Assembly: GCF_016862555.1 (NCBI RefSeq) | Contig: NZ_BONE01000041.1 | Span: 1 to 64,000 of the forward strand | Length of the DNA stretch: 64,000 nt | Direction: 5' to 3' | Source of the DNA: Asanoa siamensis | Lineage (GTDB): Bacteria; Actinomycetota; Actinomycetes; Mycobacteriales; Micromonosporaceae | Part shown: positions 1-64,000 of the stretch, piece after piece | Layout: the number at the start of each line of letters is the position of its first letter | Position numbering within the stretch: position 1 is the first letter of the stretch | Program-made: the position numbers and the translations under genes | The notes under the pieces: model-generated | What the model was told of the DNA's origin: nothing | The model's input: only the letters and a program-made list of their open reading frames with translations | The model's database searches: none

Positions 1-4
1 GGAC

Positions 5-1018
5 CTAGGCGGGCAGGCGGACCACGAAGCGGCAGCCGTCGGTGGTGTTGTGCACGTCGACCGAGCCGCCGTGCGCCTGGACGAGGCCGTGCACGATCGC
101 GAGGCCCAGGCCGCCCGACGGTCCGTCGCCGGGCTGGTCCGGGGTGCGGGCCGACTCGCCGCGGAAGGCCACGTCGAAGACGCGGGGCAGGTCGGCGGGC
201 GCGATCCCGCCGCAGGTGTCGGCCACGGCCAGCCAGGCGGCGTCCGCCTCGCGCCCGGCCTCGATCCGGACCGTCCCGTCGTCCGGGGTGTAGCGCACCG
301 CGTTGCGCAGCAGGTTGCCCACCACCCTGGTCAGCTCCGGTTCGCTCGCCGTCACCGTCGGCCAGCCCGACTCCGGCGCGATCAGCTTGATCCGGCGGGC
401 GGTGGCGACCGGTGCCGCCGTCGCCAGCGCGTCGGACACGACCTCGCCGAGCCGCACCGCGGTGGGTGACAGGCGCAGCGCCCCGGCGTTGATCCGGGAC
501 AGCTCGAACAGGTCGTCGACCAGCCGGGACATCCGATCGGTCTCGACCCGGATGCGGCGGTGGTACTCGGCGACGGTGGCGGGGTCGTCGACCACCCGGT
601 CCTCCAGCGCCTCGGCCATCGCCCGCAGACCGGCCAGCGGCGTACGCAGGTCGTGCGAGACCCAGGCCACCAGGTCCCGCCGGCCCTTCTCCAGCAGCCG
701 CTCCCGGGCCCGGGCCTGGTCAGCCCAGACCGCGGCGCGGGCCAGCCGGCGCCCGAACCAGCCGCCCACCCCGAGGCTGACGGCGGCCGCGGCGGCGACG
801 GTGATCAGCACGACCTCGAGGTCGTGGGCCGACAGGAACATCGCCTCGGCGACCGCGACCACGCCGCCCACCACCGCCAGCACCGCGGCGCAGAGCAGGA
901 CGGCCAGGTGCACCTGGATCGAGCGCCGGCCGAGCAGGCGCAGCACCAGCGCGCCGGCGACACCCACGACGAGCGCCGCCGCGAGCGCGATCACGAAGAT
1001 CAGGGCGAGGTCACCCAT
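5..1018 (-). CDS. Sensor histidine kinase of a two-component system
   Basis: Membrane sensor kinase, 337 aa. Hydrophobic stretches at about residues 5-30, 36-58 and 68-86 form the N-terminal membrane part; no classical periplasmic sensor domain is visible, so it may sense the membrane itself. A HisKA box follows with VSHDLRTPLAG (phospho-acceptor His122), then an ATPase domain with N box NLLRNAVRYTP, G1 DTCGGIAP and G2 GGLGLAIVHG. Its start overlaps the 3' end of the response-regulator gene by 8 nt, so the pair is translationally coupled. It is the last gene of a same-strand run that begins at 3742. The signal is unknown; context suggests control of the neighbouring sugar/envelope genes. Confidence 0.93.
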   Translation of the reverse strand: MGDLALIFVIALAAALVVGVAGALVLRLLGRRSIQVHLAVLLCAAVLAVVGGVVAVAEAMFLSAHDLEVVLITVAAAAAVSLGVGGWFGRRLARAAVWADQARARERLLEKGRRDLVAWVSHDLRTPLAGLRAMAEALEDRVVDDPATVAEYHRRIRVETDRMSRLVDDLFELSRINAGALRLSPTAVRLGEVVSDALATAAPVATARRIKLIAPESGWPTVTASEPELTRVVGNLLRNAVRYTPDDGTVRIEAGREADAAWLAVADTCGGIAPADLPRVFDVAFRGESARTPDQPGDGPSGGLGLAIVHGLVQAHGGSVDVHNTTDGCRFVVRLPA

Positions 1019-1706
1019 CGGCGCGCTCGTAGCGGTAGCCGACGCCCCACACGGTCACGATCCGCCGTGGCTCGGCCGGGTCCTTCTCGATCTTCTCGCG
1101 CAGCCGGCGTACGTGCACGGTGACCGTCGACTGGTCGCCGAACGTCCAGCCCCAGACCTGTTCGAGCAGCTCGGCACGGGTGAACGCCCGGGCCGGGTGG
1201 CGCATCAGGTGGGCCAGCAGGTCGAACTCGCGCAGCGTCAGGGTCAGCTCGGCCCCGTCCAGCCGGGCCAGCCGGGGCCCGGTCAGCACCTCGAGGCCGC
1301 CGTCCCGCAGCTCCTGGCTCGCGGCGGGCACCGGGCCGGCGCCGGCGCGGCGGAGCACGGAACCGACCCGCAGCACGAGTTCGCGGGGCGAGAACGGCTT
1401 GGTCAGGTAGTCGTCCGCCCCGAGTTCGAGTCCGAGCACCCGGTCGGCCTCGTCGCCGCGGGCGGTCAGCATCACGATCGGCACCCCGGCGGGCTCGGTC
1501 CGCAGCGCCCGGCAGACCTCGAGACCGCTGAGGGTGGGCAGCATGAGGTCGAGCACGACGAGGTCGGGTAGATCGCGGCGGACGGCGTCGAGCGCCGCGC
1601 CGCCGTCACCGACGTGACCGACCGCGTACCCTGCGTGTTCGAGGTATCGGCAGATCACGTCGCTGACGGTCCGGTCGTCGTCGACGACGAGAATCCGCTG
1701 TGCCAC
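1011..1706 (-). CDS. OmpR-family response regulator
   Basis: DNA-binding response regulator, 231 aa. The receiver domain opens AQRILVVDDDRTV, with the acidic pocket at residues 9-11, the phospho-acceptor Asp53 in VVLDLMLPT and the conserved Lys in DYLTKPF. A winged-helix C-terminal domain ends in the OmpR-type VTVHVRRLREKIE and VWGVGYRYE. I start it at the GTG at 1706, which gives the canonical receiver N-terminus; upstream codons in frame are low-complexity. It lies 70 nt after the methyltransferase gene on the same strand and overlaps the kinase gene. OmpR-type proteins bind direct repeats about one turn apart, which matches the 11-bp-spaced TTACC pairs at 3789-3805 and 6346-6362. That link is inference. 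Confidence 0.93.
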   Translation of the reverse strand: MAQRILVVDDDRTVSDVICRYLEHAGYAVGHVGDGGAALDAVRRDLPDLVVLDLMLPTLSGLEVCRALRTEPAGVPIVMLTARGDEADRVLGLELGADDYLTKPFSPRELVLRVGSVLRRAGAGPVPAASQELRDGGLEVLTGPRLARLDGAELTLTLREFDLLAHLMRHPARAFTRAELLEQVWGWTFGDQSTVTVHVRRLREKIEKDPAEPRRIVTVWGVGYRYERADG

Positions 1707-1776
1707 ACCCGGCCTCCCGTCCTCGCGGTCCTGGCCAGCGTAACCACGTGAGGGCGAGCGACTCCTTGCCAGCTTC

Positions 1777-2412
1777 TTACGGACGGCGGCCCAGCTCGCC
1801 GAACCAGCGGCCACCGCGCCGCACGAGATCCCGCACGACCAGGCCGGCGGCGGCCGCGACACCCGGGGCGGCGCCGACGTCGAGCCGCGCCCACGGGAAC
1901 GCCGGCCCGAATCGCGGCCCGGACGCCACCCGGGCGGATCCCCGCCAGAGTCCCGGTCCCGGTGGCTCCAGCTCGAGCAGGACCGTCCCGGCAGGGTCGA
2001 GCAACGCGCGGCAGCGGCGCAGCAGCGCGGCCGGGTCGCCGCCGATGCCGATGTTGCCGTCCAGGAGCACCGCGTGGGCCCACCGACCCTCGGCGGGCAG
2101 GGGGTCGAACAGGTCGCGGTGCAACGCGATCGCGCCGCGGGCCCGGGCGGTGGCGACGGCCTCGGCGGACACGTCGACCCCGGCGGCCGGGACCCCGGCG
2201 CGGCCCAGCGCGACCGTCAGCCGCCCCGGGCCGCAGCCGAGGTCGAGGGTCGGGCCGGCACATCGGCGGACGACCTCGGCGGTCGCCGCCTCGGGCGGCC
2301 CGTGCCAGCGGCGCACCGCCAGGCGGCTGCGCCGGCCGTCGCCGTGCACGAGCCAGTGTTCGCCGGCGTCAGCGCCGCGCAGGGCGGCGGCGAATCCCGT
2401 GGCTGCCGTCAT
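1777..2412 (-). CDS. Class I SAM-dependent methyltransferase
   Basis: Small Rossmann-fold methyltransferase, 211 aa. The SAM-binding motif I is TLDLGCGPGRLTVALG and motif II is the acidic VDVSAEAV; DLFDPLPAEGRWAHAVLLDGN follows at the position of motif IV. The substrate cannot be read from the sequence. The ATG at 2412 overlaps the stop of the preceding transferase gene (ATGA), so it is the third coupled gene of the 3742-to-5 operon. The partners (GT2 and TIGR04282-type transferases) suggest a modified sugar or lipid-linked glycan product, but this is inferred from context only. Confidence 0.85.
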   Translation of the reverse strand: MTAATGFAAALRGADAGEHWLVHGDGRRSRLAVRRWHGPPEAATAEVVRRCAGPTLDLGCGPGRLTVALGRAGVPAAGVDVSAEAVATARARGAIALHRDLFDPLPAEGRWAHAVLLDGNIGIGGDPAALLRRCRALLDPAGTVLLELEPPGPGLWRGSARVASGPRFGPAFPWARLDVGAAPGVAAAAGLVVRDLVRRGGRWFGELGRRP

Positions 2413-3050
2413 CCGCGGCCGCTGGGCACGAGTCCGACGGCCCGCTCGAACCGGCTGCCCGGCACCTCGGCCGCCACCGCCAGCGCGTCCGGCCACTCGT
2501 CGACGTCGCGCAGCACCGGCAGCGGCGCCACCCGGAGCCCGCGTCCGGCCAGCGCGGCCAGGGTGAGCCGACCGGTGTCGGGTGTGGACATCGGCACGGC
2601 GCGCAGCACGGCGGCGTGCCGGGCGTCGTGCAGGCCGAGGGCCCACCAGCCACCGTCCGCGGCGCGGCCGAGCACCGCGTCGGCGCCGTCGAGCCGTGCG
2701 GCCGCGGCCGCCAGCCGATCCGGGCCGACCTGTGGTGTGTCCATGCCGATCTGCAGCACCGGCCGGCCGGGATACGCCTGCGCCGCGTCCCGGTGCGCGT
2801 TGGCGAGCCGCTCGCCCAGCCCGGCACCGCGCTGCGGCAGCACCGTCCAGCCGGCGAGCGCGTCGCTCCGCCAGGTGCCGGCGCAGGCGAGCACCGGGAT
2901 CACGCCCGGCACGGCGCGCACCGTCTCCAGGGTGTCAAGCAGCGCGGCCGCGGCGACCCGGGCCGCCTCGGGCGGGGTGGCAGGTGGGCACAGCCGCGTC
3001 TTGACCGCGCCCGGCACGGGAGCCTTGGCCATGACCAGCAGGACGGTCAT
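2409..3050 (-). CDS. TIGR04282/DUF2064-type glycosyltransferase
   Basis: 213-aa nucleotidyl/glycosyltransferase-fold protein opening MTVLLVMAKAPVPGAVKTRLCP, the hallmark N-terminus of the DUF2064/TIGR04282 family. Further family features are VLQIGMDTPQVGPDRL and DAVLGRAADGGWWALGL. The family is named in databases for arsenosugar biosynthesis because of some neighbours, but its reaction is not generally established, and here the context is a GT2 and a methyltransferase. Coupled by ATGA overlaps to the GT2 gene upstream and the methyltransferase downstream. The ATG at 3050 is chosen because it starts the conserved domain exactly. Confidence 0.85.
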   Translation of the reverse strand: MTVLLVMAKAPVPGAVKTRLCPPATPPEAARVAAAALLDTLETVRAVPGVIPVLACAGTWRSDALAGWTVLPQRGAGLGERLANAHRDAAQAYPGRPVLQIGMDTPQVGPDRLAAAAARLDGADAVLGRAADGGWWALGLHDARHAAVLRAVPMSTPDTGRLTLAALAGRGLRVAPLPVLRDVDEWPDALAVAAEVPGSRFERAVGLVPSGRG

Positions 3051-3742
3051 CGCGGCACACCGACGGTACGCAGGACGGCCGCGAAGTCGCGGGTCGCGCG
3101 CAGCGTCCCCCGGACCGAGCCCGACACCTTCGACCGGGTCCCGGCGGCGCGCGGCGCGTACGTCACGTCGATCTCGTGGATCCGCCAGCCGGCCGCGGCC
3201 GCCCGGATCAGCAGTTCGAGGGGATAACCGAAGGCGCGGTCGCGGACGCCCAGCGCGAGCAACGCCTCCCGGCGCCCGGCCCGGATCGGGCTCAGGTCGT
3301 GCAGGGGTACGCCCCGGCGCCGCAGCAGGGCGGCCACGAACGCGGTCCCGGCCCGCGCGTGCCACGGCCAGACCCCGCGGCCCACCGGTCGCCGCCGGCC
3401 GACCGCGAGGTCCGCCGTGCCGGCCGCCACCGCGGCGACCAGCGCGGGCAACTCGCCCGGATCGAACGAGCCGTCGGCGTCCAGCACGCACACGACCTCC
3501 GCCGTCGCGGCGGCGAGGCCGGCGTGCACCGCCGCGCCGTAGCCACGCCGGGGTTCGTGCACCACCCGCGCCCCGTGCCGCGCGGCGACCGCCGGTGAAC
3601 CGTCGCGGGAACCGTTGTCCACCACGATCGCCCGGTAGCCGGGCGGCAGCGCGCGCAGCACACCCGGCAGCGCGGCCGCCTCGTCGAGACAGGGCAGCAC
3701 GACGTCGACCGCGGCACCGTCGGCGTTGGACAGATCAGCCAT
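3047..3742 (-). CDS. GT2-family glycosyltransferase
   Basis: 231-aa family 2 glycosyltransferase of the dolichyl-phosphate mannosyltransferase/UgtP-like type. It opens DVVLPCLDEAAALPGVLRALP, then AIVVDNGSRDGS (nucleotide-binding Asp), a RGYGAAVHAGL loop, and the metal-binding DADGSF at about residue 88. No C-terminal membrane segments are seen, so it probably acts at the inner face on a soluble or lipid-linked donor. First gene of the leftward operon ending in the two-component genes. Its promoter region (3743-3887) is shared with the divergent membrane-protein gene and contains the 17-bp direct-repeat site at 3789-3805, 47 bp from this start. Confidence 0.88.
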   Translation of the reverse strand: MADLSNADGAAVDVVLPCLDEAAALPGVLRALPPGYRAIVVDNGSRDGSPAVAARHGARVVHEPRRGYGAAVHAGLAAATAEVVCVLDADGSFDPGELPALVAAVAAGTADLAVGRRRPVGRGVWPWHARAGTAFVAALLRRRGVPLHDLSPIRAGRREALLALGVRDRAFGYPLELLIRAAAAGWRIHEIDVTYAPRAAGTRSKVSGSVRGTLRATRDFAAVLRTVGVPR

Positions 3743-3788
3743 GCCTCCGACGCTAGGGCGCACCGCGCGGGGCCGACGGCGAAAGCCG

Positions 3789-3805
3789 ATTACCGAACCC
3801 TTACC
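3789..3805. promoter_or_regulatory. Candidate response-regulator operator (direct repeat, copy 1)
   Basis: ATTACCGAACCCTTACC contains TTACC twice, 11 bp apart (3790-3794, 3801-3805); a third TTACC lies at 3820-3824. The exact reverse complement of the 17-mer occurs at 6346-6362 in the other divergent promoter of this cluster. Direct repeats at one-turn spacing suit an OmpR-type regulator, and one is encoded at 1011-1706. Confidence 0.7.
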
Positions 3806-3887
3806 GCGGGCCGTGGTTCTTACCGATCGGTGACGTGATCCCGGTTTCGGCCCGCCGAGCCGGACCCGGCCGTACCGTCCGATAGAC

Positions 3888-5219
3888 ATGCGAGCCGTCA
3901 TCGAAGCCGCCCCGGACCGCACCCGGGCCCGCCGGGCGTCCCGCGCCGACCTCGTCGTGCTCGGTGTCGAGGTCGTGCTGTTCGGTGCCGCAGTGCTCGT
4001 CGGGCTCGTGCTCAACCGGCGTGGCGTGGGCCTGCACGCCGACGCCGCGCCGCTGTTCGCCACCTGGCAGCCGCACGTCGGTTGGGGCACCCCGGCCGCC
4101 GTGCTCGTCGCGGCCGCGGTCATCGGCTGGGGTGTGCCGTGGGCGCGCACCGCCCGCTGGGGACCGCTGCTCGTTGCCGCCTGGCTCACGGCGGTGTCCT
4201 GGACACTCGCGCTGTCCATGGTGGATGGCTGGTCGGCCGGTCTCGCGGAACGGCTCACCCCGCAGGCGGAGTACCTCACCGAAGTGCCCGGGGTGACGGA
4301 CATCGGCGCGCTGCTGGCCGGCTTCAGCGACCGGATCCTCGACTTCCAGCCCGGGTCGTGGTCGACCCACACCGCCGGACACCCGCCGGGCGCGCTGTTG
4401 ATCTTCGTGCTGCTCGACCGGGTCGGCCTGGGCGGCGGCGCGGCCGCCGGGCTGGTCTGCGTCCTCGTCGGTGCCACGGTGGCGGTGTCCGTGGCGCTGA
4501 CGCTGCGCGCGCTCGGGGCGCCGGACGCCGCCCGCGCGGTCGTGCCGTTCCTGGTGCTGGTGCCCGGCGCGGTCTGGGTCGGTGCCTCCGCGGACGGCAT
4601 CTTCGCGGCCGTGGTCGCCGCCGGTGTCGCGCTGCTGGTCGCCCGGGGTCCGGCGCTCGCGACTCTCGGGGGCCTGCTGCTCGGGGGCGCGCTCTACCTG
4701 TCCTACGGGTTCGTCCTAGTCGGTCCGCTCGCCCTCGCGGCGATCGCGCTGCGGCCCGCCCGGCGAGGCGCGGCCCTGCTCGCGGCGCTGGCCGGCGTCA
4801 TCGCCGTCGTGGCCGCGTTCACGCTGGCCGGCTTCGCCTGGTGGGAAGGGTACGACCGGGTCGTCGACCGCTACTACCAGGGCTGGGCGGCGGAGCGTCC
4901 CTACGCGTACTGGGTCTGGGCGAACCTGGCCGCGTTGCTGGTCTCGGCGGGCCCGGCGGTCGGCCCGGCCCTGCGGCGGGCACTGTCGCCCGTCCGCCGG
5001 GCGCCGCACGTCGTGCTCCCGGTGGCCGCCGCGGTGGCGGTCGTGTTCGCGGACCTCTCGGGCATGAGCAAGGCCGAGGTCGAGCGGATCTGGCTGCCGT
5101 TCGCGGTCTGGCTGCTGGCCGCCACCGCGCTGCTGCCGCCGCACAGCCGCCGGTGGTGGCTGGCCGCTCAGGCGCTCACCGCGCTGGCGGTCAACCATCT
5201 CCTCTGGACGGTGTCCTGA
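3888..5219 (+). CDS. Polytopic membrane protein, GT-C glycosyltransferase-like
   Basis: 443-aa integral membrane protein with about 10-12 hydrophobic segments spread over the whole length. A conserved-looking loop between them reads WSTHTAGHPPGALLIF, resembling the extracytoplasmic loops of GT-C mannosyl/arabinosyltransferase-like proteins that use polyprenyl-phosphate donors. No acidic DD/DE motif is obvious near the N-terminus, so the enzymatic call is tentative. It is divergent from the GT2 gene across the shared operator and convergent with the epimerase gene, overlapping it by 29 nt. A GT2 making a lipid-linked sugar and a GT-C protein using it outside would be a coherent pair (inference). 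Confidence 0.75.
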   Translation: MRAVIEAAPDRTRARRASRADLVVLGVEVVLFGAAVLVGLVLNRRGVGLHADAAPLFATWQPHVGWGTPAAVLVAAAVIGWGVPWARTARWGPLLVAAWLTAVSWTLALSMVDGWSAGLAERLTPQAEYLTEVPGVTDIGALLAGFSDRILDFQPGSWSTHTAGHPPGALLIFVLLDRVGLGGGAAAGLVCVLVGATVAVSVALTLRALGAPDAARAVVPFLVLVPGAVWVGASADGIFAAVVAAGVALLVARGPALATLGGLLLGGALYLSYGFVLVGPLALAAIALRPARRGAALLAALAGVIAVVAAFTLAGFAWWEGYDRVVDRYYQGWAAERPYAYWVWANLAALLVSAGPAVGPALRRALSPVRRAPHVVLPVAAAVAVVFADLSGMSKAEVERIWLPFAVWLLAATALLPPHSRRWWLAAQALTALAVNHLLWTVS

Positions 5220-6267
5220 CCTGAGCCAGCGTTGCCGGGGCGCGCAGTGGGTCGGTGGCGAACGCCGCGACACCCGCCGCGAAGCCGACCCGGGCGGTGA
5301 AGCCGAGCAGTTCCGTCGCCCGCCGCGGGTCGGCGACGACGTGGCGCACGTCGGCTGCCCGGGCGCCGCCCACCACGACCGGTTCGGGGCCGGCCATCGC
5401 GGCCGCGAGCGTGCGGGCCAGGTCGCCGACCGTGTGGGGCTCGCCGGAGCAGACGTTGACCGGGACGAAGGGCTCGGCGGGCGAGGCCCCCAGCGCCAGC
5501 AGGTTGGCTCGGGCGACGTCGGTGACGTGGACGAAGTCCCGGCGCTGGTCGCCGTCCTCGAACACCCGCGGTGCGGTGCCCGCGGCGAGGGCGGACCGGA
5601 AGATCGCGGCGACACCGGCGTACGGGGTGTCGCGCGGCATCCGCGGGCCGTACACGTTGTGGTAGCGCAGGGCCCACACGCCGCCGCCGGTCTGCCGGGC
5701 CCAGGCCGCGGCGAGGTGTTCCTGCGCCAGCTTGGTGGCCGCGTAGGTGCTGCGCGGTTCGAGCGGCGCGTCCTCGGGGACGAGTTCAGGGGTGAGGGTC
5801 CCGCCGCAGCGGGCGCAGGCCGGGTCGAAGCGGCCGGCGGCCAGATCGGCCTCCGCGCGTGGTGCGGGCCGGGTCAGGCCGTGCGTCACGCACCGGTAGC
5901 GGCCTTCGCCGTAGACCACCATGGAACTCGCCAGCACGAGGCGGCGCACCCCGGCGCGGTGCATCGCGGCGAGCAGCACCGCCGTGCCGAGGTCGTTGTG
6001 CGCGGCGTAGTCCGGGGCGTCCTGCGGGTCGAGGCCGTGCCCGACCATCGCCGCCTGGTGGCAGACCGCGTCGACGCCGGGCAGCAGCCGGTCCAGCAGA
6101 TTCCCGTCGCGCACGTCGCCGCGTACCAGGTCAGCGGTCGGGGGTTCGGCGCCGTGCGCCTGCGGCAGCAGCGCGTCCAGCGCGACCACCTCGTGCCCGT
6201 CGCCGACGAGCAGATCCGCGATCTGGGACCCGACGAACCCGGCCGCGCCGGTGACCAGTACCCGCAT
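5191..6267 (-). CDS. NAD-dependent epimerase/dehydratase with zinc-ribbon-like insert
   Basis: 358-aa extended short-chain dehydrogenase of the nucleotide-sugar epimerase type. It starts MRVLVTGAAGFVGSQIADLL (NAD-binding GxxGxxG), followed by VDAVCHQAA, the catalytic Ser region LASSMVVYG and the YAATK catalytic motif, then the sugar-binding RYHNVYGPRM and a DFVHVTDVA segment. Between VYG and YAATK lies a roughly 40-residue insert with CVTHG and CARCGG, which could bind a metal. It is read away from the oxidoreductase gene over a shared intergenic region holding the second copy of the 17-bp operator. Probable role: supply of a modified nucleotide sugar to the cluster's transferases. Confidence 0.88.
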   Translation of the reverse strand: MRVLVTGAAGFVGSQIADLLVGDGHEVVALDALLPQAHGAEPPTADLVRGDVRDGNLLDRLLPGVDAVCHQAAMVGHGLDPQDAPDYAAHNDLGTAVLLAAMHRAGVRRLVLASSMVVYGEGRYRCVTHGLTRPAPRAEADLAAGRFDPACARCGGTLTPELVPEDAPLEPRSTYAATKLAQEHLAAAWARQTGGGVWALRYHNVYGPRMPRDTPYAGVAAIFRSALAAGTAPRVFEDGDQRRDFVHVTDVARANLLALGASPAEPFVPVNVCSGEPHTVGDLARTLAAAMAGPEPVVVGGARAADVRHVVADPRRATELLGFTARVGFAAGVAAFATDPLRAPATLAQVRTPSRGDG

Positions 6268-6345
6268 TCCGTTCAGCGTAGGGAAGGTGGTCGCCGCGGC
6301 AGGCGGGATCGGGCAACCTGTAAGGACTTCACAAGGCGTACCCCC

Positions 6346-6362
6346 GGTAAGGGTTCGGTAAT
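6346..6362. promoter_or_regulatory. Candidate response-regulator operator (direct repeat, copy 2)
   Basis: GGTAAGGGTTCGGTAAT is the exact reverse complement of the site at 3789-3805. It lies 47 bp before the oxidoreductase start (6409) and 79 bp before the epimerase start (6267). The GGTAA halves are 11 bp apart (6346-6350 and 6357-6361). Confidence 0.7.
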
Positions 6363-6408
6363 GCCGCAATTCCGGTCGGAGCGGCCCGACCGCGCATAGC
6401 CTGCGGAC

Positions 6409-7680
6409 ATGGGTACGAACGCGCCGGAGTACGGCGCGCCGCGCACGCTCTGGCGCAAGCTGGCGGAACATCCGCCGCCGGGGGAGGGCGCCGTCCGGCG
6501 CGGCTGGCGCAGCCCGGTGCGCGGCGTCCGGCTCACGTCCGTACTCGGCCTCGTGCTGCTCGGCACACTGCCGCTGGTGATCGTCACCGGGCTGCTCGAC
6601 TACGCGGCCTACGGCCCGCAGTTCCGCCAGGCGTTCCCGCTGGACGTGGCCTGGTTGCGACTGCCGCCGTTCGACTGGCCGACGCGGCCGTCCTGGCTGT
6701 TCCGGCTGACCCAGGGCCTGCACGTCGGGCTCGGGATCGTGCTGATCCCGGTGGTGCTGGCCAAGCTCTGGTCGGTGATCCCGAAGCTGTTCACCTGGCC
6801 GCCGGCCCGGTCGGTGGCGCAGGTGCTGGAGCGCGTCTCGCTGCTCCTGCTCGTCGGCGGGATCCTGTTCGAGATCGCCACCGGGGTGCTCAACATCCAG
6901 TACGCGTACCTCTTCGGTTTCGACTTCTACACCGCGCACTACTTCGGCGCCTGGGTCTTCATCGGCGCGTTCGTGGCCCACGTGGTGATCAAGCTGCCCC
7001 GGGCGGTGGCGGCGCTGCGCCGGTCCCTTCCTGACCCGGACCTCGCGCCGCTCCGGCCGGGTCCGGTCACGCTGAGCCGCCGGGGAGTGCTGGCGCTGGT
7101 GGGTGGCGGTTCGCTGCTGCTGGCCCTGTTGACCGTTGGGCAGAGCCTGGACGGTCCGCTGCGCCGGACCGCGCTGCTGCTGCCGAGGGGCCGCAACCCG
7201 GGGGAGGGGCCGAACGGCTTCCAGGTGAACCGCAGCTTCGCCGCGGCCGGCATCCAGCCGGCGTTGACGGGGCCGGCGTGGCGGTTGACGTTGACCGGCG
7301 GCGGCCGGACGGTGCGTTTCGATCGCGCCGCACTGCTGGCGATGCCGCAACACACGGCCCGCCTGCCGATCGCCTGTGTCGAGGGTTGGTCGACGCAGCA
7401 GACCTGGACGGGCGTCCGGCTGGCGGACCTCGCGGCCCTGGCCGGGGTGCCGGCACCGGCCTCGGCGCACGTCGTGTCGCTGGAACGCACGGGGTTGTTC
7501 CGGCAGGCGACCCTGCAGGCCAACCAGGTAGCCGACCGGGACGCACTGCTGGCGCTGCGGGTGAACGGCGCGGACCTGTCGGCCGACCACGGCTACCCGG
7601 CCCGGATCATCGTCCCGGCGCTGCCCGGCGTGCACTGCACGAAGTGGGTGGCGAGCATCGACTTCCGCACCGATGATTGA
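6409..7680 (+). CDS. Membrane-bound molybdopterin-dependent oxidoreductase (sulfite-oxidase fold)
   Basis: 423 aa. The N-terminal half has four hydrophobic segments (about residues 43-66, 104-128, 144-170 and 180-198) in a cytochrome-b561-like arrangement. A fifth, signal-anchor-like stretch follows (RRGVLALVGGGSLLLALLTV, about 224-243). The C-terminal third is an oxidoreductase molybdopterin-binding domain with the Mo-ligand cysteine in LPIACVEGWST (about Cys323), then WTGVRLADLAALAGV and the ending HCTKWVASIDF. It probably faces outward and passes electrons to the membrane domain; the substrate is unknown. Heme-ligand histidines in the membrane part (HVGLG, HYFGAW) are plausible but unproven. 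It is coupled to the next gene by an 8-nt overlap and shares its promoter region with the epimerase. Confidence 0.85.
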   Translation: MGTNAPEYGAPRTLWRKLAEHPPPGEGAVRRGWRSPVRGVRLTSVLGLVLLGTLPLVIVTGLLDYAAYGPQFRQAFPLDVAWLRLPPFDWPTRPSWLFRLTQGLHVGLGIVLIPVVLAKLWSVIPKLFTWPPARSVAQVLERVSLLLLVGGILFEIATGVLNIQYAYLFGFDFYTAHYFGAWVFIGAFVAHVVIKLPRAVAALRRSLPDPDLAPLRPGPVTLSRRGVLALVGGGSLLLALLTVGQSLDGPLRRTALLLPRGRNPGEGPNGFQVNRSFAAAGIQPALTGPAWRLTLTGGGRTVRFDRAALLAMPQHTARLPIACVEGWSTQQTWTGVRLADLAALAGVPAPASAHVVSLERTGLFRQATLQANQVADRDALLALRVNGADLSADHGYPARIIVPALPGVHCTKWVASIDFRTDD

Positions 7681-8158
7681 GCGGTTCGCCCGCCTCCGCG
7701 CGGCCTACGGAGCGGGCGCCCCGCACGCGCTGGTGCTGTTGCTCTGCTTCACCCTCGCGGGCTGGGCGGTCTTCCTGGTCGCCGGCGAGGCCACGGTGTG
7801 GCGAATGGTCCTCTGGTTCGTCGGTGCGGCCATCGCCCACGACCTCATCCTGTTCCCTTTGTACGCGGCGGCGGACCGCCTCCTGCGGCGCGCCACGGGC
7901 GCGCGGTCCGCCCTTGGCAGGGCGGTGCTGAACCACGTCCGCGTGCCGGCGCTGGGGGCGGCGCTGCTGTTCCTGGTCTTCCTGCCGGGCATCCTCGACC
8001 TGGGCAAGGCCACCTACGAGGCGGCCACGGGCCAACCCCGCGTGTCCTACGCGGCCCGCTGGCTCGCGGTGTCGGGCGCGCTCTTCGTCCTGAGCGCGGC
8101 AATCCTCGCGGCCCGCTGGCCCCGCCTCCGCCGCCTCGACCGGGAGTCGTCCGCGTGA
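7673..8158 (+). CDS. Small membrane protein coupled to the oxidoreductase
   Basis: 161 aa with four predicted membrane segments (about residues 17-38, 44-65, 88-112 and 128-148). The Met start lies inside the end of the oxidoreductase gene (8-nt overlap), so both are probably made together. A His-Asp pair (AHDLILFP) sits in the second segment. I do not recognise the family; an accessory or electron-transfer subunit of the upstream enzyme is a guess from gene order. Confidence 0.75.
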   Translation: MIERFARLRAAYGAGAPHALVLLLCFTLAGWAVFLVAGEATVWRMVLWFVGAAIAHDLILFPLYAAADRLLRRATGARSALGRAVLNHVRVPALGAALLFLVFLPGILDLGKATYEAATGQPRVSYAARWLAVSGALFVLSAAILAARWPRLRRLDRESSA

Positions 8159-8164
8159 GTTTGG

Positions 8165-8521
8165 TCAGGGTCGTTCCTCGTCCTCCTCTTCGTCGTCTTC
8201 CTCGTCGTCCGCGTCCCAGTCCTCGTCGGGCGGGATGATCCGGTAGTTGGGCACGATCGCGCGGCGCTCTGTCTCCGACAGTTCGGGGTCCAGGACGGTC
8301 GCGCCCTCGGGGATGCGCGCCCGCGACAGCCAGATGCCCCAATGGCAGGCGTCGCACCAGAGTGATGCGAAGCCGACCCGATCCCACCCGGTGAAGACCA
8401 GTCGTAGCCGATGCTGCCCGCAGTGGGGGCAGGCGACGTCGGCTGAACCGGGCAGGGCCGTGTAGAGCGCCGTGTAGGCCTCGACCCACTGCCGGAACGT
8501 GCCCGACTGTTCGTCCCTCAT
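8165..8521 (-). CDS. Zinc-ribbon-like protein with acidic tail
   Basis: 118 aa, no recognised family. Two CxxC motifs (CPHCGQ and CDACHW, about 25 residues apart) look like a zinc ribbon. The C-terminus is a long Asp/Glu run from about residue 97. The ATG at 8521 overlaps the stop of the upstream HExxH gene (ATGA), so the two form one unit. The acidic tail could mask a basic surface, such as that of the very basic N-terminus of its partner; that idea is inference. Confidence 0.65.
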   Translation of the reverse strand: MRDEQSGTFRQWVEAYTALYTALPGSADVACPHCGQHRLRLVFTGWDRVGFASLWCDACHWGIWLSRARIPEGATVLDPELSETERRAIVPNYRIIPPDEDWDADDEEDDEEEDEERP

Positions 8522-9006
8522 GACGGTCCCCCGGACGCTCTGTTGGCTGGATTCAACGGGTGGCTGTCCCACCAACGCCGTTCCGCGGCATAGGTCTCCC
8601 GCTCCATAGCCGCAGCCTCGAGGTCCGAGCGGGGGTATGGTGTCCCGGCTCGCAACTGCCCGACGTGGTGGCGCTCGTGGAAGAGCGTACGGGCCATCTC
8701 TTCTTCGTTGGCGAACGCGTCTCGGGCGAGAACGACGTGCTGTCGGTCGTTGGTGAAGCCGAAGTAACCAGCCTCCTTCATGCGGACACGGATCCGGACA
8801 TCGGCGAGGTCGACCCCGTATCGCTCGCCAACCGAGCGCGCGGTACGCCGATTCATCGGCGACAACCGAGGCCCGGGAAGCGGACCCTTGGGTCTACGTC
8901 GACTGTGCAGCCCTGGTTCGGACGTGCGACCGCGCAGCCGTCGTCGTTGCATGCGTAGCAATTTGAGGGCGGCGCGGATCAGCGATCCGCGACGCCCCTT
9001 GGACAT
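8518..9006 (-). CDS. Small HExxH metallopeptidase-like protein
   Basis: 162 aa. The N-terminal 50 residues are very basic (many Arg/Lys). The C-terminal half contains LFHERHHVGQL, a true HExxH zinc motif, followed about 25 residues later by MERETYAAE, which could supply a third ligand. It resembles the compact minigluzincin-like domains at the ends of polymorphic toxins, but no toxin trafficking domain is present. I choose the ATG at 9006 over the in-frame TTG at 9012; a -10-like TAAAAT (9018-9013) sits 6 nt before it, so the mRNA may be leaderless. First gene of a two-gene unit with the zinc-ribbon protein. Confidence 0.65.
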   Translation of the reverse strand: MSKGRRGSLIRAALKLLRMQRRRLRGRTSEPGLHSRRRPKGPLPGPRLSPMNRRTARSVGERYGVDLADVRIRVRMKEAGYFGFTNDRQHVVLARDAFANEEEMARTLFHERHHVGQLRAGTPYPRSDLEAAAMERETYAAERRWWDSHPLNPANRASGGPS

Positions 9007-9062
9007 AGACAAATTTTAGAGTTTGAGTGTCAGCCGGCGCTGATGCCTGTGGATAACCTACG

Positions 9063-9094
9063 GCTGGCCCGCCCAAGGCAATGGGCGGGCCAGC
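9063..9094 (-). terminator. Intrinsic terminator-like hairpin after the esterase gene
   Basis: Perfect 12-bp stem (9063-9074 with 9083-9094; core GCTGGCCCGCCC) and an 8-nt loop, beginning 14 nt after the stop of the leftward esterase gene. No U-tract follows, as is common in GC-rich actinobacteria. Confidence 0.7.
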
Positions 9095-9108
9095 GGGCAT
9101 AGCGCGGG

Positions 9109-10689
9109 CTATCTAGCCGTGCAGGTCGGTGAGAGCCCAGTCCCCGTCCCCGTGCCCTGGAAGCCGACCTCCGTCGACTGTCCAGCCGCGACAGATCCGT
9201 TGTACGCCACGTTGGTGAGTTGGACCGCGCCCGTGTTGCCGCTGCGGTTGACGTTCCAGGCGCTCGTGATCGTCGCGCCCGCTCCGAGCGTCACCCCGAC
9301 CGTCCACCCGTTGATCGGCGCCGCACCCGCCGTCACCCGGACCGTCGCCACGAACCCGCCCGTCCACTGGTTGACCGACACCGTCGCCGTGCAACCCCCA
9401 CCCGCCGGCGGCGGAGTCGTCGGCCCACCCGTCGGCCCACCCGTCGGGTCGGTCGTCGGCGGCCCGTCCGTCAAAGTCGGCGTCTGCCAATCACGCCAAT
9501 CCGCCAGATTTCCCGCCTTGCGGCTCGAGATCCGGAACACGCCCGCCGCGTTTCCGGTTTTCAGCAGGAACTTCTGGATGTGCTGCTGCAACGGCGTACG
9601 CCATTCCGCCCGTGACGCGCAATGCGTCCCGTCCCGGACGTCCGACCAGTACGAGATGTTCGCCCCCGCGCCCAACGCCTTGTAGACCTCCGCCCCACCC
9701 AGCGCCGCGACGCTGCCCGACCGCGCCGCCAGCCAGTCCACCGCCGGGTTCTCCATGATGAACAAACCGCGCGGTGCCACCATCCCCACCACCGAGTGCA
9801 TGTCAATCGGCAACGTGTTCGGGTTCCCGGTGAAGGCGCTGAACGCGTCGCCCAGCCACGGCTGCTCGCCGTACGCGCTGCTCAACGGCTGTGCCCCCGA
9901 CTCGCCCGGAATGCCGCGCAGGATCGGCACCCCGGCGCTGCCCGACTCGATCGGCATCGTCAGCGCGATCCGCTGGTCGAACGCACCGACCGCGAACGCC
10001 CCCTTCCCGTACCGGGAACATCCCGTCACACCCAGCGCGTCCGCCCGCAAGACCGACCCGCCCGACTGCTCGATCACGTCGATGATCCGGCTCGCGCCCC
10101 ACGCCCACGCGGCCAGCAGGCCCGTGCTGCTCGTCGCACCGTAAACGGTGTAGAACGCGCCCTGCTTGTTGTTGCGCGGCGTCCCCTCCCGGCCCACGGC
10201 CAGCGGGTCATAGCTGATCACCGCCGCACCGGCGGCCCGGATGGTGGCGGTGTCGGCACCGAAACCACCCACCACGATCACGGCCGGGAACGGCCCGGTC
10301 CCGCCGGTGGTCGGCAACTGCACACCCGCCGAGAACGAGGCGGTACGACCGTTGTGCGTCACGTTGACCGTGATCCCGCTGCTCGACACCGTGCCCGTCA
10401 CGCTCGCCGGCTTGCTGGGCTTGTCGCCGTACACGTAACGCTCCGCCAACTCCTTGATCTCCGCCCGTCGGCACCGCCAGTCGGACTTCGACGTGATGCG
10501 GGCGCCGTCCACCGTCCGGAAGGGATCCGGAAGTCGCGAGGTGGCGGTGAGCGAGACCGAGCCGGGCACCGGGCACCCGGCACCCTCGTCCTCCACGGCC
10601 GCGGCGGCGGGTGAGGCGCCCAGCGCGACCACCGCACCGATGGCCGCGAGCAGCGCGGCCAGGACGACGACAAGCCAACGGGTGCGCAC
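9109..10689 (-). CDS. Secreted glucuronoyl methylesterase (CE15) with CBM2
   Basis: 526-aa secreted carbohydrate esterase. A signal peptide (RTRWLVVVLAALLAAIGAVVALG, cleavage near ASPAAAA) leads into a CE15-type alpha/beta-hydrolase domain with nucleophile Ser in GVTGCSRYGKGA (about residue 223), acid region MPIESGSAG and catalytic His in RDGTHCAS (about residue 355). A Pro/Thr/Gly linker follows, then a C-terminal CBM2 (about 430-526) starting CTATVSVNQWTGGF. CE15 enzymes cleave lignin-glucuronoxylan ester bonds, so this is a plant-biomass gene. The GTG at 10689 is preceded by GGAAGGAG at 7-nt spacing and starts a normal signal peptide, so longer starts are rejected. A xylanase-type operator lies upstream at 10799. 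Confidence 0.93.
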   Translation of the reverse strand: MRTRWLVVVLAALLAAIGAVVALGASPAAAAVEDEGAGCPVPGSVSLTATSRLPDPFRTVDGARITSKSDWRCRRAEIKELAERYVYGDKPSKPASVTGTVSSSGITVNVTHNGRTASFSAGVQLPTTGGTGPFPAVIVVGGFGADTATIRAAGAAVISYDPLAVGREGTPRNNKQGAFYTVYGATSSTGLLAAWAWGASRIIDVIEQSGGSVLRADALGVTGCSRYGKGAFAVGAFDQRIALTMPIESGSAGVPILRGIPGESGAQPLSSAYGEQPWLGDAFSAFTGNPNTLPIDMHSVVGMVAPRGLFIMENPAVDWLAARSGSVAALGGAEVYKALGAGANISYWSDVRDGTHCASRAEWRTPLQQHIQKFLLKTGNAAGVFRISSRKAGNLADWRDWQTPTLTDGPPTTDPTGGPTGGPTTPPPAGGGCTATVSVNQWTGGFVATVRVTAGAAPINGWTVGVTLGAGATITSAWNVNRSGNTGAVQLTNVAYNGSVAAGQSTEVGFQGTGTGTGLSPTCTAR

Positions 10690-10798
10690 CGGCGCTCTCC
10701 TTCCGGAACGGGGCCGACACCCAACGGATCGACAACCACGGATGCCGACGACAGGCACCCAGGATCGACCGACCCAACGTCACGCGTCAATGTGTTCC

Positions 10799-10809
10799 GG
10801 AAACTTTCG
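10799..10809. promoter_or_regulatory. Candidate XlnR/LacI-type operator upstream of the esterase
   Basis: GGAAACTTTCG differs by one base from CGAAACTTTCG, the conserved palindrome upstream of Streptomyces xylanase genes. It lies 110 bp before the CE15 start. Confidence 0.5.
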
Positions 10810-10831
10810 GCGGCCGACCCCCGGAGAGACG

Positions 10832-11617
10832 TCAGGCCGTGTCCAGCGTCGCCCGCACCCGGCTCTCCCATTCGAGCCAGCGCAACACCGCCAGCCCCAG
10901 CAGCGCGTAACACGCGCCCAACCCCACCTCGGTCAGCAGCGCCCCGCCGACCGAGCCGACCGACCGGCCGGAGGCGAGCGCGTGGATCGCCTCGATCCCG
11001 TGCGTCATCGGCAGCCACCCCGACACGGCCTGCATCCATCCCGGCATCGCGTCGACGGGCACGTTCACGCCGGCGAAGACGATCAGGATGCCCAGTGCGA
11101 TGTTCGACAGGACGGCGGTCTCCCGGACCCGCAGCGCGATCGCCGCTCCGAGCAGCCCCAGTCCCGTACACGAGACCGAGCACACGGCGATCGCGACAGC
11201 GATGCCGCCCCAGGTCGCCGGCGGGATGTCGACCCGCAACACGAGCGCCCCGACCAGGAGCGCGAACACCGCCACCAGGAAGCCGTTGAGGATGACCGGC
11301 AGTGCGCGCCCGAGGAACAGTGGGACCCGCCTGGCCGGCGACGCGATCAGCAGCGGCAGCGTGCCGAAGTTGCGCTCGCCGCCGATGGTGTTGCCCATCG
11401 CGAACAGGCACGGCACGGCCGCGTTGACCACCGCGTTGCCGATGAGGAAGAACCGGTCGTCGCTGACGCCCGCCGTGCGTCCGATGTAGACGAACAGGAA
11501 GATCTGGAACAGGGGCGTCAGAAGGAACGTCGGCACCAGGATCCAGGGCGTCAACCAGTTGAACAGCGCGCGGTAGCTGGTGAGCCCGCCGACGAAGAAG
11601 ATCCGCAGACTGTTCAT
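10832..11617 (-). CDS. ABC-2 type exporter permease (second subunit)
   Basis: 261-aa integral membrane protein of the ABC-2 family with six hydrophobic segments. It contains the family-typical stretch GERNFGTLPLLIASPARRVPLFLGR between segments 2 and 3, and a late MPGWMQAVSGWLPMTHGIEAIHALASGR loop. Its start codon overlaps the stop of the other permease by one base (TGATG). With that permease and the ATPase it forms a heterodimeric exporter; the substrate is unknown. Last gene of the ATPase-permease-permease operon. Confidence 0.88.
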   Translation of the reverse strand: MNSLRIFFVGGLTSYRALFNWLTPWILVPTFLLTPLFQIFLFVYIGRTAGVSDDRFFLIGNAVVNAAVPCLFAMGNTIGGERNFGTLPLLIASPARRVPLFLGRALPVILNGFLVAVFALLVGALVLRVDIPPATWGGIAVAIAVCSVSCTGLGLLGAAIALRVRETAVLSNIALGILIVFAGVNVPVDAMPGWMQAVSGWLPMTHGIEAIHALASGRSVGSVGGALLTEVGLGACYALLGLAVLRWLEWESRVRATLDTA

Positions 11618-12390
11618 CAGCTCAGCGCCAACGTCGCGTGGGCGCGGGCGGAACGGACCATCCAGCGCGAGACCACCGTCGCGATCGCGCCGTACGCGGC
11701 CGCCGCCAGCACGCACCGGCCCAGGTCGGCCCACGGGCTGTGCCCGGCGGCGGCAGCCCGCATCGCGGACACGCCCCAGGTCGGCGCCAGCACCGCCGAC
11801 AGCGGTCGCACCCAGGCCGGCAGGTCGTCGATCGCCACCAGGAACCCGCAGATCAGCCAGACCGGCATCTCGATCGCCGAGCCCAGCGCCCAGGCCGACC
11901 GGTAGCGGATCGAGGAGATCGCGATCAGCATGCCCAGCATCCCGATCGCGAACACGGTGACCACGACCGCGACGACGAACCCGAGCGGGTCGGCGATGGA
12001 GATGTGGATGCCGAAGGCGAAGCGACCCCACAACAACGTCGCGACCATGCTGTACGCGCCGATCGTCGCCATCGACAGCGTCAACGGCACCAGCAGCAGC
12101 GCGAACGGCTGCGGCGCCAGCACGAACAACTCCAACGTGCCCTGCCGCCGCTCCATCTGCAGCGCGAACGCGGCCGTCGTGCTCACCGCCGACCAGATGC
12201 CCATCGCGCTGGACCCGACGGCGGCCGACAGCAGGGCCGGCCCGGAAGCGCCGCCCTGGCGGAACATCATGAAGATCGTCGTGGCGAAGAACGCTGGCCA
12301 GAGCAGCGACAGCAGCCCGTCGAAGGCCGACCGGCTGCGCATCTTGAGCTGGAGCGACCACGCGACGGCGACGAGGCGGACCGACCTCAC
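11617..12390 (-). CDS. ABC-2 type exporter permease (first subunit)
   Basis: 257-aa membrane protein with six predicted segments; family features include MERRQGTLELFVLAPQPFALLLVPL and an RSAWALGSAIEMPVWLICGFLVA segment. GTG start at 12390, next to the end of the ATPase gene's displaced C-terminal frame at 12387. The 4-nt overlap (GTGA) would exist only if the ATPase frame were restored, which is extra evidence that the ATPase gene once ran to 12387. Confidence 0.88.
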   Translation of the reverse strand: MRSVRLVAVAWSLQLKMRSRSAFDGLLSLLWPAFFATTIFMMFRQGGASGPALLSAAVGSSAMGIWSAVSTTAAFALQMERRQGTLELFVLAPQPFALLLVPLTLSMATIGAYSMVATLLWGRFAFGIHISIADPLGFVVAVVVTVFAIGMLGMLIAISSIRYRSAWALGSAIEMPVWLICGFLVAIDDLPAWVRPLSAVLAPTWGVSAMRAAAAGHSPWADLGRCVLAAAAYGAIATVVSRWMVRSARAHATLALS

Positions 12391-12478
12391 GCGGCGTTCA
12401 CCAACTCGATGTACGCGTCCTCGAGCGTCGGCTGCCGGGTGATCACGCGGCCGAAGCGGCTGCCCTCCAGGTGCCCCA

Positions 12479-13366
12479 TCACGGCGTCACGTCGGTGCCC
12501 GGCCGCGCGTGCACCGTCAGCACCTCGGCCTGGCCCTGCACCTCGACCGCGACCGCGAGCACGTCGGGCTCGGCGCGGACCTTCTCGACCACCCCGTCGG
12601 GCAGGCCGAAGACGTCGACCTCCAGCACGCTGCCGGTGGCCACCTGCTGCTTGAGCCCGGCCGGGGTGTCCAGCGCGACGATCCGGCCTTGGGCGATCAC
12701 CGCGATCCGGTCGCACAGCTCGTCGGCCTCGAACATGTAGTGCGTCGTGAGCAGCACGGTCGTACCCGTGTCGACCAGGTTCTTGACCGTCGCCCGTAGC
12801 TCTCGCGCGCCGACCGGGTCGATGCCGATGCTGGGCTCGTCGAGGAAGAGCACCTCGGGCCGGTGCAGCAGCCCGCGGGCGATGTGCAGCCGCTGGCGCA
12901 TGCCGCGCGAGTAGCCCTCGACGCGTTCCTTCTCGCGCCCGTCGAGCCCGACGAGCTCCAGCAACTCGGCGATCCGCTGCTTCGACTCGCGCGGGGGCAC
13001 GCCGTACAGCTCGGCGAAGTAACGCAGGTTGTCGAGGCCGGAAAGGCGCTCGTAGAGACCGCGGTCGCCACCGAAGACATAACCGACCTTCCGGCGTACG
13101 TCGCGCGCGTCGTCGACGACGTCGTGGCCGAGGACCCGTGCCTGCCCACCGGTCGGCATCAGCAGCGTGATCAGCATCTTGATGGTTGTCGTCTTGCCGG
13201 CGCCGTTGGGCCCGAGCAGCCCGAAGAGCTCGCCGCGCTCGACCGCGAAGCTGACGCCCTTGACCGCCTCGACCTCCTTGCCGGTGCGGCGGAACAGCCC
13301 CTTTCGGGAGCGGAACGTCCGAGCCAACTCGTCGACCTGAATCACTGGTTGAGCCACGCACACCAT
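12479..13366 (-). CDS. ABC transporter ATP-binding protein, 3' end frameshifted
   Basis: 295-aa ATPase with Walker A GPNGAGKTTTIK, a Q-loop variant VGYVFGGDRGLYERLS, signature YSRGMRQRLHIARGLL, Walker B VLFLDEPSIGID and switch His in LLTTHYM. The frame stops at TGA 12481-12479 after HARPGTDVTP. The usual family C-terminus continues in the -1 frame as AVMGHLEGSRFGRVITRQPT and LEDAYIELVNAA, ending at 12387. So one base appears to be missing near 12480-12490, or there is a -1 ribosomal shift, or a sequencing error. About 30 C-terminal residues outside the catalytic core are affected, so the truncated ATPase may still work. First gene of the exporter operon. Confidence 0.85.
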   Translation of the reverse strand: MVCVAQPVIQVDELARTFRSRKGLFRRTGKEVEAVKGVSFAVERGELFGLLGPNGAGKTTTIKMLITLLMPTGGQARVLGHDVVDDARDVRRKVGYVFGGDRGLYERLSGLDNLRYFAELYGVPPRESKQRIAELLELVGLDGREKERVEGYSRGMRQRLHIARGLLHRPEVLFLDEPSIGIDPVGARELRATVKNLVDTGTTVLLTTHYMFEADELCDRIAVIAQGRIVALDTPAGLKQQVATGSVLEVDVFGLPDGVVEKVRAEPDVLAVAVEVQGQAEVLTVHARPGTDVTP

Positions 13367-13474
13367 CCCCGTCCGTCATCCGGCGCGGGGCCAACAGTGC
13401 TACATGAACGCCTTTCGCGCTACCCGTTATCGATCCATTGTGGATGCGTTAACATCGTCGATGTGCTGGACGAC

Positions 13475-14035
13475 ATGGTGTGGCTGAACGAGCCCGGAGA
13501 CTGGTCGGTCGACGGCGACGAGATCCGCGCGGTCACGTCACACAAGACGGATTTCTGGCGTACGACGTTCTACGGCTGGGCCACCGACAACGGGCACTTC
13601 TTCCACCGGCCCGCGACCGGCGACTTCTCCGCCGAGGCGCAGGTGTACGCCGACCACACCACCCTGTTCGACCAGGCGGGCCTGATGGTACGCGCCGACG
13701 AGCGCAACTGGCTCAAGACCGGGCTGGAGGTCACGTCGGGCAAGGTGCAGGTCAGCACCGTCTACACGCGCGAGTTCTCCGACCTCTCCGTCGTGCCCCT
13801 CGAGGCCGCGCCGGGGGAGACCGTCTCGTTGCGGGTGACCCGGTTCGACGACGCGCTCGCGGTGCACAGCCGCGTCGGCGACGGTGCGTGGCAACTGCTC
13901 CGGCTCGGCCACCTCGACCTGCCCGCCACCGTCGGCGTCGGTGTCATGTGCTGCTCGCCCGAGCGCGCCGGTCTGACGGCCAGGTTCCGCGGTTTCCGGG
14001 TGGGTCCGCCGATCTCCCGCGAGGGCCTCGAATAG
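13475..14035 (+). CDS. DUF1349 family protein (concanavalin-like fold)
   Basis: 186-aa soluble protein of the DUF1349 type, opening MVWLNEPGDWSVDGDEIRAVT with the characteristic TDFWRTTFYGW and later FDQAGLMVRADERNWLKTGLE. The family has a concanavalin-A-like beta-sandwich and is found as a stand-alone protein of unknown function. The start is uncertain: ATG 13475 gives the domain boundary, and an in-frame GTG lies at 13463. It is divergent from the ABC exporter operon and ends exactly where the convergent permease gene ends. Confidence 0.8.
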   Translation: MVWLNEPGDWSVDGDEIRAVTSHKTDFWRTTFYGWATDNGHFFHRPATGDFSAEAQVYADHTTLFDQAGLMVRADERNWLKTGLEVTSGKVQVSTVYTREFSDLSVVPLEAAPGETVSLRVTRFDDALAVHSRVGDGAWQLLRLGHLDLPATVGVGVMCCSPERAGLTARFRGFRVGPPISREGLE

Positions 14036-14989
14036 CTACCGGACCAGACGGGGCACCAGCCGGACGTACGCGACCATGCCCAGCACCTCCACCAGCGTCT
14101 GCGTGACGACGACGGCCGCCGCGAGGCTGAGCCGGTCCGACAGGGCCAGCGCCAGCGGCAGCACCACCAGCGAGTTGCGGGTCGCACCGGTGAACACCAC
14201 CGCCCGGGCCGCGCCAGTGTCCAGGCGGAACAGGCGGGCCACGCCCCACCCGGCGACGGCCAGCACGGCCAGGAAGATCACGTAGAACGGCACGACGCGC
14301 AGGACTGTGGTCACCTGGCCGGTCAGCTTCGGCACCTGCGACGCGACCACCACGAACAGCGTCGCGGCCAGCAGCGGCACCATGGCCGTTCCGGCGCCGG
14401 CCGCGACCGCCGCACCGGTCCGGCCGCGCGCCGCCCAGGCCTGCGTGAGCCAGGCGAGGGCCAGCGGGATCACGATCAGGAAGAGGAACGCCCGGAGGAA
14501 CGGGCCCGCGTCGACCGTCTCGCCGAGGCCGGAGCCGAGGAACAGCAGCAGGAACGGCGGCAGCAGCAGCATCTGCGCGATCAGCAGGAGCGGCGTCGCG
14601 GCCAGCAGTCGCCGGCTGCTGCCGCCCGCCAGGCCGCTGAACACGATCACGTAGTCGACACAGGGCGTCAACAACACCAGGAGTACGCCCAGCCGAACGG
14701 CCTGGTCGGCGGGAAGAAACCCGAACATCGCGGCGACGACCAGGGGCACGACGAGGAAGTTGACCACCAGCGCGGCCGCGAGGAACCGCCCGTCCCGCCA
14801 CGACCGCACCAGATCACGGGCCGGCACCTGCAGAAAAGTCACGTACAGCAGCGCGCCCAGGACGGGGTTGATCGCGTGTTCGAGCCCGGACCCGACCCCC
14901 GGCGCGGCCCAGCCGACCAGGACACCGGCGGCGATCGCACCGAGATATCCGGCAACCTGATGCCGCTCCATCGTCGCGGGCAGCGACAC
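14036..14989 (-). CDS. Arsenic/metalloid efflux permease (ACR3/BASS superfamily)
   Basis: 317-aa permease with about ten membrane segments. The segment LGVLLVLLTPCVDYVIVFSG carries the single conserved Cys typical of ArsB/ACR3-like members of the bile-acid:sodium symporter superfamily; GATRNSLVVLPLALAL is the matching late motif. It probably exports arsenite (or a related metalloid) using the proton gradient. It is the third gene of a leftward unit with the ECC protein and a MerR regulator, whose promoter has MerR-type geometry. The exact ion specificity is not readable; bile-acid-like anions remain possible. Confidence 0.83.
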   Translation of the reverse strand: MSLPATMERHQVAGYLGAIAAGVLVGWAAPGVGSGLEHAINPVLGALLYVTFLQVPARDLVRSWRDGRFLAAALVVNFLVVPLVVAAMFGFLPADQAVRLGVLLVLLTPCVDYVIVFSGLAGGSSRRLLAATPLLLIAQMLLLPPFLLLFLGSGLGETVDAGPFLRAFLFLIVIPLALAWLTQAWAARGRTGAAVAAGAGTAMVPLLAATLFVVVASQVPKLTGQVTTVLRVVPFYVIFLAVLAVAGWGVARLFRLDTGAARAVVFTGATRNSLVVLPLALALSDRLSLAAAVVVTQTLVEVLGMVAYVRLVPRLVR

Positions 14990-15064
14990 CCATGCCTCCA
15001 GGACCCACAGAGTTGCCGGCCAAGCCTACGTTCAGCACTCGCACCGGCCCAGCTACCGGCGCGG

Positions 15065-15517
15065 TCAGTGGTCGGGCGGGTCGGCGCGGTCACCGTCGTC
15101 GGCCAGGGCGGCGAGGTCCGCGAAGGGCATCGGGCAGGCCGGGCACGTGCAGTTGGTCAGGCTGTCGCATCGGGCCGCGACGACCTCTTCGAGTTGGCCG
15201 CGGATCGCCCGCAGGTCGTTGATCTTGTGGTCGATCTCCGCGAGCTTCGCTCGTGCGCGGGCCCGCAGGTCCGGGGTCGGGTGCCGCCGGCGCCCCGTGT
15301 CGAGGAGTTCGGCGACCTCGTCGAGGGTGAAGCCCAGCCGCTGCGCCGCCTTGATCACCGCCAGCAGCGTCACCGTCTCCGGGGGATAGCTGCGGTGCCC
15401 GCCCAGGCTCCGCGCCGGCGCGGTCAGCAGCCCCCGGCGCTCGTAGTAGCGCAGCGTCTCGACGTTGACCCCTGCACGGCCGGCGACCTCGCCGGTCCGC
15501 AGGCCGTCGGCGGCCAT
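15065..15517 (-). CDS. MerR-family metal-responsive regulator
   Basis: 150 aa. N-terminal winged-helix RTGEVAGRAGVNVETLRYYERRGLL, typical of metal-sensing MerR proteins, then a dimerisation helix and a Cys-rich C-terminus RCDSLTNCTCPACPMPF that can form a thiol metal site. It begins 5 nt after the stop of the upstream ECC protein and ends 75 nt before the permease start, so all three appear co-transcribed and autoregulated. The ligand (As, Sb, Hg or other soft metal) is unknown. Confidence 0.9.
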   Translation of the reverse strand: MAADGLRTGEVAGRAGVNVETLRYYERRGLLTAPARSLGGHRSYPPETVTLLAVIKAAQRLGFTLDEVAELLDTGRRRHPTPDLRARARAKLAEIDHKINDLRAIRGQLEEVVAARCDSLTNCTCPACPMPFADLAALADDGDRADPPDH

Positions 15518-15522
15518 GGCGG

Positions 15523-15861
15523 TCAGCCCGCCCGACCGGTCTCGGCCAGCCGCGCCAGACCGTCGAGGACATCCGCGTACGCCGCCGGCACCTCGATCGC
15601 CAGCGTCACCGACCCGGTCGGCGCCGCGGCATCGGCGGTGATCGTGAAGCCGAAGAAGGCGCAGCACTCGTTCTCCCGCGCGGTCAGGTCGCGGACCCGG
15701 TCGGCGAGACCCGGGCTGCCGTGCAGGACGATCCGCGCGTGACGGCTGTCGGCTCGGGAGACGGACTCGACGCGGCCCGCGAACAGGGACTCGAACTCCG
15801 CAACGCGCAACGGCTGCTCGGCGGTCGGCAGCGTGCAGGCATCTGGTGCGACAAACGACAT
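15523..15861 (-). CDS. Small ECC-motif protein of the metal-response operon
   Basis: 112 aa, no catalytic family recognised. The central motif RENECCAFFGFTI has adjacent cysteines that could bind a thiophilic metal; another Cys is in DACTLPTAEQPLRVAEFE near the N-terminus. Similar short proteins accompany MerR regulators in actinobacteria. As first gene behind the MerR-type promoter it may be a metal-binding carrier or buffer for the regulator and exporter (inference). Start at ATG 15861, 38 nt downstream of the -10-like element. Confidence 0.7.
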   Translation of the reverse strand: MSFVAPDACTLPTAEQPLRVAEFESLFAGRVESVSRADSRHARIVLHGSPGLADRVRDLTARENECCAFFGFTITADAAAPTGSVTLAIEVPAAYADVLDGLARLAETGRAG

Positions 15862-15898
15862 GACGGCGCTCCGATCGACGGGTGATCCGACACCATCA

Positions 15899-15930
15899 AC
15901 GCTAAACCCGTACCCAGGTACGGAATGCAA
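15899..15930 (-). promoter_or_regulatory. MerR-type promoter with dyad
   Basis: Reading leftward: -35-like TTGCAT (15930-15925), a 19-20 bp spacer filled by the dyad CCGTACC-TG-GGTACGG (15923-15908), then a -10-like TTAGCG/TAGCGT (15905-15899). The over-long spacer with a central palindrome is the classic MerR-activated architecture, and the operon it drives encodes a MerR protein. Confidence 0.75.
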
Positions 15931-15965
15931 CCCGTCCGTACACTCGAAGTGACTCAGGGGGCGTC

Positions 15966-16583
15966 ATGACTGGTGCGACCGCCAAGCAGCGGCGGGTCTG
16001 GGACAAGAGCGCGTCCAGCTACGACCGGCAGATCGCGCTCGTCGAGCGGGTCTGGTTCGGCGACGGGCGCTCCTGGCTCGGCCGGCGCGCCCGGGGCCGC
16101 GTGCTCGAGGTGGCGCTCGGCACCGGGCTCAACCTGGCCCACTACGCGCCCGACGTCACGATCACCGGCATCGAGCTCAGCCCGGAGATGCTGGCGATCG
16201 CCCGCCGCCGCGCCGCCGACCTCGGCCGCGCGGCCGATCTGCGCGAGGGCGACGCCGAGCACCTGCCGTTCGGCGACGGATCGTTCGACACGGTCGTCTG
16301 CGCGTACGCCCTGTGCAGCATCCCCGACCCGCGCGCGGCGATCGCGGAGATGGCCCGCGTCCTCGTGCCCGGCGGGATCCTGCTGCTGGTCGACCACATC
16401 GGCAGCAGCGTGGACCCGCTGCGGGGCGCCCAATGGCTCTTCGAGCGCGTGACCATCCCGCTGGCCGGCGAGCACTTCACCCGGCGCCAGATCCACCTCG
16501 TCGAGGCGGCGGGCCTCGTGGTGGAGGAGACCGAGCGACTCAAGGCCGGCACCGTCGAGCGCATTCTGGCGCGAAAGCCCTAG
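15966..16583 (+). CDS. Class I SAM-dependent methyltransferase (UbiE/PhcB-like)
   Basis: 205-aa methyltransferase. It starts KQRRVWDKSASSYDRQIALVER, with motif I VLEVALGTGLNLAHY, motif II GIELSPEMLAIARRR, motif IV GSFDTVVCAYALCSIPD and post-motif VLVPGGILLLVDHI. This layout matches small-molecule or phospholipid methyltransferases. It is divergent from the MerR-operon promoter (about 35 bp away), so it might be co-regulated, but no functional link is visible. It ends 3 nt inside the convergent DUF2470 gene. Confidence 0.85.
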   Translation: MTGATAKQRRVWDKSASSYDRQIALVERVWFGDGRSWLGRRARGRVLEVALGTGLNLAHYAPDVTITGIELSPEMLAIARRRAADLGRAADLREGDAEHLPFGDGSFDTVVCAYALCSIPDPRAAIAEMARVLVPGGILLLVDHIGSSVDPLRGAQWLFERVTIPLAGEHFTRRQIHLVEAAGLVVEETERLKAGTVERILARKP

Positions 16584-16885
16584 CTCGCGTCGGGCCGCGG
16601 GGTGACGCCGAGGAGCGCGCAGGACTCGCGGTACATCCAGGCCGCCTCGGCGCGGACCTGCCGGCGTTCGGTGAGGGTGGCCCGGAACGGGACCCGGACC
16701 GGCACGGGCGCACCATCCACAGTGGCCTCGAACTCCATGCCGGCCGCGTCCATGCCGGTCATCGCGGCCGCGGTCGCGCCGGGCTGGCGGCCCAGCCCCT
16801 GGCAGATCACCCGGCAGTCGTCGGCGTGGTCGCCGTTCATGTGCCGCATGATGGCCGTGACCACGTCGGGGGTGAAGGGGTTCAC
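16580..16885 (-). CDS. DUF2470 domain protein, heme oxygenase partner
   Basis: 101-aa DUF2470 protein (NPFTPDVVTAIMRHMNGDHADDCRVI start; the HMNxDH motif is typical of the family and of the HugZ/FMN-binding-related C-terminal domain). The GTG start overlaps the heme oxygenase stop (GTGA), so it is made with that enzyme. In the family this domain binds heme or assists heme handling; a role in delivering or degrading heme is likely here. It is under the same iron-box promoter as heme oxygenase. Confidence 0.85.
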   Translation of the reverse strand: MNPFTPDVVTAIMRHMNGDHADDCRVICQGLGRQPGATAAAMTGMDAAGMEFEATVDGAPVPVRVPFRATLTERRQVRAEAAWMYRESCALLGVTPRPDAS

Positions 16886-17535
16886 GCGGCCTCCTCGCCC
16901 GATTCCGGCGGCAGGACGGCCCGGCCGACCTCGTCGACCAGCGCCACGTTGAGCCGGTAGGCCAGCGAGATCTCGTCGACGAACCGGTCCTGCTCGACGG
17001 CGTCCCAGGGCGCCTCGTCCAGCAACTCGCGGTAGTGCTTCTTGAAGGCGCCGGGCCGCACGCCCGCGAAGGAGTAGAAGCTCGTGCCGGCGTCGGTCAG
17101 CCCGTACGCCTGCTGCAGCGACTGTCGCATGATCTGCCCGCCGGACAGGTCGCCGAGGTAGCGCGTGTAGTGGTGGGCGACGAAACCCGCCGGCCAGGTG
17201 AACGCCGCCTCGCGGAGCCGGTCCCGATATTCCGATGTGGACTCACCCGGCGCGATCCGCGCCTCCCAGTCGGCGCCCAGCAGGTGGGCCAGGTCGGCGC
17301 GCAACGCGGGCACCCGGTGCAACTCGTCGAAGACGAACGCGCCGGCGACCGGGTCGTCGCGCATCGCCTCGGCGGCCGCCTCGAGCGTCTCGTAGACGAA
17401 GAAGAGCTGCGCGGCCAGCGCCGCGTATCCGGCCCGGTCCAGGCGACCGGCGAGCAGGGCGTCGAAGTAGGCGGTGCCCTGCGCCGACGCGTGATCAGCC
17501 CGGGTCTGCTCCCGAAGTCTCATCGCGAATCCCAC
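16882..17535 (-). CDS. Heme oxygenase (biliverdin-producing)
   Basis: 217-aa canonical heme oxygenase. It cleaves heme to biliverdin, CO and Fe(II), releasing iron. Proximal-His region LREQTRADHASAQGT, and the signature HYTRYLGDLSGGQIM over the distal helix with its flexible glycines. GTG 17535 is favoured by GGAGG at 7-nt spacing; an internal Met lies at 17523. A palindromic iron box TTAGGCGAGCCTAA sits 15 nt upstream, so expression should rise when iron is low. It forms an operon with the DUF2470 gene. Confidence 0.95.
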   Translation of the reverse strand: MGFAMRLREQTRADHASAQGTAYFDALLAGRLDRAGYAALAAQLFFVYETLEAAAEAMRDDPVAGAFVFDELHRVPALRADLAHLLGADWEARIAPGESTSEYRDRLREAAFTWPAGFVAHHYTRYLGDLSGGQIMRQSLQQAYGLTDAGTSFYSFAGVRPGAFKKHYRELLDEAPWDAVEQDRFVDEISLAYRLNVALVDEVGRAVLPPESGEEAA

Positions 17536-17550
17536 GTCATCACCTCCAAG

Positions 17551-17564
17551 TTAGGCGAGCCTAA
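17551..17564. promoter_or_regulatory. IdeR/DtxR-type iron box
   Basis: TTAGGCGAGCCTAA is a near-perfect palindrome matching the core of the DtxR/IdeR operator (TTAGGnnAGCCTAA type). It lies 15 nt before the heme oxygenase start, where repressor binding would block initiation or early transcription. Confidence 0.8.
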
Positions 17565-17646
17565 GATGAAACCCGGCGGGAGCGAATCAGCAGAACGGAT
17601 GATCCGCAAACTTTGCGCATATGGTGCGCCCCGCGGGTGATAATCG

Positions 17647-18141
17647 GTGCCGATGAACCGTGGTCGACCGACGCCGCTCGAGTGGGCCGCGGCGCCCTGG
17701 GTGCCGGCAGGGATCTACGGCACGGTCATCTGCGCCTCGACCCTCGCGGCGGCGGGCAACTATCCGGCCGGCCGCGTCGCGCTGATCGTCCTGGTCACGC
17801 TGCTGGTCTACTGGCTCGCCGAGCGGTACTCGGAGCTGCTGGGCCTGGCGGGCCAGGGCCCGATCGGCCGCCGCGAGGTGCTGGCCGCCCTCACCTCGGG
17901 CTGGGCCATGATCCAGGCGTCGGTCACCCCACTGCTGGTCCTGTTCTTCGCCCGGCTGGCCGGCGCCAGCCACGCGGCAGCCCTCGACGCGGCGCTGGCG
18001 TACACCGTCTTCCTGCTGGTCGTGCTCGGCTGGCTGGCCGCCCGCCGAGCGGGCCTGACGGGCTGGACCCGCTGGGCGGCAACATCCTTCTCCGGCATCC
18101 TCGGCCTGGTCGTGGTCGCCCTCAAGGCCGCCCTGCACTGA
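17647..18141 (+). CDS. Four-helix membrane protein, unknown function
   Basis: 164 aa with four hydrophobic segments (about residues 18-37, 43-61, 86-107 and 120-138), a WLAERYSELLG loop and a C-terminal fifth weak segment. Start at GTG 17647 or the Met two codons later. No family recognised with confidence; it is divergent from the iron-regulated heme oxygenase operon. Confidence 0.7.
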   Translation: MPMNRGRPTPLEWAAAPWVPAGIYGTVICASTLAAAGNYPAGRVALIVLVTLLVYWLAERYSELLGLAGQGPIGRREVLAALTSGWAMIQASVTPLLVLFFARLAGASHAAALDAALAYTVFLLVVLGWLAARRAGLTGWTRWAATSFSGILGLVVVALKAALH

Positions 18142-18662
18142 CCGGGGCACAGATTCCGATGAGCCAGAGCAGACTTTCTGACAACTTGCCAGCTCTTGAC
18201 GATATCTGTCAGCAGTTCAACCTTTCTGCTGTTGGCGCTTCCACCCGAGCCCGAAATAATCCGTGGGTAATGGTTCAGCCAAGGCATTCGTGCGCCCGGA
18301 GCCACCGCCCTTGTTCCCACCTGTGGGTGATCCACAAGGCACGGTGGATTTCGCTGTTGGGAGGTCGGCGTGACGGCATGGCTGAGCGGTCTTCGATCGC
18401 ACCCGCGTCACGGCAATGCCCTGGGCGTGACGATTGCCGGGCTTCCGCCGGGGCCTGATGGACGCGCCGGCGGGCCGCCCGGCGCGGAGGGCGCCGTTCG
18501 TCCTGCCGGTCACAGCGCCGCAAACCATGTCCTACGTAGCAAACCGGATCAAGTGATACGATACGCCTCACAGGGTGGGACGGCAATACCACCCATCGGG
18601 AGGCGGCCCGGCTGAGCAGCGGGAATGCCCTCAGCCGACGACGGACAAGGACGGGGATCGCC
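18142..18662. other. Intergenic region before the RiPP locus
   Basis: 521 bp between the membrane-protein gene and the first TPR gene. Short open frames here have no codon bias or recognisable motif, and no third precursor with a YAAH end is visible. The last 130 bp probably hold the TPR-gene promoter, with an AT-richer patch around 18548-18570. Nothing else is supported. Confidence 0.5.
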
Positions 18663-21218
18663 GTGACTGACCCGCGCGCAGCGACGACGCTGGCGGCAGG
18701 CCGAGGGACGGCGGGGCAAGAGGAGGCCCTACGCATCTGGGAGGGCGTCCCGCTGCGTAACCCCGCCTTCACCGGTCGTGAGATGCTCCTGCTCACCCTG
18801 CGGCAGGCGCTGGACCGCAAATCCAAGGCGTCGGTTCTTCCGCACGCGCTTCATGGCATGGGCGGCGTCGGCAAGACCCAGCTCGCGGTGGAGTTCGCCT
18901 ACCGTTTCGCGGAACGCTATGACGTGGTGTGGTGGATTCCCGCCGAACACCAGACGGTCGTGCTCCAGTCTCTGCGTGAGCTGGGCCGACGCCTCGGCAC
19001 TCCGGAAACCGCCAACCTGCAGCAGGCCGCCAGTCTCGTGCTCGATGAACTGACCAGGTCCACGCAGCGTTGGTTATTGATCTACGACAATGCCAGCAAT
19101 CTGGATGATCTGGTCAAGCTCATTCCGTCCGGTGGCGGCCACGTCATCCTCACGTCCCGCAACCAGACCTGGTCCGACGTCTGGGATCCGATCGAGGTCG
19201 ACGTCTTCGACCGCCCGGAGAGCATCGAACTCGTTCGCAAGCGCAGCGTCGACGTCACGTTGGAAGACGCGGAACGACTGGCCGAACGGCTCGGTGACCT
19301 GCCGCTCGCCTTGGACCAGGCAGCCTCGTGCCAGGCCGAGACGGGCATTCCGGTGCCCGAATACCTCGCTCAGCTCGACGAGCACATGCGCGCGTTGACC
19401 GCGCATGACCAGCAGTCCGAGAGCTTGAGCACGATCGCGGCGCTGGTTCGCCTGTCTCTCGAACGTCTCCGGGCCGATGCGCCACCCACCGCGGAGCTGC
19501 TGGAGCTTTTCGCGTTTCTGGGCGCCGAGCCGATCTCCGGAGGTCTGTTGCGCCGAGGGCGCGATGCCGACGTCTCGGCGGCGCTCAAGAGCGCGCTCCG
19601 CGACGAGACCCGCCTCGACCGCGCGATCCGGAAACTGAATCGCTACGGCCTGTCCAAGCCCGACGCCAACAGCAAGATTCAGGTGCACCGGCTCTTCCAG
19701 TTCGTGTTGCGCGACCAACTCGGTGAGGAGGCGGCCGAGCGCAGCCGGACGAACGTCCACCGGGTGCTGGCCTCCGCGAACCCGGGCTACGCCAAGAACG
19801 CGGAGACCTGGCAGACACATGCCGAGATCGGCCCGCACATCGAGCCGGCCGGGCTGGTCGACTCCGAACTGCTCGACGCTCGCCGCGTCGTCCTGGACCA
19901 GGTGCGATACCTGCAGCTCATCGGAGACCTGGACGGGTCCCGCAAGCTCGCGGAGTCGGCCTACCAGTCATGGTCCAAGGTCGAGGGTGCCCCGCTGCTG
20001 GGGCCCGAAGGTGAGCTCACGCTGCTCGCCGGCTCCCAACTGGCCGTGTCGCTGCGCCTCTCAGGTTTCAACGAGCGCGCCCGCACCCTGGCTGACGAGG
20101 TCTTCGCGCGGTTGCGCTCGAGTGCCGCCTTCGGCCCGGATCATGAGCACACCCTGAACGCGGCGACCGAGGTGGGTCCGAACCTGCGCGTCGCCGGCCT
20201 TTTCCGCGAAGCGCTCGAGCTCGACAAGGACACGGTTGCCCGCACACGCCGACTCTTCGGTGACGAAGACCCGGACACGTTGATGGCGCTGGGCAACCTC
20301 GCCGTCAACGAGCGCATGCTCAACAACTTCGCCGGCGCCCACAAGATCGACGCCGAAGCGGTCCAGACCTGGCAGCAGACCGTCAGCGAAAATGACATCC
20401 GGTTGTTGTTCGCGCAGACCAACCTGGCACGCGACCTTTACGGCATGGGCCGGTACGGGGAAGCGCTCGCACTGCAGCGCAACGTCTTCCCGCCCTTCCG
20501 CGAACAGCTCGGCTCGCACCACCCGAACGTCCTGCTCGCCGCCCGCACCTTGGCCATCACCCTCCGGAAGGTGGGCCGCTACAGCGACGCCTTGGCCGTT
20601 GCCGAGGAGCATTACCGCGGCACCATCAACAGGTACGGCGAAGACCACGAGCACTCGCTGGCCGCGGCGATGACCCTGGCCAACACCCTGCGGGTCAACG
20701 ACGATCTCGTACGTGCGAAGGACTTCGCGGACAACGCGACGAGTAGGTACCTCCGCGTCTTCGGAGCCGATCATCCCCTGACCCTGGCGGCGATGGTCAA
20801 CTTCGCGATCGTCCTGCGTGCACTGGACGAGAACGACCGGGCGCGAAAGCTCGACGAACGCAGCCAGGCTCAAATGATCGACAGGTTGGGTCAGACCCAT
20901 GGCTACACCCTGTGCGCGACCAGCGGCCTCGCGAACGACCTCGCCGCTGCCGGGGAGAGCGCCGAAGCCCGCCGGCTGTCGGAAGCGGTGCTGGCCACCT
21001 CCCGGGGGACCCGTGGTCCGGAGCACCACTACACGTTGGCGTGTGCCGTCAACGCGGCGCTCGACCTCATCACCGTTGGTGAGGATACGGCCGGTCACGC
21101 CATGCTGGACCAGGCTACGGCGGCACTTGCCGAGGTGCTCGGTGAGGAGCATCCGGAGGTTGTAGGCGCCCGGGAGCAGCATCGGATCGAGTGCGACATC
21201 GAGCCTCCGCCGACCTAG
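18663..21218 (+). CDS. fxsT: FxSxx-COOH system NB-ARC/TPR protein (paralog 1)
   Basis: 851 aa. An NB-ARC STAND ATPase core has Walker A GMGGVGKTQLAVEFA (about residues 64-78), the sensor-like VVWWIPAE, Walker B WLLIYDNASN and a LAERLGDLPLALDQAAS motif. From about residue 380 to the end it is a run of TPR-type repeats (for example GNLAVNERMLNNFAGAHKID and TLANTLRVNDDLVRAKDF), closing with the family ending ECDIEPPPT. Such proteins accompany FxSxx-COOH radical-SAM peptide systems; their role (regulation, scaffold or peptide sensing) is not known. GTG 18663 follows a weak GGGG. It is convergent with precursor gene 1 and paralogous to the protein at 21847-24705. Confidence 0.88.
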   Translation: MTDPRAATTLAAGRGTAGQEEALRIWEGVPLRNPAFTGREMLLLTLRQALDRKSKASVLPHALHGMGGVGKTQLAVEFAYRFAERYDVVWWIPAEHQTVVLQSLRELGRRLGTPETANLQQAASLVLDELTRSTQRWLLIYDNASNLDDLVKLIPSGGGHVILTSRNQTWSDVWDPIEVDVFDRPESIELVRKRSVDVTLEDAERLAERLGDLPLALDQAASCQAETGIPVPEYLAQLDEHMRALTAHDQQSESLSTIAALVRLSLERLRADAPPTAELLELFAFLGAEPISGGLLRRGRDADVSAALKSALRDETRLDRAIRKLNRYGLSKPDANSKIQVHRLFQFVLRDQLGEEAAERSRTNVHRVLASANPGYAKNAETWQTHAEIGPHIEPAGLVDSELLDARRVVLDQVRYLQLIGDLDGSRKLAESAYQSWSKVEGAPLLGPEGELTLLAGSQLAVSLRLSGFNERARTLADEVFARLRSSAAFGPDHEHTLNAATEVGPNLRVAGLFREALELDKDTVARTRRLFGDEDPDTLMALGNLAVNERMLNNFAGAHKIDAEAVQTWQQTVSENDIRLLFAQTNLARDLYGMGRYGEALALQRNVFPPFREQLGSHHPNVLLAARTLAITLRKVGRYSDALAVAEEHYRGTINRYGEDHEHSLAAAMTLANTLRVNDDLVRAKDFADNATSRYLRVFGADHPLTLAAMVNFAIVLRALDENDRARKLDERSQAQMIDRLGQTHGYTLCATSGLANDLAAAGESAEARRLSEAVLATSRGTRGPEHHYTLACAVNAALDLITVGEDTAGHAMLDQATAALAEVLGEEHPEVVGAREQHRIECDIEPPPT

Positions 21219-21237
21219 CCGGCGCGGGGAGTCCTGG

Positions 21238-21423
21238 TCAGGACGAGCTGCTGTGGGCGGCGTAGTAGTCGCCCGGCTCGGTCATCTCGTGGACGAGCCG
21301 CCGAAGCGCGGTGTTCAGTGCCGAGTCGTCGCTGGTGAGCACCGACTCCAACGGCAGCGCGTCGACGTTCGGTAGGTGCGGCTCCCCGTCTTGATCAGGA
21401 CTGCGTCGCATGGCCTCGTGCAT
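21238..21423 (-). CDS. RiPP precursor peptide 1 (YAAH core)
   Basis: 61-aa peptide ending GDYYAAHSSSS. The leader has the FxsA-like helix LPNVDALPLESVLTSDDSAL plus NTALRRLVHEM. It aligns with the second precursor over L-x-LE-x-V-x(5)-DS-x-L-x(3)-L-x-RL and the tail G-x(2)-YAAH-(S/G)-(S/T). ATG 21423 has GGAGG at 6-nt spacing, which rules out the longer upstream frame. It lies between the two TPR genes on the opposite strand, divergent from paralog 2. Known FxsA peptides end in FxSxx; here the only aromatic residues near the end are Tyr-Tyr and His, so a modified Tyr or His ring is the likely product (inference). Confidence 0.8.
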   Translation of the reverse strand: MHEAMRRSPDQDGEPHLPNVDALPLESVLTSDDSALNTALRRLVHEMTEPGDYYAAHSSSS

Positions 21424-21846
21424 CTGATGCCTCCATCCGGTGCGCTGGCGGGTTATTCGGTTCACGCGACGTGGTCCGCCAGAAGGCAGCCATCCGCCGC
21501 GGCGGGCCCGGATGCGACGCAACCATCGCTGAGACGCAATGAGCGGCCGCGGTGCACCCGCACCGCTGCGCCGCCATGCTCTGCGACCACGATACGTCGA
21601 CATCCGTCGCTTCCCCAAGCCTTGCGTCACGGCAAGTTAGCTATGCGTAATGGGCTGGGAAAGATCCACTTTAAGGCGACAGTGGAGAAACGTAGATCAA
21701 TTCTGTCGGCCTCCGGTCAATGATTGCGGATGGTTACCCGGTTGTGCGCGAATGTAGAATCGTTGACCTGACAGAAATTGACGTCAGTTGGCAGTGGGCT
21801 AGGCCGCCCGGTCGAGCCGTCGAGTGTGGATCAGGAGAGTGGGCGG
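21424..21846. other. Divergent promoter region of precursor 1 and TPR paralog 2
   Basis: About 420 bp with lower GC near 21640-21790. It must hold the promoters of the leftward precursor and the rightward TPR gene. Longer in-frame extensions of both genes run into it but lack coding character and ribosome-binding sites. No other gene is seen. Confidence 0.5.
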
Positions 21847-24705
21847 GTGCCGCAGCATGATCTCCTGGCCGAACTTGACCTACTTCACCGTGCTGCCGGC
21901 CGGCCTTCCTATCGTCGCATCAGCAACGAAATTCGTCGTCAGAACCACATGCCTGACACCGTGAGCCACGAAACGGTGGGCTCCATTCTGCGTGGTGAGG
22001 CCCTCGTTCGCTGGTCCAAGGTCGAGTGCGTGGTGCGCCAACTGGCCGCGATGGCGGTCCACCGCCCGGATCCGGACGACGAGGTGCGTCGGTTCCACGT
22101 GCTCTGGACGGCGGAGTTCGATTCCCAGACCGCTGATCCGATGCCGCCACGACAGTTCGATCCGATCGCGGCGTCGGTGATCGACGCGGGGCGTGCGAGA
22201 GCGACTTCCGACTTCCCGTCACCGACCACCGCTCAGTCCGTCGTCGGGGCGAACGGTGGGCGATCGATCGGCATGGCACCGCAGCGGAACCGTGGCTTCA
22301 CCGGTCGTCGCGAACTGCTCGAACAGGTGAGATCCAAGCTCGGGGAACAGCCCTGGAAGCCGCTGGTCCTGCACGGCCTGGGTGGCGTGGGCAAGAGCCA
22401 GCTCGCGCTGGAGTTTCTGCACCGGTACGCACGCGACTACGAGTTCGTCTGGTGGATCACCGCGGAGGACCCGTCCCAGGTCACGCCCGCGTTGGCGACA
22501 TTGGGCGAACGGCTCGACTGGCAGTCCAGCTTCGACATGGCACAGACCGTCCGGAGCGTGCTTGCCCGGCTGGAGACCGGCGTTCCGCGCTGGTTGATCG
22601 TCTACGACAACGCCGGTGCGCCGGACGAGATCCGCTCGCTCGCGCCGCAGGGCGGCGGCCACCTGCTGATCACGACGCGGGACCCCGCCTGGCTGGCGAT
22701 CGGCCGTCCGGTCGAGGTCGACGTGTTCACCCGGCCGGAAAGCGTCGAGCTGCTCTGTGCCCGCGGCCATGACATCGGCTTCGCCGAGGCCGACCAGCTC
22801 GCAGAACGCCTGGGCGACCTGCCGCTCGCACTCGAGCAGGTGGCGGCCATGCAGTCGGCCACCCGCACGCCGGTCGAGGAATACTTCCGCCAGTTGGACG
22901 ATCGTGCGTTGCAGTTTCTCGAGTCGATGCCCCTCGGCGACTACCGCACCGCCATCGGCACGGCCTTCGTGGTGGCGGTGGAGCGGCTCAACGAGGAGTC
23001 GCCGACCGCCGCCGCCCTGCTCAGCCTGCTGTCGTGCGTGGGAGCCGAACCCATCTCGCGCACCCTGTTACGCAGTGGTGCCCACCGGGTGCCCCCACCG
23101 CTGGGGCGGCTGCTCGACCAACCGGACCTGCTGGACGAGACGATCTGGCAACTCCGCCGGTACGGCCTGGTCAGAGTCGTCGACAACGGGCAGACACTCC
23201 AGGTGCACCGCCTCATCCAGGCCATCGTCCGCGAGGCGATGTCCGTCGAGGAGCGTGCCGGCGCCTACGCCAACGCACGGCTCCTCCTGGCCGCGGCCAA
23301 CCCTGGTCGCCCCCGGGAGCCGTTGACCTGGGACATGTACGCACGGATCGGCCCGCATCTGCGCGCCGCGCGCATGGTCGAAGCGATCGAGCGGGACGCA
23401 CGGCAGGTACTCATCGATCACGCCACCTACCTTTCCGAGATCGGCGACTTCGAGGGCAGCCGTCGGCTCAGCGAGGAGGCGCTCGAGGCGTGGGCACCGG
23501 GGGCTGCCGACGACGTCCAGGTGGTCACCTGCCTGCGTCGGCTGGTCGCCGCGCTGTTCGCGCTGGGCCGCCACGGCGAGGCGTACCGCCGGGCCGAGGA
23601 GGCCAGGATGCGGCTAATCGACCATCCGGACTACGGTCGCGATCATCCAGCCACACTCGAGTTGTCCGATGTGCTGGCCGTCCTGCAGCGGGTGTTCGGC
23701 AGATACTCCGAGGCGCTGAGCCGCGACAGGGAGATCGTCGAGGGTTACCGGCGCACTCGTGGCGACAACCACCCGGAAACCCTTGCTGCCCGCAACAACC
23801 TGGCGGCCAGCCTCCGCGCGGTGGGCGACTTCCGGGCCGCGCAGGAGATCGACGAGGTGCTCGTCAAGACTCGGCGTGAGCTGCTCTCGTCGGACCACCA
23901 GCAGACGCTGCTATCCGTCTCGAACCTCGCCCGCGACCTGTATGGCATCGGTGATTACGCGGCTGCCCTGGATCTTCAGCGCTCCACCTGTTCGGCGTAT
24001 CGTTCTCGGCTCGGAGACCGGCACCCGCTGGTGCTCGCCGCTTGGCGGACCATCGTGCAGGGTCTGCGGAAAACCGGCCAGTACGGTCCGGCGATCGAGG
24101 AGGGCCAGCGGCTCTTCGTCGTCGCCCAGACGCACCTGGGGGCGGACCACGAGTTGACGTTGGCGACGATGATGACCTACGCCAACACCCTCCGCGCGGC
24201 CGGCGATGTCTACCTGGCTTCGAACCACGCCGCCGACGCCGTCGATCGCTATCGCCGCACCTACGGCGAGCACAATCCCCTGACGTTGGCCGCGGCGACC
24301 AACCAGGCCATCGTGTTGCGCGCGGTGGGTGAGCGCCGCCTGGCCCGTCGAGTGGGCGAGGCGAGCCTGAGTGCCCTGCGACAGGTGCTCGGGCCCGACC
24401 ATCCCTACGCGATCCTCGCGGCCACGGGTGTCGGCAACGACCTGACGCTGGCCGGTGAGCACGAGATCGCCCGTCGTCTGCTCGCCCGGACGTTGGAGGA
24501 CGCCAAACGTATGTGCGGCGACCGGCACCCGGACACCTTGGCCTGCGGGGTCAACCTCGGCCTGCTGTTGCCCTCGGACCAGCCGGCCCTGCTCGAAGCG
24601 AGCATCGACGGGCTGCGGCGGTCCTTGGGCGCGCGTCACCCGGTGGTGGAGGCCGCCATGGCGGGTCGGCCGGTGGAATGCGAAATCGAGCCCCCACCGG
24701 TTTAG
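21847..24705 (+). CDS. fxsT: FxSxx-COOH system NB-ARC/TPR protein with HTH-like N-terminus (paralog 2)
   Basis: 952 aa from GTG 21847, which has GGAGAG 7 nt upstream; a TTG at 21778 would add 23 residues. Unlike paralog 1 it begins with an extra domain, PSYRRISNEIRR to SHETVGSILRG, resembling a helix-turn-helix, then a linker and the NB-ARC core (Walker A GLGGVGKSQLALEF, VWWITAE, WLIVYDNAGAP, LAERLGDLPLALEQ). TPR repeats fill the second half (AARNNLAASLRAVGDFRAAQ, LATMMTYANTLRAAGDVY), ending ECEIEPPPV. It lies 74 nt upstream of the radical SAM gene on the same strand. The DNA-binding-like domain suggests it may control the locus (inference). Confidence 0.88.
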   Translation: MPQHDLLAELDLLHRAAGRPSYRRISNEIRRQNHMPDTVSHETVGSILRGEALVRWSKVECVVRQLAAMAVHRPDPDDEVRRFHVLWTAEFDSQTADPMPPRQFDPIAASVIDAGRARATSDFPSPTTAQSVVGANGGRSIGMAPQRNRGFTGRRELLEQVRSKLGEQPWKPLVLHGLGGVGKSQLALEFLHRYARDYEFVWWITAEDPSQVTPALATLGERLDWQSSFDMAQTVRSVLARLETGVPRWLIVYDNAGAPDEIRSLAPQGGGHLLITTRDPAWLAIGRPVEVDVFTRPESVELLCARGHDIGFAEADQLAERLGDLPLALEQVAAMQSATRTPVEEYFRQLDDRALQFLESMPLGDYRTAIGTAFVVAVERLNEESPTAAALLSLLSCVGAEPISRTLLRSGAHRVPPPLGRLLDQPDLLDETIWQLRRYGLVRVVDNGQTLQVHRLIQAIVREAMSVEERAGAYANARLLLAAANPGRPREPLTWDMYARIGPHLRAARMVEAIERDARQVLIDHATYLSEIGDFEGSRRLSEEALEAWAPGAADDVQVVTCLRRLVAALFALGRHGEAYRRAEEARMRLIDHPDYGRDHPATLELSDVLAVLQRVFGRYSEALSRDREIVEGYRRTRGDNHPETLAARNNLAASLRAVGDFRAAQEIDEVLVKTRRELLSSDHQQTLLSVSNLARDLYGIGDYAAALDLQRSTCSAYRSRLGDRHPLVLAAWRTIVQGLRKTGQYGPAIEEGQRLFVVAQTHLGADHELTLATMMTYANTLRAAGDVYLASNHAADAVDRYRRTYGEHNPLTLAAATNQAIVLRAVGERRLARRVGEASLSALRQVLGPDHPYAILAATGVGNDLTLAGEHEIARRLLARTLEDAKRMCGDRHPDTLACGVNLGLLLPSDQPALLEASIDGLRRSLGARHPVVEAAMAGRPVECEIEPPPV

Positions 24706-24779
24706 CGTCCAGAACGCGTAGGGAGACTTAGCCCATGATTGGCCGATTTGTCACTCCGTCGGCGATGAGGTGTTGACCC

Positions 24780-26021
24780 GTGGCAGAACCGCGGATGATC
24801 GGGATGCCGGCCAACACCAACAATGCCCTGTGGCCGAACGAGTCGCTGGACGTGCCGGCGTTGCGGGCCTCGGGCTGGCGGCCCACGCCGTTCCGTGACG
24901 TCGTGCTCAAGGTCCACCAGCGCTGCAACCTGGCCTGCGACTACTGCTACGTCTACACGATGGCGGACCAGACCTGGCGCGACCGCCCCCGGACGATGGC
25001 GCGCGCCGTCTGGCGTGCGGCCGCCGAGCGCATGGCGGAGCACGCCGAGGCGCATCAACTGCCGAGGATGCGGCTCATCCTCCATGGTGGTGAACCGCTG
25101 CTCGCCGGTCGCGAGACACTCGCCGCCCTGGTCGCGGACTTCCGCGCGGTCCTGCGTGACACGTGCGCGCTGGACGTACGGATCCAGAGCAACGGGGTCC
25201 TGCTCGACGCGCCGACGCTCGACCGATTCGTCGAGCAGGGTGTTTCGGTCGGGATCAGTCTGGACGGAGCACCGGCGGAGACCGATCGACACCGCCGCTT
25301 CCCCGACGGCCGCGGGAGCTTCGCCGCCGTGGATCGAGCTCTCCAGCTGTTGAGCAGCACCTATCCATCCGCGTTCGCCGGGCTGCTCTGCACGGTCGAC
25401 CCGACCACGGACCCGTTAGCCTGTTACGCCGCCCTGTTGCGCTATCAGCCGCCGCTGATCGACTTCCTGCTGCCGCACGCCAACTGGTCAGAACCTCCGC
25501 ACTGGGCCGGCGCATCCGGTCAGCAGCCGGTCGCTGACTGGTTGATCGCCATCTTCGACCGCTGGTACGACGCCCCACGCCAGGAGACCAGCGTCCGCCT
25601 GTTCGAGGACATCATCGCGTTGTCCCTCGGCGGTCGCGGCCGCTCCGAGCAGGTCGGCCTCAGCCCGGTGGCCGTCGTGGTCGTGGAGAGCGACGGCGTC
25701 ATCGAGTTGGTCGACTCTCTCAAGTCGACCTACCCCGACGCCTGTGCCACCGGTCTGTCCGTTCTGACCCATGACTTCGATGCGGCGCTCTCCCACCCCG
25801 GGGTGGTCGCACGGCAGATCGGCCTGCGCGCGCTGGCCGACACCTGTCGTCGCTGCGCGCTCCACCCGGTCTGTGGCGGGGGGCATTACGCCCACCGGTT
25901 CCGGGCCGGCGACGGCTTCCGCAACCCGTCGGTCTACTGCGCCGACATGTTCGCCTTGATCCAGCACGTGATCGATCGGGTCCACCGAGATGTGTCAGCC
26001 CGGCTGAGGAGCTCCGCATGA
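24780..26021 (+). CDS. fxsB: FxsB-family radical SAM/SPASM peptide maturase
   Basis: 413 aa. The radical-SAM cluster motif is CNLACDYCYVY (CxxxCxxC, about residues 49-56) after FRDVVLKVHQRC, with the GGEPLL SAM motif next. A C-terminal SPASM/twitch region has CRRCALHPVCGGGHYAHRF and YCADM, able to hold auxiliary Fe-S clusters. The FxsB family makes three-residue cyclophanes by linking an aromatic ring to a beta-carbon of a residue two positions on. The GTG at 24780 has GAGGTG at 7-nt spacing. The stop overlaps the next start (ATGA), so maturase and hydroxylase are coupled. The probable substrates are the YAAH peptides at 21238 and 27383. Confidence 0.93.
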   Translation: MAEPRMIGMPANTNNALWPNESLDVPALRASGWRPTPFRDVVLKVHQRCNLACDYCYVYTMADQTWRDRPRTMARAVWRAAAERMAEHAEAHQLPRMRLILHGGEPLLAGRETLAALVADFRAVLRDTCALDVRIQSNGVLLDAPTLDRFVEQGVSVGISLDGAPAETDRHRRFPDGRGSFAAVDRALQLLSSTYPSAFAGLLCTVDPTTDPLACYAALLRYQPPLIDFLLPHANWSEPPHWAGASGQQPVADWLIAIFDRWYDAPRQETSVRLFEDIIALSLGGRGRSEQVGLSPVAVVVVESDGVIELVDSLKSTYPDACATGLSVLTHDFDAALSHPGVVARQIGLRALADTCRRCALHPVCGGGHYAHRFRAGDGFRNPSVYCADMFALIQHVIDRVHRDVSARLRSSA

Positions 26022-27325
26022 TCGATTTCCACCGTCTGGAGGCCGGTCGGTTCAAGGGACTTGGATCCGGGTTGGGCGGCACCGCGGCGATCTCGGACCT
26101 CGCGGCAGCGCAGCGCAGCAAACGCCTGCTCCTGCTGCGATACCTCGGTGAGGAGTGGCAGGGCGACGATGCCCGGCACGCGATCGACGTGCTCATCCGT
26201 GCCGACAAGCGGGATCCGAAGGCCGTTTCCGACCTCGTCGGCGATCCGCTGGTCGGCGCCTGGGCCGCCCGGACCGTGCGGCGCGTTCTCGGCCAGGTCG
26301 AGTCGCCGGTGCCCCTTCGCCATGACCTGGCGCAACTCGGCGCCTTGGCCGCGGCGGCGGCGCTACGGACCGGTGCGGACGAGGAGCTCCGGACCCACAC
26401 GCGGTCCGGCCGTCTGACACTGCCGACCCTTGGCACCGCGGATCTCGGTGTGGACGGACCCGCGCTCGTGACCGTTGCCGGCGGTCACGCCACAATGTCG
26501 TGCGGTGGACGGTCGGTCGCCACCGACGACGACGAGCGCTGGTGGCCGCTGTGGCGGCTCGCCGCGGAGGCTGGCCAGGCTGAGGTCGCCCTGGTCCTGG
26601 AGGACGGCAACGCGTTCCGCGACTGCTACCACGCCCCGCCGGCCGATCGGCTGACCCAATACGAGGTTCACCAGTGGCAGGAGCTGCTGACGGAGGCCTG
26701 GGACCTGCTCGGCCGGTACGCTCCCGAGCGTGCCGCCGAGCTTGCGGTCGGGATGCGCTCGTTGGTGCCGTTGATCACCCAGAGCGACGGCGAGGCCCGC
26801 AGTGGCACGGCCCGGGACGCGTTCGGTGCGACAGGACTCACCCGACCGGGGTCCGCCTGGGATTTCGCGGTCACGCTCGTCCACGAGTTCCAGCATTCGA
26901 AGCTCAGCGCGCTGCTCGACCTGACGGCTCTCTACACACCCGGTGGCCTGGAACGACACTTCGCTCCGTGGCGTGAAGACGCTCGCCCGACGACCGGACT
27001 CATCCAGGGCGTCTACGCGTTCCTCGGCGTCTGCGACACGTGGCGTGCGCTGCGGGTGGCACCCGGCCTCGAGGAGCGGGCGACGCGGGAGTTCGCGAAC
27101 GTGCGCCGGCAGACCGAGGCCGGCCTCGTCGCGCTGGAAAAGTCGACAGAGCTGACCCCGCTGGGGCGCGATTTCGTGGCCGAGCTTCGCGGCACCCTTA
27201 CCCGTTTCCTTGCCGAGCCTGTTCCTCCGTCCGTCGACGCGGAGGCCGACGAATTGTTGGCTCGATTGCGCGGAAAGTGGAGCCAAAATAACTCTGGCGT
27301 TGACAACTCAGCGACGCTCATCTAG
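26018..27325 (+). CDS. HExxH-type peptide-modifying enzyme (putative aKG-dependent beta-hydroxylase, TIGR04267-like)
   Basis: 435 aa. Mostly helical protein with the key motif VTLVHEFQHSKLSALLDL (HEFQH, about residues 289-293) and a downstream ALRV/RATREF region. It matches the HExxH putative peptide-modification proteins found next to FxsB enzymes, members of which hydroxylate beta-carbons in precursor peptides with iron and 2-oxoglutarate rather than cutting them. Coupled to the radical SAM gene by a 4-nt overlap and followed 57 nt later by precursor gene 2. Peptide hydroxylation alongside or before cyclophane formation is the likely role; a metalloprotease function is less likely. Confidence 0.87.
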   Translation: MIDFHRLEAGRFKGLGSGLGGTAAISDLAAAQRSKRLLLLRYLGEEWQGDDARHAIDVLIRADKRDPKAVSDLVGDPLVGAWAARTVRRVLGQVESPVPLRHDLAQLGALAAAAALRTGADEELRTHTRSGRLTLPTLGTADLGVDGPALVTVAGGHATMSCGGRSVATDDDERWWPLWRLAAEAGQAEVALVLEDGNAFRDCYHAPPADRLTQYEVHQWQELLTEAWDLLGRYAPERAAELAVGMRSLVPLITQSDGEARSGTARDAFGATGLTRPGSAWDFAVTLVHEFQHSKLSALLDLTALYTPGGLERHFAPWREDARPTTGLIQGVYAFLGVCDTWRALRVAPGLEERATREFANVRRQTEAGLVALEKSTELTPLGRDFVAELRGTLTRFLAEPVPPSVDAEADELLARLRGKWSQNNSGVDNSATLI

Positions 27326-27382
27326 TGGGTAGGATTCTCTGCCGTGCGGCTCGTCGTCGGTGGCAGGCCCCATTTGAAGGGC

Positions 27383-27580
27383 ATGAATATGGAGCACTCC
27401 GAGAGCCTCTCCGGCACGGCAGCCCACGAGCCGGCAGTCGCCAACCTGAGCCGCGTCTCGCTCGAAGCAGTGTTCCGCCCGGGTGACTCGGTGCTCGACA
27501 GCGTGTTGAGCCGTCTGCTGGCCACGGCAGGCGATCAGGGCGAGAATTACGCGGCGCACGGTACGACGCCAACGCCGTAA
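27383..27580 (+). CDS. RiPP precursor peptide 2 (YAAH core)
   Basis: 65 aa (63 if the second ATG at 27389 is used, which has GAAGG at 8-nt spacing). It ends GENYAAHGTTPTP. Leader VANLSRVSLEAVFRPGDSVL then DSVLSRLLATAGDQ matches precursor 1 in the SLE-x-V / DS-x-L / L-x-RL positions. The shared YAAH is followed by Gly-Thr-Thr and a Pro-Thr-Pro tail, so it does not end in FxSxx. It follows the hydroxylase gene on the same strand and is probably co-transcribed with it. This is a short gene easily missed by gene callers. Confidence 0.78.
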   Translation: MNMEHSESLSGTAAHEPAVANLSRVSLEAVFRPGDSVLDSVLSRLLATAGDQGENYAAHGTTPTP

Positions 27581-27641
27581 CACTCCGGGAGTCGGATAGA
27601 CGTCTCTCGGTGGCTCGCCCGCCTCGCCTACCCTGACAAAG

Positions 27642-28160
27642 GTGTTGGTCGCGGACGCACCGAATCTGGCCGACTGGATGCAGGCGTGGGGCAGCATCGC
27701 CGCCGCGATCACGTCGACGATCGCCATCGTGATCACCGGCGCGCTCCTGCGGCACGAGACCCGGGCACGGCGCGAGGAAAAGGAAGACGCGCGACGCGCC
27801 CAGGCCAGGTTGGTCGTCGTCGAGTGGCTCAACAGGCCGCGCAACGAGTTGGAGCTGCCGGCCGTCGCCACGGTTCGGGTACACAACCACAGCCAGGCGG
27901 CGATTTACCATGTCAAGGCGCATGACGCGGGGTTCGGCACGGCGCATCGCCTCGACCGTGGGCAGGACGTGCCGCCGGGCGGCACCTGCGAGTTGAGCTG
28001 GGAACGCGATGCCCGCGAACTGCGGGGTCGCCGCGAACCCCGCGTGGAGTTCATCGACTCGTCCAACAACCGGTGGTACGCGGCGCCCGGCGGCTGGATG
28101 AGCAACAAGGCGCCCGAGATCGTGCCGCTGCGACGAAGGCGGTGGTCCTTCCGGCGCTGA
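27642..28160 (+). CDS. Membrane-anchored protein of unknown function
   Basis: 172 aa. One membrane segment near the N-terminus (AWGSIAAAITSTIAIVITGALL, about residues 15-36) is followed by a basic/acidic helix and a soluble beta-rich domain with VHNHSQAAIYHVKAHDAGFG and an FIDSSNNRWYAAPGGW end. GTG start at 27642. No family recognised. It sits between the RiPP locus and the AfsR-like regulator with no clear link to either. Confidence 0.7.
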   Translation: MLVADAPNLADWMQAWGSIAAAITSTIAIVITGALLRHETRARREEKEDARRAQARLVVVEWLNRPRNELELPAVATVRVHNHSQAAIYHVKAHDAGFGTAHRLDRGQDVPPGGTCELSWERDARELRGRREPRVEFIDSSNNRWYAAPGGWMSNKAPEIVPLRRRRWSFRR

Positions 28161-28194
28161 CCTGCCCTCAGGTGGGGCCACCACAGATCGCCGT

Positions 28195-31100
28195 GTGAGA
28201 ATCGGCGGCGTGTTGGTCCGGGTGTTGGGGTCGTTCGAGGTCGAGCTGGATGATGGCACCCTGGCTGACGTGCCCGGTGCGCGGCTGCGGGCCCTGCTGA
28301 TCGCGCTCGCCCTCGAACCCGGCCGCGTCGTGTCCAAAGGCGCTCTCGTCGACTGGATCTGGGGTGAGAACCCGCCCGCCGACGCCGCCAACGCCCTTCA
28401 ACGCCTTGCCTCCCGGCTGCGGAAGGCGTTGCCGGGCGGTGCCGTCGAAGGGCTCACCGGCGGCTACCGCCTCGCCGTCGAACCCGATGTCGTCGACGCC
28501 CTGCGGTTCGAGCGGCTGCTCGCCCAGGCCCGGCAGGAGGAGGGCCTGCCGCGGCTGCGGCTGCTGCGCGACGCGCTGGGCCTGTGGCGTGGCGGCGCCA
28601 TGGAGGACGTCGGCCTCACCGACAGCGAGGCGTTCGACGCCGCCGTGGTCCGGCTCGACGGGCTGCGGCTCGGCGCGCTGGAGGACCGCTTCGAGGCGGA
28701 GGTCAGCCTCGGCCACGGCGCCGAGGTCGTCGCGGAGCTGACCGATGCCGTGGCCGCCAACCCGTTGCGCGAACCGCTCGTCGCCGCGCTGATGCGGGCC
28801 CTGGTCGCGGCCGGCCGCGATGCCGACGCCGTGCTCACCTACGAGCGCACCCGGGAGGCGCTCTCCGACGCCCTCGGTGTCGACCCCTCGCCGGAGCTGT
28901 CGGCCCTGCACGTCGCGCTGCTCCGCGGCGAGCTCGGGCGCCGCGAGGAGAACCGGAAGACCAACGTGCGGGCCGAGTTGACGAGCTTCGTCGGGCGCGA
29001 GGCCGACGTGGCGGCGGTGCGGGGGCTCGTCGCCGGGCACCGCCTGACCACGCTGATCGGGCCCGGCGGCTCCGGCAAGACGCGGCTGGCCACCGAGACC
29101 GCCCGTACGCTGGTCGGTGACCTGCCCGACGGCGCCTGGCTCGTCGAGTTGGCCCCCGTCAGCACCGAGGGCGACGTCGCGCAGGCGACCCTGACCGCCC
29201 TCGGCCTGCGGGACGCGCTGCTCGGCGCGTCGCCGAGCGCCGACCCGGTGGACGGGCTGATCGCCGCGATCCGCGAGCGCGAGGCGCTGCTGATCCTGGA
29301 CAACTGCGAGCACGTGATCGAGGCCGCGGCCCGGTTCGCCGACCGGGTGCTGGGGGAGTGCCGGCGGCTGCGGATCCTCGCCACGAGCCGGGAGCCGCTC
29401 GGCATCACCGGCGAGGCGCTCCGGCAGGTCGAGCCACTGGCCGTCGGCGACGTCGAGACCGCGCCGGCCGTGCGGCTGCTGCGGGACCGGGCGGGCGCCG
29501 TCCGCCAGGATCTCGGTGACGACGCCCGTACCCTGGCCACGATGGTCCGGATCTGCCGGGCCCTGGACGGCATGCCGCTCGCCATCGAGCTGGCCGCCGC
29601 CCGGCTGCGCACGATGACCGTCGACCAGCTCGCCAGCCGGCTCGACGACCGGTTCCGCCTGCTGACCAGCGGCAGCCGCACCGCGTTGCCCCGGCACAAG
29701 ACGTTGCGCGCGGTGGTCGACTGGAGCTGGGAGCTGCTCACCGCCGAGGAGCGGACGGTGTTGCGCCGACTGTCGGTCTTCGCCGGCGGCGCGAGCCTGG
29801 ACGCGGCCGAGTCCGTCTGCGCCGGCGACGGCGTCGAGTCCTACGCGGTGCTGGAGCTGCTCACCTCGCTCGCCGAGAAGTCGCTGCTCGTCGCCGAGGC
29901 CGGTGCCGCGCCGCGCTATCGCATGATCAGCACGATCAAGGAGTACGCGGCGGACCGGCTCGCCGAGGCGGGGGAGTCCGACCTGGCCCGCCGCGCGCAC
30001 CTCGACTACTTCACCCGGCTCACCGAGACCGCGGAGCCGCGCCTGCGCCGCGCCGACCAGGTGACCTGGCTGGCCACGCTCGCAGCCGACCACGACAACA
30101 TCAGCGCGGCGCTGCGGGGCGCGATCGCGGCCGGCGACGCGCAGGCGGCGATGCGGCTCGCGGGCGCCGCCGGCTGGTACTGGTGGCTGGGCGGCCGCCG
30201 GGCCGAGGGCATCGAGCAGCTCATCGCGGCCACCAACGTCCCCGGCGAGGTGACCGAGGAGGTCCGCGCCATGGCGTACGCGATGGTCGTGCTCTTCGTG
30301 ACCTCCGGCCGCGGTGACGAGACCCTGGGCGCCGAGTGGATCCACGAGGTCCACCGGTTCAACCAGCGCAGCGCGCACCGCAACCCGCTGCTCGGGCTGG
30401 TCGACCCGCTGGAACGCATGCTGCGCGCGCCGGGCGAGGGGATGACCGCGTTCGACTCGTTGCTGGACAACGAAGATCCGTGGGTACGCGCCCTGGCGCG
30501 CTGGCAGATGGGCAAGATGCGGATCATCCACGGCCAGGGCGGCCCGGAGGCGGAGGCCAACCTGGAGCTGGCCCTCGCCGAGTTCCGGGCCCTCGGCGAG
30601 CGCTTCGGGATCTCCATCGCCCTGAGCGAGCTGGCGGGCCAGCTGGCCCAGCGGGGTGAGTTCGCCGCCGCGTGCGCGCACCTGGAGGAGGCGGCCACGG
30701 CCGTCACCGAGATCGGCGCGATCGAGGACGTCATCGGGCTGCGTACCAAACAGGCCCTGCTCTACTGGCAGGACGGCGACCGGGAGGCCAGCGCGGCCGC
30801 CCTCGCCGAGGCGGAGCGCTGCGCAGAGGGCGTCACCTGGCCCGACGCGCTGCTCGAGCTGGCGCTGGCCCGGGCGGACCTCGCGCGTCGCGTCGACGAG
30901 CCCGCGGAGGCCCGCCGGCAGCTCGGCATCGCCATCACCCTGCTCGGGGACGTGGCCGAGGCGGCGCACATCCGGGCCGCCATCCAGGACGTCCTCGGCT
31001 ACCTGCCCACGGACCTGCGCGAGTCCCGGTCCCACCGGCTGGCCGCCTGGCAGGCGACGACCGAGGGCGGCCACCCGCAGCTCACCGCCCAGGTGCTCGT

Positions 31101-31326
31101 CGGGATCGCGGACCTCGCCCTGCGGCAGGACCAGCAGGAGCAGGCGGCCCGGCTGCTCGCGGCCAGCGTCGGCGTGCGCGGGCTGCCCGACCGGGCCAAC
31201 CCCGACGCCGTCCGGATCGAGCGGGAAACGCGACGTCACCTCGGCGAAGAGCGCTTCGCCGAGGTGACGCGGGAGGGTACGCGGGCGAACGTGGCCGAGC
31301 TGGTCGAGGCCACGTTCGCCGTCTGA
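28195..31326 (+). CDS. AfsR/SARP-family transcriptional regulator with NB-ARC domain
   Basis: 1043 aa. It begins with a winged-helix Trans_reg_C domain (VLGSFEVELDDGTLADVPG, ENPPADAANALQRLASRLRKAL), then a BTAD domain to about residue 245. The ATPase follows (Walker A GPGGSGKTRLATETA at about 288, Walker B ALLILDNCEHVIEAAA) and ends in TPR-like helices with TLRAVVDWSWELLTAEERTVLRRLSVFAG in between. Such proteins activate secondary-metabolite or exporter genes. The stop lies 2 nt before the stop of the convergent exporter permease, so its nearest neighbour is the DrrAB-like pair. The start could be GTG 28195 or GTG 28210. Confidence 0.92.
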   Translation: MRIGGVLVRVLGSFEVELDDGTLADVPGARLRALLIALALEPGRVVSKGALVDWIWGENPPADAANALQRLASRLRKALPGGAVEGLTGGYRLAVEPDVVDALRFERLLAQARQEEGLPRLRLLRDALGLWRGGAMEDVGLTDSEAFDAAVVRLDGLRLGALEDRFEAEVSLGHGAEVVAELTDAVAANPLREPLVAALMRALVAAGRDADAVLTYERTREALSDALGVDPSPELSALHVALLRGELGRREENRKTNVRAELTSFVGREADVAAVRGLVAGHRLTTLIGPGGSGKTRLATETARTLVGDLPDGAWLVELAPVSTEGDVAQATLTALGLRDALLGASPSADPVDGLIAAIREREALLILDNCEHVIEAAARFADRVLGECRRLRILATSREPLGITGEALRQVEPLAVGDVETAPAVRLLRDRAGAVRQDLGDDARTLATMVRICRALDGMPLAIELAAARLRTMTVDQLASRLDDRFRLLTSGSRTALPRHKTLRAVVDWSWELLTAEERTVLRRLSVFAGGASLDAAESVCAGDGVESYAVLELLTSLAEKSLLVAEAGAAPRYRMISTIKEYAADRLAEAGESDLARRAHLDYFTRLTETAEPRLRRADQVTWLATLAADHDNISAALRGAIAAGDAQAAMRLAGAAGWYWWLGGRRAEGIEQLIAATNVPGEVTEEVRAMAYAMVVLFVTSGRGDETLGAEWIHEVHRFNQRSAHRNPLLGLVDPLERMLRAPGEGMTAFDSLLDNEDPWVRALARWQMGKMRIIHGQGGPEAEANLELALAEFRALGERFGISIALSELAGQLAQRGEFAAACAHLEEAATAVTEIGAIEDVIGLRTKQALLYWQDGDREASAAALAEAERCAEGVTWPDALLELALARADLARRVDEPAEARRQLGIAITLLGDVAEAAHIRAAIQDVLGYLPTDLRESRSHRLAAWQATTEGGHPQLTAQVLVGIADLALRQDQQEQAARLLAASVGVRGLPDRANPDAVRIERETRRHLGEERFAEVTREGTRANVAELVEATFAV

Positions 31327-31328
31327 CA

Positions 31329-32069
31329 TCAGGCGCGCTTCTTGAAGGTCGACAGGGACCACACGTACCCGACCAGGGCGATCCCGAGGCACCAGGCGAC
31401 CGCGGCGATCGTGTCCCCGCCGGCCGGTGCACCGGTCAGCAGGCCCCGGAGGGCTTCGATGATCGGCGTGAACGGCTGGTAGTCGGCGAACTGCTTCACG
31501 CCGGTCGCCATCGTGTCGGCCGGGACGATCGCGCTGCTCAGGAACGGGAGGATGACCAGCGGCACCGAGATCATGCCGGCCGACTCGGGGTCCTTGGCCG
31601 CGAGCCCCAGGGCGACGGTGATCCAGCTCAGCGCGAAGGTGGCCAGGACGAGCAGGCCGATCGCGCCGAGCCACTCCGGGAAGCTCGCCGCCGGCCGGAA
31701 CCCCATGATCAGGGCCACGCCGACGAGGACGGCGATGGCGATCAGCGACCGGAGCATGCTCGCGGCGACGTGCGCGGTCAGCACGGCACTGCGCGAGATG
31801 TCCATGACCTTGAACCGGTTGATGATGCCCCTGGTCATGTCGGAGTTGACGGACAGGGCGGTCCCGGACAGGCCGTAGCAGATCGTCAGGATGATCATGC
31901 CGGGCGTGATGTAGTCGACGTAGTTGCCGGCTATGTCGAACGCGCCGCCGATCACGTAGACGAACATCAGCATCAGGACGATCGGGAAGATCGCGCCGTT
32001 GAACACGGACACCGGGTTCCGCAGCGTGTGCTTGACGTTGCGGTTCAGCATGGTCGTCGCGTCGCTCAT
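31329..32069 (-). CDS. ABC-2 type exporter permease, DrrB-like
   Basis: 246-aa membrane protein with six segments and DrrB-type features (RNVKHTLRNPVSVFNGAIFPIVL at the start, MTRGIINRFKVMDISRSAVL between segments 2 and 3). Its start overlaps the ATPase stop by one base (TGATG). With the ATPase it should export a hydrophobic compound, possibly an antibiotic; the substrate is not indicated. Confidence 0.92.
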   Translation of the reverse strand: MSDATTMLNRNVKHTLRNPVSVFNGAIFPIVLMLMFVYVIGGAFDIAGNYVDYITPGMIILTICYGLSGTALSVNSDMTRGIINRFKVMDISRSAVLTAHVAASMLRSLIAIAVLVGVALIMGFRPAASFPEWLGAIGLLVLATFALSWITVALGLAAKDPESAGMISVPLVILPFLSSAIVPADTMATGVKQFADYQPFTPIIEALRGLLTGAPAGGDTIAAVAWCLGIALVGYVWSLSTFKKRA

Positions 32070-33013
32070 CAGTTGCTCACCTTTTCGCTGGTACGGCCGG
32101 TCAGGGCCAGGAAGACGTCGTCGAGGTCGGGGGTGTGGACGGAGAACTCCTCGACGTCGACCGCGTGGGTGTCGAGGTGGGTGAGCAGGGTGCGCACCGA
32201 CTGCGCCCCGCCGTCGGAGGGCACCCGCAGCACGAGGTCGTCCTCGGCGTCGCGGGTGGCGTCGGTCAGCACCCGCAGCGCGGCGGCGATCTCGGCGTCA
32301 CCCGCGAACCGCAGCCGCACGTGGCTGCCGGGGATCTGCCGCTTGAGCTCGGCCGGGGTGCCCTGGGCGACCAGCCGGCCCTGGTCGAGGACCGCGATCC
32401 GGCCGGCGAGCCGGTCGGCCTCCTCCAGGTACTGCGTGGTCAGGAAGATGGTGACGCCCTCGCCCACGAGCTGGCGGATGGTGTCCCACATGATCCGCCG
32501 GCTGCGCGGGTCCAGGCCGGTCGTCGGCTCGTCGAGGAAGATGATCCGCGGCTTGCCGACCAGGGTCATCGCCAGGTCAAGCTTCCGGCGCATGCCACCG
32601 GAGTAGGTGGACGCCATCTTCTGCGCCGACTCCGTCAGGTCGAACCGCTCCAGCAGCTCCTCGACGACCCGCTTGCCCTGCGCACCGGGCATCCGCTTGA
32701 GGTCGGCCATCAGCTGCAGGTTCTCGCGACCGGTCAGCAGGTCGTCCACGGCCGCGAACTGGCCGGTGACGCCGATGGCCGCGCGGACCGCCTTGGTCTC
32801 CGTGACCACGTCGTGGCCCGCGACGCGTACCGTGCCCGCGTCCGCTTTCATCAGGGTGGTCAGCACGTTGACCGTGGTGGTCTTGCCGGCCCCGTTGGGG
32901 CCCAGGAGGGAGAAGATGGTTCCGGCGGCGACCTCGAGGTCGATGCCGTCGAGAACGACCTTGTCGCCGTACGCCTTCCGCAGCCCGGAGGCTTCGATCG
33001 CTGAGCTCGTCAT
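32069..33013 (-). CDS. ABC exporter ATPase, DrrA-like
   Basis: 314 aa from ATG 33013 (the longer frame adds unstructured residues). Walker A GPNGAGKTTTVNVLTTL, Q-loop VTGQFAAVDDLLTGRENL (the DrrA-type spacing), signature YSGGMRRKLDLAMTL, Walker B IIFLDEPTTGLDP and the DrrA-type LTTQYLEEAD in place of the switch His. The C-terminal DUF4162-like extension ends in TPDLDDVFLALTGR. Coupled to the permease gene; faces the AfsR-like regulator tail to tail. Confidence 0.93.
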   Translation of the reverse strand: MTSSAIEASGLRKAYGDKVVLDGIDLEVAAGTIFSLLGPNGAGKTTTVNVLTTLMKADAGTVRVAGHDVVTETKAVRAAIGVTGQFAAVDDLLTGRENLQLMADLKRMPGAQGKRVVEELLERFDLTESAQKMASTYSGGMRRKLDLAMTLVGKPRIIFLDEPTTGLDPRSRRIMWDTIRQLVGEGVTIFLTTQYLEEADRLAGRIAVLDQGRLVAQGTPAELKRQIPGSHVRLRFAGDAEIAAALRVLTDATRDAEDDLVLRVPSDGGAQSVRTLLTHLDTHAVDVEEFSVHTPDLDDVFLALTGRTSEKVSN

Positions 33014-33087
33014 GCGGACAACGATCGGTGGCGCCCCCGCCACCCGCCTGACACGCCGCTGACACGGCCGCCCGCCGGTGTCAGGGG

Positions 33088-33309
33088 TCAGTCGTCGCCG
33101 ATGTCCGCGAGGATCCGCCGCGCCTCGGCTTCGTCGTCAGGAGCGACCGTCACCCGTACGCCGTCCTGCTGCAGTTGCGGTTCCAGGCCGCCGGCGTCGT
33201 CCGCGATGTAGTTGGCCCGCAGGCCGTGGCTGCGCAGCAGGCCCACGGCCAGTTCGGCCTCGATGCGGCTGCCGACGATCGCGACGGTAACCGGCGCATT
33301 TTCCACCAA
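33088..33309 (-). CDS. DUF2007 family small protein
   Basis: 73 aa. Ferredoxin-like/ACT-like small fold of the DUF2007 (putative signal-transducing) type: VTVAIVGSRIEAELAVGLLRSHGL, ANYIADDAGG, and the ending VRVTVAPDDEAEARRILADI. Stand-alone gene upstream of the DrrAB-like operon on the same strand, separated by 74 nt. Function of the family is unknown. Confidence 0.8.
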   Translation of the reverse strand: MVENAPVTVAIVGSRIEAELAVGLLRSHGLRANYIADDAGGLEPQLQQDGVRVTVAPDDEAEARRILADIGDD

Positions 33310-33446
33310 ACCAGCGTAGGTGATTCGCGTTTGCGCCCGCCGGCGATCGGGTCGGTGCGAAAATGGGCTCTTGCCAGTCGGTCAGCTGGTTTCGCGCTGA
33401 CGACCGACCACCCGCCGGTGCTCCGGCGCCGGTCGACTCCTGGCAG

Positions 33447-34637
33447 GTGAATGCCTTGTCTGACGACAACGAAATCTACCCGTTCCGGCTCGACACGACG
33501 AAGGAAGCCCTGGCCGACCTGCACGACAGGGTCGCGGCCACGCGCTGGCCCAGTCGGGAGCTGGTCGACGACCGCTCCCAGGGCGTGCAGCTGGCGACGG
33601 CGCAGGCACTCGCCCGCTACTGGACGACCGACTACGACTGGCACGCGTTCGAGGCGCGGCTCAACGACCTACCGCAGTTCGTGACGACGATCGACGGCGT
33701 CGAGATCCATTTCATCCACGTACGGTCGCCGCACGAGGACGCCCTGCCGCTGATCATGACGCACGGCTGGCCGGGCTCGGTCGCCGAGCTGCTCGGCTCC
33801 ATCGGCCCGCTGACCGACCCGACCGCGTACGGGGGAGAGGCCTCGGACGCCTTCCATCTCGTGCTGCCGTCGCTGCCCGGCTACGGGTTCTCGGGCGAGC
33901 CCACCGCGCTGGGTTGGGAGAACGGCCCGATCGCGCAGGCGTGGGCGGAGCTGATGCGCCGCCTGGGCTACACCCGTTACGTCGCCCAGGGCGGCGACGT
34001 GGGCGCGGCGGTCACGGATGCCATGGGGCGCCAGGGACCCGACGGGCTGCTCGGCATCCACGTCAACCTGCTCGCCCTGGCGATCGGCATCAAGGACATG
34101 CTGCCGGCCGACACCGACCAGGAGAAGGCGGCGCACGAGGCGCTCGGCCTGTTCATGACGGACGGCTTCGGCTACTTCCTGGAGATGTCGACCCGGCCGC
34201 AGACGATCGGTTACTCCCTTTTGGACTCACCGATCGGGCTCGCGTCGTGGATGCTCGACCACGACACGGACAGCTACTACAAGATGTCCCGCGCGTTCGT
34301 CTCCGGCGAGACGGCGGGCGGGCTCACCCGCGACAGCATCCTCGACAACATCACGCTCTACTGGCTGACCGGCACGGGCGCCTCGGCCGCCCGGTGGTAC
34401 TGGGAGTTCGGCCGGTTCCTGGCGGCCCACCAGGGGCCTCCGCCACCCGTCCAGGTGCCGGTGGGCTTCACGACGTTCCCGGGCGAGATCTGGGCGTGCC
34501 CGCGCAGCTGGGTCGAGGCGGTCTACCCGACGATGTCGTACTTCAACGAGGTCGACCGCGGCGGCCACTTCGCGGCGTGGGAGGAGCCCGAACTGTTCGC
34601 GTCGGAGCTGCGGGCGGCGTTCCGCTCGCTGCGCTAG
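33447..34637 (+). CDS. Epoxide hydrolase (EHN-type alpha/beta hydrolase)
   Basis: 396 aa. An N-terminal EHN domain (IYPFRLDTTKEALADLHDRVAATRWP, YWTTDYDWHAFEARLNDLPQF) leads into an alpha/beta-hydrolase fold with oxyanion motif THGWPGSV. The nucleophile is Asp in YVAQGGDVGAAV and the catalytic His is in DRGGHFAAWEEP. It resembles microsomal-type epoxide hydrolases that open epoxides by water. The start is GTG 33447 or TTG 33456 (AGGTGA 5 nt before it). It overlaps the end of the convergent GyrI-like gene by 4 nt. No pathway context. Confidence 0.9.
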   Translation: MNALSDDNEIYPFRLDTTKEALADLHDRVAATRWPSRELVDDRSQGVQLATAQALARYWTTDYDWHAFEARLNDLPQFVTTIDGVEIHFIHVRSPHEDALPLIMTHGWPGSVAELLGSIGPLTDPTAYGGEASDAFHLVLPSLPGYGFSGEPTALGWENGPIAQAWAELMRRLGYTRYVAQGGDVGAAVTDAMGRQGPDGLLGIHVNLLALAIGIKDMLPADTDQEKAAHEALGLFMTDGFGYFLEMSTRPQTIGYSLLDSPIGLASWMLDHDTDSYYKMSRAFVSGETAGGLTRDSILDNITLYWLTGTGASAARWYWEFGRFLAAHQGPPPPVQVPVGFTTFPGEIWACPRSWVEAVYPTMSYFNEVDRGGHFAAWEEPELFASELRAAFRSLR

Positions 34638-35245
34638 GTCTTTCGCGCGACGGGCTGCCGCAGAACGGTCCGCAGCTTCGCCGGCTCCGTCTTGCGCGGA
34701 TCGCTCAGGTAGACCTCGTGGTGCGGACCGTTGAAGGCGAGGCCGTTGCCCGGCATGAACTCGTGATGGAGGCGATGGAGCAGGGGACCTTCGTCGTCGT
34801 ACGAGCCGACGTGCAGGGCCTGGACCGACAGGCCTTCCGGGTACCGCTCGAGCCGTGGTCGTCGGGTCGGGTTCTTCGACTCGACGGCCACGTCCACCAT
34901 GTCCTGGGTGATCCAGTCGGGCTGGTGGATCATCATGGTCCACTCCCAGTCGTCCTTGACCCGGCTGACGAACTTCGCGGGATCGTCGGCGGTCCACAGC
35001 CCTTCCAGGGGAGCGACCACGTAGTCGCGGTCGAGCAGCCTCTTGCTGGCGAACTTGACGGCATAGCTCACGGCGTACAGCGCGGCCACGGCTTCGGCAT
35101 AGGCGTCGCTGGTGTTGGGATCACCTGTGCCGTCCACCATCAGGAACGCCAACTCCGGCACGTCGACGAGATGGAAGGCGCCGGCCCGCGGCGCGTAGAG
35201 ATCCTTGCGGTCGCGCTTGATGTCGGACTTGGTCACACCGGTCAT
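34634..35245 (-). CDS. GyrI-like small-molecule-binding domain protein
   Basis: 203 aa of the GyrI-like/SOUL-type fold: KSDIKRDRKDLYAPRAGAFHLVDVP, then a middle with FVSRVKDDWEWTMMIHQPDWIT and the end VYLSDPRKTEPAKLRTVLRQPV. Members of this family bind small molecules or are degraded inhibitors; no enzymatic motif is seen. Start at ATG 35245. Divergent from the DUF899 gene, with a perfect 11-bp inverted repeat between them. Confidence 0.83.
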   Translation of the reverse strand: MTGVTKSDIKRDRKDLYAPRAGAFHLVDVPELAFLMVDGTGDPNTSDAYAEAVAALYAVSYAVKFASKRLLDRDYVVAPLEGLWTADDPAKFVSRVKDDWEWTMMIHQPDWITQDMVDVAVESKNPTRRPRLERYPEGLSVQALHVGSYDDEGPLLHRLHHEFMPGNGLAFNGPHHEVYLSDPRKTEPAKLRTVLRQPVARKT

Positions 35246-35273
35246 TCTGCCGGTCACGGTTGACGCAACCATC

Positions 35274-35299
35274 TGGTTGCTATACGTTTATAGCAACCA
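35274..35299. promoter_or_regulatory. Palindromic operator between GyrI-like and DUF899 genes
   Basis: Perfect inverted repeat: TGGTTGCTATA (35274-35284), CGTT loop, TATAGCAACCA (35289-35299). Extra half sites GCAACC (35265) and GTTGC (35303) flank it. Typical of a dimeric TetR/MarR/ArsR-type repressor site; no intact cognate regulator gene is adjacent. Confidence 0.65.
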
Positions 35300-35323
35300 A
35301 CGAGTTGCACTGGAGGTTTCGCC

Positions 35324-36064
35324 ATGAACGACCAGACTCCTGCCCCGGCGCTCCCGCCCGTGGTCGACCGCGAGACCTGGATGGCGGCGCGCTCGGCATT
35401 GCTCGCGCGGGAGAAGGCGCACACGCGCGAGGGAGACGCGATCGCGGCGGCCCGCCGCCGGCTGCCGATGGTCGAGGTCGACGCGAGCATCGAGATCGTC
35501 GGCCCCGACGGCCCGGTCACGATCCTCGACGTCTTCGAGGGCCGCAAACAGCTCATCGCCTACTTCCACGCGTGGTGGCCGGGCAAGTCCGCCGCGGAGC
35601 AGTGCGAGGGCTGCACGTTCTTCAACAGCCAGGTCCGTGAGCTGTCCTATGTGCACTCGCGCGACATCACGTACGCGACGTTCTGCAAGGGCCCGTTCGA
35701 GGAGAGCATCCGCTACAGGGACTTCCTGGGCTTGGACATGCCCTGGTACTCGGCTTTGGAGTCGGCGCCCCAACTCCTGGAGGGCCGCGACTGGCAACGC
35801 CACCACCTGGTCTTCTACGTCCGCGACGGTTCCCGGGTGTTCGAGACCTACTACACGGGCGGCCGCGGCGTCGAGATCATGGCGCCGACTCTGGGCTTGT
35901 GGGACATGACGGTCTACGGCCGCCAGGAGGCCTGGGAGGACTCGCCGGACGGTTGGCCGCAGCCGTGGGGCGACGCCCGAAACCCGGAGGTCTGGCGCTC
36001 GAACGGCCGCCCGATCGTCCACTGGCCCCGCATCGAGGCCGGCCACTCAGACGCACTGGGCTGA
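35324..36064 (+). CDS. DUF899 family protein (thioredoxin-like)
   Basis: 246 aa. Contains the family pattern FHAWWPGKSAAEQCEGCTFFNSQ (CxxC) and the VHSRDITYATFCKGPFEE region, followed by HLVFYVRDGSRVFETYYTGGRGVEIM. The thioredoxin-like fold and CEGC suggest redox chemistry, but family function is not established. Preceded by CTGGAGG at 10-nt spacing and the palindrome at 35274-35299, so it is probably repressed by a DNA-binding protein. Confidence 0.88.
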   Translation: MNDQTPAPALPPVVDRETWMAARSALLAREKAHTREGDAIAAARRRLPMVEVDASIEIVGPDGPVTILDVFEGRKQLIAYFHAWWPGKSAAEQCEGCTFFNSQVRELSYVHSRDITYATFCKGPFEESIRYRDFLGLDMPWYSALESAPQLLEGRDWQRHHLVFYVRDGSRVFETYYTGGRGVEIMAPTLGLWDMTVYGRQEAWEDSPDGWPQPWGDARNPEVWRSNGRPIVHWPRIEAGHSDALG

Positions 36065-36121
36065 GGCGCCGTTGAGGCCATGCAGTTGACTCAGCGGTCA
36101 CTGACTCAATGACGGAGGGTT

Positions 36122-36480
36122 GTGGCGAGCCACCTCGCGGCGCATCATCTCGGCGCGTTCGCTCAGGCCGGAGTCATCGCGCGGTCCCGGTCCGAAGGCG
36201 GCCGGCGTCGAAGCTTCGTGCGTCTACGCCCGATGTCAGTCGCCGCGCTGGCCGCTCCCCTGCATCGCCGCTCCCCTGCATCGCCGCGCCGCGCCGGCTG
36301 GTTTCGTCTGCACCCGCAGCTCCGCCCGCTCCCAGCTGGCGCCTGGCCCTGTGGGCCAGGCGCAGCGCGATTCCTGCGGCGTCGGCGGCTACTGAGCCGG
36401 CCGCTCGCGTCAACTCGCGTGCGGCGCGCACCGCGAAGCGAAACCGGATCACGCTCGACGCGACGCGGACCGCGAGTCTC
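36122..36480 (+). pseudogene. Decayed ArsR-ArsC fusion gene (copy 1)
   Basis: Three frames together reconstruct one gene. Frame a (36125-36235) encodes an ArsR-type helix-turn-helix, SHLAAHHLGAFAQAGVIARS then SEGGRRRSFVRL. Frame b (36300-36341) encodes the low-molecular-weight phosphatase P-loop GFVCTRSSARSQLA (Cys-x5-Arg). Frame c (36343-36480) continues LALWARRSAIPAASAATEPA into a degenerate phosphatase body. This is the known ArsR plus arsenate-reductase fusion order, now interrupted by at least two frameshifts. No single open frame could make the product. Confidence 0.7.
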
Positions 36481-36625
36481 AACACGCGATGGCGGGTGCG
36501 GGATCTGCTGTTCGCCGGGTGAAGGCGATCACGAACACGAGACGGCCCTGCAGACCGATCCTGGTCGACTGTTGGCCCGTTGGGGACCGGGGCGCCGGGA
36601 ACGTCGTCGCCAGGCGCAGGGGCCG

Positions 36626-36829
36626 ATCAGCGCTGCGATTCTGGCCGACTTCACGTTCGACTTGGACGCAGTCTCCTGGCCGACCACCCATGCGCGATGC
36701 AACCACCGTCCTGATCGGCGGCTAGTGGCGACCGGTGCGCTGACCCTGCTTATTTTCGCGCTCGTCCGGACCGAGCGCACCCGGTACGCGCCGGCGGCGA
36801 TCGGGGTCTACACCGGCGCCGCCTACTGA
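36626..36829 (+). pseudogene. Aquaporin (MIP) gene fragment
   Basis: The frame reads ILADFTFDLDAVSWPTTH and, after a degenerate stretch, VATGALTLLIFALVRTERTR then APAAIGVYTGAAY and a stop. The second part matches the fifth membrane segment region of ars-operon aquaporins, which is exactly the part missing from the larger aquaporin remnant at 37235-37797. It has no start and no NPA motif of its own. Confidence 0.6.
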
Positions 36830-37008
36830 GTCACCTGTTCCGCTAGTTAACCGCCCGGTCGGTGACCGTCGGTCGGATGTTACCCATACCGATGGGTCCG
36901 TTCCGCGACGTGTTCGATGGACTGTCCTTGATTCATGACGACGTCACGGGCGACGGCGCGATCGCGTGGTCCGGTCGCTCGGAACCCGCCGCCGAGGTCA
37001 ACCCGGCC

Positions 37009-37171
37009 GTGGTCAGCATGGGCTGCGGCGAAACCTGCCCGGTCTTCCCGGGCAAGCGCCACGTGGATTGGGAGCTCGATGACCCGGCCGGCAAGGGCGT
37101 CGCCGAGGCACCCTGTACCCGACAAGATCGAGCGACGGGTACGGGCCCTGTTGGCGGAACTGCGCCTCCCG
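37009..37171 (+). pseudogene. Arsenate reductase (ArsC) 3' fragment
   Basis: Frame a (37009-37101) reads VVSMGCGETCPVFPGKRHVDW then ELDDPAGKG, the C-terminal signature of actinobacterial LMW-PTP-type ArsC. A frameshift then gives VPDKIERRVRALLAELRLP (37115-37171). The P-loop half is absent. It is part of the decayed ars region 36.1-37.8 kb. Confidence 0.68.
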
Positions 37172-37234
37172 GTCTCGGGCTGTTGCTGCGCGCGCGTTTG
37201 CCGAGTCGCCCGGCACGAGCCTCCTGGTCGCGTT

Positions 37235-37797
37235 GCGGTCGTCGGCTCGGGCATCATGGCCGCCGGCGGTCGCCCACCGATGTCGGCCTGCAACTGCTTG
37301 CGAACTCGATCGCGACCGCGTTCGCGCTGGCGATGCTCATCCTTATCTTCGGGCCAATCTCCGGCGCGCGCGCTTCAACCGGTCGTCTCGCTCGCGGACT
37401 GGTGGCTCGGCCGGCGGTCCCCCTTCGCGGTGCCCGATCGCGGGGTCTACGTCGCGGCACAGCTGGCCGGTGCCGTGGCAGGGCGCGTGCTGGCAAACCT
37501 GATGTTCGATGTGCCGGCCGTCGCACTCTCCACAACAGAGCGCGGTGGTACGCAGCTGCGGCTGGGCGAGGTCGTCGCCACCGGCGGCCGTCGCGCCTAC
37601 GTCGGTGCGGCGTACTGGTTCACGTACTCGACGTCGTTCGCCAACCCGGCAGTAAACGGTCGATCGGGTGTTCACGGACACCTTCGCCAGCATCGCGCCC
37701 GGCTCGGTGCCGGGCTTCGTGGTCGCCCAGATCGTCGGGCTGGCGATCGGCGTGGCGGCCGTGCGCGGCTTCTACCCGCTCGCCGCCCCGTGGTCGG
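37235..37797 (+). pseudogene. Decayed aquaporin (MIP family) of an ars cluster
   Basis: Pieces in several frames: VAVVGSGIMA (37235), DVGLQLLANSIATAFALAML to FGPISGA (about 37277-37363), then QPVVSLADWWLGRR, YVAAQLAGAVAG, LANLMFDVPAVALSTTE, LGEVVATGG, YVGAAYWFTYSTSFANPAV (to about 37670), and VFTDTFASIAPGSVPGFVVAQ (37668-37797). The second NPA motif survives; the first is QPV. There are at least three frame changes and about 20 residues deleted after GEVVATGG. Aquaglyceroporins of this kind conduct arsenite in ars operons. Confidence 0.7.
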
Positions 37798-37976
37798 CGT
37801 CGCAGCGGGCGAGGCTGGCCGCGAACCCGGATCCACCGACGGCTGTGCGTAGGTTACGCGTCAGCCCGAATCCTGGTCACGTCCCGAAGCCATCCATAAG
37901 CCGGCGACCTGTAAGAAACCGTGAGCCCGACTCATTACCTGGTGACAGAGGATTCCGACAGGAAGGCTCATAGCCA

Positions 37977-38540
37977 GTGCCCGAACCCGAACAAGTCGAC
38001 AGGTTCACCACTCTGTATCAAACGCACTACCGGCAGGTGTACGCCTACGCCGTGACGCGTGCCGGTCGCCAGCTCGCCGACGACGTGGTCGCGGACGTGT
38101 TCCTGGTGGCGTGGCGGCGGTTCGCGGCGATCCCGCGGGCCGCGCCGTTGCCGTGGCTGCTCGCTGTGGCACGCAACGTAATACGCGAGCGTTTCCGGGA
38201 AGAGGTACGACGGCACGCGGTCACCGCTGAGATGCAGGCATGGCTCGAGACCACGGACGAGATCGTCGCCGACGTGGCAGATGGGGTGGCCGAGCGGGCC
38301 GCGGTGCTCACCGCCCTCACCCGGCTGTCCGAAGAGGACCGTGAGCTACTGACCCTGATCGCCTGGAACGGCCTCTCGCCAGGCCAGGCAGCCCGGGTCC
38401 TCGGCTGTTCCACCGCCACGTACTTCGTTCGTCTGCACCGTGCCCGCAAGCGCCTGACTGCGGGGATAGCTGCCGTCACCGAACCGACCTTGTCCCGCAC
38501 CAGCGGCAGCCCATTGAGGTTAAAGGAGTCGAAGCGATGA
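37977..38540 (+). CDS. ECF RNA polymerase sigma factor
   Basis: 187-aa sigma-70 factor with region 2 (FTTLYQTHYRQVYAYAVTRA, ADDVVADVFLVAWRRFAAIP) and region 4 (LTRLSEEDRELLTLIAWNGLSPGQAARVLGCS, VRLHRARKRL). GTG start at 37977. The stop overlaps the start of the next gene (ATGA), a membrane protein of the CU044_5270 type that commonly follows such sigma factors and probably acts as its anti-sigma partner. The third gene is a secreted protease, so the sigma factor likely controls a surface/extracellular response. Confidence 0.93.
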   Translation: MPEPEQVDRFTTLYQTHYRQVYAYAVTRAGRQLADDVVADVFLVAWRRFAAIPRAAPLPWLLAVARNVIRERFREEVRRHAVTAEMQAWLETTDEIVADVADGVAERAAVLTALTRLSEEDRELLTLIAWNGLSPGQAARVLGCSTATYFVRLHRARKRLTAGIAAVTEPTLSRTSGSPLRLKESKR

Positions 38541-39676
38541 ACCCCACCAGAGACATCATGGACCTGCTGGCCAGGTCCCGGCCGGGCCAGCTGGACCCGT
38601 CATCCGACCACACCGAACGGCTCGACGAGGCGGTGGCGGCCATCATGGACCGGACGGCCACCATCAGTGACACTGCTGCCCGCCAACGACGGACCCGGCG
38701 CGCGATGCTCACCACGGTCGGCGCTACCGCGGCAGCCGCTGCGGTAGCGGTGGTCGGTGTCGCCGTCGCCCCGCACGACGGACCCCGGACGGCCGCCACC
38801 ACCGGCCCGCAGGCCGCGTATGGCGACGCGAACCGGCTGCTCCTCGCGGCGGCCGAGCGCAACGCGGTGGCGCCTGCGGTCAGCGGACGCTACCTCCACC
38901 TGCAGACTGAGTTTGGCCGGGCCGCACCGGCCACCGGCGCCGGTGGCGGGTACACCGTGGTGGAGCGGACGCTCAGCCAGTACTGGCTGGCGAGCCCCGG
39001 TGCGGGCCGCAGCTGGGTGATGGTTCAGTCGCTCGGCGCCAAGCCGGCCACAGCGGCGGACGAGGACGCCTGGCGGCGGGCCGGCGCCCCGAACGTGGTC
39101 GAGGTGTCCCGTCCGAAGCCGGCCAGACTGTCGATCGCACCGGGCAAGACGTTCGGCAACCCGGTGGACCCGCAGCAGCTCTTCGGCATCGGCAACCAGA
39201 GCATGACAGTTGCCGAAGTCGGCAAGCTGCCGACCGACCCTACCGCGCTGCGCGAAGCGTTGCTGGCCCGCTTCGACGGCGGAGGCGGTGACATGCCCAC
39301 CGACCGGGGCCAGTGGCTTCTCGGCGTCACCGCGTCCCTGCTGGTCGATATGCCGACCACCAACGCGGTCCGCGCCGCCGCCTTCCGCCTGCTCGCCGAC
39401 CTGCCCGGGGTTCGAGGCCTTGGCGCGGTGCGGGACGTACGGGGGCGGGCGGGCCAGGCGGTCGCCTTCATCCAGGACAGTCCGGTGATCGGCAGCTTCG
39501 AGGTGCGGCTGATCATCGACCCCGACGACGGGCGGGCGCTGGGTCAGGAGCGGCGCGCGGTGCGCCCACTGGGACCGAACTCCTGGATCGCACCCGGCGA
39601 GCTCGCCTCCTACCAGATGGTGATGGCCGAGACATACACCAATGACAACCCGCCGCGCGTCGACGCAACCAACTGA
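38537..39676 (+). CDS. CU044_5270 family protein, likely anti-sigma partner
   Basis: 379 aa: an N-terminal cytoplasmic part of about 55 residues (DIMDLLARSRPGQLDPSSDHTERLDEAVAAI), one membrane segment (AMLTTVGATAAAAAVAVVGVAV) and a roughly 300-residue exported domain with family phrases such as RYLHLQTEFGR, ALLARFDGGGGDMP and PVIGSFEVRLIIDPDDGRAL. Coupled to the ECF sigma gene by a 4-nt overlap and 17 nt from the protease gene. The topology suits a membrane-bound regulator, but direct sigma binding is inferred from gene order. Confidence 0.88.
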   Translation: MNPTRDIMDLLARSRPGQLDPSSDHTERLDEAVAAIMDRTATISDTAARQRRTRRAMLTTVGATAAAAAVAVVGVAVAPHDGPRTAATTGPQAAYGDANRLLLAAAERNAVAPAVSGRYLHLQTEFGRAAPATGAGGGYTVVERTLSQYWLASPGAGRSWVMVQSLGAKPATAADEDAWRRAGAPNVVEVSRPKPARLSIAPGKTFGNPVDPQQLFGIGNQSMTVAEVGKLPTDPTALREALLARFDGGGGDMPTDRGQWLLGVTASLLVDMPTTNAVRAAAFRLLADLPGVRGLGAVRDVRGRAGQAVAFIQDSPVIGSFEVRLIIDPDDGRALGQERRAVRPLGPNSWIAPGELASYQMVMAETYTNDNPPRVDATN

Positions 39677-39693
39677 CCGGAAGGGCGACAAAC

Positions 39694-42600
39694 GTGAGAA
39701 GGAAGCTGTCGACCGCCGGGGTAACGCTGGTGTTGTCAGTCGGCATTGGGATGGCGGTGAGCCTTCCCGGCTCGGCGCGGGCGGGGACACCACGTCCGGT
39801 GGCCGACGCGCAGAGCGATTCGGTCACCCTGATCACGGGTGACAGGGTCGAGCTGGCCCTTGACGGCACGCCCCGGATCGCCCGGGGCGAGGGCCGGGCC
39901 TCGATGCCGTTCCGGATCAGCCGCACGAAAGACGGGTTGCGGGTGGTGCCGGGCGATGCCGCGGCACTGATCGCCGCGGGCCGGCTGGATGGGCGGCTGT
40001 TCGACGTGACCGGCCTGTTGGCACAGGGCTACGACGATGCACGGCGGGCAGACCTGCCGCTGATCGTGCAGTATCAGGAAGGCGCCGCGCGCACTGCCAT
40101 CGCCTCGGCCACCACGATTCGACCGCTTTCCAGCATCGAGGGCGCGGCTGTGTCCGTGGCGAAGAAGAACGCACCGGAATGGTGGAGAACGGCGGTCCGA
40201 GGTCATGCCCTCCACGCCGGCCTAGCCAAGGTCTGGCTGAACGGTCATCGGCAGTTGTCTCTGGACCGTAGCGCCGCGCAGATTGGCGCGCCTGCGGCGT
40301 GGCAGGCCGGGTTGACCGGTCGCCAGGTCCGGGTCGCGGTCATTGACAGCGGTATCGACGCCATGCATCCGGACCTGAGCGGAAAGGTCGACGCGGCGGT
40401 GAACTTCACCACCGACCCGGCCGGCGACCAAATCGGACACGGCACCCACGTGGCGTCGACCGTCGCGGGCACCGGCGCCGCGTCCGGCGGACGTTACCGG
40501 GGCATCGCACCGGATGCGCGGCTACTCGACGCGAAAGTGTGCCAGCAGGAAGGGTGCCCAGAGGACGCCATCCTCGCCGGACTGGAGTGGGCCTCGGTCA
40601 CCCAAAAGGCCCACGTCGCCAATATCAGCCTCGGCGGTCAGGACACCCCCGGCATCGACCCGATCGAACAGGCGGTGAACACCTTATCCGCGCAGTACGG
40701 GACGCTGTTCGTCGTCGCGGCCGGCAACACCGGCCCATTCGAGGCCACCGTGGAGTCGCCCGGCAGCGCCGAGGCGGCACTCACCGTCGGCGCGGTGAGC
40801 CGCGAGGATGAGGTCGCCGAGTTCTCCAGCCGCGGCCCACGCGTCGGAGACGCCGGACTCAAGCCCGACCTCACCGCACCCGGTGTGGGCATCGTCGCGG
40901 CCCGAGCATCCGGGACGGAAATGGGTGAGGTCGTCGACGACTGGTACGTCGCGGCGTCCGGCACCTCGATGGCCACGCCCCACGTCGCTGGATCGGCCGC
41001 ATTGCTGGTCCAACAGCATCCGGAGTGGAGCAGCGAGCAGCTGAAGACGGCCCTGATGGCCTCGGCCCGGACCACCCGCGGCGCTGGCGTCCTAGATCAG
41101 GGCGCGGGCCGAGTGGACGTCGCCGCGGCGATCACCCAGTCTGTCACCGCGGCGCCGGCCAGCGTCAGTTTGGGCGTCAAACGCTGGCCACACCAACCCG
41201 GCGAGAACCTGTCCAAGACGGTGACCTACCGCAACACCGGATCCGCCGATGTCGCGCTCGACCTCGCGCTGACCGCGTCGGGCCCTGGTGGCGAGCCGGC
41301 GCCGAACCAGCTGTTCACGGTGGAACGCACCCAGGTGAGCGTGCCGGCCGGCGGCACCGCGACTGTGACGGTCACCGCGCACACCGGCTCTGCCGTGGTT
41401 CCGACCGGACGTTACCTGGGCCGGCTGGTCGCGACCGGCGGCGGCGAGACGGTGACCACGCCGGTCGCTGTGGAGAAGGAGAGCGAACACTACGACGTCG
41501 AGCTCACCCACATCGGCCGGGACGGTGGCGCACCCGGCTCCTACGTCACGTGGTTGGACCGGCTCGGTGACTGCGGTGACGATCCGTCCTGCGGTGGTGT
41601 CGTCTTCGGCCAAGAGTCGAAGAGCAAACTACGGCTGCCACCGGGGCGCTACACCCTTGGGGACTTCACGACCACCACGGGTACCACCGACATGAACATG
41701 CAGATGCAGTTCGTGCTGGAGGTCACCGGCGACAAGACGCTGATGTTGGACGCGCGTCGTGCCAAGCCGGTGGAGCTGGGTGTGCCGCGCGCATCGGCCC
41801 GGTTGAAGGCGTGGGACATTGTGGCCAGCCGCGACATGGACCGACCAGGGGAAGTGCTGTTCTACACGGCGTCGGGCGACAAAACAACACCAGCGTTCAC
41901 AGCCGACCTGGGCGGCGAACCGGCAGAACAGGCTGATGTGGTCAGCTTCGTGCACGCCCGTTTCGCCGAGCCAGGCCCGGCCGGGGACTTCTTCGCCAGC
42001 CCGTACGAGTACGGGGTCGCCGAAGCCGTGCACGGCCGGCTGTTTACCGGCCTGAAGCTGCAGCCGCGCCAGCAAGACTTCGCCACAGTCGACTCGCGGT
42101 TCGTCGCGTATGCCGACGGGAGGGAGTTCAAGACCGGGCATTATGCTCAGCCAACCACTGGCCGGCCGGAGCTGGTCGCCTTCCCCGGTGGCTTCGATGT
42201 CCTCTATGGTCCGCTGCCGTTCCGGCGCACCGAGTACCTCCTTGCCAAGAACCTGACGTGGACCACCGGAGTGACAACGGGCTACCGGGGGTCCGGGGGA
42301 GCCGATTTCCATTTGCACGAGGGTCAGCCCAGCGGCTATCAGGCGGGACGCAGCTACCAAAGGGTCTGGAATCAGGCAGTGTTCGGCCCACAACTCGGAG
42401 AGCGTAGGATTGGAGGGTCTATTGCCGGGAACGGCGCCGTTCGCAGAGGCGACGTCTTCACTGCCGCGATCGACCAGTTTGTGGATGCCGTTCCTGGCCA
42501 CATCGGGATGGGCGCCAAGGGGATGCCCGGCAGTGTCCGGCTCTTCCAGGATGGTGCTCTGATCACCGAGTCGCCGCAGGCTGGTCCGCTGCGTACCACT

Positions 42601-43053
42601 CTGCCGGCCCGGCCGGCAACGTATCGGCTGGAGATGGCCACCACCATGCCCGACGTATGGACGTCGACCGAGGTGAACACTGCCTGGACGTTCCGGTCCG
42701 GACACGTGGACGGCACCGAGGAGGTGGCCCTGCCGTTGCTCGGTGTGCGTTACACACCGGAGTTGGACGACCGCAATCACGCCCGCCCGGGCAGCGGCTT
42801 CCGGATCCCGCTGCAAATCTATCGGCAGCCCGGCGCACCTGGTGCGCCGGTCATCGCCGACCTCGCGGTCGAGGTCTCCCACGACGACGGGCACAGCTGG
42901 CGGCCCGCTTCGGTAACCCGCGACGGGCTCCGCTGGGTCGCCACAGTGGACAACCCGGCCGGTGCGGCGGTCTCCCTGCGCACCAAGGCCCGCGACACAG
43001 ACGGCAACAAACTGCTGCAGACGGTCACCCGGGCCTACCTGGTCAACAAATAG
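39694..43053 (+). CDS. Secreted S8 subtilisin-like serine protease
   Basis: 1119 aa. Signal peptide of about 30 residues (KLSTAGVTLVLSVGIGMAVS, AxA-type end), propeptide-like region, then a peptidase S8 domain with Asp218 in VAVIDSGID, His249 in GHGTHVAS, the oxyanion Asn region VVAAGNTG and Ser425 in SGTSMATPHVAG. After about residue 490 comes a PPC/Fn3-like region (VSVPAGGTATVTVTAHTG) and a long extracellular part of unknown fold. It is the third gene of the ECF sigma operon, so it may be an effector or a sigma-pathway protease. A strong hairpin follows the stop. Confidence 0.93.
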   Translation: MRRKLSTAGVTLVLSVGIGMAVSLPGSARAGTPRPVADAQSDSVTLITGDRVELALDGTPRIARGEGRASMPFRISRTKDGLRVVPGDAAALIAAGRLDGRLFDVTGLLAQGYDDARRADLPLIVQYQEGAARTAIASATTIRPLSSIEGAAVSVAKKNAPEWWRTAVRGHALHAGLAKVWLNGHRQLSLDRSAAQIGAPAAWQAGLTGRQVRVAVIDSGIDAMHPDLSGKVDAAVNFTTDPAGDQIGHGTHVASTVAGTGAASGGRYRGIAPDARLLDAKVCQQEGCPEDAILAGLEWASVTQKAHVANISLGGQDTPGIDPIEQAVNTLSAQYGTLFVVAAGNTGPFEATVESPGSAEAALTVGAVSREDEVAEFSSRGPRVGDAGLKPDLTAPGVGIVAARASGTEMGEVVDDWYVAASGTSMATPHVAGSAALLVQQHPEWSSEQLKTALMASARTTRGAGVLDQGAGRVDVAAAITQSVTAAPASVSLGVKRWPHQPGENLSKTVTYRNTGSADVALDLALTASGPGGEPAPNQLFTVERTQVSVPAGGTATVTVTAHTGSAVVPTGRYLGRLVATGGGETVTTPVAVEKESEHYDVELTHIGRDGGAPGSYVTWLDRLGDCGDDPSCGGVVFGQESKSKLRLPPGRYTLGDFTTTTGTTDMNMQMQFVLEVTGDKTLMLDARRAKPVELGVPRASARLKAWDIVASRDMDRPGEVLFYTASGDKTTPAFTADLGGEPAEQADVVSFVHARFAEPGPAGDFFASPYEYGVAEAVHGRLFTGLKLQPRQQDFATVDSRFVAYADGREFKTGHYAQPTTGRPELVAFPGGFDVLYGPLPFRRTEYLLAKNLTWTTGVTTGYRGSGGADFHLHEGQPSGYQAGRSYQRVWNQAVFGPQLGERRIGGSIAGNGAVRRGDVFTAAIDQFVDAVPGHIGMGAKGMPGSVRLFQDGALITESPQAGPLRTTLPARPATYRLEMATTMPDVWTSTEVNTAWTFRSGHVDGTEEVALPLLGVRYTPELDDRNHARPGSGFRIPLQIYRQPGAPGAPVIADLAVEVSHDDGHSWRPASVTRDGLRWVATVDNPAGAAVSLRTKARDTDGNKLLQTVTRAYLVNK

Positions 43054-43060
43054 ACGACTG

Positions 43061-43088
43061 GGGCGCCGGCTCACCCGAGCCGGCGCCC
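43061..43088 (+). terminator. Hairpin terminator after the protease operon
   Basis: 12-bp perfect stem GGGCGCCGGCTC / GAGCCGGCGCCC with a 4-nt ACCC loop, 8 nt after the protease stop. Confidence 0.8.
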
Positions 43089-43780
43089 AGTTACCGCAGC
43101 GCAGAGGCCGAAGAAGGCAGCACCATCCGTCGAAGCGCTGCGCCTGATGCATCTTCTCGTACGTATCTGCTCCTCGCCTGTTCCTGGTCGACTGCCAGCC
43201 CACCCAGCGGGACTACGGCGGCACTGGTGGGTTACCAGCCTGATGATCTTGCCTCGGCGGAGCTATACCGTTGTTCAGCTCGGCAGTGGGCGCAGCAGGC
43301 GCGCCGTCCCCAGCGGATGGCTCAACGGCGGTTTCATGAGCTGGGGCCGGAGGACCTGAATCTGACACCGAGGCCCGGGCATGGCGGACCAGGTCGTCGG
43401 CATCGAAGACCAGATCACCGCCTACGGTGGACGTCTGCCCTCTCCGACGATCAAGATCGCGAGTGCGGGTGTCCCCGGTTCGAGAGGCGCGTTGTTCGGC
43501 GAACTCGGGTGCACGAGGCGAAATCAGCCAAAATCTAGGAGGGGATCGTGGCTGCGTGGGGCCGCCATGCGAGCAGCACGGCGACACGAGAGCCCCGCGC
43601 GGCTCCTGCCTCGCGACAAGCGCCAGCGCAACGGGCGATCGCGGATGCCGCTGTTCGGCCCTCCGACCAGCGGCTAGGCAGACCCGGCCAGTGCACGTTA
43701 TGTCGCCGGAGTGGCGTAGGTTCGTGCCTCTGCCGCCCACCGCAGCGCGGGCTCGATCCTGGCAATCCTGGGGGCCCGGC
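43089..43780. other. Non-coding or degraded stretch after the protease operon
   Basis: About 690 bp with only short overlapping frames. A patch near 43381-43440 encodes DQVVGIEDQITAYGGRL in one frame but has no start context or family match I can defend. It is probably gene debris next to the reductase remnant. Confidence 0.45.
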
Positions 43781-44025
43781 GCCCAGGCGCGATCGGCGGC
43801 CGGCGACCGCGACGCCCTCGTGCACGGGGCCGCGACCGGGCGAGCGCTGCTGCGCGCCGGCTTGCTCGACGAGATCCAGCTACAGCTGGTGCCGTTCCTG
43901 CGCGAACAGGGTCGGCGCCCGTTCGACAACCTCCCGGCCGAGAGATCATCGAGCTGGACAGGACACAGGCCGCGGAAGCGCCCGGACTGCTGCACCTCCG
44001 CTACCGCGTGCGGACAGGGCGTTGA
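43781..44025 (+). pseudogene. RibD/dihydrofolate-reductase-family remnant
   Basis: One frame (43781-43945) reads AQARSAAGDRDALVHGAATG, then LLRAGLLDEIQLQLVPFLRE and QGRRPFDNLPAER. It continues after a frame change (43943-44025) as EIIELDRTQAAEAPGLLHLR and YRVRTGR before a stop. This is the C-terminal half of the RibD-C/dihydrofolate reductase-like family (HGAGT and LVPVLLGxGxRLF pattern). The N-terminal nucleotide-binding half is missing. Confidence 0.65.
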
Positions 44026-44258
44026 CCACGTCGCGGCCCTTGTCCTGACATGCTTCGTCCATGCCCGCAGAGGAGTCACTGGCTGCGCTGGTCGACGAAG
44101 CCCTGGTGGAGTACCGCGCCGCCGCCACCCTGGGACGTGGAGGAAGGGCGCCTTTTTCCGCCCGACCACGGATTGCCGAATCGGCCAGCAGTTCACGACG
44201 GTGAAGCGCAGGGCTGGAATGAGCGGTCTCGCCGCGGCCATGACGTTGAGGACGCAGG

Positions 44259-44298
44259 TGACGCCGGGCGGGATTCAGAGGTCAACCGCCCGGCGTCA
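44259..44298 (-). terminator. Hairpin terminator of the beta-propeller gene
   Basis: Perfect 13-bp arms (44259-44271 with 44286-44298; TGACGCCGGGCGG on the + strand) and a 14-nt loop, 11 nt beyond the stop of the leftward gene at 44310. Confidence 0.75.
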
Positions 44299-44309
44299 AA
44301 GGTCCGGAG

Positions 44310-45545
44310 CTAGCGGAGGGGGCGAGGCGTCCAGACGCGTCCGTCGGGGGACGTGTAGATGACGTCAAGTCCGTTGAACAGGAAGGTGGTCTTGGTGACG
44401 GCCTCCGGTGAGTGGCCGAGGGCGGGCAGGGCTGGAATGTTGAGTGGGGCGTATTCGCGACCATCCGCGCTCGCCAAATACGTGAAATTTTCGCCGTCGA
44501 TGGCTGTCACGACGTGTGTTCCGTCGAACGTGACGAATGAGGAGGGACCCGACAGTGGATCCGGCATATTGGTTCCGTTGTTGGTGCGTGTCCACGTCTC
44601 GCCACTGTCGGTGCTGCGGTAGACGCGCACCGCGCCGTCATCGATGAACATCGCGAAGGCCAGCATGCCGTCCGTGGTCGCCACGTCGGGCTGCACGCCC
44701 TTCGCGTTGGTCGGCTCGGCGTCGAAGTGACCTACGTTCCAGGTGGCGCCGCCGTCGTGGCTCACCGCAGTGGCAGGCCGGTCAGTGTGGGGATCGACAC
44801 CGCGTACCCAGATGCCGGCGGTGGCCGGGGTCTCGATGAGGTCGACCCGGTCGAGTGGCGGTTGGCTGGGGGTTTGCCGCACCGTGCCGGTCGCCGGATC
44901 GACGGCATAGATGCCGCACGAGTTCTTCGACGGGAGGCTGTCGCAGTCGATCGCCCGCATGCCGGCCGATACCTTCGCAACCGAGTCGCCGTCTACCGTG
45001 ACGTCCTTCCAGTTCCGGCCCCCGTCGACGCTAACTAGGGGGCTGACCACGGGGGTGCCGCCTCCCTCGACGATTTGGTCGGGTTTTTTGACCGTGTCCG
45101 CAAGGGCGCGCGTGCGGCTGTACGCGAGGAGCACCTCGGGACCGACGACCGTGACGTCGGTCCGGGTTGCGTCGACGTCACCAAGAGAACGCCAGGTCTT
45201 CCCGCCGTCATCGGTGGCGACGAGATCCTTCCCGCACGTGACGCACCGCTCCACCGACATGTAGATGTGCTGACCGTCCGCCGATTCAAGATTTAGGATT
45301 CGGGCGCCGTCGATCAGGGGTGGCTGGGATGGCGACGCGCTGGTCGTGAAGCTGTCCGTAGCGCTGCCCGTGCCCCACACAGCGACAGACGCGAGGCCGG
45401 AGAAGGCCACGAACGCGAGAGCGGCCGCGCCGACGCGGCGACGAACCCGACGACGGCCGCCGCGGCGGCGCACGACCGCAAACTCCGGTTGCCGCGCAGC
45501 GTCCTGCGCCGTGTCGGCCATGTCACGGAAAAACTGTTCAAGCAT
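44310..45545 (-). CDS. Membrane-anchored BNR/beta-propeller protein paired with an ECF sigma factor
   Basis: 411 aa from ATG 45545. A short cytoplasmic N-terminus (LEQFFRDMADTAQDAARQPEF) is followed by an Arg-rich stop and one membrane segment (GAAALAFVAFSGLASVAVWG). The exported part has several sialidase/BNR-like repeats: DLVATDDGGKTWRSLGDV, PLVSVDGGRNWKDVT, AVSHDGGATWNVGHF and VYRSTDSGETWTRTN. The cysteine pair CVTC and a further CDS..CGIYAVD could form disulfides outside. It overlaps the sigma gene by 8 nt. The topology suggests a sensor/anti-sigma with an extracellular propeller (inference). Confidence 0.83.
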   Translation of the reverse strand: MLEQFFRDMADTAQDAARQPEFAVVRRRGGRRRVRRRVGAAALAFVAFSGLASVAVWGTGSATDSFTTSASPSQPPLIDGARILNLESADGQHIYMSVERCVTCGKDLVATDDGGKTWRSLGDVDATRTDVTVVGPEVLLAYSRTRALADTVKKPDQIVEGGGTPVVSPLVSVDGGRNWKDVTVDGDSVAKVSAGMRAIDCDSLPSKNSCGIYAVDPATGTVRQTPSQPPLDRVDLIETPATAGIWVRGVDPHTDRPATAVSHDGGATWNVGHFDAEPTNAKGVQPDVATTDGMLAFAMFIDDGAVRVYRSTDSGETWTRTNNGTNMPDPLSGPSSFVTFDGTHVVTAIDGENFTYLASADGREYAPLNIPALPALGHSPEAVTKTTFLFNGLDVIYTSPDGRVWTPRPLR

Positions 45546-46044
45546 GGGGGATCGCCTCCGATTCACTTAGCTCCTTCGCCAATGCGGCCCGGCCACGCGC
45601 GAGCCACGATTTGACCGTGTTTGGCCGCGCCCCGAGGGTCATTGCGACCTCGTCGATGGACAGGTCGACCAGGTGGTAGAGAACCAGCGCCGCTCGTACC
45701 TGGTACGGCAATCCGCGCAGCGCGGCCACCAGATCGAGGCGGTCGAGCGTCATTTCCGGCGCAGCCTCCGGCGTCGGCGCGAGCCGACCGGCGCGGAAAA
45801 GTTGATCAAACACTCGTCGCCGCCGGAATCGATTACGCGCCAGGTTCAGCGCGACCGTGCGCAGCCACGCCTCGTGGTCGGCCACCTCAGAGAATTGCCG
45901 CGGCCTGGCCACCGCTCGGACGAACGCCTCCTGCACAACGTCCTCAGCCTCAGCCAGGTCTCCGGTCACCCCGTACAGCTGGCCGACCAACCGCCGGAAA
46001 GACACCAGGTAAACCTGGCGCACCTCTTCCTCGTAGCCGCCCAT
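45538..46044 (-). CDS. ECF RNA polymerase sigma factor (SigE/SigL-like)
   Basis: 168 aa. Region 2: EVRQVYLVSFRRLVGQLYGVTGDLAEAEDVVQEAFVRA, with WLRTVALNLARNRFRRRR; region 4: LRGLPYQVRAALVLYHLVDLSIDEVAMTLGARPNTVKSWLARGR. The ATG at 46044 has GGAG 8 nt upstream and is preferred to the ATG at 46050. It is followed by the membrane beta-propeller gene with an 8-nt overlap, forming a sigma/anti-sigma-like pair. No target promoter motif could be confirmed by eye. Confidence 0.92.
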   Translation of the reverse strand: MGGYEEEVRQVYLVSFRRLVGQLYGVTGDLAEAEDVVQEAFVRAVARPRQFSEVADHEAWLRTVALNLARNRFRRRRVFDQLFRAGRLAPTPEAAPEMTLDRLDLVAALRGLPYQVRAALVLYHLVDLSIDEVAMTLGARPNTVKSWLARGRAALAKELSESEAIPHA

Positions 46045-46603
46045 CAGCATCGCTCCACAGTCACAACGGAAGGACAAACGAGCAGGGTGCCGCCGTTGCG
46101 CTTCGGCACACTTTTCTCCTGGCAACTCCGACGTGGATACGGCGGTACCACGGCCACCCTCGTCGAATCCCCAGCCCGAGATCGTGAGTGCGTGTCGCCA
46201 CCTGGCCCGGTGCGGCTCGGTGACCGGTTGCATAGGAGAGGGACCTGGCGAAGAGGCGCGGCCTCGCGCCGCTCGGTCGACCCGGGTTGTGCCCCACCCC
46301 CTGGTGGAATCTGAAGGCACTTTGCATGAGGCCGAAGCCGTTGCGTCACAACGGATCCCCAAGATGGGTTTCCGTGGCGTCGGCGAGGTGAGTGCGGGGC
46401 GCGTGTGAGCATTATGTGATCAAAGATCAGAACCCATTAACATATTGTCGATTTATTCCGTCTCTGACTTGCACGAACATCGAGTGGAGCCGAGCGTGTC
46501 GAATCCGTTGACCCTCGCGCGGTGCCGGGAAATTGCCAGCCAATGCCATCGATGACGGGCCCAGCCCGTCCAGCCGTTGATCTTCCCGTGTGCGCAGATC
46601 CGT
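46045..46603. other. Intergenic region upstream of the second sigma unit
   Basis: About 560 bp. It should hold the sigma-gene promoter. A short palindrome TGATC-AAA-GATCA lies at 46417-46429 in an AT-richer patch (46405-46450). No gene is supported. Confidence 0.45.
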
Positions 46604-47040
46604 GAGCAGGTCCACGGGGCGCTCGGCGACCCGGAACGCCTGGCGATCGTCGACCGGCCTGTCGGTCAGCGACGCGTCACTCGGCGAGCTCGCCCAGTCA
46701 CTGCGCCTGCCGACCAACCTGATGGCGCACCATCTCGGCGTGCTCGAGACCGCGGGTCTGATCGTCAGGACCAGGTCGGAGGGCGACCGGCGGCGCAGCT
46801 ATCTGCGGCTCGTCCCCCGCGCCGCGGGTGCACCCGCGGGCGGTGCGGGTGGGTCGCCGGCACGGGTTGCGCCTGGGTCGGCCTGTCCACGTCGACGAGG
46901 TGGTCCGCCCTGGTGATCTGGTGATCTCGGTGTGCGACCAGGCACACGAGCGGCTCGCCACACCCACGGCGCTGCACTGGTCGGTCCCGGACCCGGCGCG
47001 CGTCGACACGGCGGAACTAGGCGTCCCGATCACGGGCTGA
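46604..47040 (+). pseudogene. Decayed ArsR-ArsC fusion gene (copy 2)
   Basis: Fragments in three frames: EQVHGALGDPERLAIVDR (46604-46660), then LSVSDASLGELAQSLRLPTN, LMAHHLGVLETAGLIVRT and RSEGDRRRSYLRLVP (46659-46817), and HVDEVVRPGDLVISVCDQAH then ERLATPTALHWSVPDP to a stop at 47040 (from 46888). The first two form an ArsR winged helix, the last the C-terminal half of a phosphatase-type arsenate reductase. The P-loop segment between is deleted. Same fused order as the remnant at 36122, and it lies beside the live arsM/arsR pair. Confidence 0.72.
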
Positions 47041-47149
47041 AGGCTCGGCGCGCGATCGCCTGGGGCGCGGCGGGGTGGGCTCGGTGCGTCCTCCCGGAGG
47101 TGCCGGCCGCCCCCTCGGCCCGTGGCCGGCACCGCACTCGACCGGGTGA

Positions 47150-47938
47150 CTAGCCCCGCGGCTTGCGGGCACGGACGATCGCCGAGTGCATCCCCGGCGC
47201 GGCCTCATGCGTCGGGGTGATCTCCACATCGACGAACCCGGCGGCGGTCAGCCCCCGCGCGTACTCGCTGAACGACAGAGCGCCGGCGATGCACCCGACC
47301 CAGTCGCCGCGCTCGGCGCGCTCGCGCGGGCTGAGCCCGTCGTCCGCGACGACATCGGACACTCCGATCCGCCCGCCCGGCTTGAGCACGCCGAACATCG
47401 ACGCGAACACGGCCGGCTTGTCGGTCGACAGGTTGATCACACAATTGGAGATCACCACGTCGACGCTGCCGGCCGGCAGCGGGATGTCCTCTATGTGCCC
47501 CCGCAGGAACTCGACGTTGCCGGCACCGGCCTCGGCCGCGTTGCGCCGGGCGAGGTCGAGCATCTCGTCGGTCATGTCGAGGCCGTAGGCCTTGCCGCTG
47601 GGACCGACCCGGCGGGCGGAGAGCAGCACGTCGATGCCGCCACCCGAACCAAGGTCGAGCACGGTCTCACCCTCACCGAGCTCGGCGACCATCAACGGGT
47701 TGCCGCAGCCCAAGCTGGCCTCCAGCGCGGCGCTGGGCACCTCGGCCCGCTCAGCGTCCGAGTAGAGCTCACCGATAGGCCCGTCGACCTGCGCCGCCGA
47801 CGATCCGCAACAGCCATCGGCCGCCGACGGCCCGCAGCAGCCGCCTCCACCCTGCTTGCCCAGCACTTTCAGCGCCGCCGCCGCATACCGCTCCCGCACG
47901 TCCTCCCGGGACACCGGCGACTCGAACCCCGTAGCCAT
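47150..47938 (-). CDS. arsM: Arsenite S-adenosylmethionine methyltransferase
   Basis: 262 aa. SAM-binding motif VLDLGSGGGIDVLLSARRVG after the conserved ALEASLGCGNPLMVAEL, whose Cys is one of the arsenite-binding thiols; a second is in VVISNCVINLSTDK. A Cys-rich N-terminal region CCGPSAADGCCGSS could bind the metalloid. It methylates As(III) to volatile or exportable species. ATG 47938 is chosen over the longer frame. It is divergent from arsR, with a CTTGTCAAG-type palindrome between, so it should be induced by arsenite. Confidence 0.93.
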   Translation of the reverse strand: MATGFESPVSREDVRERYAAAALKVLGKQGGGGCCGPSAADGCCGSSAAQVDGPIGELYSDAERAEVPSAALEASLGCGNPLMVAELGEGETVLDLGSGGGIDVLLSARRVGPSGKAYGLDMTDEMLDLARRNAAEAGAGNVEFLRGHIEDIPLPAGSVDVVISNCVINLSTDKPAVFASMFGVLKPGGRIGVSDVVADDGLSPRERAERGDWVGCIAGALSFSEYARGLTAAGFVDVEITPTHEAAPGMHSAIVRARKPRG

Positions 47939-47995
47939 CTCGACCCTCCCTGATTCGACAACCATCAAGACAAACGCTTGCACGCTGTTTCGACA

Positions 47996-48004
47996 CTTGT
48001 CAAG
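47996..48004. promoter_or_regulatory. Candidate ArsR operator
   Basis: CTTGTCAAG palindrome ending 8 nt before the arsR start, with a related ATCAAGACAA at 47964-47973 toward arsM. Position in the divergent arsM/arsR promoter suits ArsR repression. Confidence 0.45.
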
Positions 48005-48012
48005 ATGGTGCG

Positions 48013-48381
48013 GTGGGCACGGAACTGAAGATCACCGACCTGAGATCGGCCACCTGCTGCAAGCCGCTGGTCGACGAGGCACTCACGGAAGAGTCGGCGG
48101 CGGGCTTGGCCAGAAGCTTCAAGGCCCTAGGCGACCCGATCCGCCTACGCCTCTTGTCGATGATCGCGGCCCGCGCGGGGGGAGAGGTCTGCGTCTGCGA
48201 CCTGACAGACGCCTTCGAGGTAAAGGGCCCCACGATCTCGCACCACCTACGCGTCCTCCGCGAGGCGGGCTTAATCGACTGCGAACGCCGCGGCACCTGG
48301 GTCTACTACTGGGTGATCCCCGCCGCCTTGACGCCGCTCTCGCAACTCCTCGACACGTCGGCCCTTACGGCCACGATCTAG
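48013..48381 (+). CDS. arsR: ArsR-family arsenite-responsive repressor
   Basis: 122 aa. Winged helix with ALGDPIRLRLLSMIA, the metal-binding EVCVCDL motif in the alpha-3 position, and recognition helix KGPTISHHLRVLREAGLI. An additional CC pair near the N-terminus (ATCCKPLVDEAL) may also bind As(III). GTG start at 48013, divergent from arsM. On binding arsenite it should leave the shared promoter. Confidence 0.93.
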   Translation: MGTELKITDLRSATCCKPLVDEALTEESAAGLARSFKALGDPIRLRLLSMIAARAGGEVCVCDLTDAFEVKGPTISHHLRVLREAGLIDCERRGTWVYYWVIPAALTPLSQLLDTSALTATI

Positions 48382-48744
48382 ACGGCCGGACGGGAAGGCT
48401 CGGACTCAGCCTTGGCCTCCAGCTGGTCCGGCTTCTAGCTGACGAGCGAGACGAGGGTCGAAATGCGGCGGCTGGCGGGGACGGTCCGCATTGATGTCAC
48501 GCCGATCGTTCACCGTCCGCAGGGCACGTCTTTTGCAGATACAGCTTCCTCGGCCTCCTCCACGAAACGGCTATGCCCGAGTACATACAAAGATTCCGGG
48601 ATAGCACGATCGCGCAAACGACCGTACTGCCGGTGTCGAAGGTTGCGCCGACCAGTCATTCTAATATCAGCCGCTAGTCCTTATTTTCGGACTTTCACTC
48701 GTTCGGGGTATTTCCCGTGGCCGAACACGCCGTACCGTTCGCGC
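48382..48744. other. Transition into low-GC acquired DNA
   Basis: 363 bp. GC drops clearly from about 48560 on (for example around 48585-48720). No gene; the promoter of the TIR gene should lie near its end. An upstream extension of the TIR frame runs through here but lacks a ribosome-binding site and codon bias. Confidence 0.45.
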
Positions 48745-49857
48745 ATGTCGAATAGTGATTCAATTGGCTTCTGGAGCTACGTGCACCGCGACGATGAACT
48801 GGAAGGCGGTCGGATCAGGCGACTGGCCAAAGCAATCCAGAACGAATATGAATTGCTAACGGGTGACCGGCTCAACCTGTTTGTTGATAACGAGAATATC
48901 GAATGGGGAAATGAGTGGCGCGGTGTCATAGACAGTGCGCTTCTCCAGACTGCCTTCTTTGTCCCGCTGATTACCCCTCTTTACTTACGTAGTGAACAGT
49001 GCAGGCGAGAGTTCGTCGAGTTTGTCGGTCGAGCGTCCAGCGCCAACGCGCGCGAACTCGTGTTACCTATCATTTATGCCGAGACGCCAGCCGTAACTGA
49101 TCCGGACACGCAAGACGAAGTAGCGAGGATCGTGCAACAGATTCAGTGGGAAGACTGGCGAAAGCTTCGGTTGGCGGAGGAGTCCTCGCCCGAGTATCGG
49201 TCTGCTGTGAATAAAGTTGCAAACCGCCTTGTTGCTATAGCAGCGGAGGTTGCGGAACGACCCGTCGAGCCATTGATCGATGAGGCCGGAGATGACTCTC
49301 CGGGCTCGTTGGATCAAATGGCCATTGCGGAGCACAACATCTTTCGCTGGGCCGAAATTATGGCTGACCTAGGAAAGGATCTCCCTGATCTCGCGAACAT
49401 CGCGAGGGACCATCTGGCGAAACTGAAGGAGAGCGACAGGCGTGGCGGCGGCATGCGCGGTCGGCTGGTCGTCATGAATGAGTTTGCCAATGCTCTATCG
49501 GGAATCTCGGAACGCGTCCTAGAAAACGGGCTAGCTTTCAGTCGTTCCGCGATTGAGGCCGACCCCGGCATCCAGGCGATCATACGGATGATCCACGGGG
49601 AGGCAGAAAGTGACGAGGAACGCGAGCAAGTCGAACAATTCTATCGCCAAATAGAGGAGGTCTCTGAAACCGGGACTGCTGCGGTAGTGTCTCTGCGAGA
49701 CTTGATTCAGAATATCGATAATGTCCAGTCCCTGGCGCGGGTAGTCAAGACCCCTATGCGGCAACTGCGAAAGGGCTTGACGGGTGTGATCGACGGTGTA
49801 ACCGTGCTAAACGGCTGGTCTCGCCTTATTGATGAAGTGCGAGGTGCTGCTTCCTAG
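48745..49857 (+). CDS. Stand-alone TIR-domain protein (candidate defence effector)
   Basis: 370 aa. N-terminal TIR domain (about residues 1-130): DSIGFWSYVHRDDELEGGRI, RLNLFVDNENIEWGNEW, FFVPLITPLYLRSEQCRREFVEF, where the Glu in REF is at the usual NADase catalytic position. The remaining 240 residues are helical (LPDLANIARDHLAKLKESDR, EEREQVEQFYRQIEEVSE) with no recognised sensor domain and no membrane segment. AT-richer codons than the neighbours show recent acquisition. It lies just outside the tRNA-Ala attachment fragment. Bacterial TIR proteins often deplete NAD during phage infection; this function is inferred. Confidence 0.8.
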   Translation: MSNSDSIGFWSYVHRDDELEGGRIRRLAKAIQNEYELLTGDRLNLFVDNENIEWGNEWRGVIDSALLQTAFFVPLITPLYLRSEQCRREFVEFVGRASSANARELVLPIIYAETPAVTDPDTQDEVARIVQQIQWEDWRKLRLAEESSPEYRSAVNKVANRLVAIAAEVAERPVEPLIDEAGDDSPGSLDQMAIAEHNIFRWAEIMADLGKDLPDLANIARDHLAKLKESDRRGGGMRGRLVVMNEFANALSGISERVLENGLAFSRSAIEADPGIQAIIRMIHGEAESDEEREQVEQFYRQIEEVSETGTAAVVSLRDLIQNIDNVQSLARVVKTPMRQLRKGLTGVIDGVTVLNGWSRLIDEVRGAAS

Positions 49858-50590
49858 CAACCGCCTCGGTCGAGGTCCGTATGCGAGTTCGGATTTTATA
49901 TCGAGTTGTGAAGCGGGTCGGAGGCGCCGCGCGTCTCCGAGTCGGTTTGCGCCTGCCGGCGGTGTCGCGACCTTCGGGGTGAAGTTAGGGCCACTTGCGG
50001 CCGTCTCTTCCGTTGCGCGCCGCCCATGGCTGTCCTTGATGGGCGGTCTAGTGGTCCGAAGGCCTTCCCGCCGCGGCCGAGGGCAGCGGGTCCATACGCC
50101 GATGCGATTCGCCAGCACTCTGTCCATCTCTGCACGTGCTCGCCGGCCATAGGTCGAGATTTCGCTGGAGGCTAACCCTGTCGAGTGTCGGCGAGGTGGT
50201 CCTGGACCGTGCGGGTGAACAGGTTGGCCCGGGAGACCGCGACCGGCTTGGCCAAAGTCCATTCGAGGCGGCCTTACGCAGTGCCGGACGGCAGCCGCTC
50301 AGCATCTTGCCGGGTCGACAATCCACGGACCGCGAGTCGGCGACTCAGAGCTCGCGTTCTGAACCGGCAGCAGGCACCGGCTCGTGGGCGGCGCCATCTC
50401 GACCTGCCCTTGTAGATGCTTCGCTGGGGGTCGGACGTCCGGCCCGAGGGCCTCGACGTCAGCTCGGCTCACGCCTCTTGGCAGCAGGTCGGTTTGATGT
50501 GGGGCTCGGCGTCAAACTTGGCTTGACCGCGGAGAGTAGCCACCACACCGTGGGGTCCGGGGGTCGCCCCCGGAATAGGAATATGCGACA
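49858..50590. other. Region without supported genes between TIR gene and att site
   Basis: About 730 bp with only short frames in both directions and no consistent codon use. Nothing recognisable; likely debris from earlier integrations at the same tRNA locus. Confidence 0.45.
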
Positions 50591-50646
50591 CAAATGGCCG
50601 GTGGATCTTGTTCGCGATCCTGCGAACAACATCCACCGGCCATTTG
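50591..50646 (-). terminator. 25-bp hairpin next to the tRNA-Ala fragment
   Basis: Arms 50591-50615 and 50622-50646 pair at 24 of 25 positions around a 6-nt loop (GATCCT). On the minus strand it starts immediately after the 3' end of the tRNA-Ala fragment, so it is most likely the old tRNA terminator, though unusually long. Confidence 0.7.
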
Positions 50647-50688
50647 TGGAGCCGAGGGGACTCGAACCCCTGACCCCCACACTGCCAG
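50647..50688 (-). other. 3' fragment of tRNA-Ala(GGC): attachment site of an integrative element
   Basis: Read on the minus strand from 50688 it gives the anticodon loop CTGGCAG (anticodon GGC), the TGTGG anticodon-stem half, variable loop, T stem-loop AGGGG-TTCGAGT-CCCCT and acceptor half CGGCTCC plus A. The 5' half of the tRNA is absent: sequence beyond 50688 is unrelated. A cut inside the anticodon loop with the 3' half retained is the classic attL/attR pattern of tyrosine-integrase elements. The intact tRNA should lie past the far end, beyond 64000. Confidence 0.8.
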
Positions 50689-50692
50689 AGGC

Positions 50693-51069
50693 GGTCTCGG
50701 CTGAACTGCGCCGCCGAGGTCACGCCTACGACGAGCTGCGCGCCGCACTCGCGCTCCTCTCCGCCGTGATTCCCCGCTGTTCCCCTCTGTATCTGGCACG
50801 GAACTGGCACGCGGTCTAACCGTGCCCTCCCCCAACAGCCATCCCGTCCGCCGTCGACCCACCCTCCGGGGAGCGGGCCGTCGGCGGGGCCGCCTACACC
50901 CGATAAACCCGCAACGGTCGCGACGACGCTTGGCGGCCTCGCCGACGGTCTGCTCGGCTTGCCTGGGTCGACGGCGGACGGGATGGCGCCCATCCTGGAC
51001 CTCCTGAGCGCCCCCGCCGGAGGCACCCGTGCGGGACATAGACTCTCCGCGGGCAACGGGAGGCCAGCC
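50693..51069. other. Left end of the integrative element
   Basis: 377 bp inside the proposed att fragment. It contains the tandem TGGCACGGAACTGGCACGC near 50795 (two TGGCACG copies), which could be an integrase arm site. No convincing gene. Confidence 0.45.
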
Positions 51070-51306
51070 ATGTTCGGGAAGATTCTGCGAGCGCTCAGCG
51101 GCACCGCGCCTGATGGCGTCAGCACCAAGGCACGGATTTCCTGGCGGTGGCGCTGCTCGTGCGGCGCCCATTCTCGCAGGGGCTGGGGTATACCCTCGGG
51201 CGCGGAGTACGCAGCCCAACGACACCAGTGGCATATGGGCGTTGGGCACCCGGCGCCAGAGACTTACTCGACCGAAGAGGAAGTCCCGGCCGACTGGCCA
51301 GACTGA
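51070..51306 (+). CDS. Small element-borne protein with CxC motif
   Basis: 78 aa: FGKILRALSGTAPDGVSTKA, then ISWRWRCSCGAHSRRGW (CxC) and an acidic end ETYSTEEEVPADWPD. The frame opens further upstream, but ATG 51070 begins the ordered part. No family recognised; short basic-then-acidic proteins with a CxC are common cargo on actinomycete elements. Confidence 0.5.
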   Translation: MFGKILRALSGTAPDGVSTKARISWRWRCSCGAHSRRGWGIPSGAEYAAQRHQWHMGVGHPAPETYSTEEEVPADWPD

Positions 51307-51860
51307 GGGCGAGGGATACGCGGAGGCTCTGCAGCCCGCCAGAGCAGGCTCGTTCTCTGGCAGGGCAGGCTGATCGATTTGCACGCCGGATTGTCCTGCG
51401 TCGTGCGGCCAGAGTTAGGTGCGGCCGGCCGGCGTGCGCGGCGGGCCGAAGGCCCAGAGCGCGACGCCGAACCGGCGCGGTCGCGCCGCGCTCGCGCGGC
51501 GCCTTGATTCTGGAGAGCCAAATTCGGCAGGCGGGAACTGCCGGGGTCGCTTCATGAGCGGGACCACCCACCCAGGGGCAGCGTCGCGCAACCACGACAT
51601 CGCATAGATGCCTCGCTGGTCGCTCCATCATGGATCTTGCCGACGACTAGTACTTGATCGACTAACGCCTTAGTGCGAGATTGTCGTACCCTCGAACTAG
51701 TGTTCTATCTGTGGCTACCAGTCAAGGGATCATCTCAGTGCGAGCTCCTGGCGCGCATGGCCAACGTCCTAGCCGAAGCGCTCTGTCTGTCGTCCTTCAG
51801 TCACAACATTCACGCGTTGGGCTGACATCGCTGCGCAAAAGCGCGCATACCGTTAGATGC
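51307..51860. other. Region without supported genes before the two-gene cargo
   Basis: About 550 bp; GC falls after 51600. In-frame extension of the next gene runs to 51681 but has no ribosome-binding site. A promoter for the cargo unit should lie near 51640-51850. Confidence 0.45.
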
Positions 51861-52775
51861 ATGGTTGCCCGATCGCTCGTCTTCTACCAGTGGCGCTCTG
51901 AACCCCTGCGGGAAGCGTTCAGCCCGGCGGAAACCGCGACTCATCTTGCCGCAGAGGCCGTCAACGATCCCGACTTCTTGGTCCTCAAGGGCAAGGAGGT
52001 CACGACGGCGGTCAACGTGATCGACCCAGGAGGTAAAAACAGACCTACACGGTTGCAGTTGCTTGCCCTGCGTACTGAAGATCAGCATCCCGCGCAGTGG
52101 CAACCAGGCGGAAAATTGAACTTGTTACCGGTTCTCAAGGGCCACTATCCTGCCGACGTATCTCATGTCACGTTGTGGCCGGACGGCATAGCCGGTCAAG
52201 ACTTGCACAAGAACGCGCCTCGGCCGGGACGCCTGTCGTTCTTTTTGCGCAACAAGTTGCGAGAGTACGTGTCCTTCGATCCGTTGTATGACCCGGATAT
52301 GTTCGAGAAGCTGCTTAGGATGCGTGGCGGCCTGAGAAGCGTGGAGATCGGCATAACCAAACCAGAATACGCAACCCGAGAAGATGCTGGTGTGCTTGAG
52401 ACATTTATGCCTAGAGCGTTCGGGCCAAAAGCGCCATCACTGCGGGTACGCGTTGGCATTGGAAAGTATGGCCCGCGCGACACTTACCTAGAGCGCCCGC
52501 TTGAAGACGCTGCCTTCGAAGCCGCCGAGAATGCGCACGATATTGTGGACGCGCTAATAATTAGTGGCTTCGACCCGCTGGTCGGCAAAGTCGAGACTAT
52601 CAACCTGTTAAAGCAACGACTAAAGGTTGAAGTCGACCTCCCCCGGGATGAAGATGCACCAGCACTTCCTAACGCAGATGCAACCTTCTCCGCATTGGAC
52701 AGTGCCCACCGTCGCTACACGGATGAGGAGCTGTTCAGGCGAGCACTTCGGACTCAGGTAATGCAAGGCGATTAG
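51861..52775 (+). CDS. Cargo protein of unknown function (first gene of a two-gene unit)
   Basis: 304 aa from ATG 51861 (VARSLVFYQWRSEPLREAFS). Mixed alpha/beta soluble protein; notable stretches are SHVTLWPDGIAGQDLHKNAP, GRLSFFLRNKLREYVSFDPL and SVEIGITKPEYATREDAGVL. No catalytic motif or known family recognised and no signal or membrane segment. Codon use is AT-rich relative to the chromosome. The next gene, 9 nt downstream, encodes a four-helix membrane protein. A cytosolic sensor plus membrane effector on a mobile element is a common anti-phage layout (inference). Confidence 0.7.
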   Translation: MVARSLVFYQWRSEPLREAFSPAETATHLAAEAVNDPDFLVLKGKEVTTAVNVIDPGGKNRPTRLQLLALRTEDQHPAQWQPGGKLNLLPVLKGHYPADVSHVTLWPDGIAGQDLHKNAPRPGRLSFFLRNKLREYVSFDPLYDPDMFEKLLRMRGGLRSVEIGITKPEYATREDAGVLETFMPRAFGPKAPSLRVRVGIGKYGPRDTYLERPLEDAAFEAAENAHDIVDALIISGFDPLVGKVETINLLKQRLKVEVDLPRDEDAPALPNADATFSALDSAHRRYTDEELFRRALRTQVMQGD

Positions 52776-52784
52776 GAGACATCC

Positions 52785-53297
52785 GTGTCGATTCTGAGAT
52801 GGTTAGATCGTAACCACTGGTCGGCCTCCGTATGTTCATTTCTCCTGTCTGTGATCATCCTGTTCGTTTGGTCTTCGCGCTCAACCGAGCCGATACTCGT
52901 CGCGGACCTTACGCCGCAAGCTCGCCAACAGGTCTACTCAACGATCACAGGATCATCAAGTTCCTTGCTGGGATTCGTCATGGCAGCCGTCGCGATCCTT
53001 GCGGCCTTCGGACCACGAGCGGGAACAAGTCACGCGATGCAGGGCGCTGAGCGAAGGTTCGCGCGGGCGCGTGGACACATTATTGTGTCGCTCCTCGCAA
53101 CCGGCGCCTTTCTCCTGGTACTACTAGTCACCGCTTCGCTGGCCCTGGCCACCGATACGAAGCCCGACGGGAATCCATTCGTGCTCGTAGTCCTGCTCGG
53201 TTCTGCCGTTGCATCCACGGTCGGTCTCATGCTGAGCGGTCTGGGGCTTTCGCTAGCTGTGATCGAACGTAGTAAGGGGCACTCTATTCCAATTTGA
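52785..53297 (+). CDS. Four-helix membrane protein (second gene of the cargo unit)
   Basis: 170 aa with four strong membrane segments (about residues 13-30, 60-78, 98-122 and 132-160) and short loops; AMQGAERRFARARGH is the largest cytoplasmic loop. GTG start with AGGAGA at 6-nt spacing. No family recognised. Together with the upstream soluble protein it could be a membrane effector controlled by that protein. Alternatives: a transporter-like housekeeping membrane protein of the element. Confidence 0.72.
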   Translation: MSILRWLDRNHWSASVCSFLLSVIILFVWSSRSTEPILVADLTPQARQQVYSTITGSSSSLLGFVMAAVAILAAFGPRAGTSHAMQGAERRFARARGHIIVSLLATGAFLLVLLVTASLALATDTKPDGNPFVLVVLLGSAVASTVGLMLSGLGLSLAVIERSKGHSIPI

Positions 53298-53342
53298 CGT
53301 AAGCCAGGCATTCTTATTTCTTGAAGCGGACGGGGACACAAC

Positions 53343-54020
53343 TTAAAGTGCAACGACAATCTGCATAAGATCTTCCACCACGTTCACCGCGCCGGCCGCA
53401 CGCAGTGCGTCTTTCTTTGATCGGCGGTTCGCATACCCGATGGTGTGAATGTTGCTGGCCGTCCCTGCCGCCACATCGGAGAGGGAATCGCCGATAAAGA
53501 TCGCACGGTCGGGCGCCACGCCAGTCGCGGCTAAAGCCCTTCGGAGGAGTTCGGCATCTGGCTTAAGACGTGCAGGATTCATTCCGTCGTATCGGGCACT
53601 AACGTGGTCGATGGAGCTGGCAAGCCCGTGGGACGCGAGGTACGCATGTATTGCGCCAATTGAGTTGTTGCTCACAATCGCTATTTGTCTACCGCTCGCC
53701 CGGGCTGCGCGAATTAGTTCGGCGCTGCCAGGCGTTGGCATGGCGGTCTCGATCGCTAAGATTTCCTTTTCCCTGAGAGCGTTTGCGACCATCTGCGTCA
53801 CCTCTGGCCGCGCCACTCGCGACAAACGCATAAGGAGTCGCAGTGGGTCGTTCTCGTCATTGAAGTCTGTTGTGTTGACTCCCGTCATCTGGCGCAGTTC
53901 CGAGGCTATCGAACGCGCCGGGTATCCCGCGAAGACAGAACAGACTGGTCCGTCGAAGTCGAGAAGGAGGAGCGACCGGTCACGGATCAGTTGTGCGAGC
54001 TGGTTAGCGCTCGCATTCAC
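53343..54020 (-). CDS. HAD-superfamily hydrolase
   Basis: 225 aa. HAD motif I LLLLDFDGPVCSVF (Asp nucleophile, DxD replaced by DFDGP), motif II IAIVSNNS, motif III Lys in ARLKPDAELL and motif IV IFIGDSLSDVAAG. A helical cap lies between motifs I and II. Probable phosphatase of a small metabolite. GTG start overlapping the stop of the GntR gene (4 nt), so it is under that regulator. HAD phosphatases next to GntR regulators recur on actinomycete integrative elements; the reason is not known. Confidence 0.88.
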   Translation of the reverse strand: MNASANQLAQLIRDRSLLLLDFDGPVCSVFAGYPARSIASELRQMTGVNTTDFNDENDPLRLLMRLSRVARPEVTQMVANALREKEILAIETAMPTPGSAELIRAARASGRQIAIVSNNSIGAIHAYLASHGLASSIDHVSARYDGMNPARLKPDAELLRRALAATGVAPDRAIFIGDSLSDVAAGTASNIHTIGYANRRSKKDALRAAGAVNVVEDLMQIVVAL

Positions 54021-54883
54021 GGGCGCTCCTCAGCGATTGTATTCCAGACGCTGTCGAACCAGCCGCGGGCGGCTTCGACGTACTGGGTGCCGGTGTCTTC
54101 CTCGTCGCTCGTCGCGTATGGGAAGAGCGGTACGTCTTTGCCCATGACGTCGTAGATCGGTGTGGGTTTCTTGTCGATGGTGACGGAGTGCTTCACGACG
54201 GGGTAGAAGCCGAAGAAGGCTTGTTCGTTGTTGAGAATGTAGAGCTTGAACAGGGTGGCGGTGCGGTGGCGTCGGATGTCGGCGGTGGCGTTGCGGACGA
54301 GTCCGAGGTCGGCGAGTTCGTGTACCTCGGCGACGATCGACTCGGTGTGCCGTCGCATGATGCCTTCGGCCCGCCGTCGCACCGCGACGTCATCTCCGTC
54401 GTCGTTGGCGGCGGCAGGCACTGACGCCGGGTTGCTCAGGTCCGGCAGCAGCAGGCGAACTGTGATGGTCTCGGGCGAGAGGCGGCCGGCGCGGATTTTG
54501 TCGAGCGGTTCAGTCATAGCGCCGTGCAACGTCTCGCCGGAGAACCCGGCGAAGTCGATGGAGACGTGTGGTCGTTCGAACGCCGCTTCGATGTGTGGCC
54601 GCAGTCCGATCGGTTTCTCTGTGCTGGTGCGGACGAACGCGCCGGTTCCCTGGCGGGTGACGATCAGCCGCTCGTCGCGCAGGATGCGCAACGCGGTCTT
54701 GATGGTCTCGCGGGCGACGCCGTACCTCTCGGCGAGGTCGAGCTGCGACGGTAGCCGCTCGCCTGGCCCGATCCGCTTAGTCAGGATGACCGCGCGGAGC
54801 ACTCCGGCGATCTGCTGGGACGACGGGCGTTGGTCGTCGGGCTCCAGGTCGTCGAGGTCGGCCGCGGTGAGGTTCACGGCCAC
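54017..54883 (-). CDS. GntR-family regulator (KorSA-like)
   Basis: 288 aa. GntR winged helix near the N-terminus (SSQQIAGVLRAVILTKRIGPGERLPSQLDLAERYGVARETIKT), then a long C-terminal region that is not a clear UTRA/FCD domain, with RRAEGIMRRHTESIVAEVHE. Upstream intergenic DNA carries three copies of a CTTGACTAGCCAAG-like site, and two more precede the replication-region genes. This resembles the KorSA repressor arrangement of pSAM2-type elements. Start GTG 54883 or the GTG two codons later. Confidence 0.87.
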   Translation of the reverse strand: MAVNLTAADLDDLEPDDQRPSSQQIAGVLRAVILTKRIGPGERLPSQLDLAERYGVARETIKTALRILRDERLIVTRQGTGAFVRTSTEKPIGLRPHIEAAFERPHVSIDFAGFSGETLHGAMTEPLDKIRAGRLSPETITVRLLLPDLSNPASVPAAANDDGDDVAVRRRAEGIMRRHTESIVAEVHELADLGLVRNATADIRRHRTATLFKLYILNNEQAFFGFYPVVKHSVTIDKKPTPIYDVMGKDVPLFPYATSDEEDTGTQYVEAARGWFDSVWNTIAEERP

Positions 54884-54894
54884 AGATTAGAACC

Positions 54895-54910
54895 TGACTA
54901 GCCAAGTTAG
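54895..54910. promoter_or_regulatory. GntR operator copy 1
   Basis: TGACTAGCCAAGTTAG, 12 nt upstream of the leftward GntR start; shares the TGACTAGCCAAG core with sites at 54963, 54994 and 56443. Confidence 0.65.
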
Positions 54911-54962
54911 GAATAGTTGCGCTGGTCGTCTTGTGTCTCGGTAGCCCATCTTTACCGTCAAT

Positions 54963-54984
54963 TTGGCTAGCCAAGCTAGTCAAG
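54963..54984. promoter_or_regulatory. GntR operator copy 2 (double)
   Basis: TTGGCTAGCCAA (perfect 12-bp palindrome, 54963-54974) followed directly by GCTAGTCAAG (54975-54984), the inverted core. Confidence 0.7.
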
Positions 54985-54993
54985 TGAGTTGAG

Positions 54994-55007
54994 CTTGACT
55001 CACCAAG
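54994..55007. promoter_or_regulatory. GntR operator copy 3
   Basis: CTTGACTCACCAAG, an imperfect palindrome related to CTTGGCTAGCCAAG. Confidence 0.5.
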
Positions 55008-55136
55008 GCAGGTCCGTCGCGTGTCTGCATCCGGGTTGGCGCTTGGCGCGGGTGCGCGGCGGGCCGTTGTCGGCACCGGGGTGGGCGTTGAGACTGCTCC
55101 GTCCGCTCCGGTGCCTTCCACGTGCGGTGGAGGTGC

Positions 55137-55415
55137 ATGGTGCGACCGGCGGAGATTCTGCCCTTCGACCGGAACGACCCGCCGATCGACCCGCCGGTCG
55201 GGTGCGTCAACCGGCTGATGTGGCAGGTGTCGCGGCGGCTTTTTGCGGAGCATCAGCCCGGTGTGGACGGCTGGTGCCTGGCCTGTCGTCCGTACAGCTA
55301 CTACCCGTGTGTGGCGCGGCAGCTCGCCGATCTCGGGCTTGCGTCGGCGTTCACCCGTCCGCACGGCACGCCGTGGCGGATGACCGACCAGCGCTGGCGG
55401 CAGGTGTGGGCGTGA
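55137..55415 (+). CDS. Small Cys-containing element protein
   Basis: 92 aa: VRPAEILPFDRNDPPIDPPV, then NRLMWQVSRRLFAEHQPGVD, GWCLACRPYSYYPC (CxxC plus C) and a basic end TDQRWRQVWA. The pattern suggests a small zinc site. First gene of a rightward chain with tight overlaps ending at the second GntR gene; its stop overlaps the next start (GTGA). No known function. Confidence 0.7.
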   Translation: MVRPAEILPFDRNDPPIDPPVGCVNRLMWQVSRRLFAEHQPGVDGWCLACRPYSYYPCVARQLADLGLASAFTRPHGTPWRMTDQRWRQVWA

Positions 55416-55696
55416 GACGCGACCCGGTGTCGACGCCTGCCCGCCTACCCGCGCCGGCTGCCGACCTCGTCGGCTGCGCCGTCCACGTCCCGGCGAGTAT
55501 GGCCCGGTACCACGGTGGCCCGTTCTGGCTTCGGGTCACGTGTGTGCGCGAGGACATCTCGCTCTGGTACGGCGGTGACTGGGTCTGGCTCGAAGGCATC
55601 GTGCTTGTCGACCAGGGCGCCGCGCTCGGCCGCGTCCAGGTGCTCGTACACGTCGGCGTCTTCGCCGCGTCGGCGGCCGTGCGGGGTGTGGTCTGA
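55412..55696 (+). CDS. Small element protein, unknown
   Basis: 94 aa starting at GTG 55412, overlapping the previous stop. It contains AVHVPASMARYHGGPFWLRV, CVREDISLWYGGDWVWLEGI and VDQGAALGRVQVLVHVGVF; probably a small beta-barrel. The stop overlaps the GntR gene start by one base (TGATG). Seen only as AICE-type cargo in my reading; function unknown. Confidence 0.65.
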   Translation: MRRDPVSTPARLPAPAADLVGCAVHVPASMARYHGGPFWLRVTCVREDISLWYGGDWVWLEGIVLVDQGAALGRVQVLVHVGVFAASAAVRGVV

Positions 55697-56424
55697 TGCC
55701 GGTCGAGTCGACGCCACCGAAGTACGCGGTCATCGCGGGTGCCATGCAGGACCGGATCATCTCCGGCCGCTACCCGGCTGGCTCCCTGCTTCCGAGCGAG
55801 GCGGATCTCGTGCGCGAGTTCGGGACCGCACGCGCCACCGTTGTGCGCGCTCTGGAGTTCCTGCGGCTGGAGGGGTGGCTGCAAGCCCAGCAGGGCAAGG
55901 GCCGCATCGTGCTCGGCCGCCCTCACGCCGAGCGGGCCTCGGCGCCGGCCCGGGTACTGCGGCTCTTCGACGGCGAGGACTCGACCACCGTCACCCTCGT
56001 GCGCGCGGCGCCGGTCCCAGCCACCGACCGGGTCGCTGACATCCTCGGCCTGAGCACCCCGGCCCGCGTCGTCGCCAGACGGCGGATGCTCGCCGACACG
56101 GGCGTCATGCCGCCCGCCTTCGCGGTCGTTCACCTTCCCGACGACATCGCCCGGCGGGCGGTGCTGGTCATGAACGCGCCGATCCGCGAAGACCTGCTCT
56201 CACGGCTGACCCGCACCGGGCTCGGTCCGCGGCGCGTGACCGAGCGGCTGATGGCCCGGCCCGCGACGGCTCGTGAGGCATCCCTGCTCGGCGTGCACCG
56301 AGGTCGGTGCCTGATCGCGTCCACCGTCGTCGTCCTCGACACCGACGGACGGCCCTTGGTGGCGGTCGACGCGGTGCAGCCGGCGGATCGCACCATTGTG
56401 GAGTTCGGGCACCGTCTTCCATAA
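55696..56424 (+). CDS. GntR-family regulator with UTRA domain
   Basis: 242 aa. Winged helix KYAVIAGAMQDRIISGRYPAGSLLPSEADLVREFGTARATVVRAL, then a UTRA effector domain (VVARRRMLADTGVMPPAFAVVHLP, RRVTERLMARPATAREASLLG, ending VDAVQPADRTIVEFGHRL). Last gene of the tight chain from 55137. It may regulate the conjugation/replication genes through the sites at 56443-56502, or the shared operators may belong to the other GntR protein. Confidence 0.9.
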   Translation: MPVESTPPKYAVIAGAMQDRIISGRYPAGSLLPSEADLVREFGTARATVVRALEFLRLEGWLQAQQGKGRIVLGRPHAERASAPARVLRLFDGEDSTTVTLVRAAPVPATDRVADILGLSTPARVVARRRMLADTGVMPPAFAVVHLPDDIARRAVLVMNAPIREDLLSRLTRTGLGPRRVTERLMARPATAREASLLGVHRGRCLIASTVVVLDTDGRPLVAVDAVQPADRTIVEFGHRLP

Positions 56425-56442
56425 ACAATCTTGAATCCCTCA

Positions 56443-56460
56443 CTTGACTAGCCATGTTGG
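56443..56460. promoter_or_regulatory. GntR operator copy 4
   Basis: CTTGACTAGCCATGTTGG, same core as copies 1-3, 18 nt after the GntR/UTRA stop and upstream of the replication-transfer operon. Confidence 0.6.
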
Positions 56461-56471
56461 CCATCGACATA

Positions 56472-56502
56472 CTTGGCTGACATGACCAGTCAAGTAGTCA
56501 AG
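56472..56502. promoter_or_regulatory. GntR operator copies 5-6
   Basis: CTTGGCTGACATGACCAG at 56472-56489 merging into CAGTCAAG (56487-56494) and TAGTCAAG (56495-56502): clustered half-sites immediately before the operon starting at 56521. Confidence 0.55.
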
Positions 56503-56520
56503 TGGAGGGAGACCACGAAG

Positions 56521-56967
56521 ATGTCGGTTCCGAACGCGCTACAGGTCCCAGTTCCGATGGACTATGTGTTCGCGCACGGCGTTCTCGGTCTGCGGGTCGA
56601 GGCGGTCACGGACTTCGACAAGCGCGGCCAGGGCGACGACCAGGCGCGCGACAAGGCGACCGGTGAGCGGCTATGGCAGGTCGTCGTGATGGACCTCGAC
56701 CCCGAGGCGGGCTCGTTCGGCCGGTCGACCGAGGTCAAGGTCAAGATTGCGGCGCCGGTGCAGCCGGTGCTGCCCGAGTCGCCGGTCCCGGGCTATCCGC
56801 CTCGGGTCGAGTTCAGCGACCTGGTGCTGACGCCCTATGTGGACTCGCAGCGGTGCAAGGGCTCCGACAAGGGAGCGCACCGCTGCCGGGCGCGGCTGGC
56901 CTGGTCGATCAGGGCGAGCGGGCTGTCGGCGCCGAAGCCGTCACCGCGTCGCAGCGCCGCTGCCTGA
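56521..56967 (+). CDS. Conserved AICE backbone protein, unknown role
   Basis: 148 aa (SVPNALQVPVPMDYVFAHGV start; GGAGGGAG 11 nt upstream). It has FDKRGQGDDQARDKATGERL and VVVMDLDPEAGSFGRSTEVK, ending Lys/Arg rich. Proteins of this appearance sit before the tra/rep genes of pSAM2-like elements. An upstream in-frame Met at 56482 is inside the operator cluster, so I prefer 56521. First gene of the transfer-replication operon. Confidence 0.68.
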   Translation: MSVPNALQVPVPMDYVFAHGVLGLRVEAVTDFDKRGQGDDQARDKATGERLWQVVVMDLDPEAGSFGRSTEVKVKIAAPVQPVLPESPVPGYPPRVEFSDLVLTPYVDSQRCKGSDKGAHRCRARLAWSIRASGLSAPKPSPRRSAAA

Positions 56968-57060
56968 ACAGCGACTGTCACGTCGGGGACGGGGTTCAAC
57001 CGCCAAGCAGAACCCCCGCCCCCGACGCCTTCAACCACACCCACGAAGGGGAGGGCTGCC

Positions 57061-57186
57061 ATGCCCACGTTAGTTCACGCTGCCCGCATCATCCGGATGG
57101 TGTGGCGGGAGTGCTCCGGCTGCGGCCGGCTGTTCCCCGCCACCCCGGCCGAGTCCCTATGCCCGGCGTGCGCGGGGTGGTCGTGA
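57061..57186 (+). CDS. 41-aa zinc-ribbon miniprotein
   Basis: Tiny gene MPTLVHAARIIRMVWRECSG with CSGCG and CPACAG, two CxxC pairs spaced about 14 residues. GGGGAGGG precedes the ATG at 5-nt spacing, and its TGA overlaps the next ATG by one base. Below the usual calling limit but clearly organised as a gene. Confidence 0.7.
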   Translation: MPTLVHAARIIRMVWRECSGCGRLFPATPAESLCPACAGWS

Positions 57187-57377
57187 TGCGCGTCGTCACG
57201 CTCTGCCGCGCCGTCGCCGCCTCGACCGGTCTCGTGCTCGGTCCGCCGTCCGCGACGGTCGTCGAGATCCGTTGCCCGCGCTGCCACCACTGGCGCAAGC
57301 CCCGCCGGTTCGACACCCACGCCAACGCCTGCGCGCACTGCAAGGCCACCCTCGGGCGGGAGGCGCGGCCGTCATGA
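57186..57377 (+). CDS. 63-aa zinc-ribbon protein
   Basis: RVVTLCRAVAASTGLVLGPP, then VVEIRCPRCHHWRKPRRFD and HANACAHCKATLGREA: two CxxC pairs about 20 residues apart, a typical zinc ribbon. Start ATG 57186 overlaps the previous stop; its stop overlaps the next ATG (ATGA). Likely a nucleic-acid-binding accessory of the element. Confidence 0.72.
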   Translation: MRVVTLCRAVAASTGLVLGPPSATVVEIRCPRCHHWRKPRRFDTHANACAHCKATLGREARPS

Positions 57378-57781
57378 CCCGCACCCATCGACGCACCGTT
57401 GCCACCCTGGCGGGACCGGGCATTAGCGCCGCCCGCGAGGTCTACCTCACGACTCCGGGCGACGCGGTTCGGGTGGCCGCGCTGGTCGAGATCTCGGCCG
57501 CTGCCGCCGCGCTCGCCCGTACCGTCGTCAAGCTCCGCCACCTCGACCCCGACCTGATCGCACCGCACGTCGCCGACCGAGCCGACCTGCGCGCGGTCCT
57601 CGGCCGTGGCCGGTGGCTGCCGACCATGGTCCGCCACGTCCCGCGACCGCCGGCCGGGCCGGGCGACCTGTCCGGGCTCGTCGCGACGGTGCTCGCCTCG
57701 CGTTCGGTGCGCCGTCGGGCGTCCCGGCGCACCAGCGCACCGGGTCAGGGAGCGCTGTTCACCGCTGATGGGGGGCGGTAG
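57374..57781 (+). CDS. Element protein of unknown function
   Basis: 135 aa: TRTHRRTVATLAGPGISAAR, VAALVEISAAAAALARTVVK, ADRADLRAVLGRGRWLPTMV and a basic, Pro-containing end. Coupled to the neighbours by overlap and a 2-nt gap. No family recognised; conserved position before the tra gene suggests a transfer accessory. Confidence 0.65.
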   Translation: MTRTHRRTVATLAGPGISAAREVYLTTPGDAVRVAALVEISAAAAALARTVVKLRHLDPDLIAPHVADRADLRAVLGRGRWLPTMVRHVPRPPAGPGDLSGLVATVLASRSVRRRASRRTSAPGQGALFTADGGR

Positions 57782-57783
57782 CC

Positions 57784-58032
57784 GTGGCGCTGCACCTCAC
57801 CGCTACCCGGATCGTCTCCGACTCTCCCGGCTGCGACCTGCGCGCCGAGCGGCACGCGGACGGCTGGCACGTGCCCGGCCACCCCGGGTCGCTGGACCTC
57901 AACCGGGCCATGCTCGCGATGCTCATCGCCGAGGTCCACGCCCTCAACCCGCCACCGCAGGATCCGCGGTGGGCGCACGTCGCCGAATGGTGGAGCCAGA
58001 TCGCCCGCCCCTACTACGACGGGGGTGCGTGA
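57784..58032 (+). CDS. Small element protein of unknown function
   Basis: 82 aa: ALHLTATRIVSDSPGCDLRA, EVHALNPPPQDPRWAHVAEW and WSQIARPYYDGGA. GTG start 57784; the stop overlaps the tra start (GTGA). Compact alpha/beta protein with no recognised motif. Confidence 0.65.
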   Translation: MALHLTATRIVSDSPGCDLRAERHADGWHVPGHPGSLDLNRAMLAMLIAEVHALNPPPQDPRWAHVAEWWSQIARPYYDGGA

Positions 58033-59453
58033 CGGTGCCGTTCATCAACGTCATCCGGGGCCAGGAGATCCCGGAAGCGCCGCTGAACGTCCGCACACCC
58101 GTCGTGCGGATACCGATCTGGATGGCCGTGGCCTGGTGGTGCCTACGCGGACTCGGCCGGCTCGTACGCGGCTACATCCGCCACTGGTGGCTCACCCTGC
58201 CGCTGACCGGACTCGGCTGGCTCTACCTCGAGCACGGTGCGTTCACCCTCGCCACCGTCGTCGTCGCCGTGGCCCTGGTCGCGACGGTGTGGGCGCTCTC
58301 GCACCGCCCGTCGTGGCTGCGGCTCGGGTGGTGGCCGGTCAAGGCGCGGATCCGGCTGTGGCAGTACCGGCGGGTCTGGCATCCGGCCATGGCCACCGCC
58401 CGGCTCGCGGTCACCTGGGACACCCACACCGTCCTACCCATCCTCAAGAAGGTCCGGTGCGGGGCTGGCATCGACGAAGTCACCGTGCGGATCGTGTCCG
58501 GGCAGACCCCCGACGACTTCGCGCTCGCCTCGGAACGACTCGCGCACACCTTCGGCGTCCGCCAGGTCAAGGTCACACCCGGCCGGCGACCGGACACCAT
58601 CACCCTCACGCTGCTACGCGGTGACCCGCTCGCGACGCTGGTCGAGCCGCTGCCGGTGCCGTTCGTCCCCGACTTCACGGCGCTGCCACTCGGCCGGCGT
58701 GAAGACGGGCGCCCGTTGACGCTCAGGCTGTTCGGGACACAGATCCTCGTCGCCGGTGCCACCGACGCCGGGAAAGGCTCGGTCATCTGGTCGACCGTCC
58801 GCGCGGTCGCCGGTGGGATCCGGGCCGGGCTGGTCGAGGTGTGGGCCTTCGACCCCAAAGGCGGCATGGAGCTCGCGATCGGCCGGCCGCTGTTCGCCCG
58901 GTTCGCGTGCGACGACTACACGGCCATGGCCGACATGCTCGAAGAGGCCGTAGCCACCATGCGCCGACGCACCGGCCGGCTTCGCGGACTCACCCGCCAG
59001 CACATCCCCACCGTCGACGAGCCGCTGATCCTCATCATCGTCGACGAGCTGGCCGCGCTGACCGCCTACCTGACCGACCGCCAACTCAAGGAACGGATCA
59101 AGAACGCGCTCGGCGTGCTCCTCTCCCAAGGCCGCGCCGTCGGCGTCCACGTCCTCGCCTGCCTGCAAGACCCGCGCAAAGAGGTCCTGCCGTTCCGCAA
59201 CCTGTTCCCGACCCGCATCGCGCTGCGCCTGGCTGAGGACAAGGAAGTAGACCTCGTCCTCAACGACGGCAGCCGCGACCGCGGTGCACTCTGCGACCAG
59301 ATCCCCAAGAGCCTGCCCGGCGTCGCCTACCTGCTCCTCGACGGCGACCCCACCCCGATGCGGGTCCGGTTCTCCTACCTCTCCGACGCCGACATCCGAG
59401 CCATGGCAACGGAATACGGCCGCCTGCGCCTCACCGAAGGGAGTGCCGCATGA
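58029..59453 (+). CDS. tra: FtsK/SpoIIIE-type conjugative DNA translocase (Tra)
   Basis: 474 aa. Two membrane segments near the N-terminus (IPIWMAVAWWCLRGLGRLV and WLTLPLTGLGWLYLEHGAFTL to VVAVALVATVWAL). The ATPase has Walker A VAGATDAGKGSVIW, the linker VWAFDPKGGMELAIG, Walker B LILIIVDELAALTAYL and sensor-like SQGRAVGVHVLACLQDP. It pumps double-stranded DNA between mycelial cells, the hallmark of actinomycete integrative elements. GTG 58029 or the GTG two codons later. Its stop overlaps the spd gene (ATGA). Confidence 0.93.
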   Translation: MTVPFINVIRGQEIPEAPLNVRTPVVRIPIWMAVAWWCLRGLGRLVRGYIRHWWLTLPLTGLGWLYLEHGAFTLATVVVAVALVATVWALSHRPSWLRLGWWPVKARIRLWQYRRVWHPAMATARLAVTWDTHTVLPILKKVRCGAGIDEVTVRIVSGQTPDDFALASERLAHTFGVRQVKVTPGRRPDTITLTLLRGDPLATLVEPLPVPFVPDFTALPLGRREDGRPLTLRLFGTQILVAGATDAGKGSVIWSTVRAVAGGIRAGLVEVWAFDPKGGMELAIGRPLFARFACDDYTAMADMLEEAVATMRRRTGRLRGLTRQHIPTVDEPLILIIVDELAALTAYLTDRQLKERIKNALGVLLSQGRAVGVHVLACLQDPRKEVLPFRNLFPTRIALRLAEDKEVDLVLNDGSRDRGALCDQIPKSLPGVAYLLLDGDPTPMRVRFSYLSDADIRAMATEYGRLRLTEGSAA

Positions 59454-59977
59454 CCACCCACACCGCCCGTCTGGAAGGGGCAGCCCTGGTCGCCATCCTC
59501 CTCGTCGTCGCCACCTTCGCCGGCGCCGCGTCCTTCACCCACGTCAAAGACTGGACCCTGGCCAACTCACTGCCCGGGACCGGCGAATGGTTCGGCTGGG
59601 CCAACGCCGTCATCAGCGAACTCCTCCCCACCGCAGCAGCCCTCGACATCCGCCGACGCCGACGCACCGGCCAACCCATCGCCTACCCAGCAGCCGTCCT
59701 CGCAGGTGCCGTGGCGCTGTCCCTGGCCGCACAACTCGCCGTAGCCAAATCCGGCCCGTCCGGCTGGCTGCTCTCCGCCGTCCCCGCTTTGGCGTTCCTC
59801 GCGCTGACCAAACTCGTCCTGACCACCAACCCACCGCAACCCGCCCAGACGGTGGCGGCACCACCCGTCGCGGTCGACGACGACCAGGGCGAGACGCACG
59901 CGCGGCCCACCGCGTTGGTGCCACTGCGCCCGGACGCGTTCACCCGCGCCAACGACGACCGGCTGGTGAGCCGATGA
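59450..59977 (+). CDS. SpdA-like DUF2637 membrane protein (transfer spread)
   Basis: 175 aa with four membrane segments. It opens RLEGAALVAILLVVATFAGA and contains WFGWANAVISELLPTAAALD, LAGAVALSLAAQLAVA and LLSAVPALAFLALTKLVL, then a disordered Pro/Asp tail. DUF2637 proteins of actinomycete elements help spread of the element within the mycelium. Overlaps both tra and rep genes (ATGA on each side). Confidence 0.85.
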   Translation: MTTHTARLEGAALVAILLVVATFAGAASFTHVKDWTLANSLPGTGEWFGWANAVISELLPTAAALDIRRRRRTGQPIAYPAAVLAGAVALSLAAQLAVAKSGPSGWLLSAVPALAFLALTKLVLTTNPPQPAQTVAAPPVAVDDDQGETHARPTALVPLRPDAFTRANDDRLVSR

Positions 59978-61746
59978 CATCACCCGCGACAGTCATCGAG
60001 GCCCGGCCCGGCTCACGGGCCGCCCGGATGGCTCTGCCCCGAGCGATCGACGCACTCAAGCAACTCGCCAACGAGTACGGCGTCTGCGCCCGACCTGTGC
60101 TGCTCCGGCGAACCGACCTCAGCACCGGGCAGACCGAGGTCATCGACCTGCCCTGCGGCGCCACCCGCGACGACAAATGTCCGGCCTGCGCGAAACGCGC
60201 GAAGCGGCTGCGGCAGGTCCAGATCCGGGAAGGCTGGCACCGCGCCGACGAACCCACTCCGCCGCCCGACGACGCCACCGACGCGCAACGCGCGCTCATC
60301 CAACTGCGCGCGCACTACGAACTCGGCCGCGCCCAAGCCGAACTCGCCTGCCAATGGGACCAGGTCGCCGACCTGGACGACGCGATCGCCGAGGTGGAAG
60401 AGGTCATCTCCGCTGAGGGCCTGCGCGGGCGGATCGCGCCGCCCCACACCAACCACGACCAGGGCGACGAGCTTGAAGGCCGAGCGCGGCGGATCCGGTC
60501 GACCAGGCGCCGCCAGGACGTCCCCGACCTACCGCGCCGACGCGTCGAGCCGCGCACCGTCGGCCGTGTCTACACCGCCCCCGACGGCGCCACCTACCAG
60601 CCCTCGATGTGGCTGACGCTGACCCTGGACTCATACGGCCCGGTCCACGGCGTCCGGCGCTCGGCCGGCGGCAAACCGATCCCGTGCGCGTGCAAGCGCA
60701 TGCACGCCGACGACGACCCGGTCATCGGCACCCCGGTCGACCCGGCCGGCTACGACTACCACCGCGCCGCCTGGGACGCCGTGCACTTCCCCCGCCTCCT
60801 CGACCGGTTCTGGCAAAACCTACGCCGCGCGGAAGGATGGAACGTCCAGTACGCCGGATGCGTAGAGCCGCAACGCCGACTCGCCCCACACGCGCACTTC
60901 GCGATCCGCGGCACCATCAGCCGCGCCATGCTGCTCAAGGTCGCCTCCGCGACCTACCACCAGGTTTGGTGGCCACCAGCGGAAACGCTCGTCTACCACC
61001 CCGACAACCCGCCACGCTGGAACGGGACAGCATGGGTCGACCCAGACACCAACACGCCGCTACTGACCTGGGCACAAGCGCTCGACGCCCTCGACGACGA
61101 CGCCAACTCCCGGCCGGCGCACGTCATCGGCTTCGGCGACCAGGTCAAGGCCAAAGGCGTCGAGAGCGGGACCCGCGACGCCGAGAAGACCATCGGCTAC
61201 ATCACGAAGTACATCACCAAGAGCGCCGCCGACTGCCACCTCGAAACCACCCACGCCCAACGCGCTCACGCCGACCGGCTCTGGCGACAGCTCCGCGTCA
61301 CCCCGTGCTCGGACCGGTGCGCCAACTGGCTCCTCTACGGCGTCCAGCCGAACAAGGCGCACGACAAGCTCCGACCCGGGAACTGCAAGGGAAAGGTTCA
61401 CCAACGGTCCACATTGGGCATCGGTGGCCGGCGCATCCTCGTGTCCCGCGACTGGTCCGGCAAGACCCTCGCCGACCACCGTGCCGACGCGCACGCCTGG
61501 GTCAAAGCGCTCCTCGGCATCACCACCGACTCGGCAACCGCCGAACCGGTCGACGCCGTGGCCGGGGAACCGACTCCTGTGGCGTGGGAGCTGGCAAGAC
61601 CAGACGACCCGGACGTGCCACCCGCCGAGCACCGGCTCCTACGCGCCGTCTCCCAACGGATCCAACGAAGACAACAACTCGACGAGGCTCGGCGACGCAC
61701 CTCGGACCCGCCGGAATCGGGGCGGGCGGTGATGACTGATGGCTGA
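59974..61746 (+). CDS. repSA: RepSA-like rolling-circle replication initiator
   Basis: 590 aa. Cys pairs KCPACAKR near residue 70 suggest a zinc ribbon. The central region has AHFAIRGTISRAMLL with PHAHF (the HxH metal motif of HUH-type initiators), and further on KTIGYITKYITKSAAD, the Tyr-containing signature of RepSA-type proteins, followed by CSDRCANWLLYGV. It nicks the plus origin so the excised element can replicate. Coupled upstream to spd and overlapping xis by 8 nt. No origin motif identified with confidence. Confidence 0.9.
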   Translation: MTSPATVIEARPGSRAARMALPRAIDALKQLANEYGVCARPVLLRRTDLSTGQTEVIDLPCGATRDDKCPACAKRAKRLRQVQIREGWHRADEPTPPPDDATDAQRALIQLRAHYELGRAQAELACQWDQVADLDDAIAEVEEVISAEGLRGRIAPPHTNHDQGDELEGRARRIRSTRRRQDVPDLPRRRVEPRTVGRVYTAPDGATYQPSMWLTLTLDSYGPVHGVRRSAGGKPIPCACKRMHADDDPVIGTPVDPAGYDYHRAAWDAVHFPRLLDRFWQNLRRAEGWNVQYAGCVEPQRRLAPHAHFAIRGTISRAMLLKVASATYHQVWWPPAETLVYHPDNPPRWNGTAWVDPDTNTPLLTWAQALDALDDDANSRPAHVIGFGDQVKAKGVESGTRDAEKTIGYITKYITKSAADCHLETTHAQRAHADRLWRQLRVTPCSDRCANWLLYGVQPNKAHDKLRPGNCKGKVHQRSTLGIGGRRILVSRDWSGKTLADHRADAHAWVKALLGITTDSATAEPVDAVAGEPTPVAWELARPDDPDVPPAEHRLLRAVSQRIQRRQQLDEARRRTSDPPESGRAVMTDG

Positions 61747-61945
61747 GCGCTACTTGTCGGTCGCCGAGGTGGCGGACCGCCTGGGAACGACAGAGCGGTT
61801 CCCGCGACGGCTCATCGAGGAACGCCGGATCGAGTTCAAGCGCTTCGGGCGGCATGTCCGCATCGCCGAGAGCGTGCTGAACGCCTACATCGACTCGTGC
61901 ACCGTGGCGCCGCGCCGCGCTGGATATGGGTGGAGGGCCGCGTAG
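61739..61945 (+). CDS. xis: Excisionase (MerR/BldC-like helix-turn-helix)
   Basis: 68 aa: YLSVAEVADRLGTTERFPRRLIEERRIEFKRFGRHVRIAES, a compact winged-helix of the Xis/AlpA class. It bends DNA at att sites and favours excision by the integrase. Starts inside the end of rep (8-nt overlap) and its TAG overlaps the GTG of the integrase gene by one base. Confidence 0.88.
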   Translation: MAERYLSVAEVADRLGTTERFPRRLIEERRIEFKRFGRHVRIAESVLNAYIDSCTVAPRRAGYGWRAA

Positions 61946-63075
61946 TGGGCGGGAACGACAAGGGATCGCGCCGCCGGTTCGGAAGCGTTCGGCAACTGCC
62001 TTCCAGCAAGTGGCAGGCGCGCTACACAGACCCGAACGGAGAGCCCCGCAAGGCCCCGGACTTGTTCGCGACGAAGCGGGGCGCCGAACGCTGGCTGGTC
62101 GAGACCGAGGCCGAGATCCTTCGCGGCGAATGGCTCGATCCGGACGCGGGCAAGATCCCTCTCGGCGACTATCTTGACCAGTGGATCAAGGAACGCGACC
62201 TCAAGGCACGCACTCGTGAGGAGTACGAGCGGATCGCCCGCCTGCACATCCGCCCGCAACTCGGCAAGCGCCCGCTGAACGAGGTCACGTCGGCGGTGAT
62301 CCGGACGTGGCGGTCGGACCGGTTGGCCGCAGGCGTCGGACGGTCGACGGTCGCGAAGGCGTACCGGATCTTGCACGCGGTGTTCGGGACCGCTGCCGAC
62401 GACGAGCCTCCGCTCATCCGCCGTAACCCCTGTCGGCTGAAAGGCGCCGGCTCTGACAAGTCAGACGAACGACCGACCGCCACTCTCGACCAGGTCCTCG
62501 CGCTCGCCGACGCGATCCAACCTCGCTATCGGCTCCTCGTGCTCTTGGCCGCGTTCGCACAGTTGCGGTTCGGCGAGCTCGTCGCCTTGCGCCGGCGCAA
62601 CATCGATCTTGCTCGGATGGAACTTCGCGTTCAGCGGGCGACTGCGGAGATGGAGGACGGAACCCAGCTCGACGACGACCCGAAGTCGGAGGCGGGCAAG
62701 CGGCCGATCACCCTCCCGCGCGCACTCCGCGTCGACATCGAGGCTCATCTCCACAATTACGTGGGCGCCAGTGACGACGCTCGGCTCTTCATCGGCCCGC
62801 AGGGCGGCATCCCGCGCCGCCGGAACTTCAACCGTGTCTGGAAGCGGGCCATGTGCGACGCAGGCGTACCGGCCGGAGCCGATCTTCATCTTCATGATCT
62901 CCGGCACACCGGCAGCACGTGGTCCGCTCAGAGCGGCGCGACCCTCAAGGAGGTGATGGCGCGAATCGGGCACTCGTCGCCACGCGCAGCGATGATCTAC
63001 CAGCATGCGACCCGCGACCGGGACCAAGCGATCGCGGACGCCCTGGATGCCTTGATCACCGAACGCAGACCCTAG
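61945..63075 (+). CDS. int: Tyrosine site-specific integrase
   Basis: 376 aa from GTG 61945. An AP2-like arm-binding N-terminus (RRRFGSVRQLPSSKWQARYT) and SAM-like core-binding domain (YLDQWIKERDLKARTREEYE) lead to the catalytic domain: Arg in FAQLRFGELVALRR, HDLRHTGSTW (HxxR), IGHSSPRAAMIYQHA with the nucleophile Tyr. It should recombine the element's attP with a tRNA site; tRNA-Ala(GGC) is proposed from the fragment at 50647-50688. Confidence 0.93.
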   Translation: MGGNDKGSRRRFGSVRQLPSSKWQARYTDPNGEPRKAPDLFATKRGAERWLVETEAEILRGEWLDPDAGKIPLGDYLDQWIKERDLKARTREEYERIARLHIRPQLGKRPLNEVTSAVIRTWRSDRLAAGVGRSTVAKAYRILHAVFGTAADDEPPLIRRNPCRLKGAGSDKSDERPTATLDQVLALADAIQPRYRLLVLLAAFAQLRFGELVALRRRNIDLARMELRVQRATAEMEDGTQLDDDPKSEAGKRPITLPRALRVDIEAHLHNYVGASDDARLFIGPQGGIPRRRNFNRVWKRAMCDAGVPAGADLHLHDLRHTGSTWSAQSGATLKEVMARIGHSSPRAAMIYQHATRDRDQAIADALDALITERRP

Positions 63076-63076
63076 G

Positions 63077-63105
63077 TTGAGTTCCAGCGAGCCCCTTGCT
63101 AGAGT
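63077..63105 (+). promoter_or_regulatory. Promoter of the PadR gene inside a direct repeat
   Basis: -35-like TTGAGT (63077-63082), 17-bp spacer, -10-like TAGAGT (63100-63105), placing transcription start at the ATG 63112 (leaderless). Both elements overlap copies of GAGTTCCAGC (63079-63088, 63102-63111), 23 bp apart, a likely PadR autoregulatory site. Confidence 0.6.
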
Positions 63106-63111
63106 TCCAGC

Positions 63112-63453
63112 ATGGTAAACGCGAGTGGACCGAAGATGACCATGCCAACGCTGTCGGTCCTGCGCGCCCTGTTGGATGACCCCTCCCGTGAAATGTACGG
63201 AACTGAGATCTGCGCGGAGGCGGGGTTGGCGAGTGGGACCATTCACCCGATCTTGGCTCGACTCGAAGGAATGGGGTGGCTCGTAAGTCGTTGGGAAGAC
63301 GTGGACCCTCGTACTGAGGGGCGGCCGCGGAGGCGTTATTACAGGCTAAGCGGCTCGGGGGTAGCACAGGCGCGTGACGCGGTGATTCGTGCAGATGCTC
63401 GGCGGGCACAGATTCAGCGCGGTTTTCCAAAGTTGGCCGGAGGATCGATTTAG
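63112..63453 (+). CDS. PadR-family transcriptional regulator
   Basis: 113 aa. PadR winged helix: LSVLRALLDDPSREMYGTEI, AEAGLASGTIHPILARLEGM, WLVSRWE and the wing GRPRRRYYRLSGSG. No Shine-Dalgarno; the promoter geometry puts the transcript start on the ATG. It lies next to the integrase and directly before an unfinished gene (TAG then TTG), which it probably controls. Confidence 0.9.
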   Translation: MVNASGPKMTMPTLSVLRALLDDPSREMYGTEICAEAGLASGTIHPILARLEGMGWLVSRWEDVDPRTEGRPRRRYYRLSGSGVAQARDAVIRADARRAQIQRGFPKLAGGSI

Positions 63454-64000
63454 TTGAAAGCTGGGGAGGTCGGCTACGAAGACGTAGCCGACGCGTTGGT
63501 ACGTGCGCGGGGCGTTGCTGCGGGACTTCCGTTGAGCTATCGCCCCGCGCACGCAGCCGACCTATCGCGGACGCTCGACCGGATTGGTGCGCTAAGCGAG
63601 GAGTTGGTTGTAACTCGGCAATGCCTCGCGGGGCTGTCCGACTGGGAACTGAACAGGCTCGTCCCAGCAAGCCTGAAGCAGGCTATAAAGCTGAGGGAGT
63701 CAGTTGATCGTTCTCTCGGGCGCACTATCAGCAAAGGTCCAGGAGCCACCTCAGTCCTGGACGCGGAGTGTGAGTACTTACAAGCGATTTTGTCGAGGGC
63801 GCTGGAAAGGGCTAATGATCTGGTGGAGGGGAGGTCGTTTGTAAGTCTTCGCGAGCTCGCGGGAGAATCGGGATCCATCTCTTTAACGCTCGTCAGACTT
63901 ACGGCTCAATCGATGCCGCTCCTTTTTCAGGGAAGATATCGGGATGAGTTCACGGCTGAACTCCTTGAGCAACAGTCGGAACGTGACCGTTTGCGCTACG
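63454..64000 (+). CDS. Partial gene of unknown function coupled to PadR (runs off the window)
   Basis: Open frame of 182 codons from a TTG at 63454 directly after the PadR stop, with GGAGG 10 nt upstream. It reads LKAGEVGYEDVADALVRARG and continues LSYRPAHAADLSRTLDRIGA, SLKQAIKLRESVDRSLGRTI, and LVRLTAQSMPLLFQGRYRDE to the window end with no stop. Helical, soluble, not recognised. Codon use is AT-richer than the chromosome, as in other cargo. The ending lies outside the window, so completeness cannot be judged. Confidence 0.65.
   Translation, partial: MKAGEVGYEDVADALVRARGVAAGLPLSYRPAHAADLSRTLDRIGALSEELVVTRQCLAGLSDWELNRLVPASLKQAIKLRESVDRSLGRTISKGPGATSVLDAECEYLQAILSRALERANDLVEGRSFVSLRELAGESGSISLTLVRLTAQSMPLLFQGRYRDEFTAELLEQQSERDRLRY

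What the first reader, a model, noticed from the sequence alone, without database searches (positions are those of the whole stretch)
18663..27580. FxsB/HExxH RiPP locus whose two precursors carry a YAAH core instead of FxSxx
Seen: a radical SAM/SPASM protein with CxxxCxxC and SPASM cysteines, an HExxH protein coupled by ATGA, two NB-ARC/TPR proteins and two short peptide genes. Known: FxSxx-COOH systems combine FxsB maturases, TPR proteins and sometimes HExxH peptide hydroxylases. Odd: neither peptide ends in FxSxx. Precursor 1 ends GDYYAAHSSSS and precursor 2 ends GENYAAHGTTPTP. With no Phe in the core, the crosslinked ring is probably Tyr or His, and the HExxH enzyme may add a beta-hydroxyl. 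This would be a variant triceptide-type pathway with two cores served by one enzyme pair.
Basis: partly seen in the sequence, partly recalled or inferred. Interest (0 to 1): 0.9.

Follow-up and report, generated by a model that had tools for sequence, protein, structure and literature searches.

The report
FxSxx peptides with His replacing Phe
This actinobacterial gene cluster encodes two small peptides of a known ring-forming family in which the ring-building phenylalanine has been swapped for histidine, which probably gives a new imidazole-bridged version of a known kind of modified peptide.

Summary
In detail: two NB-ARC/TPR genes, an FxsB radical SAM/SPASM gene, an overlapping HExxH gene and two precursors ending GDYYAAHSSSS and GENYAAHGTTPTP. 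The enzymes pass the FxsB, aKG-HExxH and FxSxx_TPR models; precursor 1 even passes the FxSxx-COOH model. The framing needs correction: His sits at the Phe of FxSxx. Three relatives encode one [YF]AAF-GN and one YAAH-(S/G)S precursor side by side, and precursor 1 ends H-x-S-x-x-COOH. YAAH is kept, as a cassette pair, in five other Micromonosporaceae genomes (one FxsB group with the window, support 74), while Ala codons vary. Of 143 distinct precursor frames the ring position reads Phe in 111, His in 22, Trp in 6, uncalled in 4. His also occurs in four loci outside the group. Two TPR genes and two precursors are not special to YAAH. Most likely: a His-x-(Ser/Thr/Asn) cyclophane made by FxsB, then beta-hydroxylation by the HExxH enzyme; a second Tyr-Ala-Ala ring is possible. 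No chemistry was tested. New variant of a known kind.

The parts
18663..21218 (+). TPR gene 1: NB-ARC + tetratricopeptide STAND protein (FxSxx_TPR), 851 aa
   Evidence: NF040586 878.5 bits vs cut-off 300; NB-ARC and TPR_12 in Pfam
21238..21423 (-). Precursor peptide 1, 61 aa, ends GDYYAAHSSSS; convergent with TPR gene 1
   Evidence: TIGR04268 32.2 bits vs cut-off 28; GGAGG before ATG; homologous pairs in 5 other genomes
21241..21264 (-). Core of precursor 1: YAAH (21253-21264), then S-S-S-S to the C-terminus
   Evidence: read; His aligned to Phe of FxSxx
21778..24705 (+). TPR gene 2: NB-ARC + TPR protein (FxSxx_TPR); the true start may lie downstream of the TTG
   Evidence: NF040586 798.5 bits vs cut-off 300
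24780..26021 (+). FxsB-family radical SAM/SPASM cyclophane maturase, 413 aa
   Evidence: TIGR04269 450.1 bits vs cut-off 370; ChlB radical SAM domain 9gm3 E 2.3e-74
24924..24947 (+). CNLACDYC, the CxxxCxxC radical SAM motif
   Evidence: its three Cys invariant in 23 aligned sequences
26018..27325 (+). aKG-HExxH-type peptide beta-hydroxylase, 435 aa, overlaps FxsB by ATGA
   Evidence: TIGR04267 162 bits vs cut-off 40; SjiH crystal structures 22nu (E 3.2e-50 by sequence) and 22ob (TM 0.84 by fold)
26882..26896 (+). HEFQH metal-binding motif (residues 289-293)
   Evidence: H289, E290, H293, W318, D321, R323 invariant in 20 aligned sequences, P0004 included
27389..27580 (+). Precursor peptide 2, 63 aa, ends GENYAAHGTTPTP
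   Evidence: homology to precursor 1 and relatives; GAAGGG before ATG; no NCBIfam hit
27548..27580 (+). Core of precursor 2: YAAH (27548-27559) followed by GTTPTP and stop
   Evidence: read; alignments

Best explanation
The locus is an FxSxx-type (FxsB) cyclophane RiPP cassette in which both precursors have His instead of Phe at the ring-forming position. FxsB abstracts a hydrogen from C-beta of the residue two after the His (Ser in precursor 1, Thr in precursor 2) and joins it to the imidazole, most likely at C2, giving a three-residue His-x-Ser/Thr cyclophane (inferred). The HExxH enzyme, an iron/alpha-ketoglutarate oxygenase by family, then hydroxylates a beta-carbon in or near the ring, the His itself being the best guess (inferred). 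The two NB-ARC/TPR proteins are the usual STAND partners of FxSxx systems and probably sense or deliver the product (inferred). Shown by sequence: family membership, position of the His, conservation, clustering in the FxsB tree. Not shown: any reaction.
For: FxsB, HExxH and TPR proteins pass curated models. Leader and core register are shared with Phe precursors; L046, L054 and L057 each encode a YYAAF/KFAAF/KYAAF-GN and a YAAH-(S/G)S precursor near one FxsB, so His replaces Phe. Genome G259 (L057) has only one FxsB match at E<=1e-60, so one enzyme may have to serve both. Ring position in 143 distinct frames: Phe 111, His 22, Trp 6, uncalled 4; the residue two on is Ser/Asn/Ala/Asp in Phe frames and Ser/Thr/Asn/Gln/Val in His frames. 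His-type ends HESSI (L071), HQSSV (L205), HTSTT.. (L184) and HMVKL (L183) occur outside the group. Precedent: MscB joins C4(Phe) to C-beta(Ser); YhhB (the second-best NCBIfam model for P0003) and HaaB/ScaB join C2(His) to a C-beta (PMC11002830, passages); [quoted passage not shown] P0004 shares HExxH and PWREDxRPxxGL with ChlH (alignment) and matches SjiH and ChlH folds.
Against: No biochemical data. Thr at +2 (4 of 22 His frames, 0 of 111 Phe frames) would give a crowded C-beta, not recorded for FxsB in the passages I saw. Tyr three residues before the His is invariant in the 18 YAAH frames but present in only 7 of 111 Phe frames, so Tyr may be the ring residue or a second one. No FxsB residue was found that tracks the His preference. 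Support for the six H+H loci as one group is 74, not decisive, and only 54 of 111 tree rows carried a core label. The precursor profile was seeded with YAAH frames, so His may be over-counted.
Confidence: 0.68

Rival explanations
1. The ring is Tyr-Ala-Ala: FxsB joins Tyr C3 to C-beta of the second Ala of YAA, as ScaB does with a His-to-Tyr mutant of its HAA motif, and His is a free or hydroxylated residue.
For: Tyr and both Ala are invariant in the 18 YAAH frames; HaaB/ScaB act on HAA, and ScaB on the Tyr mutant (PMC11002830, passages).
Against: In Phe frames the -3 position is mostly Ile, Leu or Val (82 of 111), so the inherited ring site is Phe/His; YAAF precursors with Tyr also exist beside YAAH; His at the ring position recurs without Tyr (4 of 22).
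Confidence: 0.12
2. Ordinary FxSxx system with degenerate or decoy peptides: the His substitution abolishes ring formation and the peptides stay unmodified or act only as binding partners of the TPR proteins.
For: One orphan copy in G103 ends YAAR; TPR/NB-ARC genes make up most of the locus by length.
Against: YAAH is invariant while the other ten aligned precursors are 33-50% identical to precursor 1; Ala codons vary but residues do not; both cassette copies in six genomes keep it; FxsB and HExxH keep their motifs.
Confidence: 0.1
3. The HExxH enzyme acts as the releasing enzyme: oxidative or hydrolytic cleavage at the small residues just before the ring frees the C-terminal peptide.
For: PflC/PosC HEXXH enzymes cleave the backbone oxidatively at Ala (PMC12636437, abstract and passages); an eLife 2020 analysis predicted that the zincin-like protein cleaves FxSxx precursors (PMC7159879, section 24); AG, AA or SA precedes the ring in 94 of 111 Phe frames and AA in 17 of 21 machine-called His frames; no peptidase model was hit among the six cassette proteins in NCBIfam or Pfam apart from TIGR04267 itself.
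Against: Its nearest solved relatives are SjiH and ChlH, and ChlH is a beta-hydroxylase (figure legend); PMC13060819 lists beta-hydroxylation of His, Asp, Phe, Gln and Pro for the family (passages).
Confidence: 0.1

Closest known systems
FxSxx-COOH / FxsB systems (TIGR04268, TIGR04269, TIGR04267, NF040586), including MscB (C4 Phe to C-beta Ser)
   Same: Same protein families, shared leader and core register; precursor 1 passes the peptide model
   Different: His in place of Phe at the ring position in both precursors; invariant Tyr at -3; Thr or Gln also seen at +2; precursor 2 is two residues longer after the ring and misses the model
SjiH (PDB 22nu, 22ob), aKG-HExxH family
   Same: Closest solved structure to P0004 (E 3.2e-50; TM 0.84)
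   Different: Its substrate is not described in the papers held; that it belongs to an FxsB cluster with SjiB is recalled, from no call
ChlB/ChlH of Chlorogloeopsis: cyclophane synthase and aKG-HExxH hydroxylase
   Same: P0003 matches the ChlB radical SAM domain (E 2.3e-74); P0004 matches ChlH (E 1.5e-8, TM 0.57)
   Different: Fused protein (on the fusion); no TPR partners or FxSxx peptide are mentioned in what I read
YhhB, HaaB and ScaB maturases (His C2 or Tyr C3 to C-beta)
   Same: Show that radical SAM maturases can use His or Tyr as the ring residue (PMC11002830, passages)
   Different: Other enzymes; P0003 scores 330.7 on the YhhB model, below its cut-off of 445; HaaB and ScaB were not compared with P0003

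Membership tests
FxsB maturase (TIGR04269) | Score over the curated cut-off | tested here: met
   450.1 vs 370 bits
FxsB maturase (TIGR04269) | CxxxCxxC and SPASM cysteines | tested here: met
   C49, C53, C56, C356, C359, C365, C387 invariant in 23 aligned sequences, P0003 included
FxsB maturase (TIGR04269) | Forms a three-residue cyclophane | not testable with these tools
   needs co-expression and MS/NMR
FxSxx-COOH peptide (TIGR04268) | Precursor 1 over the model cut-off | tested here: met
   32.2 vs 28 bits
FxSxx-COOH peptide (TIGR04268) | Precursor 2 over the model cut-off | tested here: not met
   no hit up to E 10
FxSxx-COOH peptide (TIGR04268) | Phe as ring residue, five from the C-terminus | tested here: not met
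   His in both; five from the end in precursor 1, seven in precursor 2. Note that 60 of 111 Phe frames also have more than five residues from the ring to the end
aKG-HExxH peptide beta-hydroxylase (TIGR04267) | Model cut-off, HExxH motif, fold | tested here: met
   162 vs 40 bits; HEFQH; fold match to SjiH and ChlH
aKG-HExxH peptide beta-hydroxylase (TIGR04267) | Hydroxylates the precursor | not testable with these tools
   needs assay
FxSxx_TPR (NF040586) | Model cut-off | tested here: met
   878.5 and 798.5 vs 300 bits
Fused FxsBH, inactivated form (NF040587) | Model cut-off | tested here: not met
   145.2 vs 225 bits; separate gene with intact HExxH

The most novel reading that the evidence does not exclude
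YAAHxS/T carries two adjacent cyclophanes made by one FxsB: Tyr C3 to C-beta of the second Ala (Y-A-A) and His imidazole to C-beta of Ser/Thr (H-x-S/T), a compact bis-cyclophane hexapeptide that the HExxH enzyme hydroxylates. Tyr is invariant where His replaced Phe in this group (18 of 18 frames) but rare in Phe frames (7 of 111), and the related ChlB is called a multiple cyclophane synthase in a paper title (reference list).
Probability: 0.22. Interest if true: 0.65.

Novelty: new variant of a known kind. Interest (0 to 1): 0.45.

Why it matters
It gives a natural substitution series (Phe, His, Trp at one ring position, in three loci Phe and His side by side near one FxsB) for asking how FxsB selects its ring residue and whether the HExxH enzyme depends on it. 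If the His ring forms, FxsB joins the enzymes that make imidazole-carbon crosslinks, here at Ser/Thr beta-carbons, in a system whose biological role (STAND/TPR partners) I found only predicted, not tested.

Tried and rejected
Rejected: that the two-precursor, two-TPR layout is special to YAAH. Of 87 distinct FxsB loci in the fetched stretches and the window, 52 have a HExxH frame, 57 at least one and 38 at least two TPR frames; seven Phe+Phe loci have two precursors. Rejected: that HExxH presence goes with His. Tried: FxsB columns specific to the His loci; three weak columns came out of an alignment holding five of the six H+H loci, and the best (F374) is shared by Phe-type or unlabelled loci and is Tyr in L044, so it is not diagnostic. 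Tried: small conserved frames beside 27 FxsB genes without a detected precursor; the top hits lay mostly inside or against FxsB itself. In 16 stretches fetched elsewhere in such genomes (L173-L182, L185-L190) a Phe-type precursor with a HExxH frame, and in 15 of 16 a TPR frame, was found without FxsB. Tried: papers on the variant. No paper in nine searches was seen to describe it; HxSxx occurs in none of the five papers listed for FxSxx, HxSxx or YxSxx. The library lacks most subscription papers, so this is weak.

Counting limits: the 143 frames (E<1e-3) are distinct strings, not independent events. The profile was seeded with YAAH and YAAF-like frames, and L183 and L184 were first met with a YAAH profile (L184's place also passes TIGR04268). 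The letters printed mis-assign YAAH as Tyr; one search corrects this, and I moved L057 to His and L066 to Trp by eye. The four uncalled are the L172 YAAR frame, L250, L067 (has X letters) and L244. Outside the count, L207 reads YGSAF (Tyr at the ring). Of 70 loci taken from the TIGR04268 class search, one search gave no frame for five and weak or noisy ones for a few more; L205 is the one I read as His. One search printed many frames in the wrong strand and was used only where the frame was right.
Full report
WHAT IS THERE. The window lies in genome G000, contig C41 (8.78 Mb). Between 18663 and 27580 are two NB-ARC/TPR genes, an FxsB-type radical SAM/SPASM gene, a HExxH gene overlapping it by ATGA, and two short precursor genes, the first on the minus strand facing TPR gene 1. 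NCBIfam names the large proteins FxsB (450.1 vs cut-off 370), aKG-HExxH-type peptide beta-hydroxylase (162 vs 40) and FxSxx_TPR (878.5 and 798.5 vs 300); precursor 1 passes FxSxx-COOH (32.2 vs 28), precursor 2 has no hit. Of ten flanking frames put to Pfam seven had hits (among them a DUF1349 protein, an SBF transporter, a MerR regulator, a methyltransferase and a heme oxygenase upstream, a BTAD/NB-ARC regulator and an ABC-2 membrane protein downstream) and three had none; none of the seven suggests a part in the cassette.

RELATIVES. A search of 300 genomes of the family with the FxsB found matches in 196 at E<=1e-60. I fetched stretches around 80 matches and scanned them, with 19 named loci (partly the same places) and the window, using a profile seeded by the two peptides and eight relatives. 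Five other genomes carry two YAAH precursors each in the same cassette: L039 (Phytohabitans suffuscus), L040 (G090), L041 (Virgisporangium aurantiacum), L042 (Phytohabitans flavus) and L044 (G103). With a profile of eleven YAAH precursors, these and the window's genome are the 6 of 354 family genomes with a match below 1e-15; 74 of 354 have one at E<=0.001. The weaker ones that I read are Phe- or Trp-type except in G195, G245 and G259, which carry one His precursor each; I did not read every weak match. In a sample of 394 genomes of the class, three have a match at E<=0.001 and only the window's is strong. G103 also holds four copies away from the cassette, three YAAH and one YAAR, with no FxsB, HExxH or TPR frame in the 18.5 and 19.5 kb fetched around them.

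WHERE THE HIS SITS. In L046, L054 and L057 two precursors lie side by side, one ending in YYAAFGN, KFAAFGN or KYAAFGN and one in NYAAHGS, SYAAHSS or NYAAHSS, each followed by a short tail. Leader and core align, so His takes the place of the Phe of FxSxx. Precursor 1 ends H-S-S-S-S, exactly H-x-S-x-x-COOH. Over 143 distinct precursor frames the ring position reads Phe 111, His 22, Trp 6, uncalled 4 (two letters set by eye). Four His cases lie outside the YAAH frames: SGHESSI (L071, Actinophytocola), AGHQSSV (L205), ISAHTSTT (L184) and IAKHMVKL (L183). The residue two after the ring residue is Ser 81, Asn 25, Ala 4, Asp 1 in Phe frames; in the 21 machine-called His frames it is Ser 12, Thr 4, Asn 3, Gln 1, Val 1. 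Tyr stands three before the ring in 17 of those 21 (18 of 22 with L057) and in 7 of 111 Phe frames.

IS IT REAL. YAAH is invariant in 11 precursors of which ten are 33-50% identical to the first. In 18 frames the two Ala codons vary (GCG, GCC, GCA, GCT) while the residues do not. By plain base shuffling 0.035 such frame ends are expected per 64 kb; there are two.

HISTORY. In a tree of 111 FxsB proteins (quick method; 54 rows with a core label, L205 not in it, L071 in it but unlabelled) the six loci with two His precursors need one change (support 74), the three mixed loci one (98). They lie in a 21-row set (97) with three Phe+Phe loci, one Phe locus and eight unlabelled rows; in the genomes of several of these eight I read Phe-type precursors elsewhere in the genome. 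Of the five other genomes of the window's genus in the set, four have FxsB matches and none a strong YAAH match, so the distribution is patchy.

HOW IT PROBABLY WORKS. MscB joins C4 of Phe to C-beta of Ser; YhhB and HaaB/ScaB join C2 of His to a C-beta two residues on (review PMC11002830, passages; that MscB's InterPro family is FxsB is recalled). YhhB is the second-best NCBIfam model for P0003. The simplest reading is a His-x-Ser/Thr cyclophane. P0004 is by sequence and fold a relative of SjiH (22nu/22ob; E 3.2e-50, TM 0.84) and more distantly of ChlH (8s5f; E 1.5e-8, TM 0.57) (model mean pLDDT 92.9). ChlH hydroxylates His and Asp on a peptide that already has a cyclophane (PMC12636437, introduction and a figure legend), so a hydroxyl on the ring His is a natural guess. 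Oxidative backbone cleavage, reported for PflC/PosC in the same paper (abstract and passages), is an alternative role. The NB-ARC/TPR proteins fit the proposal that such peptides are toxins or signals coupled to AP-ATPase/TPR proteins (PMC7159879, section 24), which is a prediction, not a test. The FxsB model (mean pLDDT 83.4) was not used further.

VERDICT. The core is best described as HxSxx, the FxSxx motif with His at the ring position, in a small group that also fixed Tyr upstream. The cassette itself is usual for the family. No description of this variant was seen in nine searches of the held open-access library; two main papers on triceptides and on the fused HExxH enzymes are not held, so prior notice of His-type FxSxx peptides cannot be excluded.

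Noticed in passing
L171 (8919-9626) and L172 (6063-6356, 13587-13769, and inside 12997-15303): Genome G103 (same genus code as Phytohabitans) carries four copies of the precursor away from its cassette, three YAAH and one YAAR, with no FxsB, HExxH or TPR frame in the fetched stretch; the YAAR copy lies beside a frame that reads to my eye like a trypsin-type serine protease (no family search run).
   Followed up: partly
L043, L045, L047 and others versus L173-L182 and L185-L190: Several genomes have FxsB alone at one place, and a Phe-type precursor (FNSAL and similar) with HExxH and mostly a TPR frame but no FxsB at another, so the maturase may act in trans.
   Followed up: partly
L066, L069, L073, L105, L106, L170; L207: Six precursors have Trp at the ring position (WQS, WNS, WSS) and one outside the count has Tyr (YGSAF): further natural variants of FxSxx.
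   Followed up: no
L042 11756-14274 (minus strand): The second TPR gene of the Phytohabitans flavus locus is split into two frames, a possible frameshift or sequencing error.
   Followed up: no
L046 16650-17311, L054 6839-7114, L057 7017-7340, L044 6783-7091: Some precursors run on for about 18 to 36 residues after the ring residue, so the C-terminal position implied by the name FxSxx-COOH is not kept.
   Followed up: no
G000 outside the window: The window's genome has a second FxsB match at E<=1e-60, whose place was not listed and whose precursor was not sought; the only TIGR04268 match over cut-off in the genome is precursor 1.
   Followed up: no
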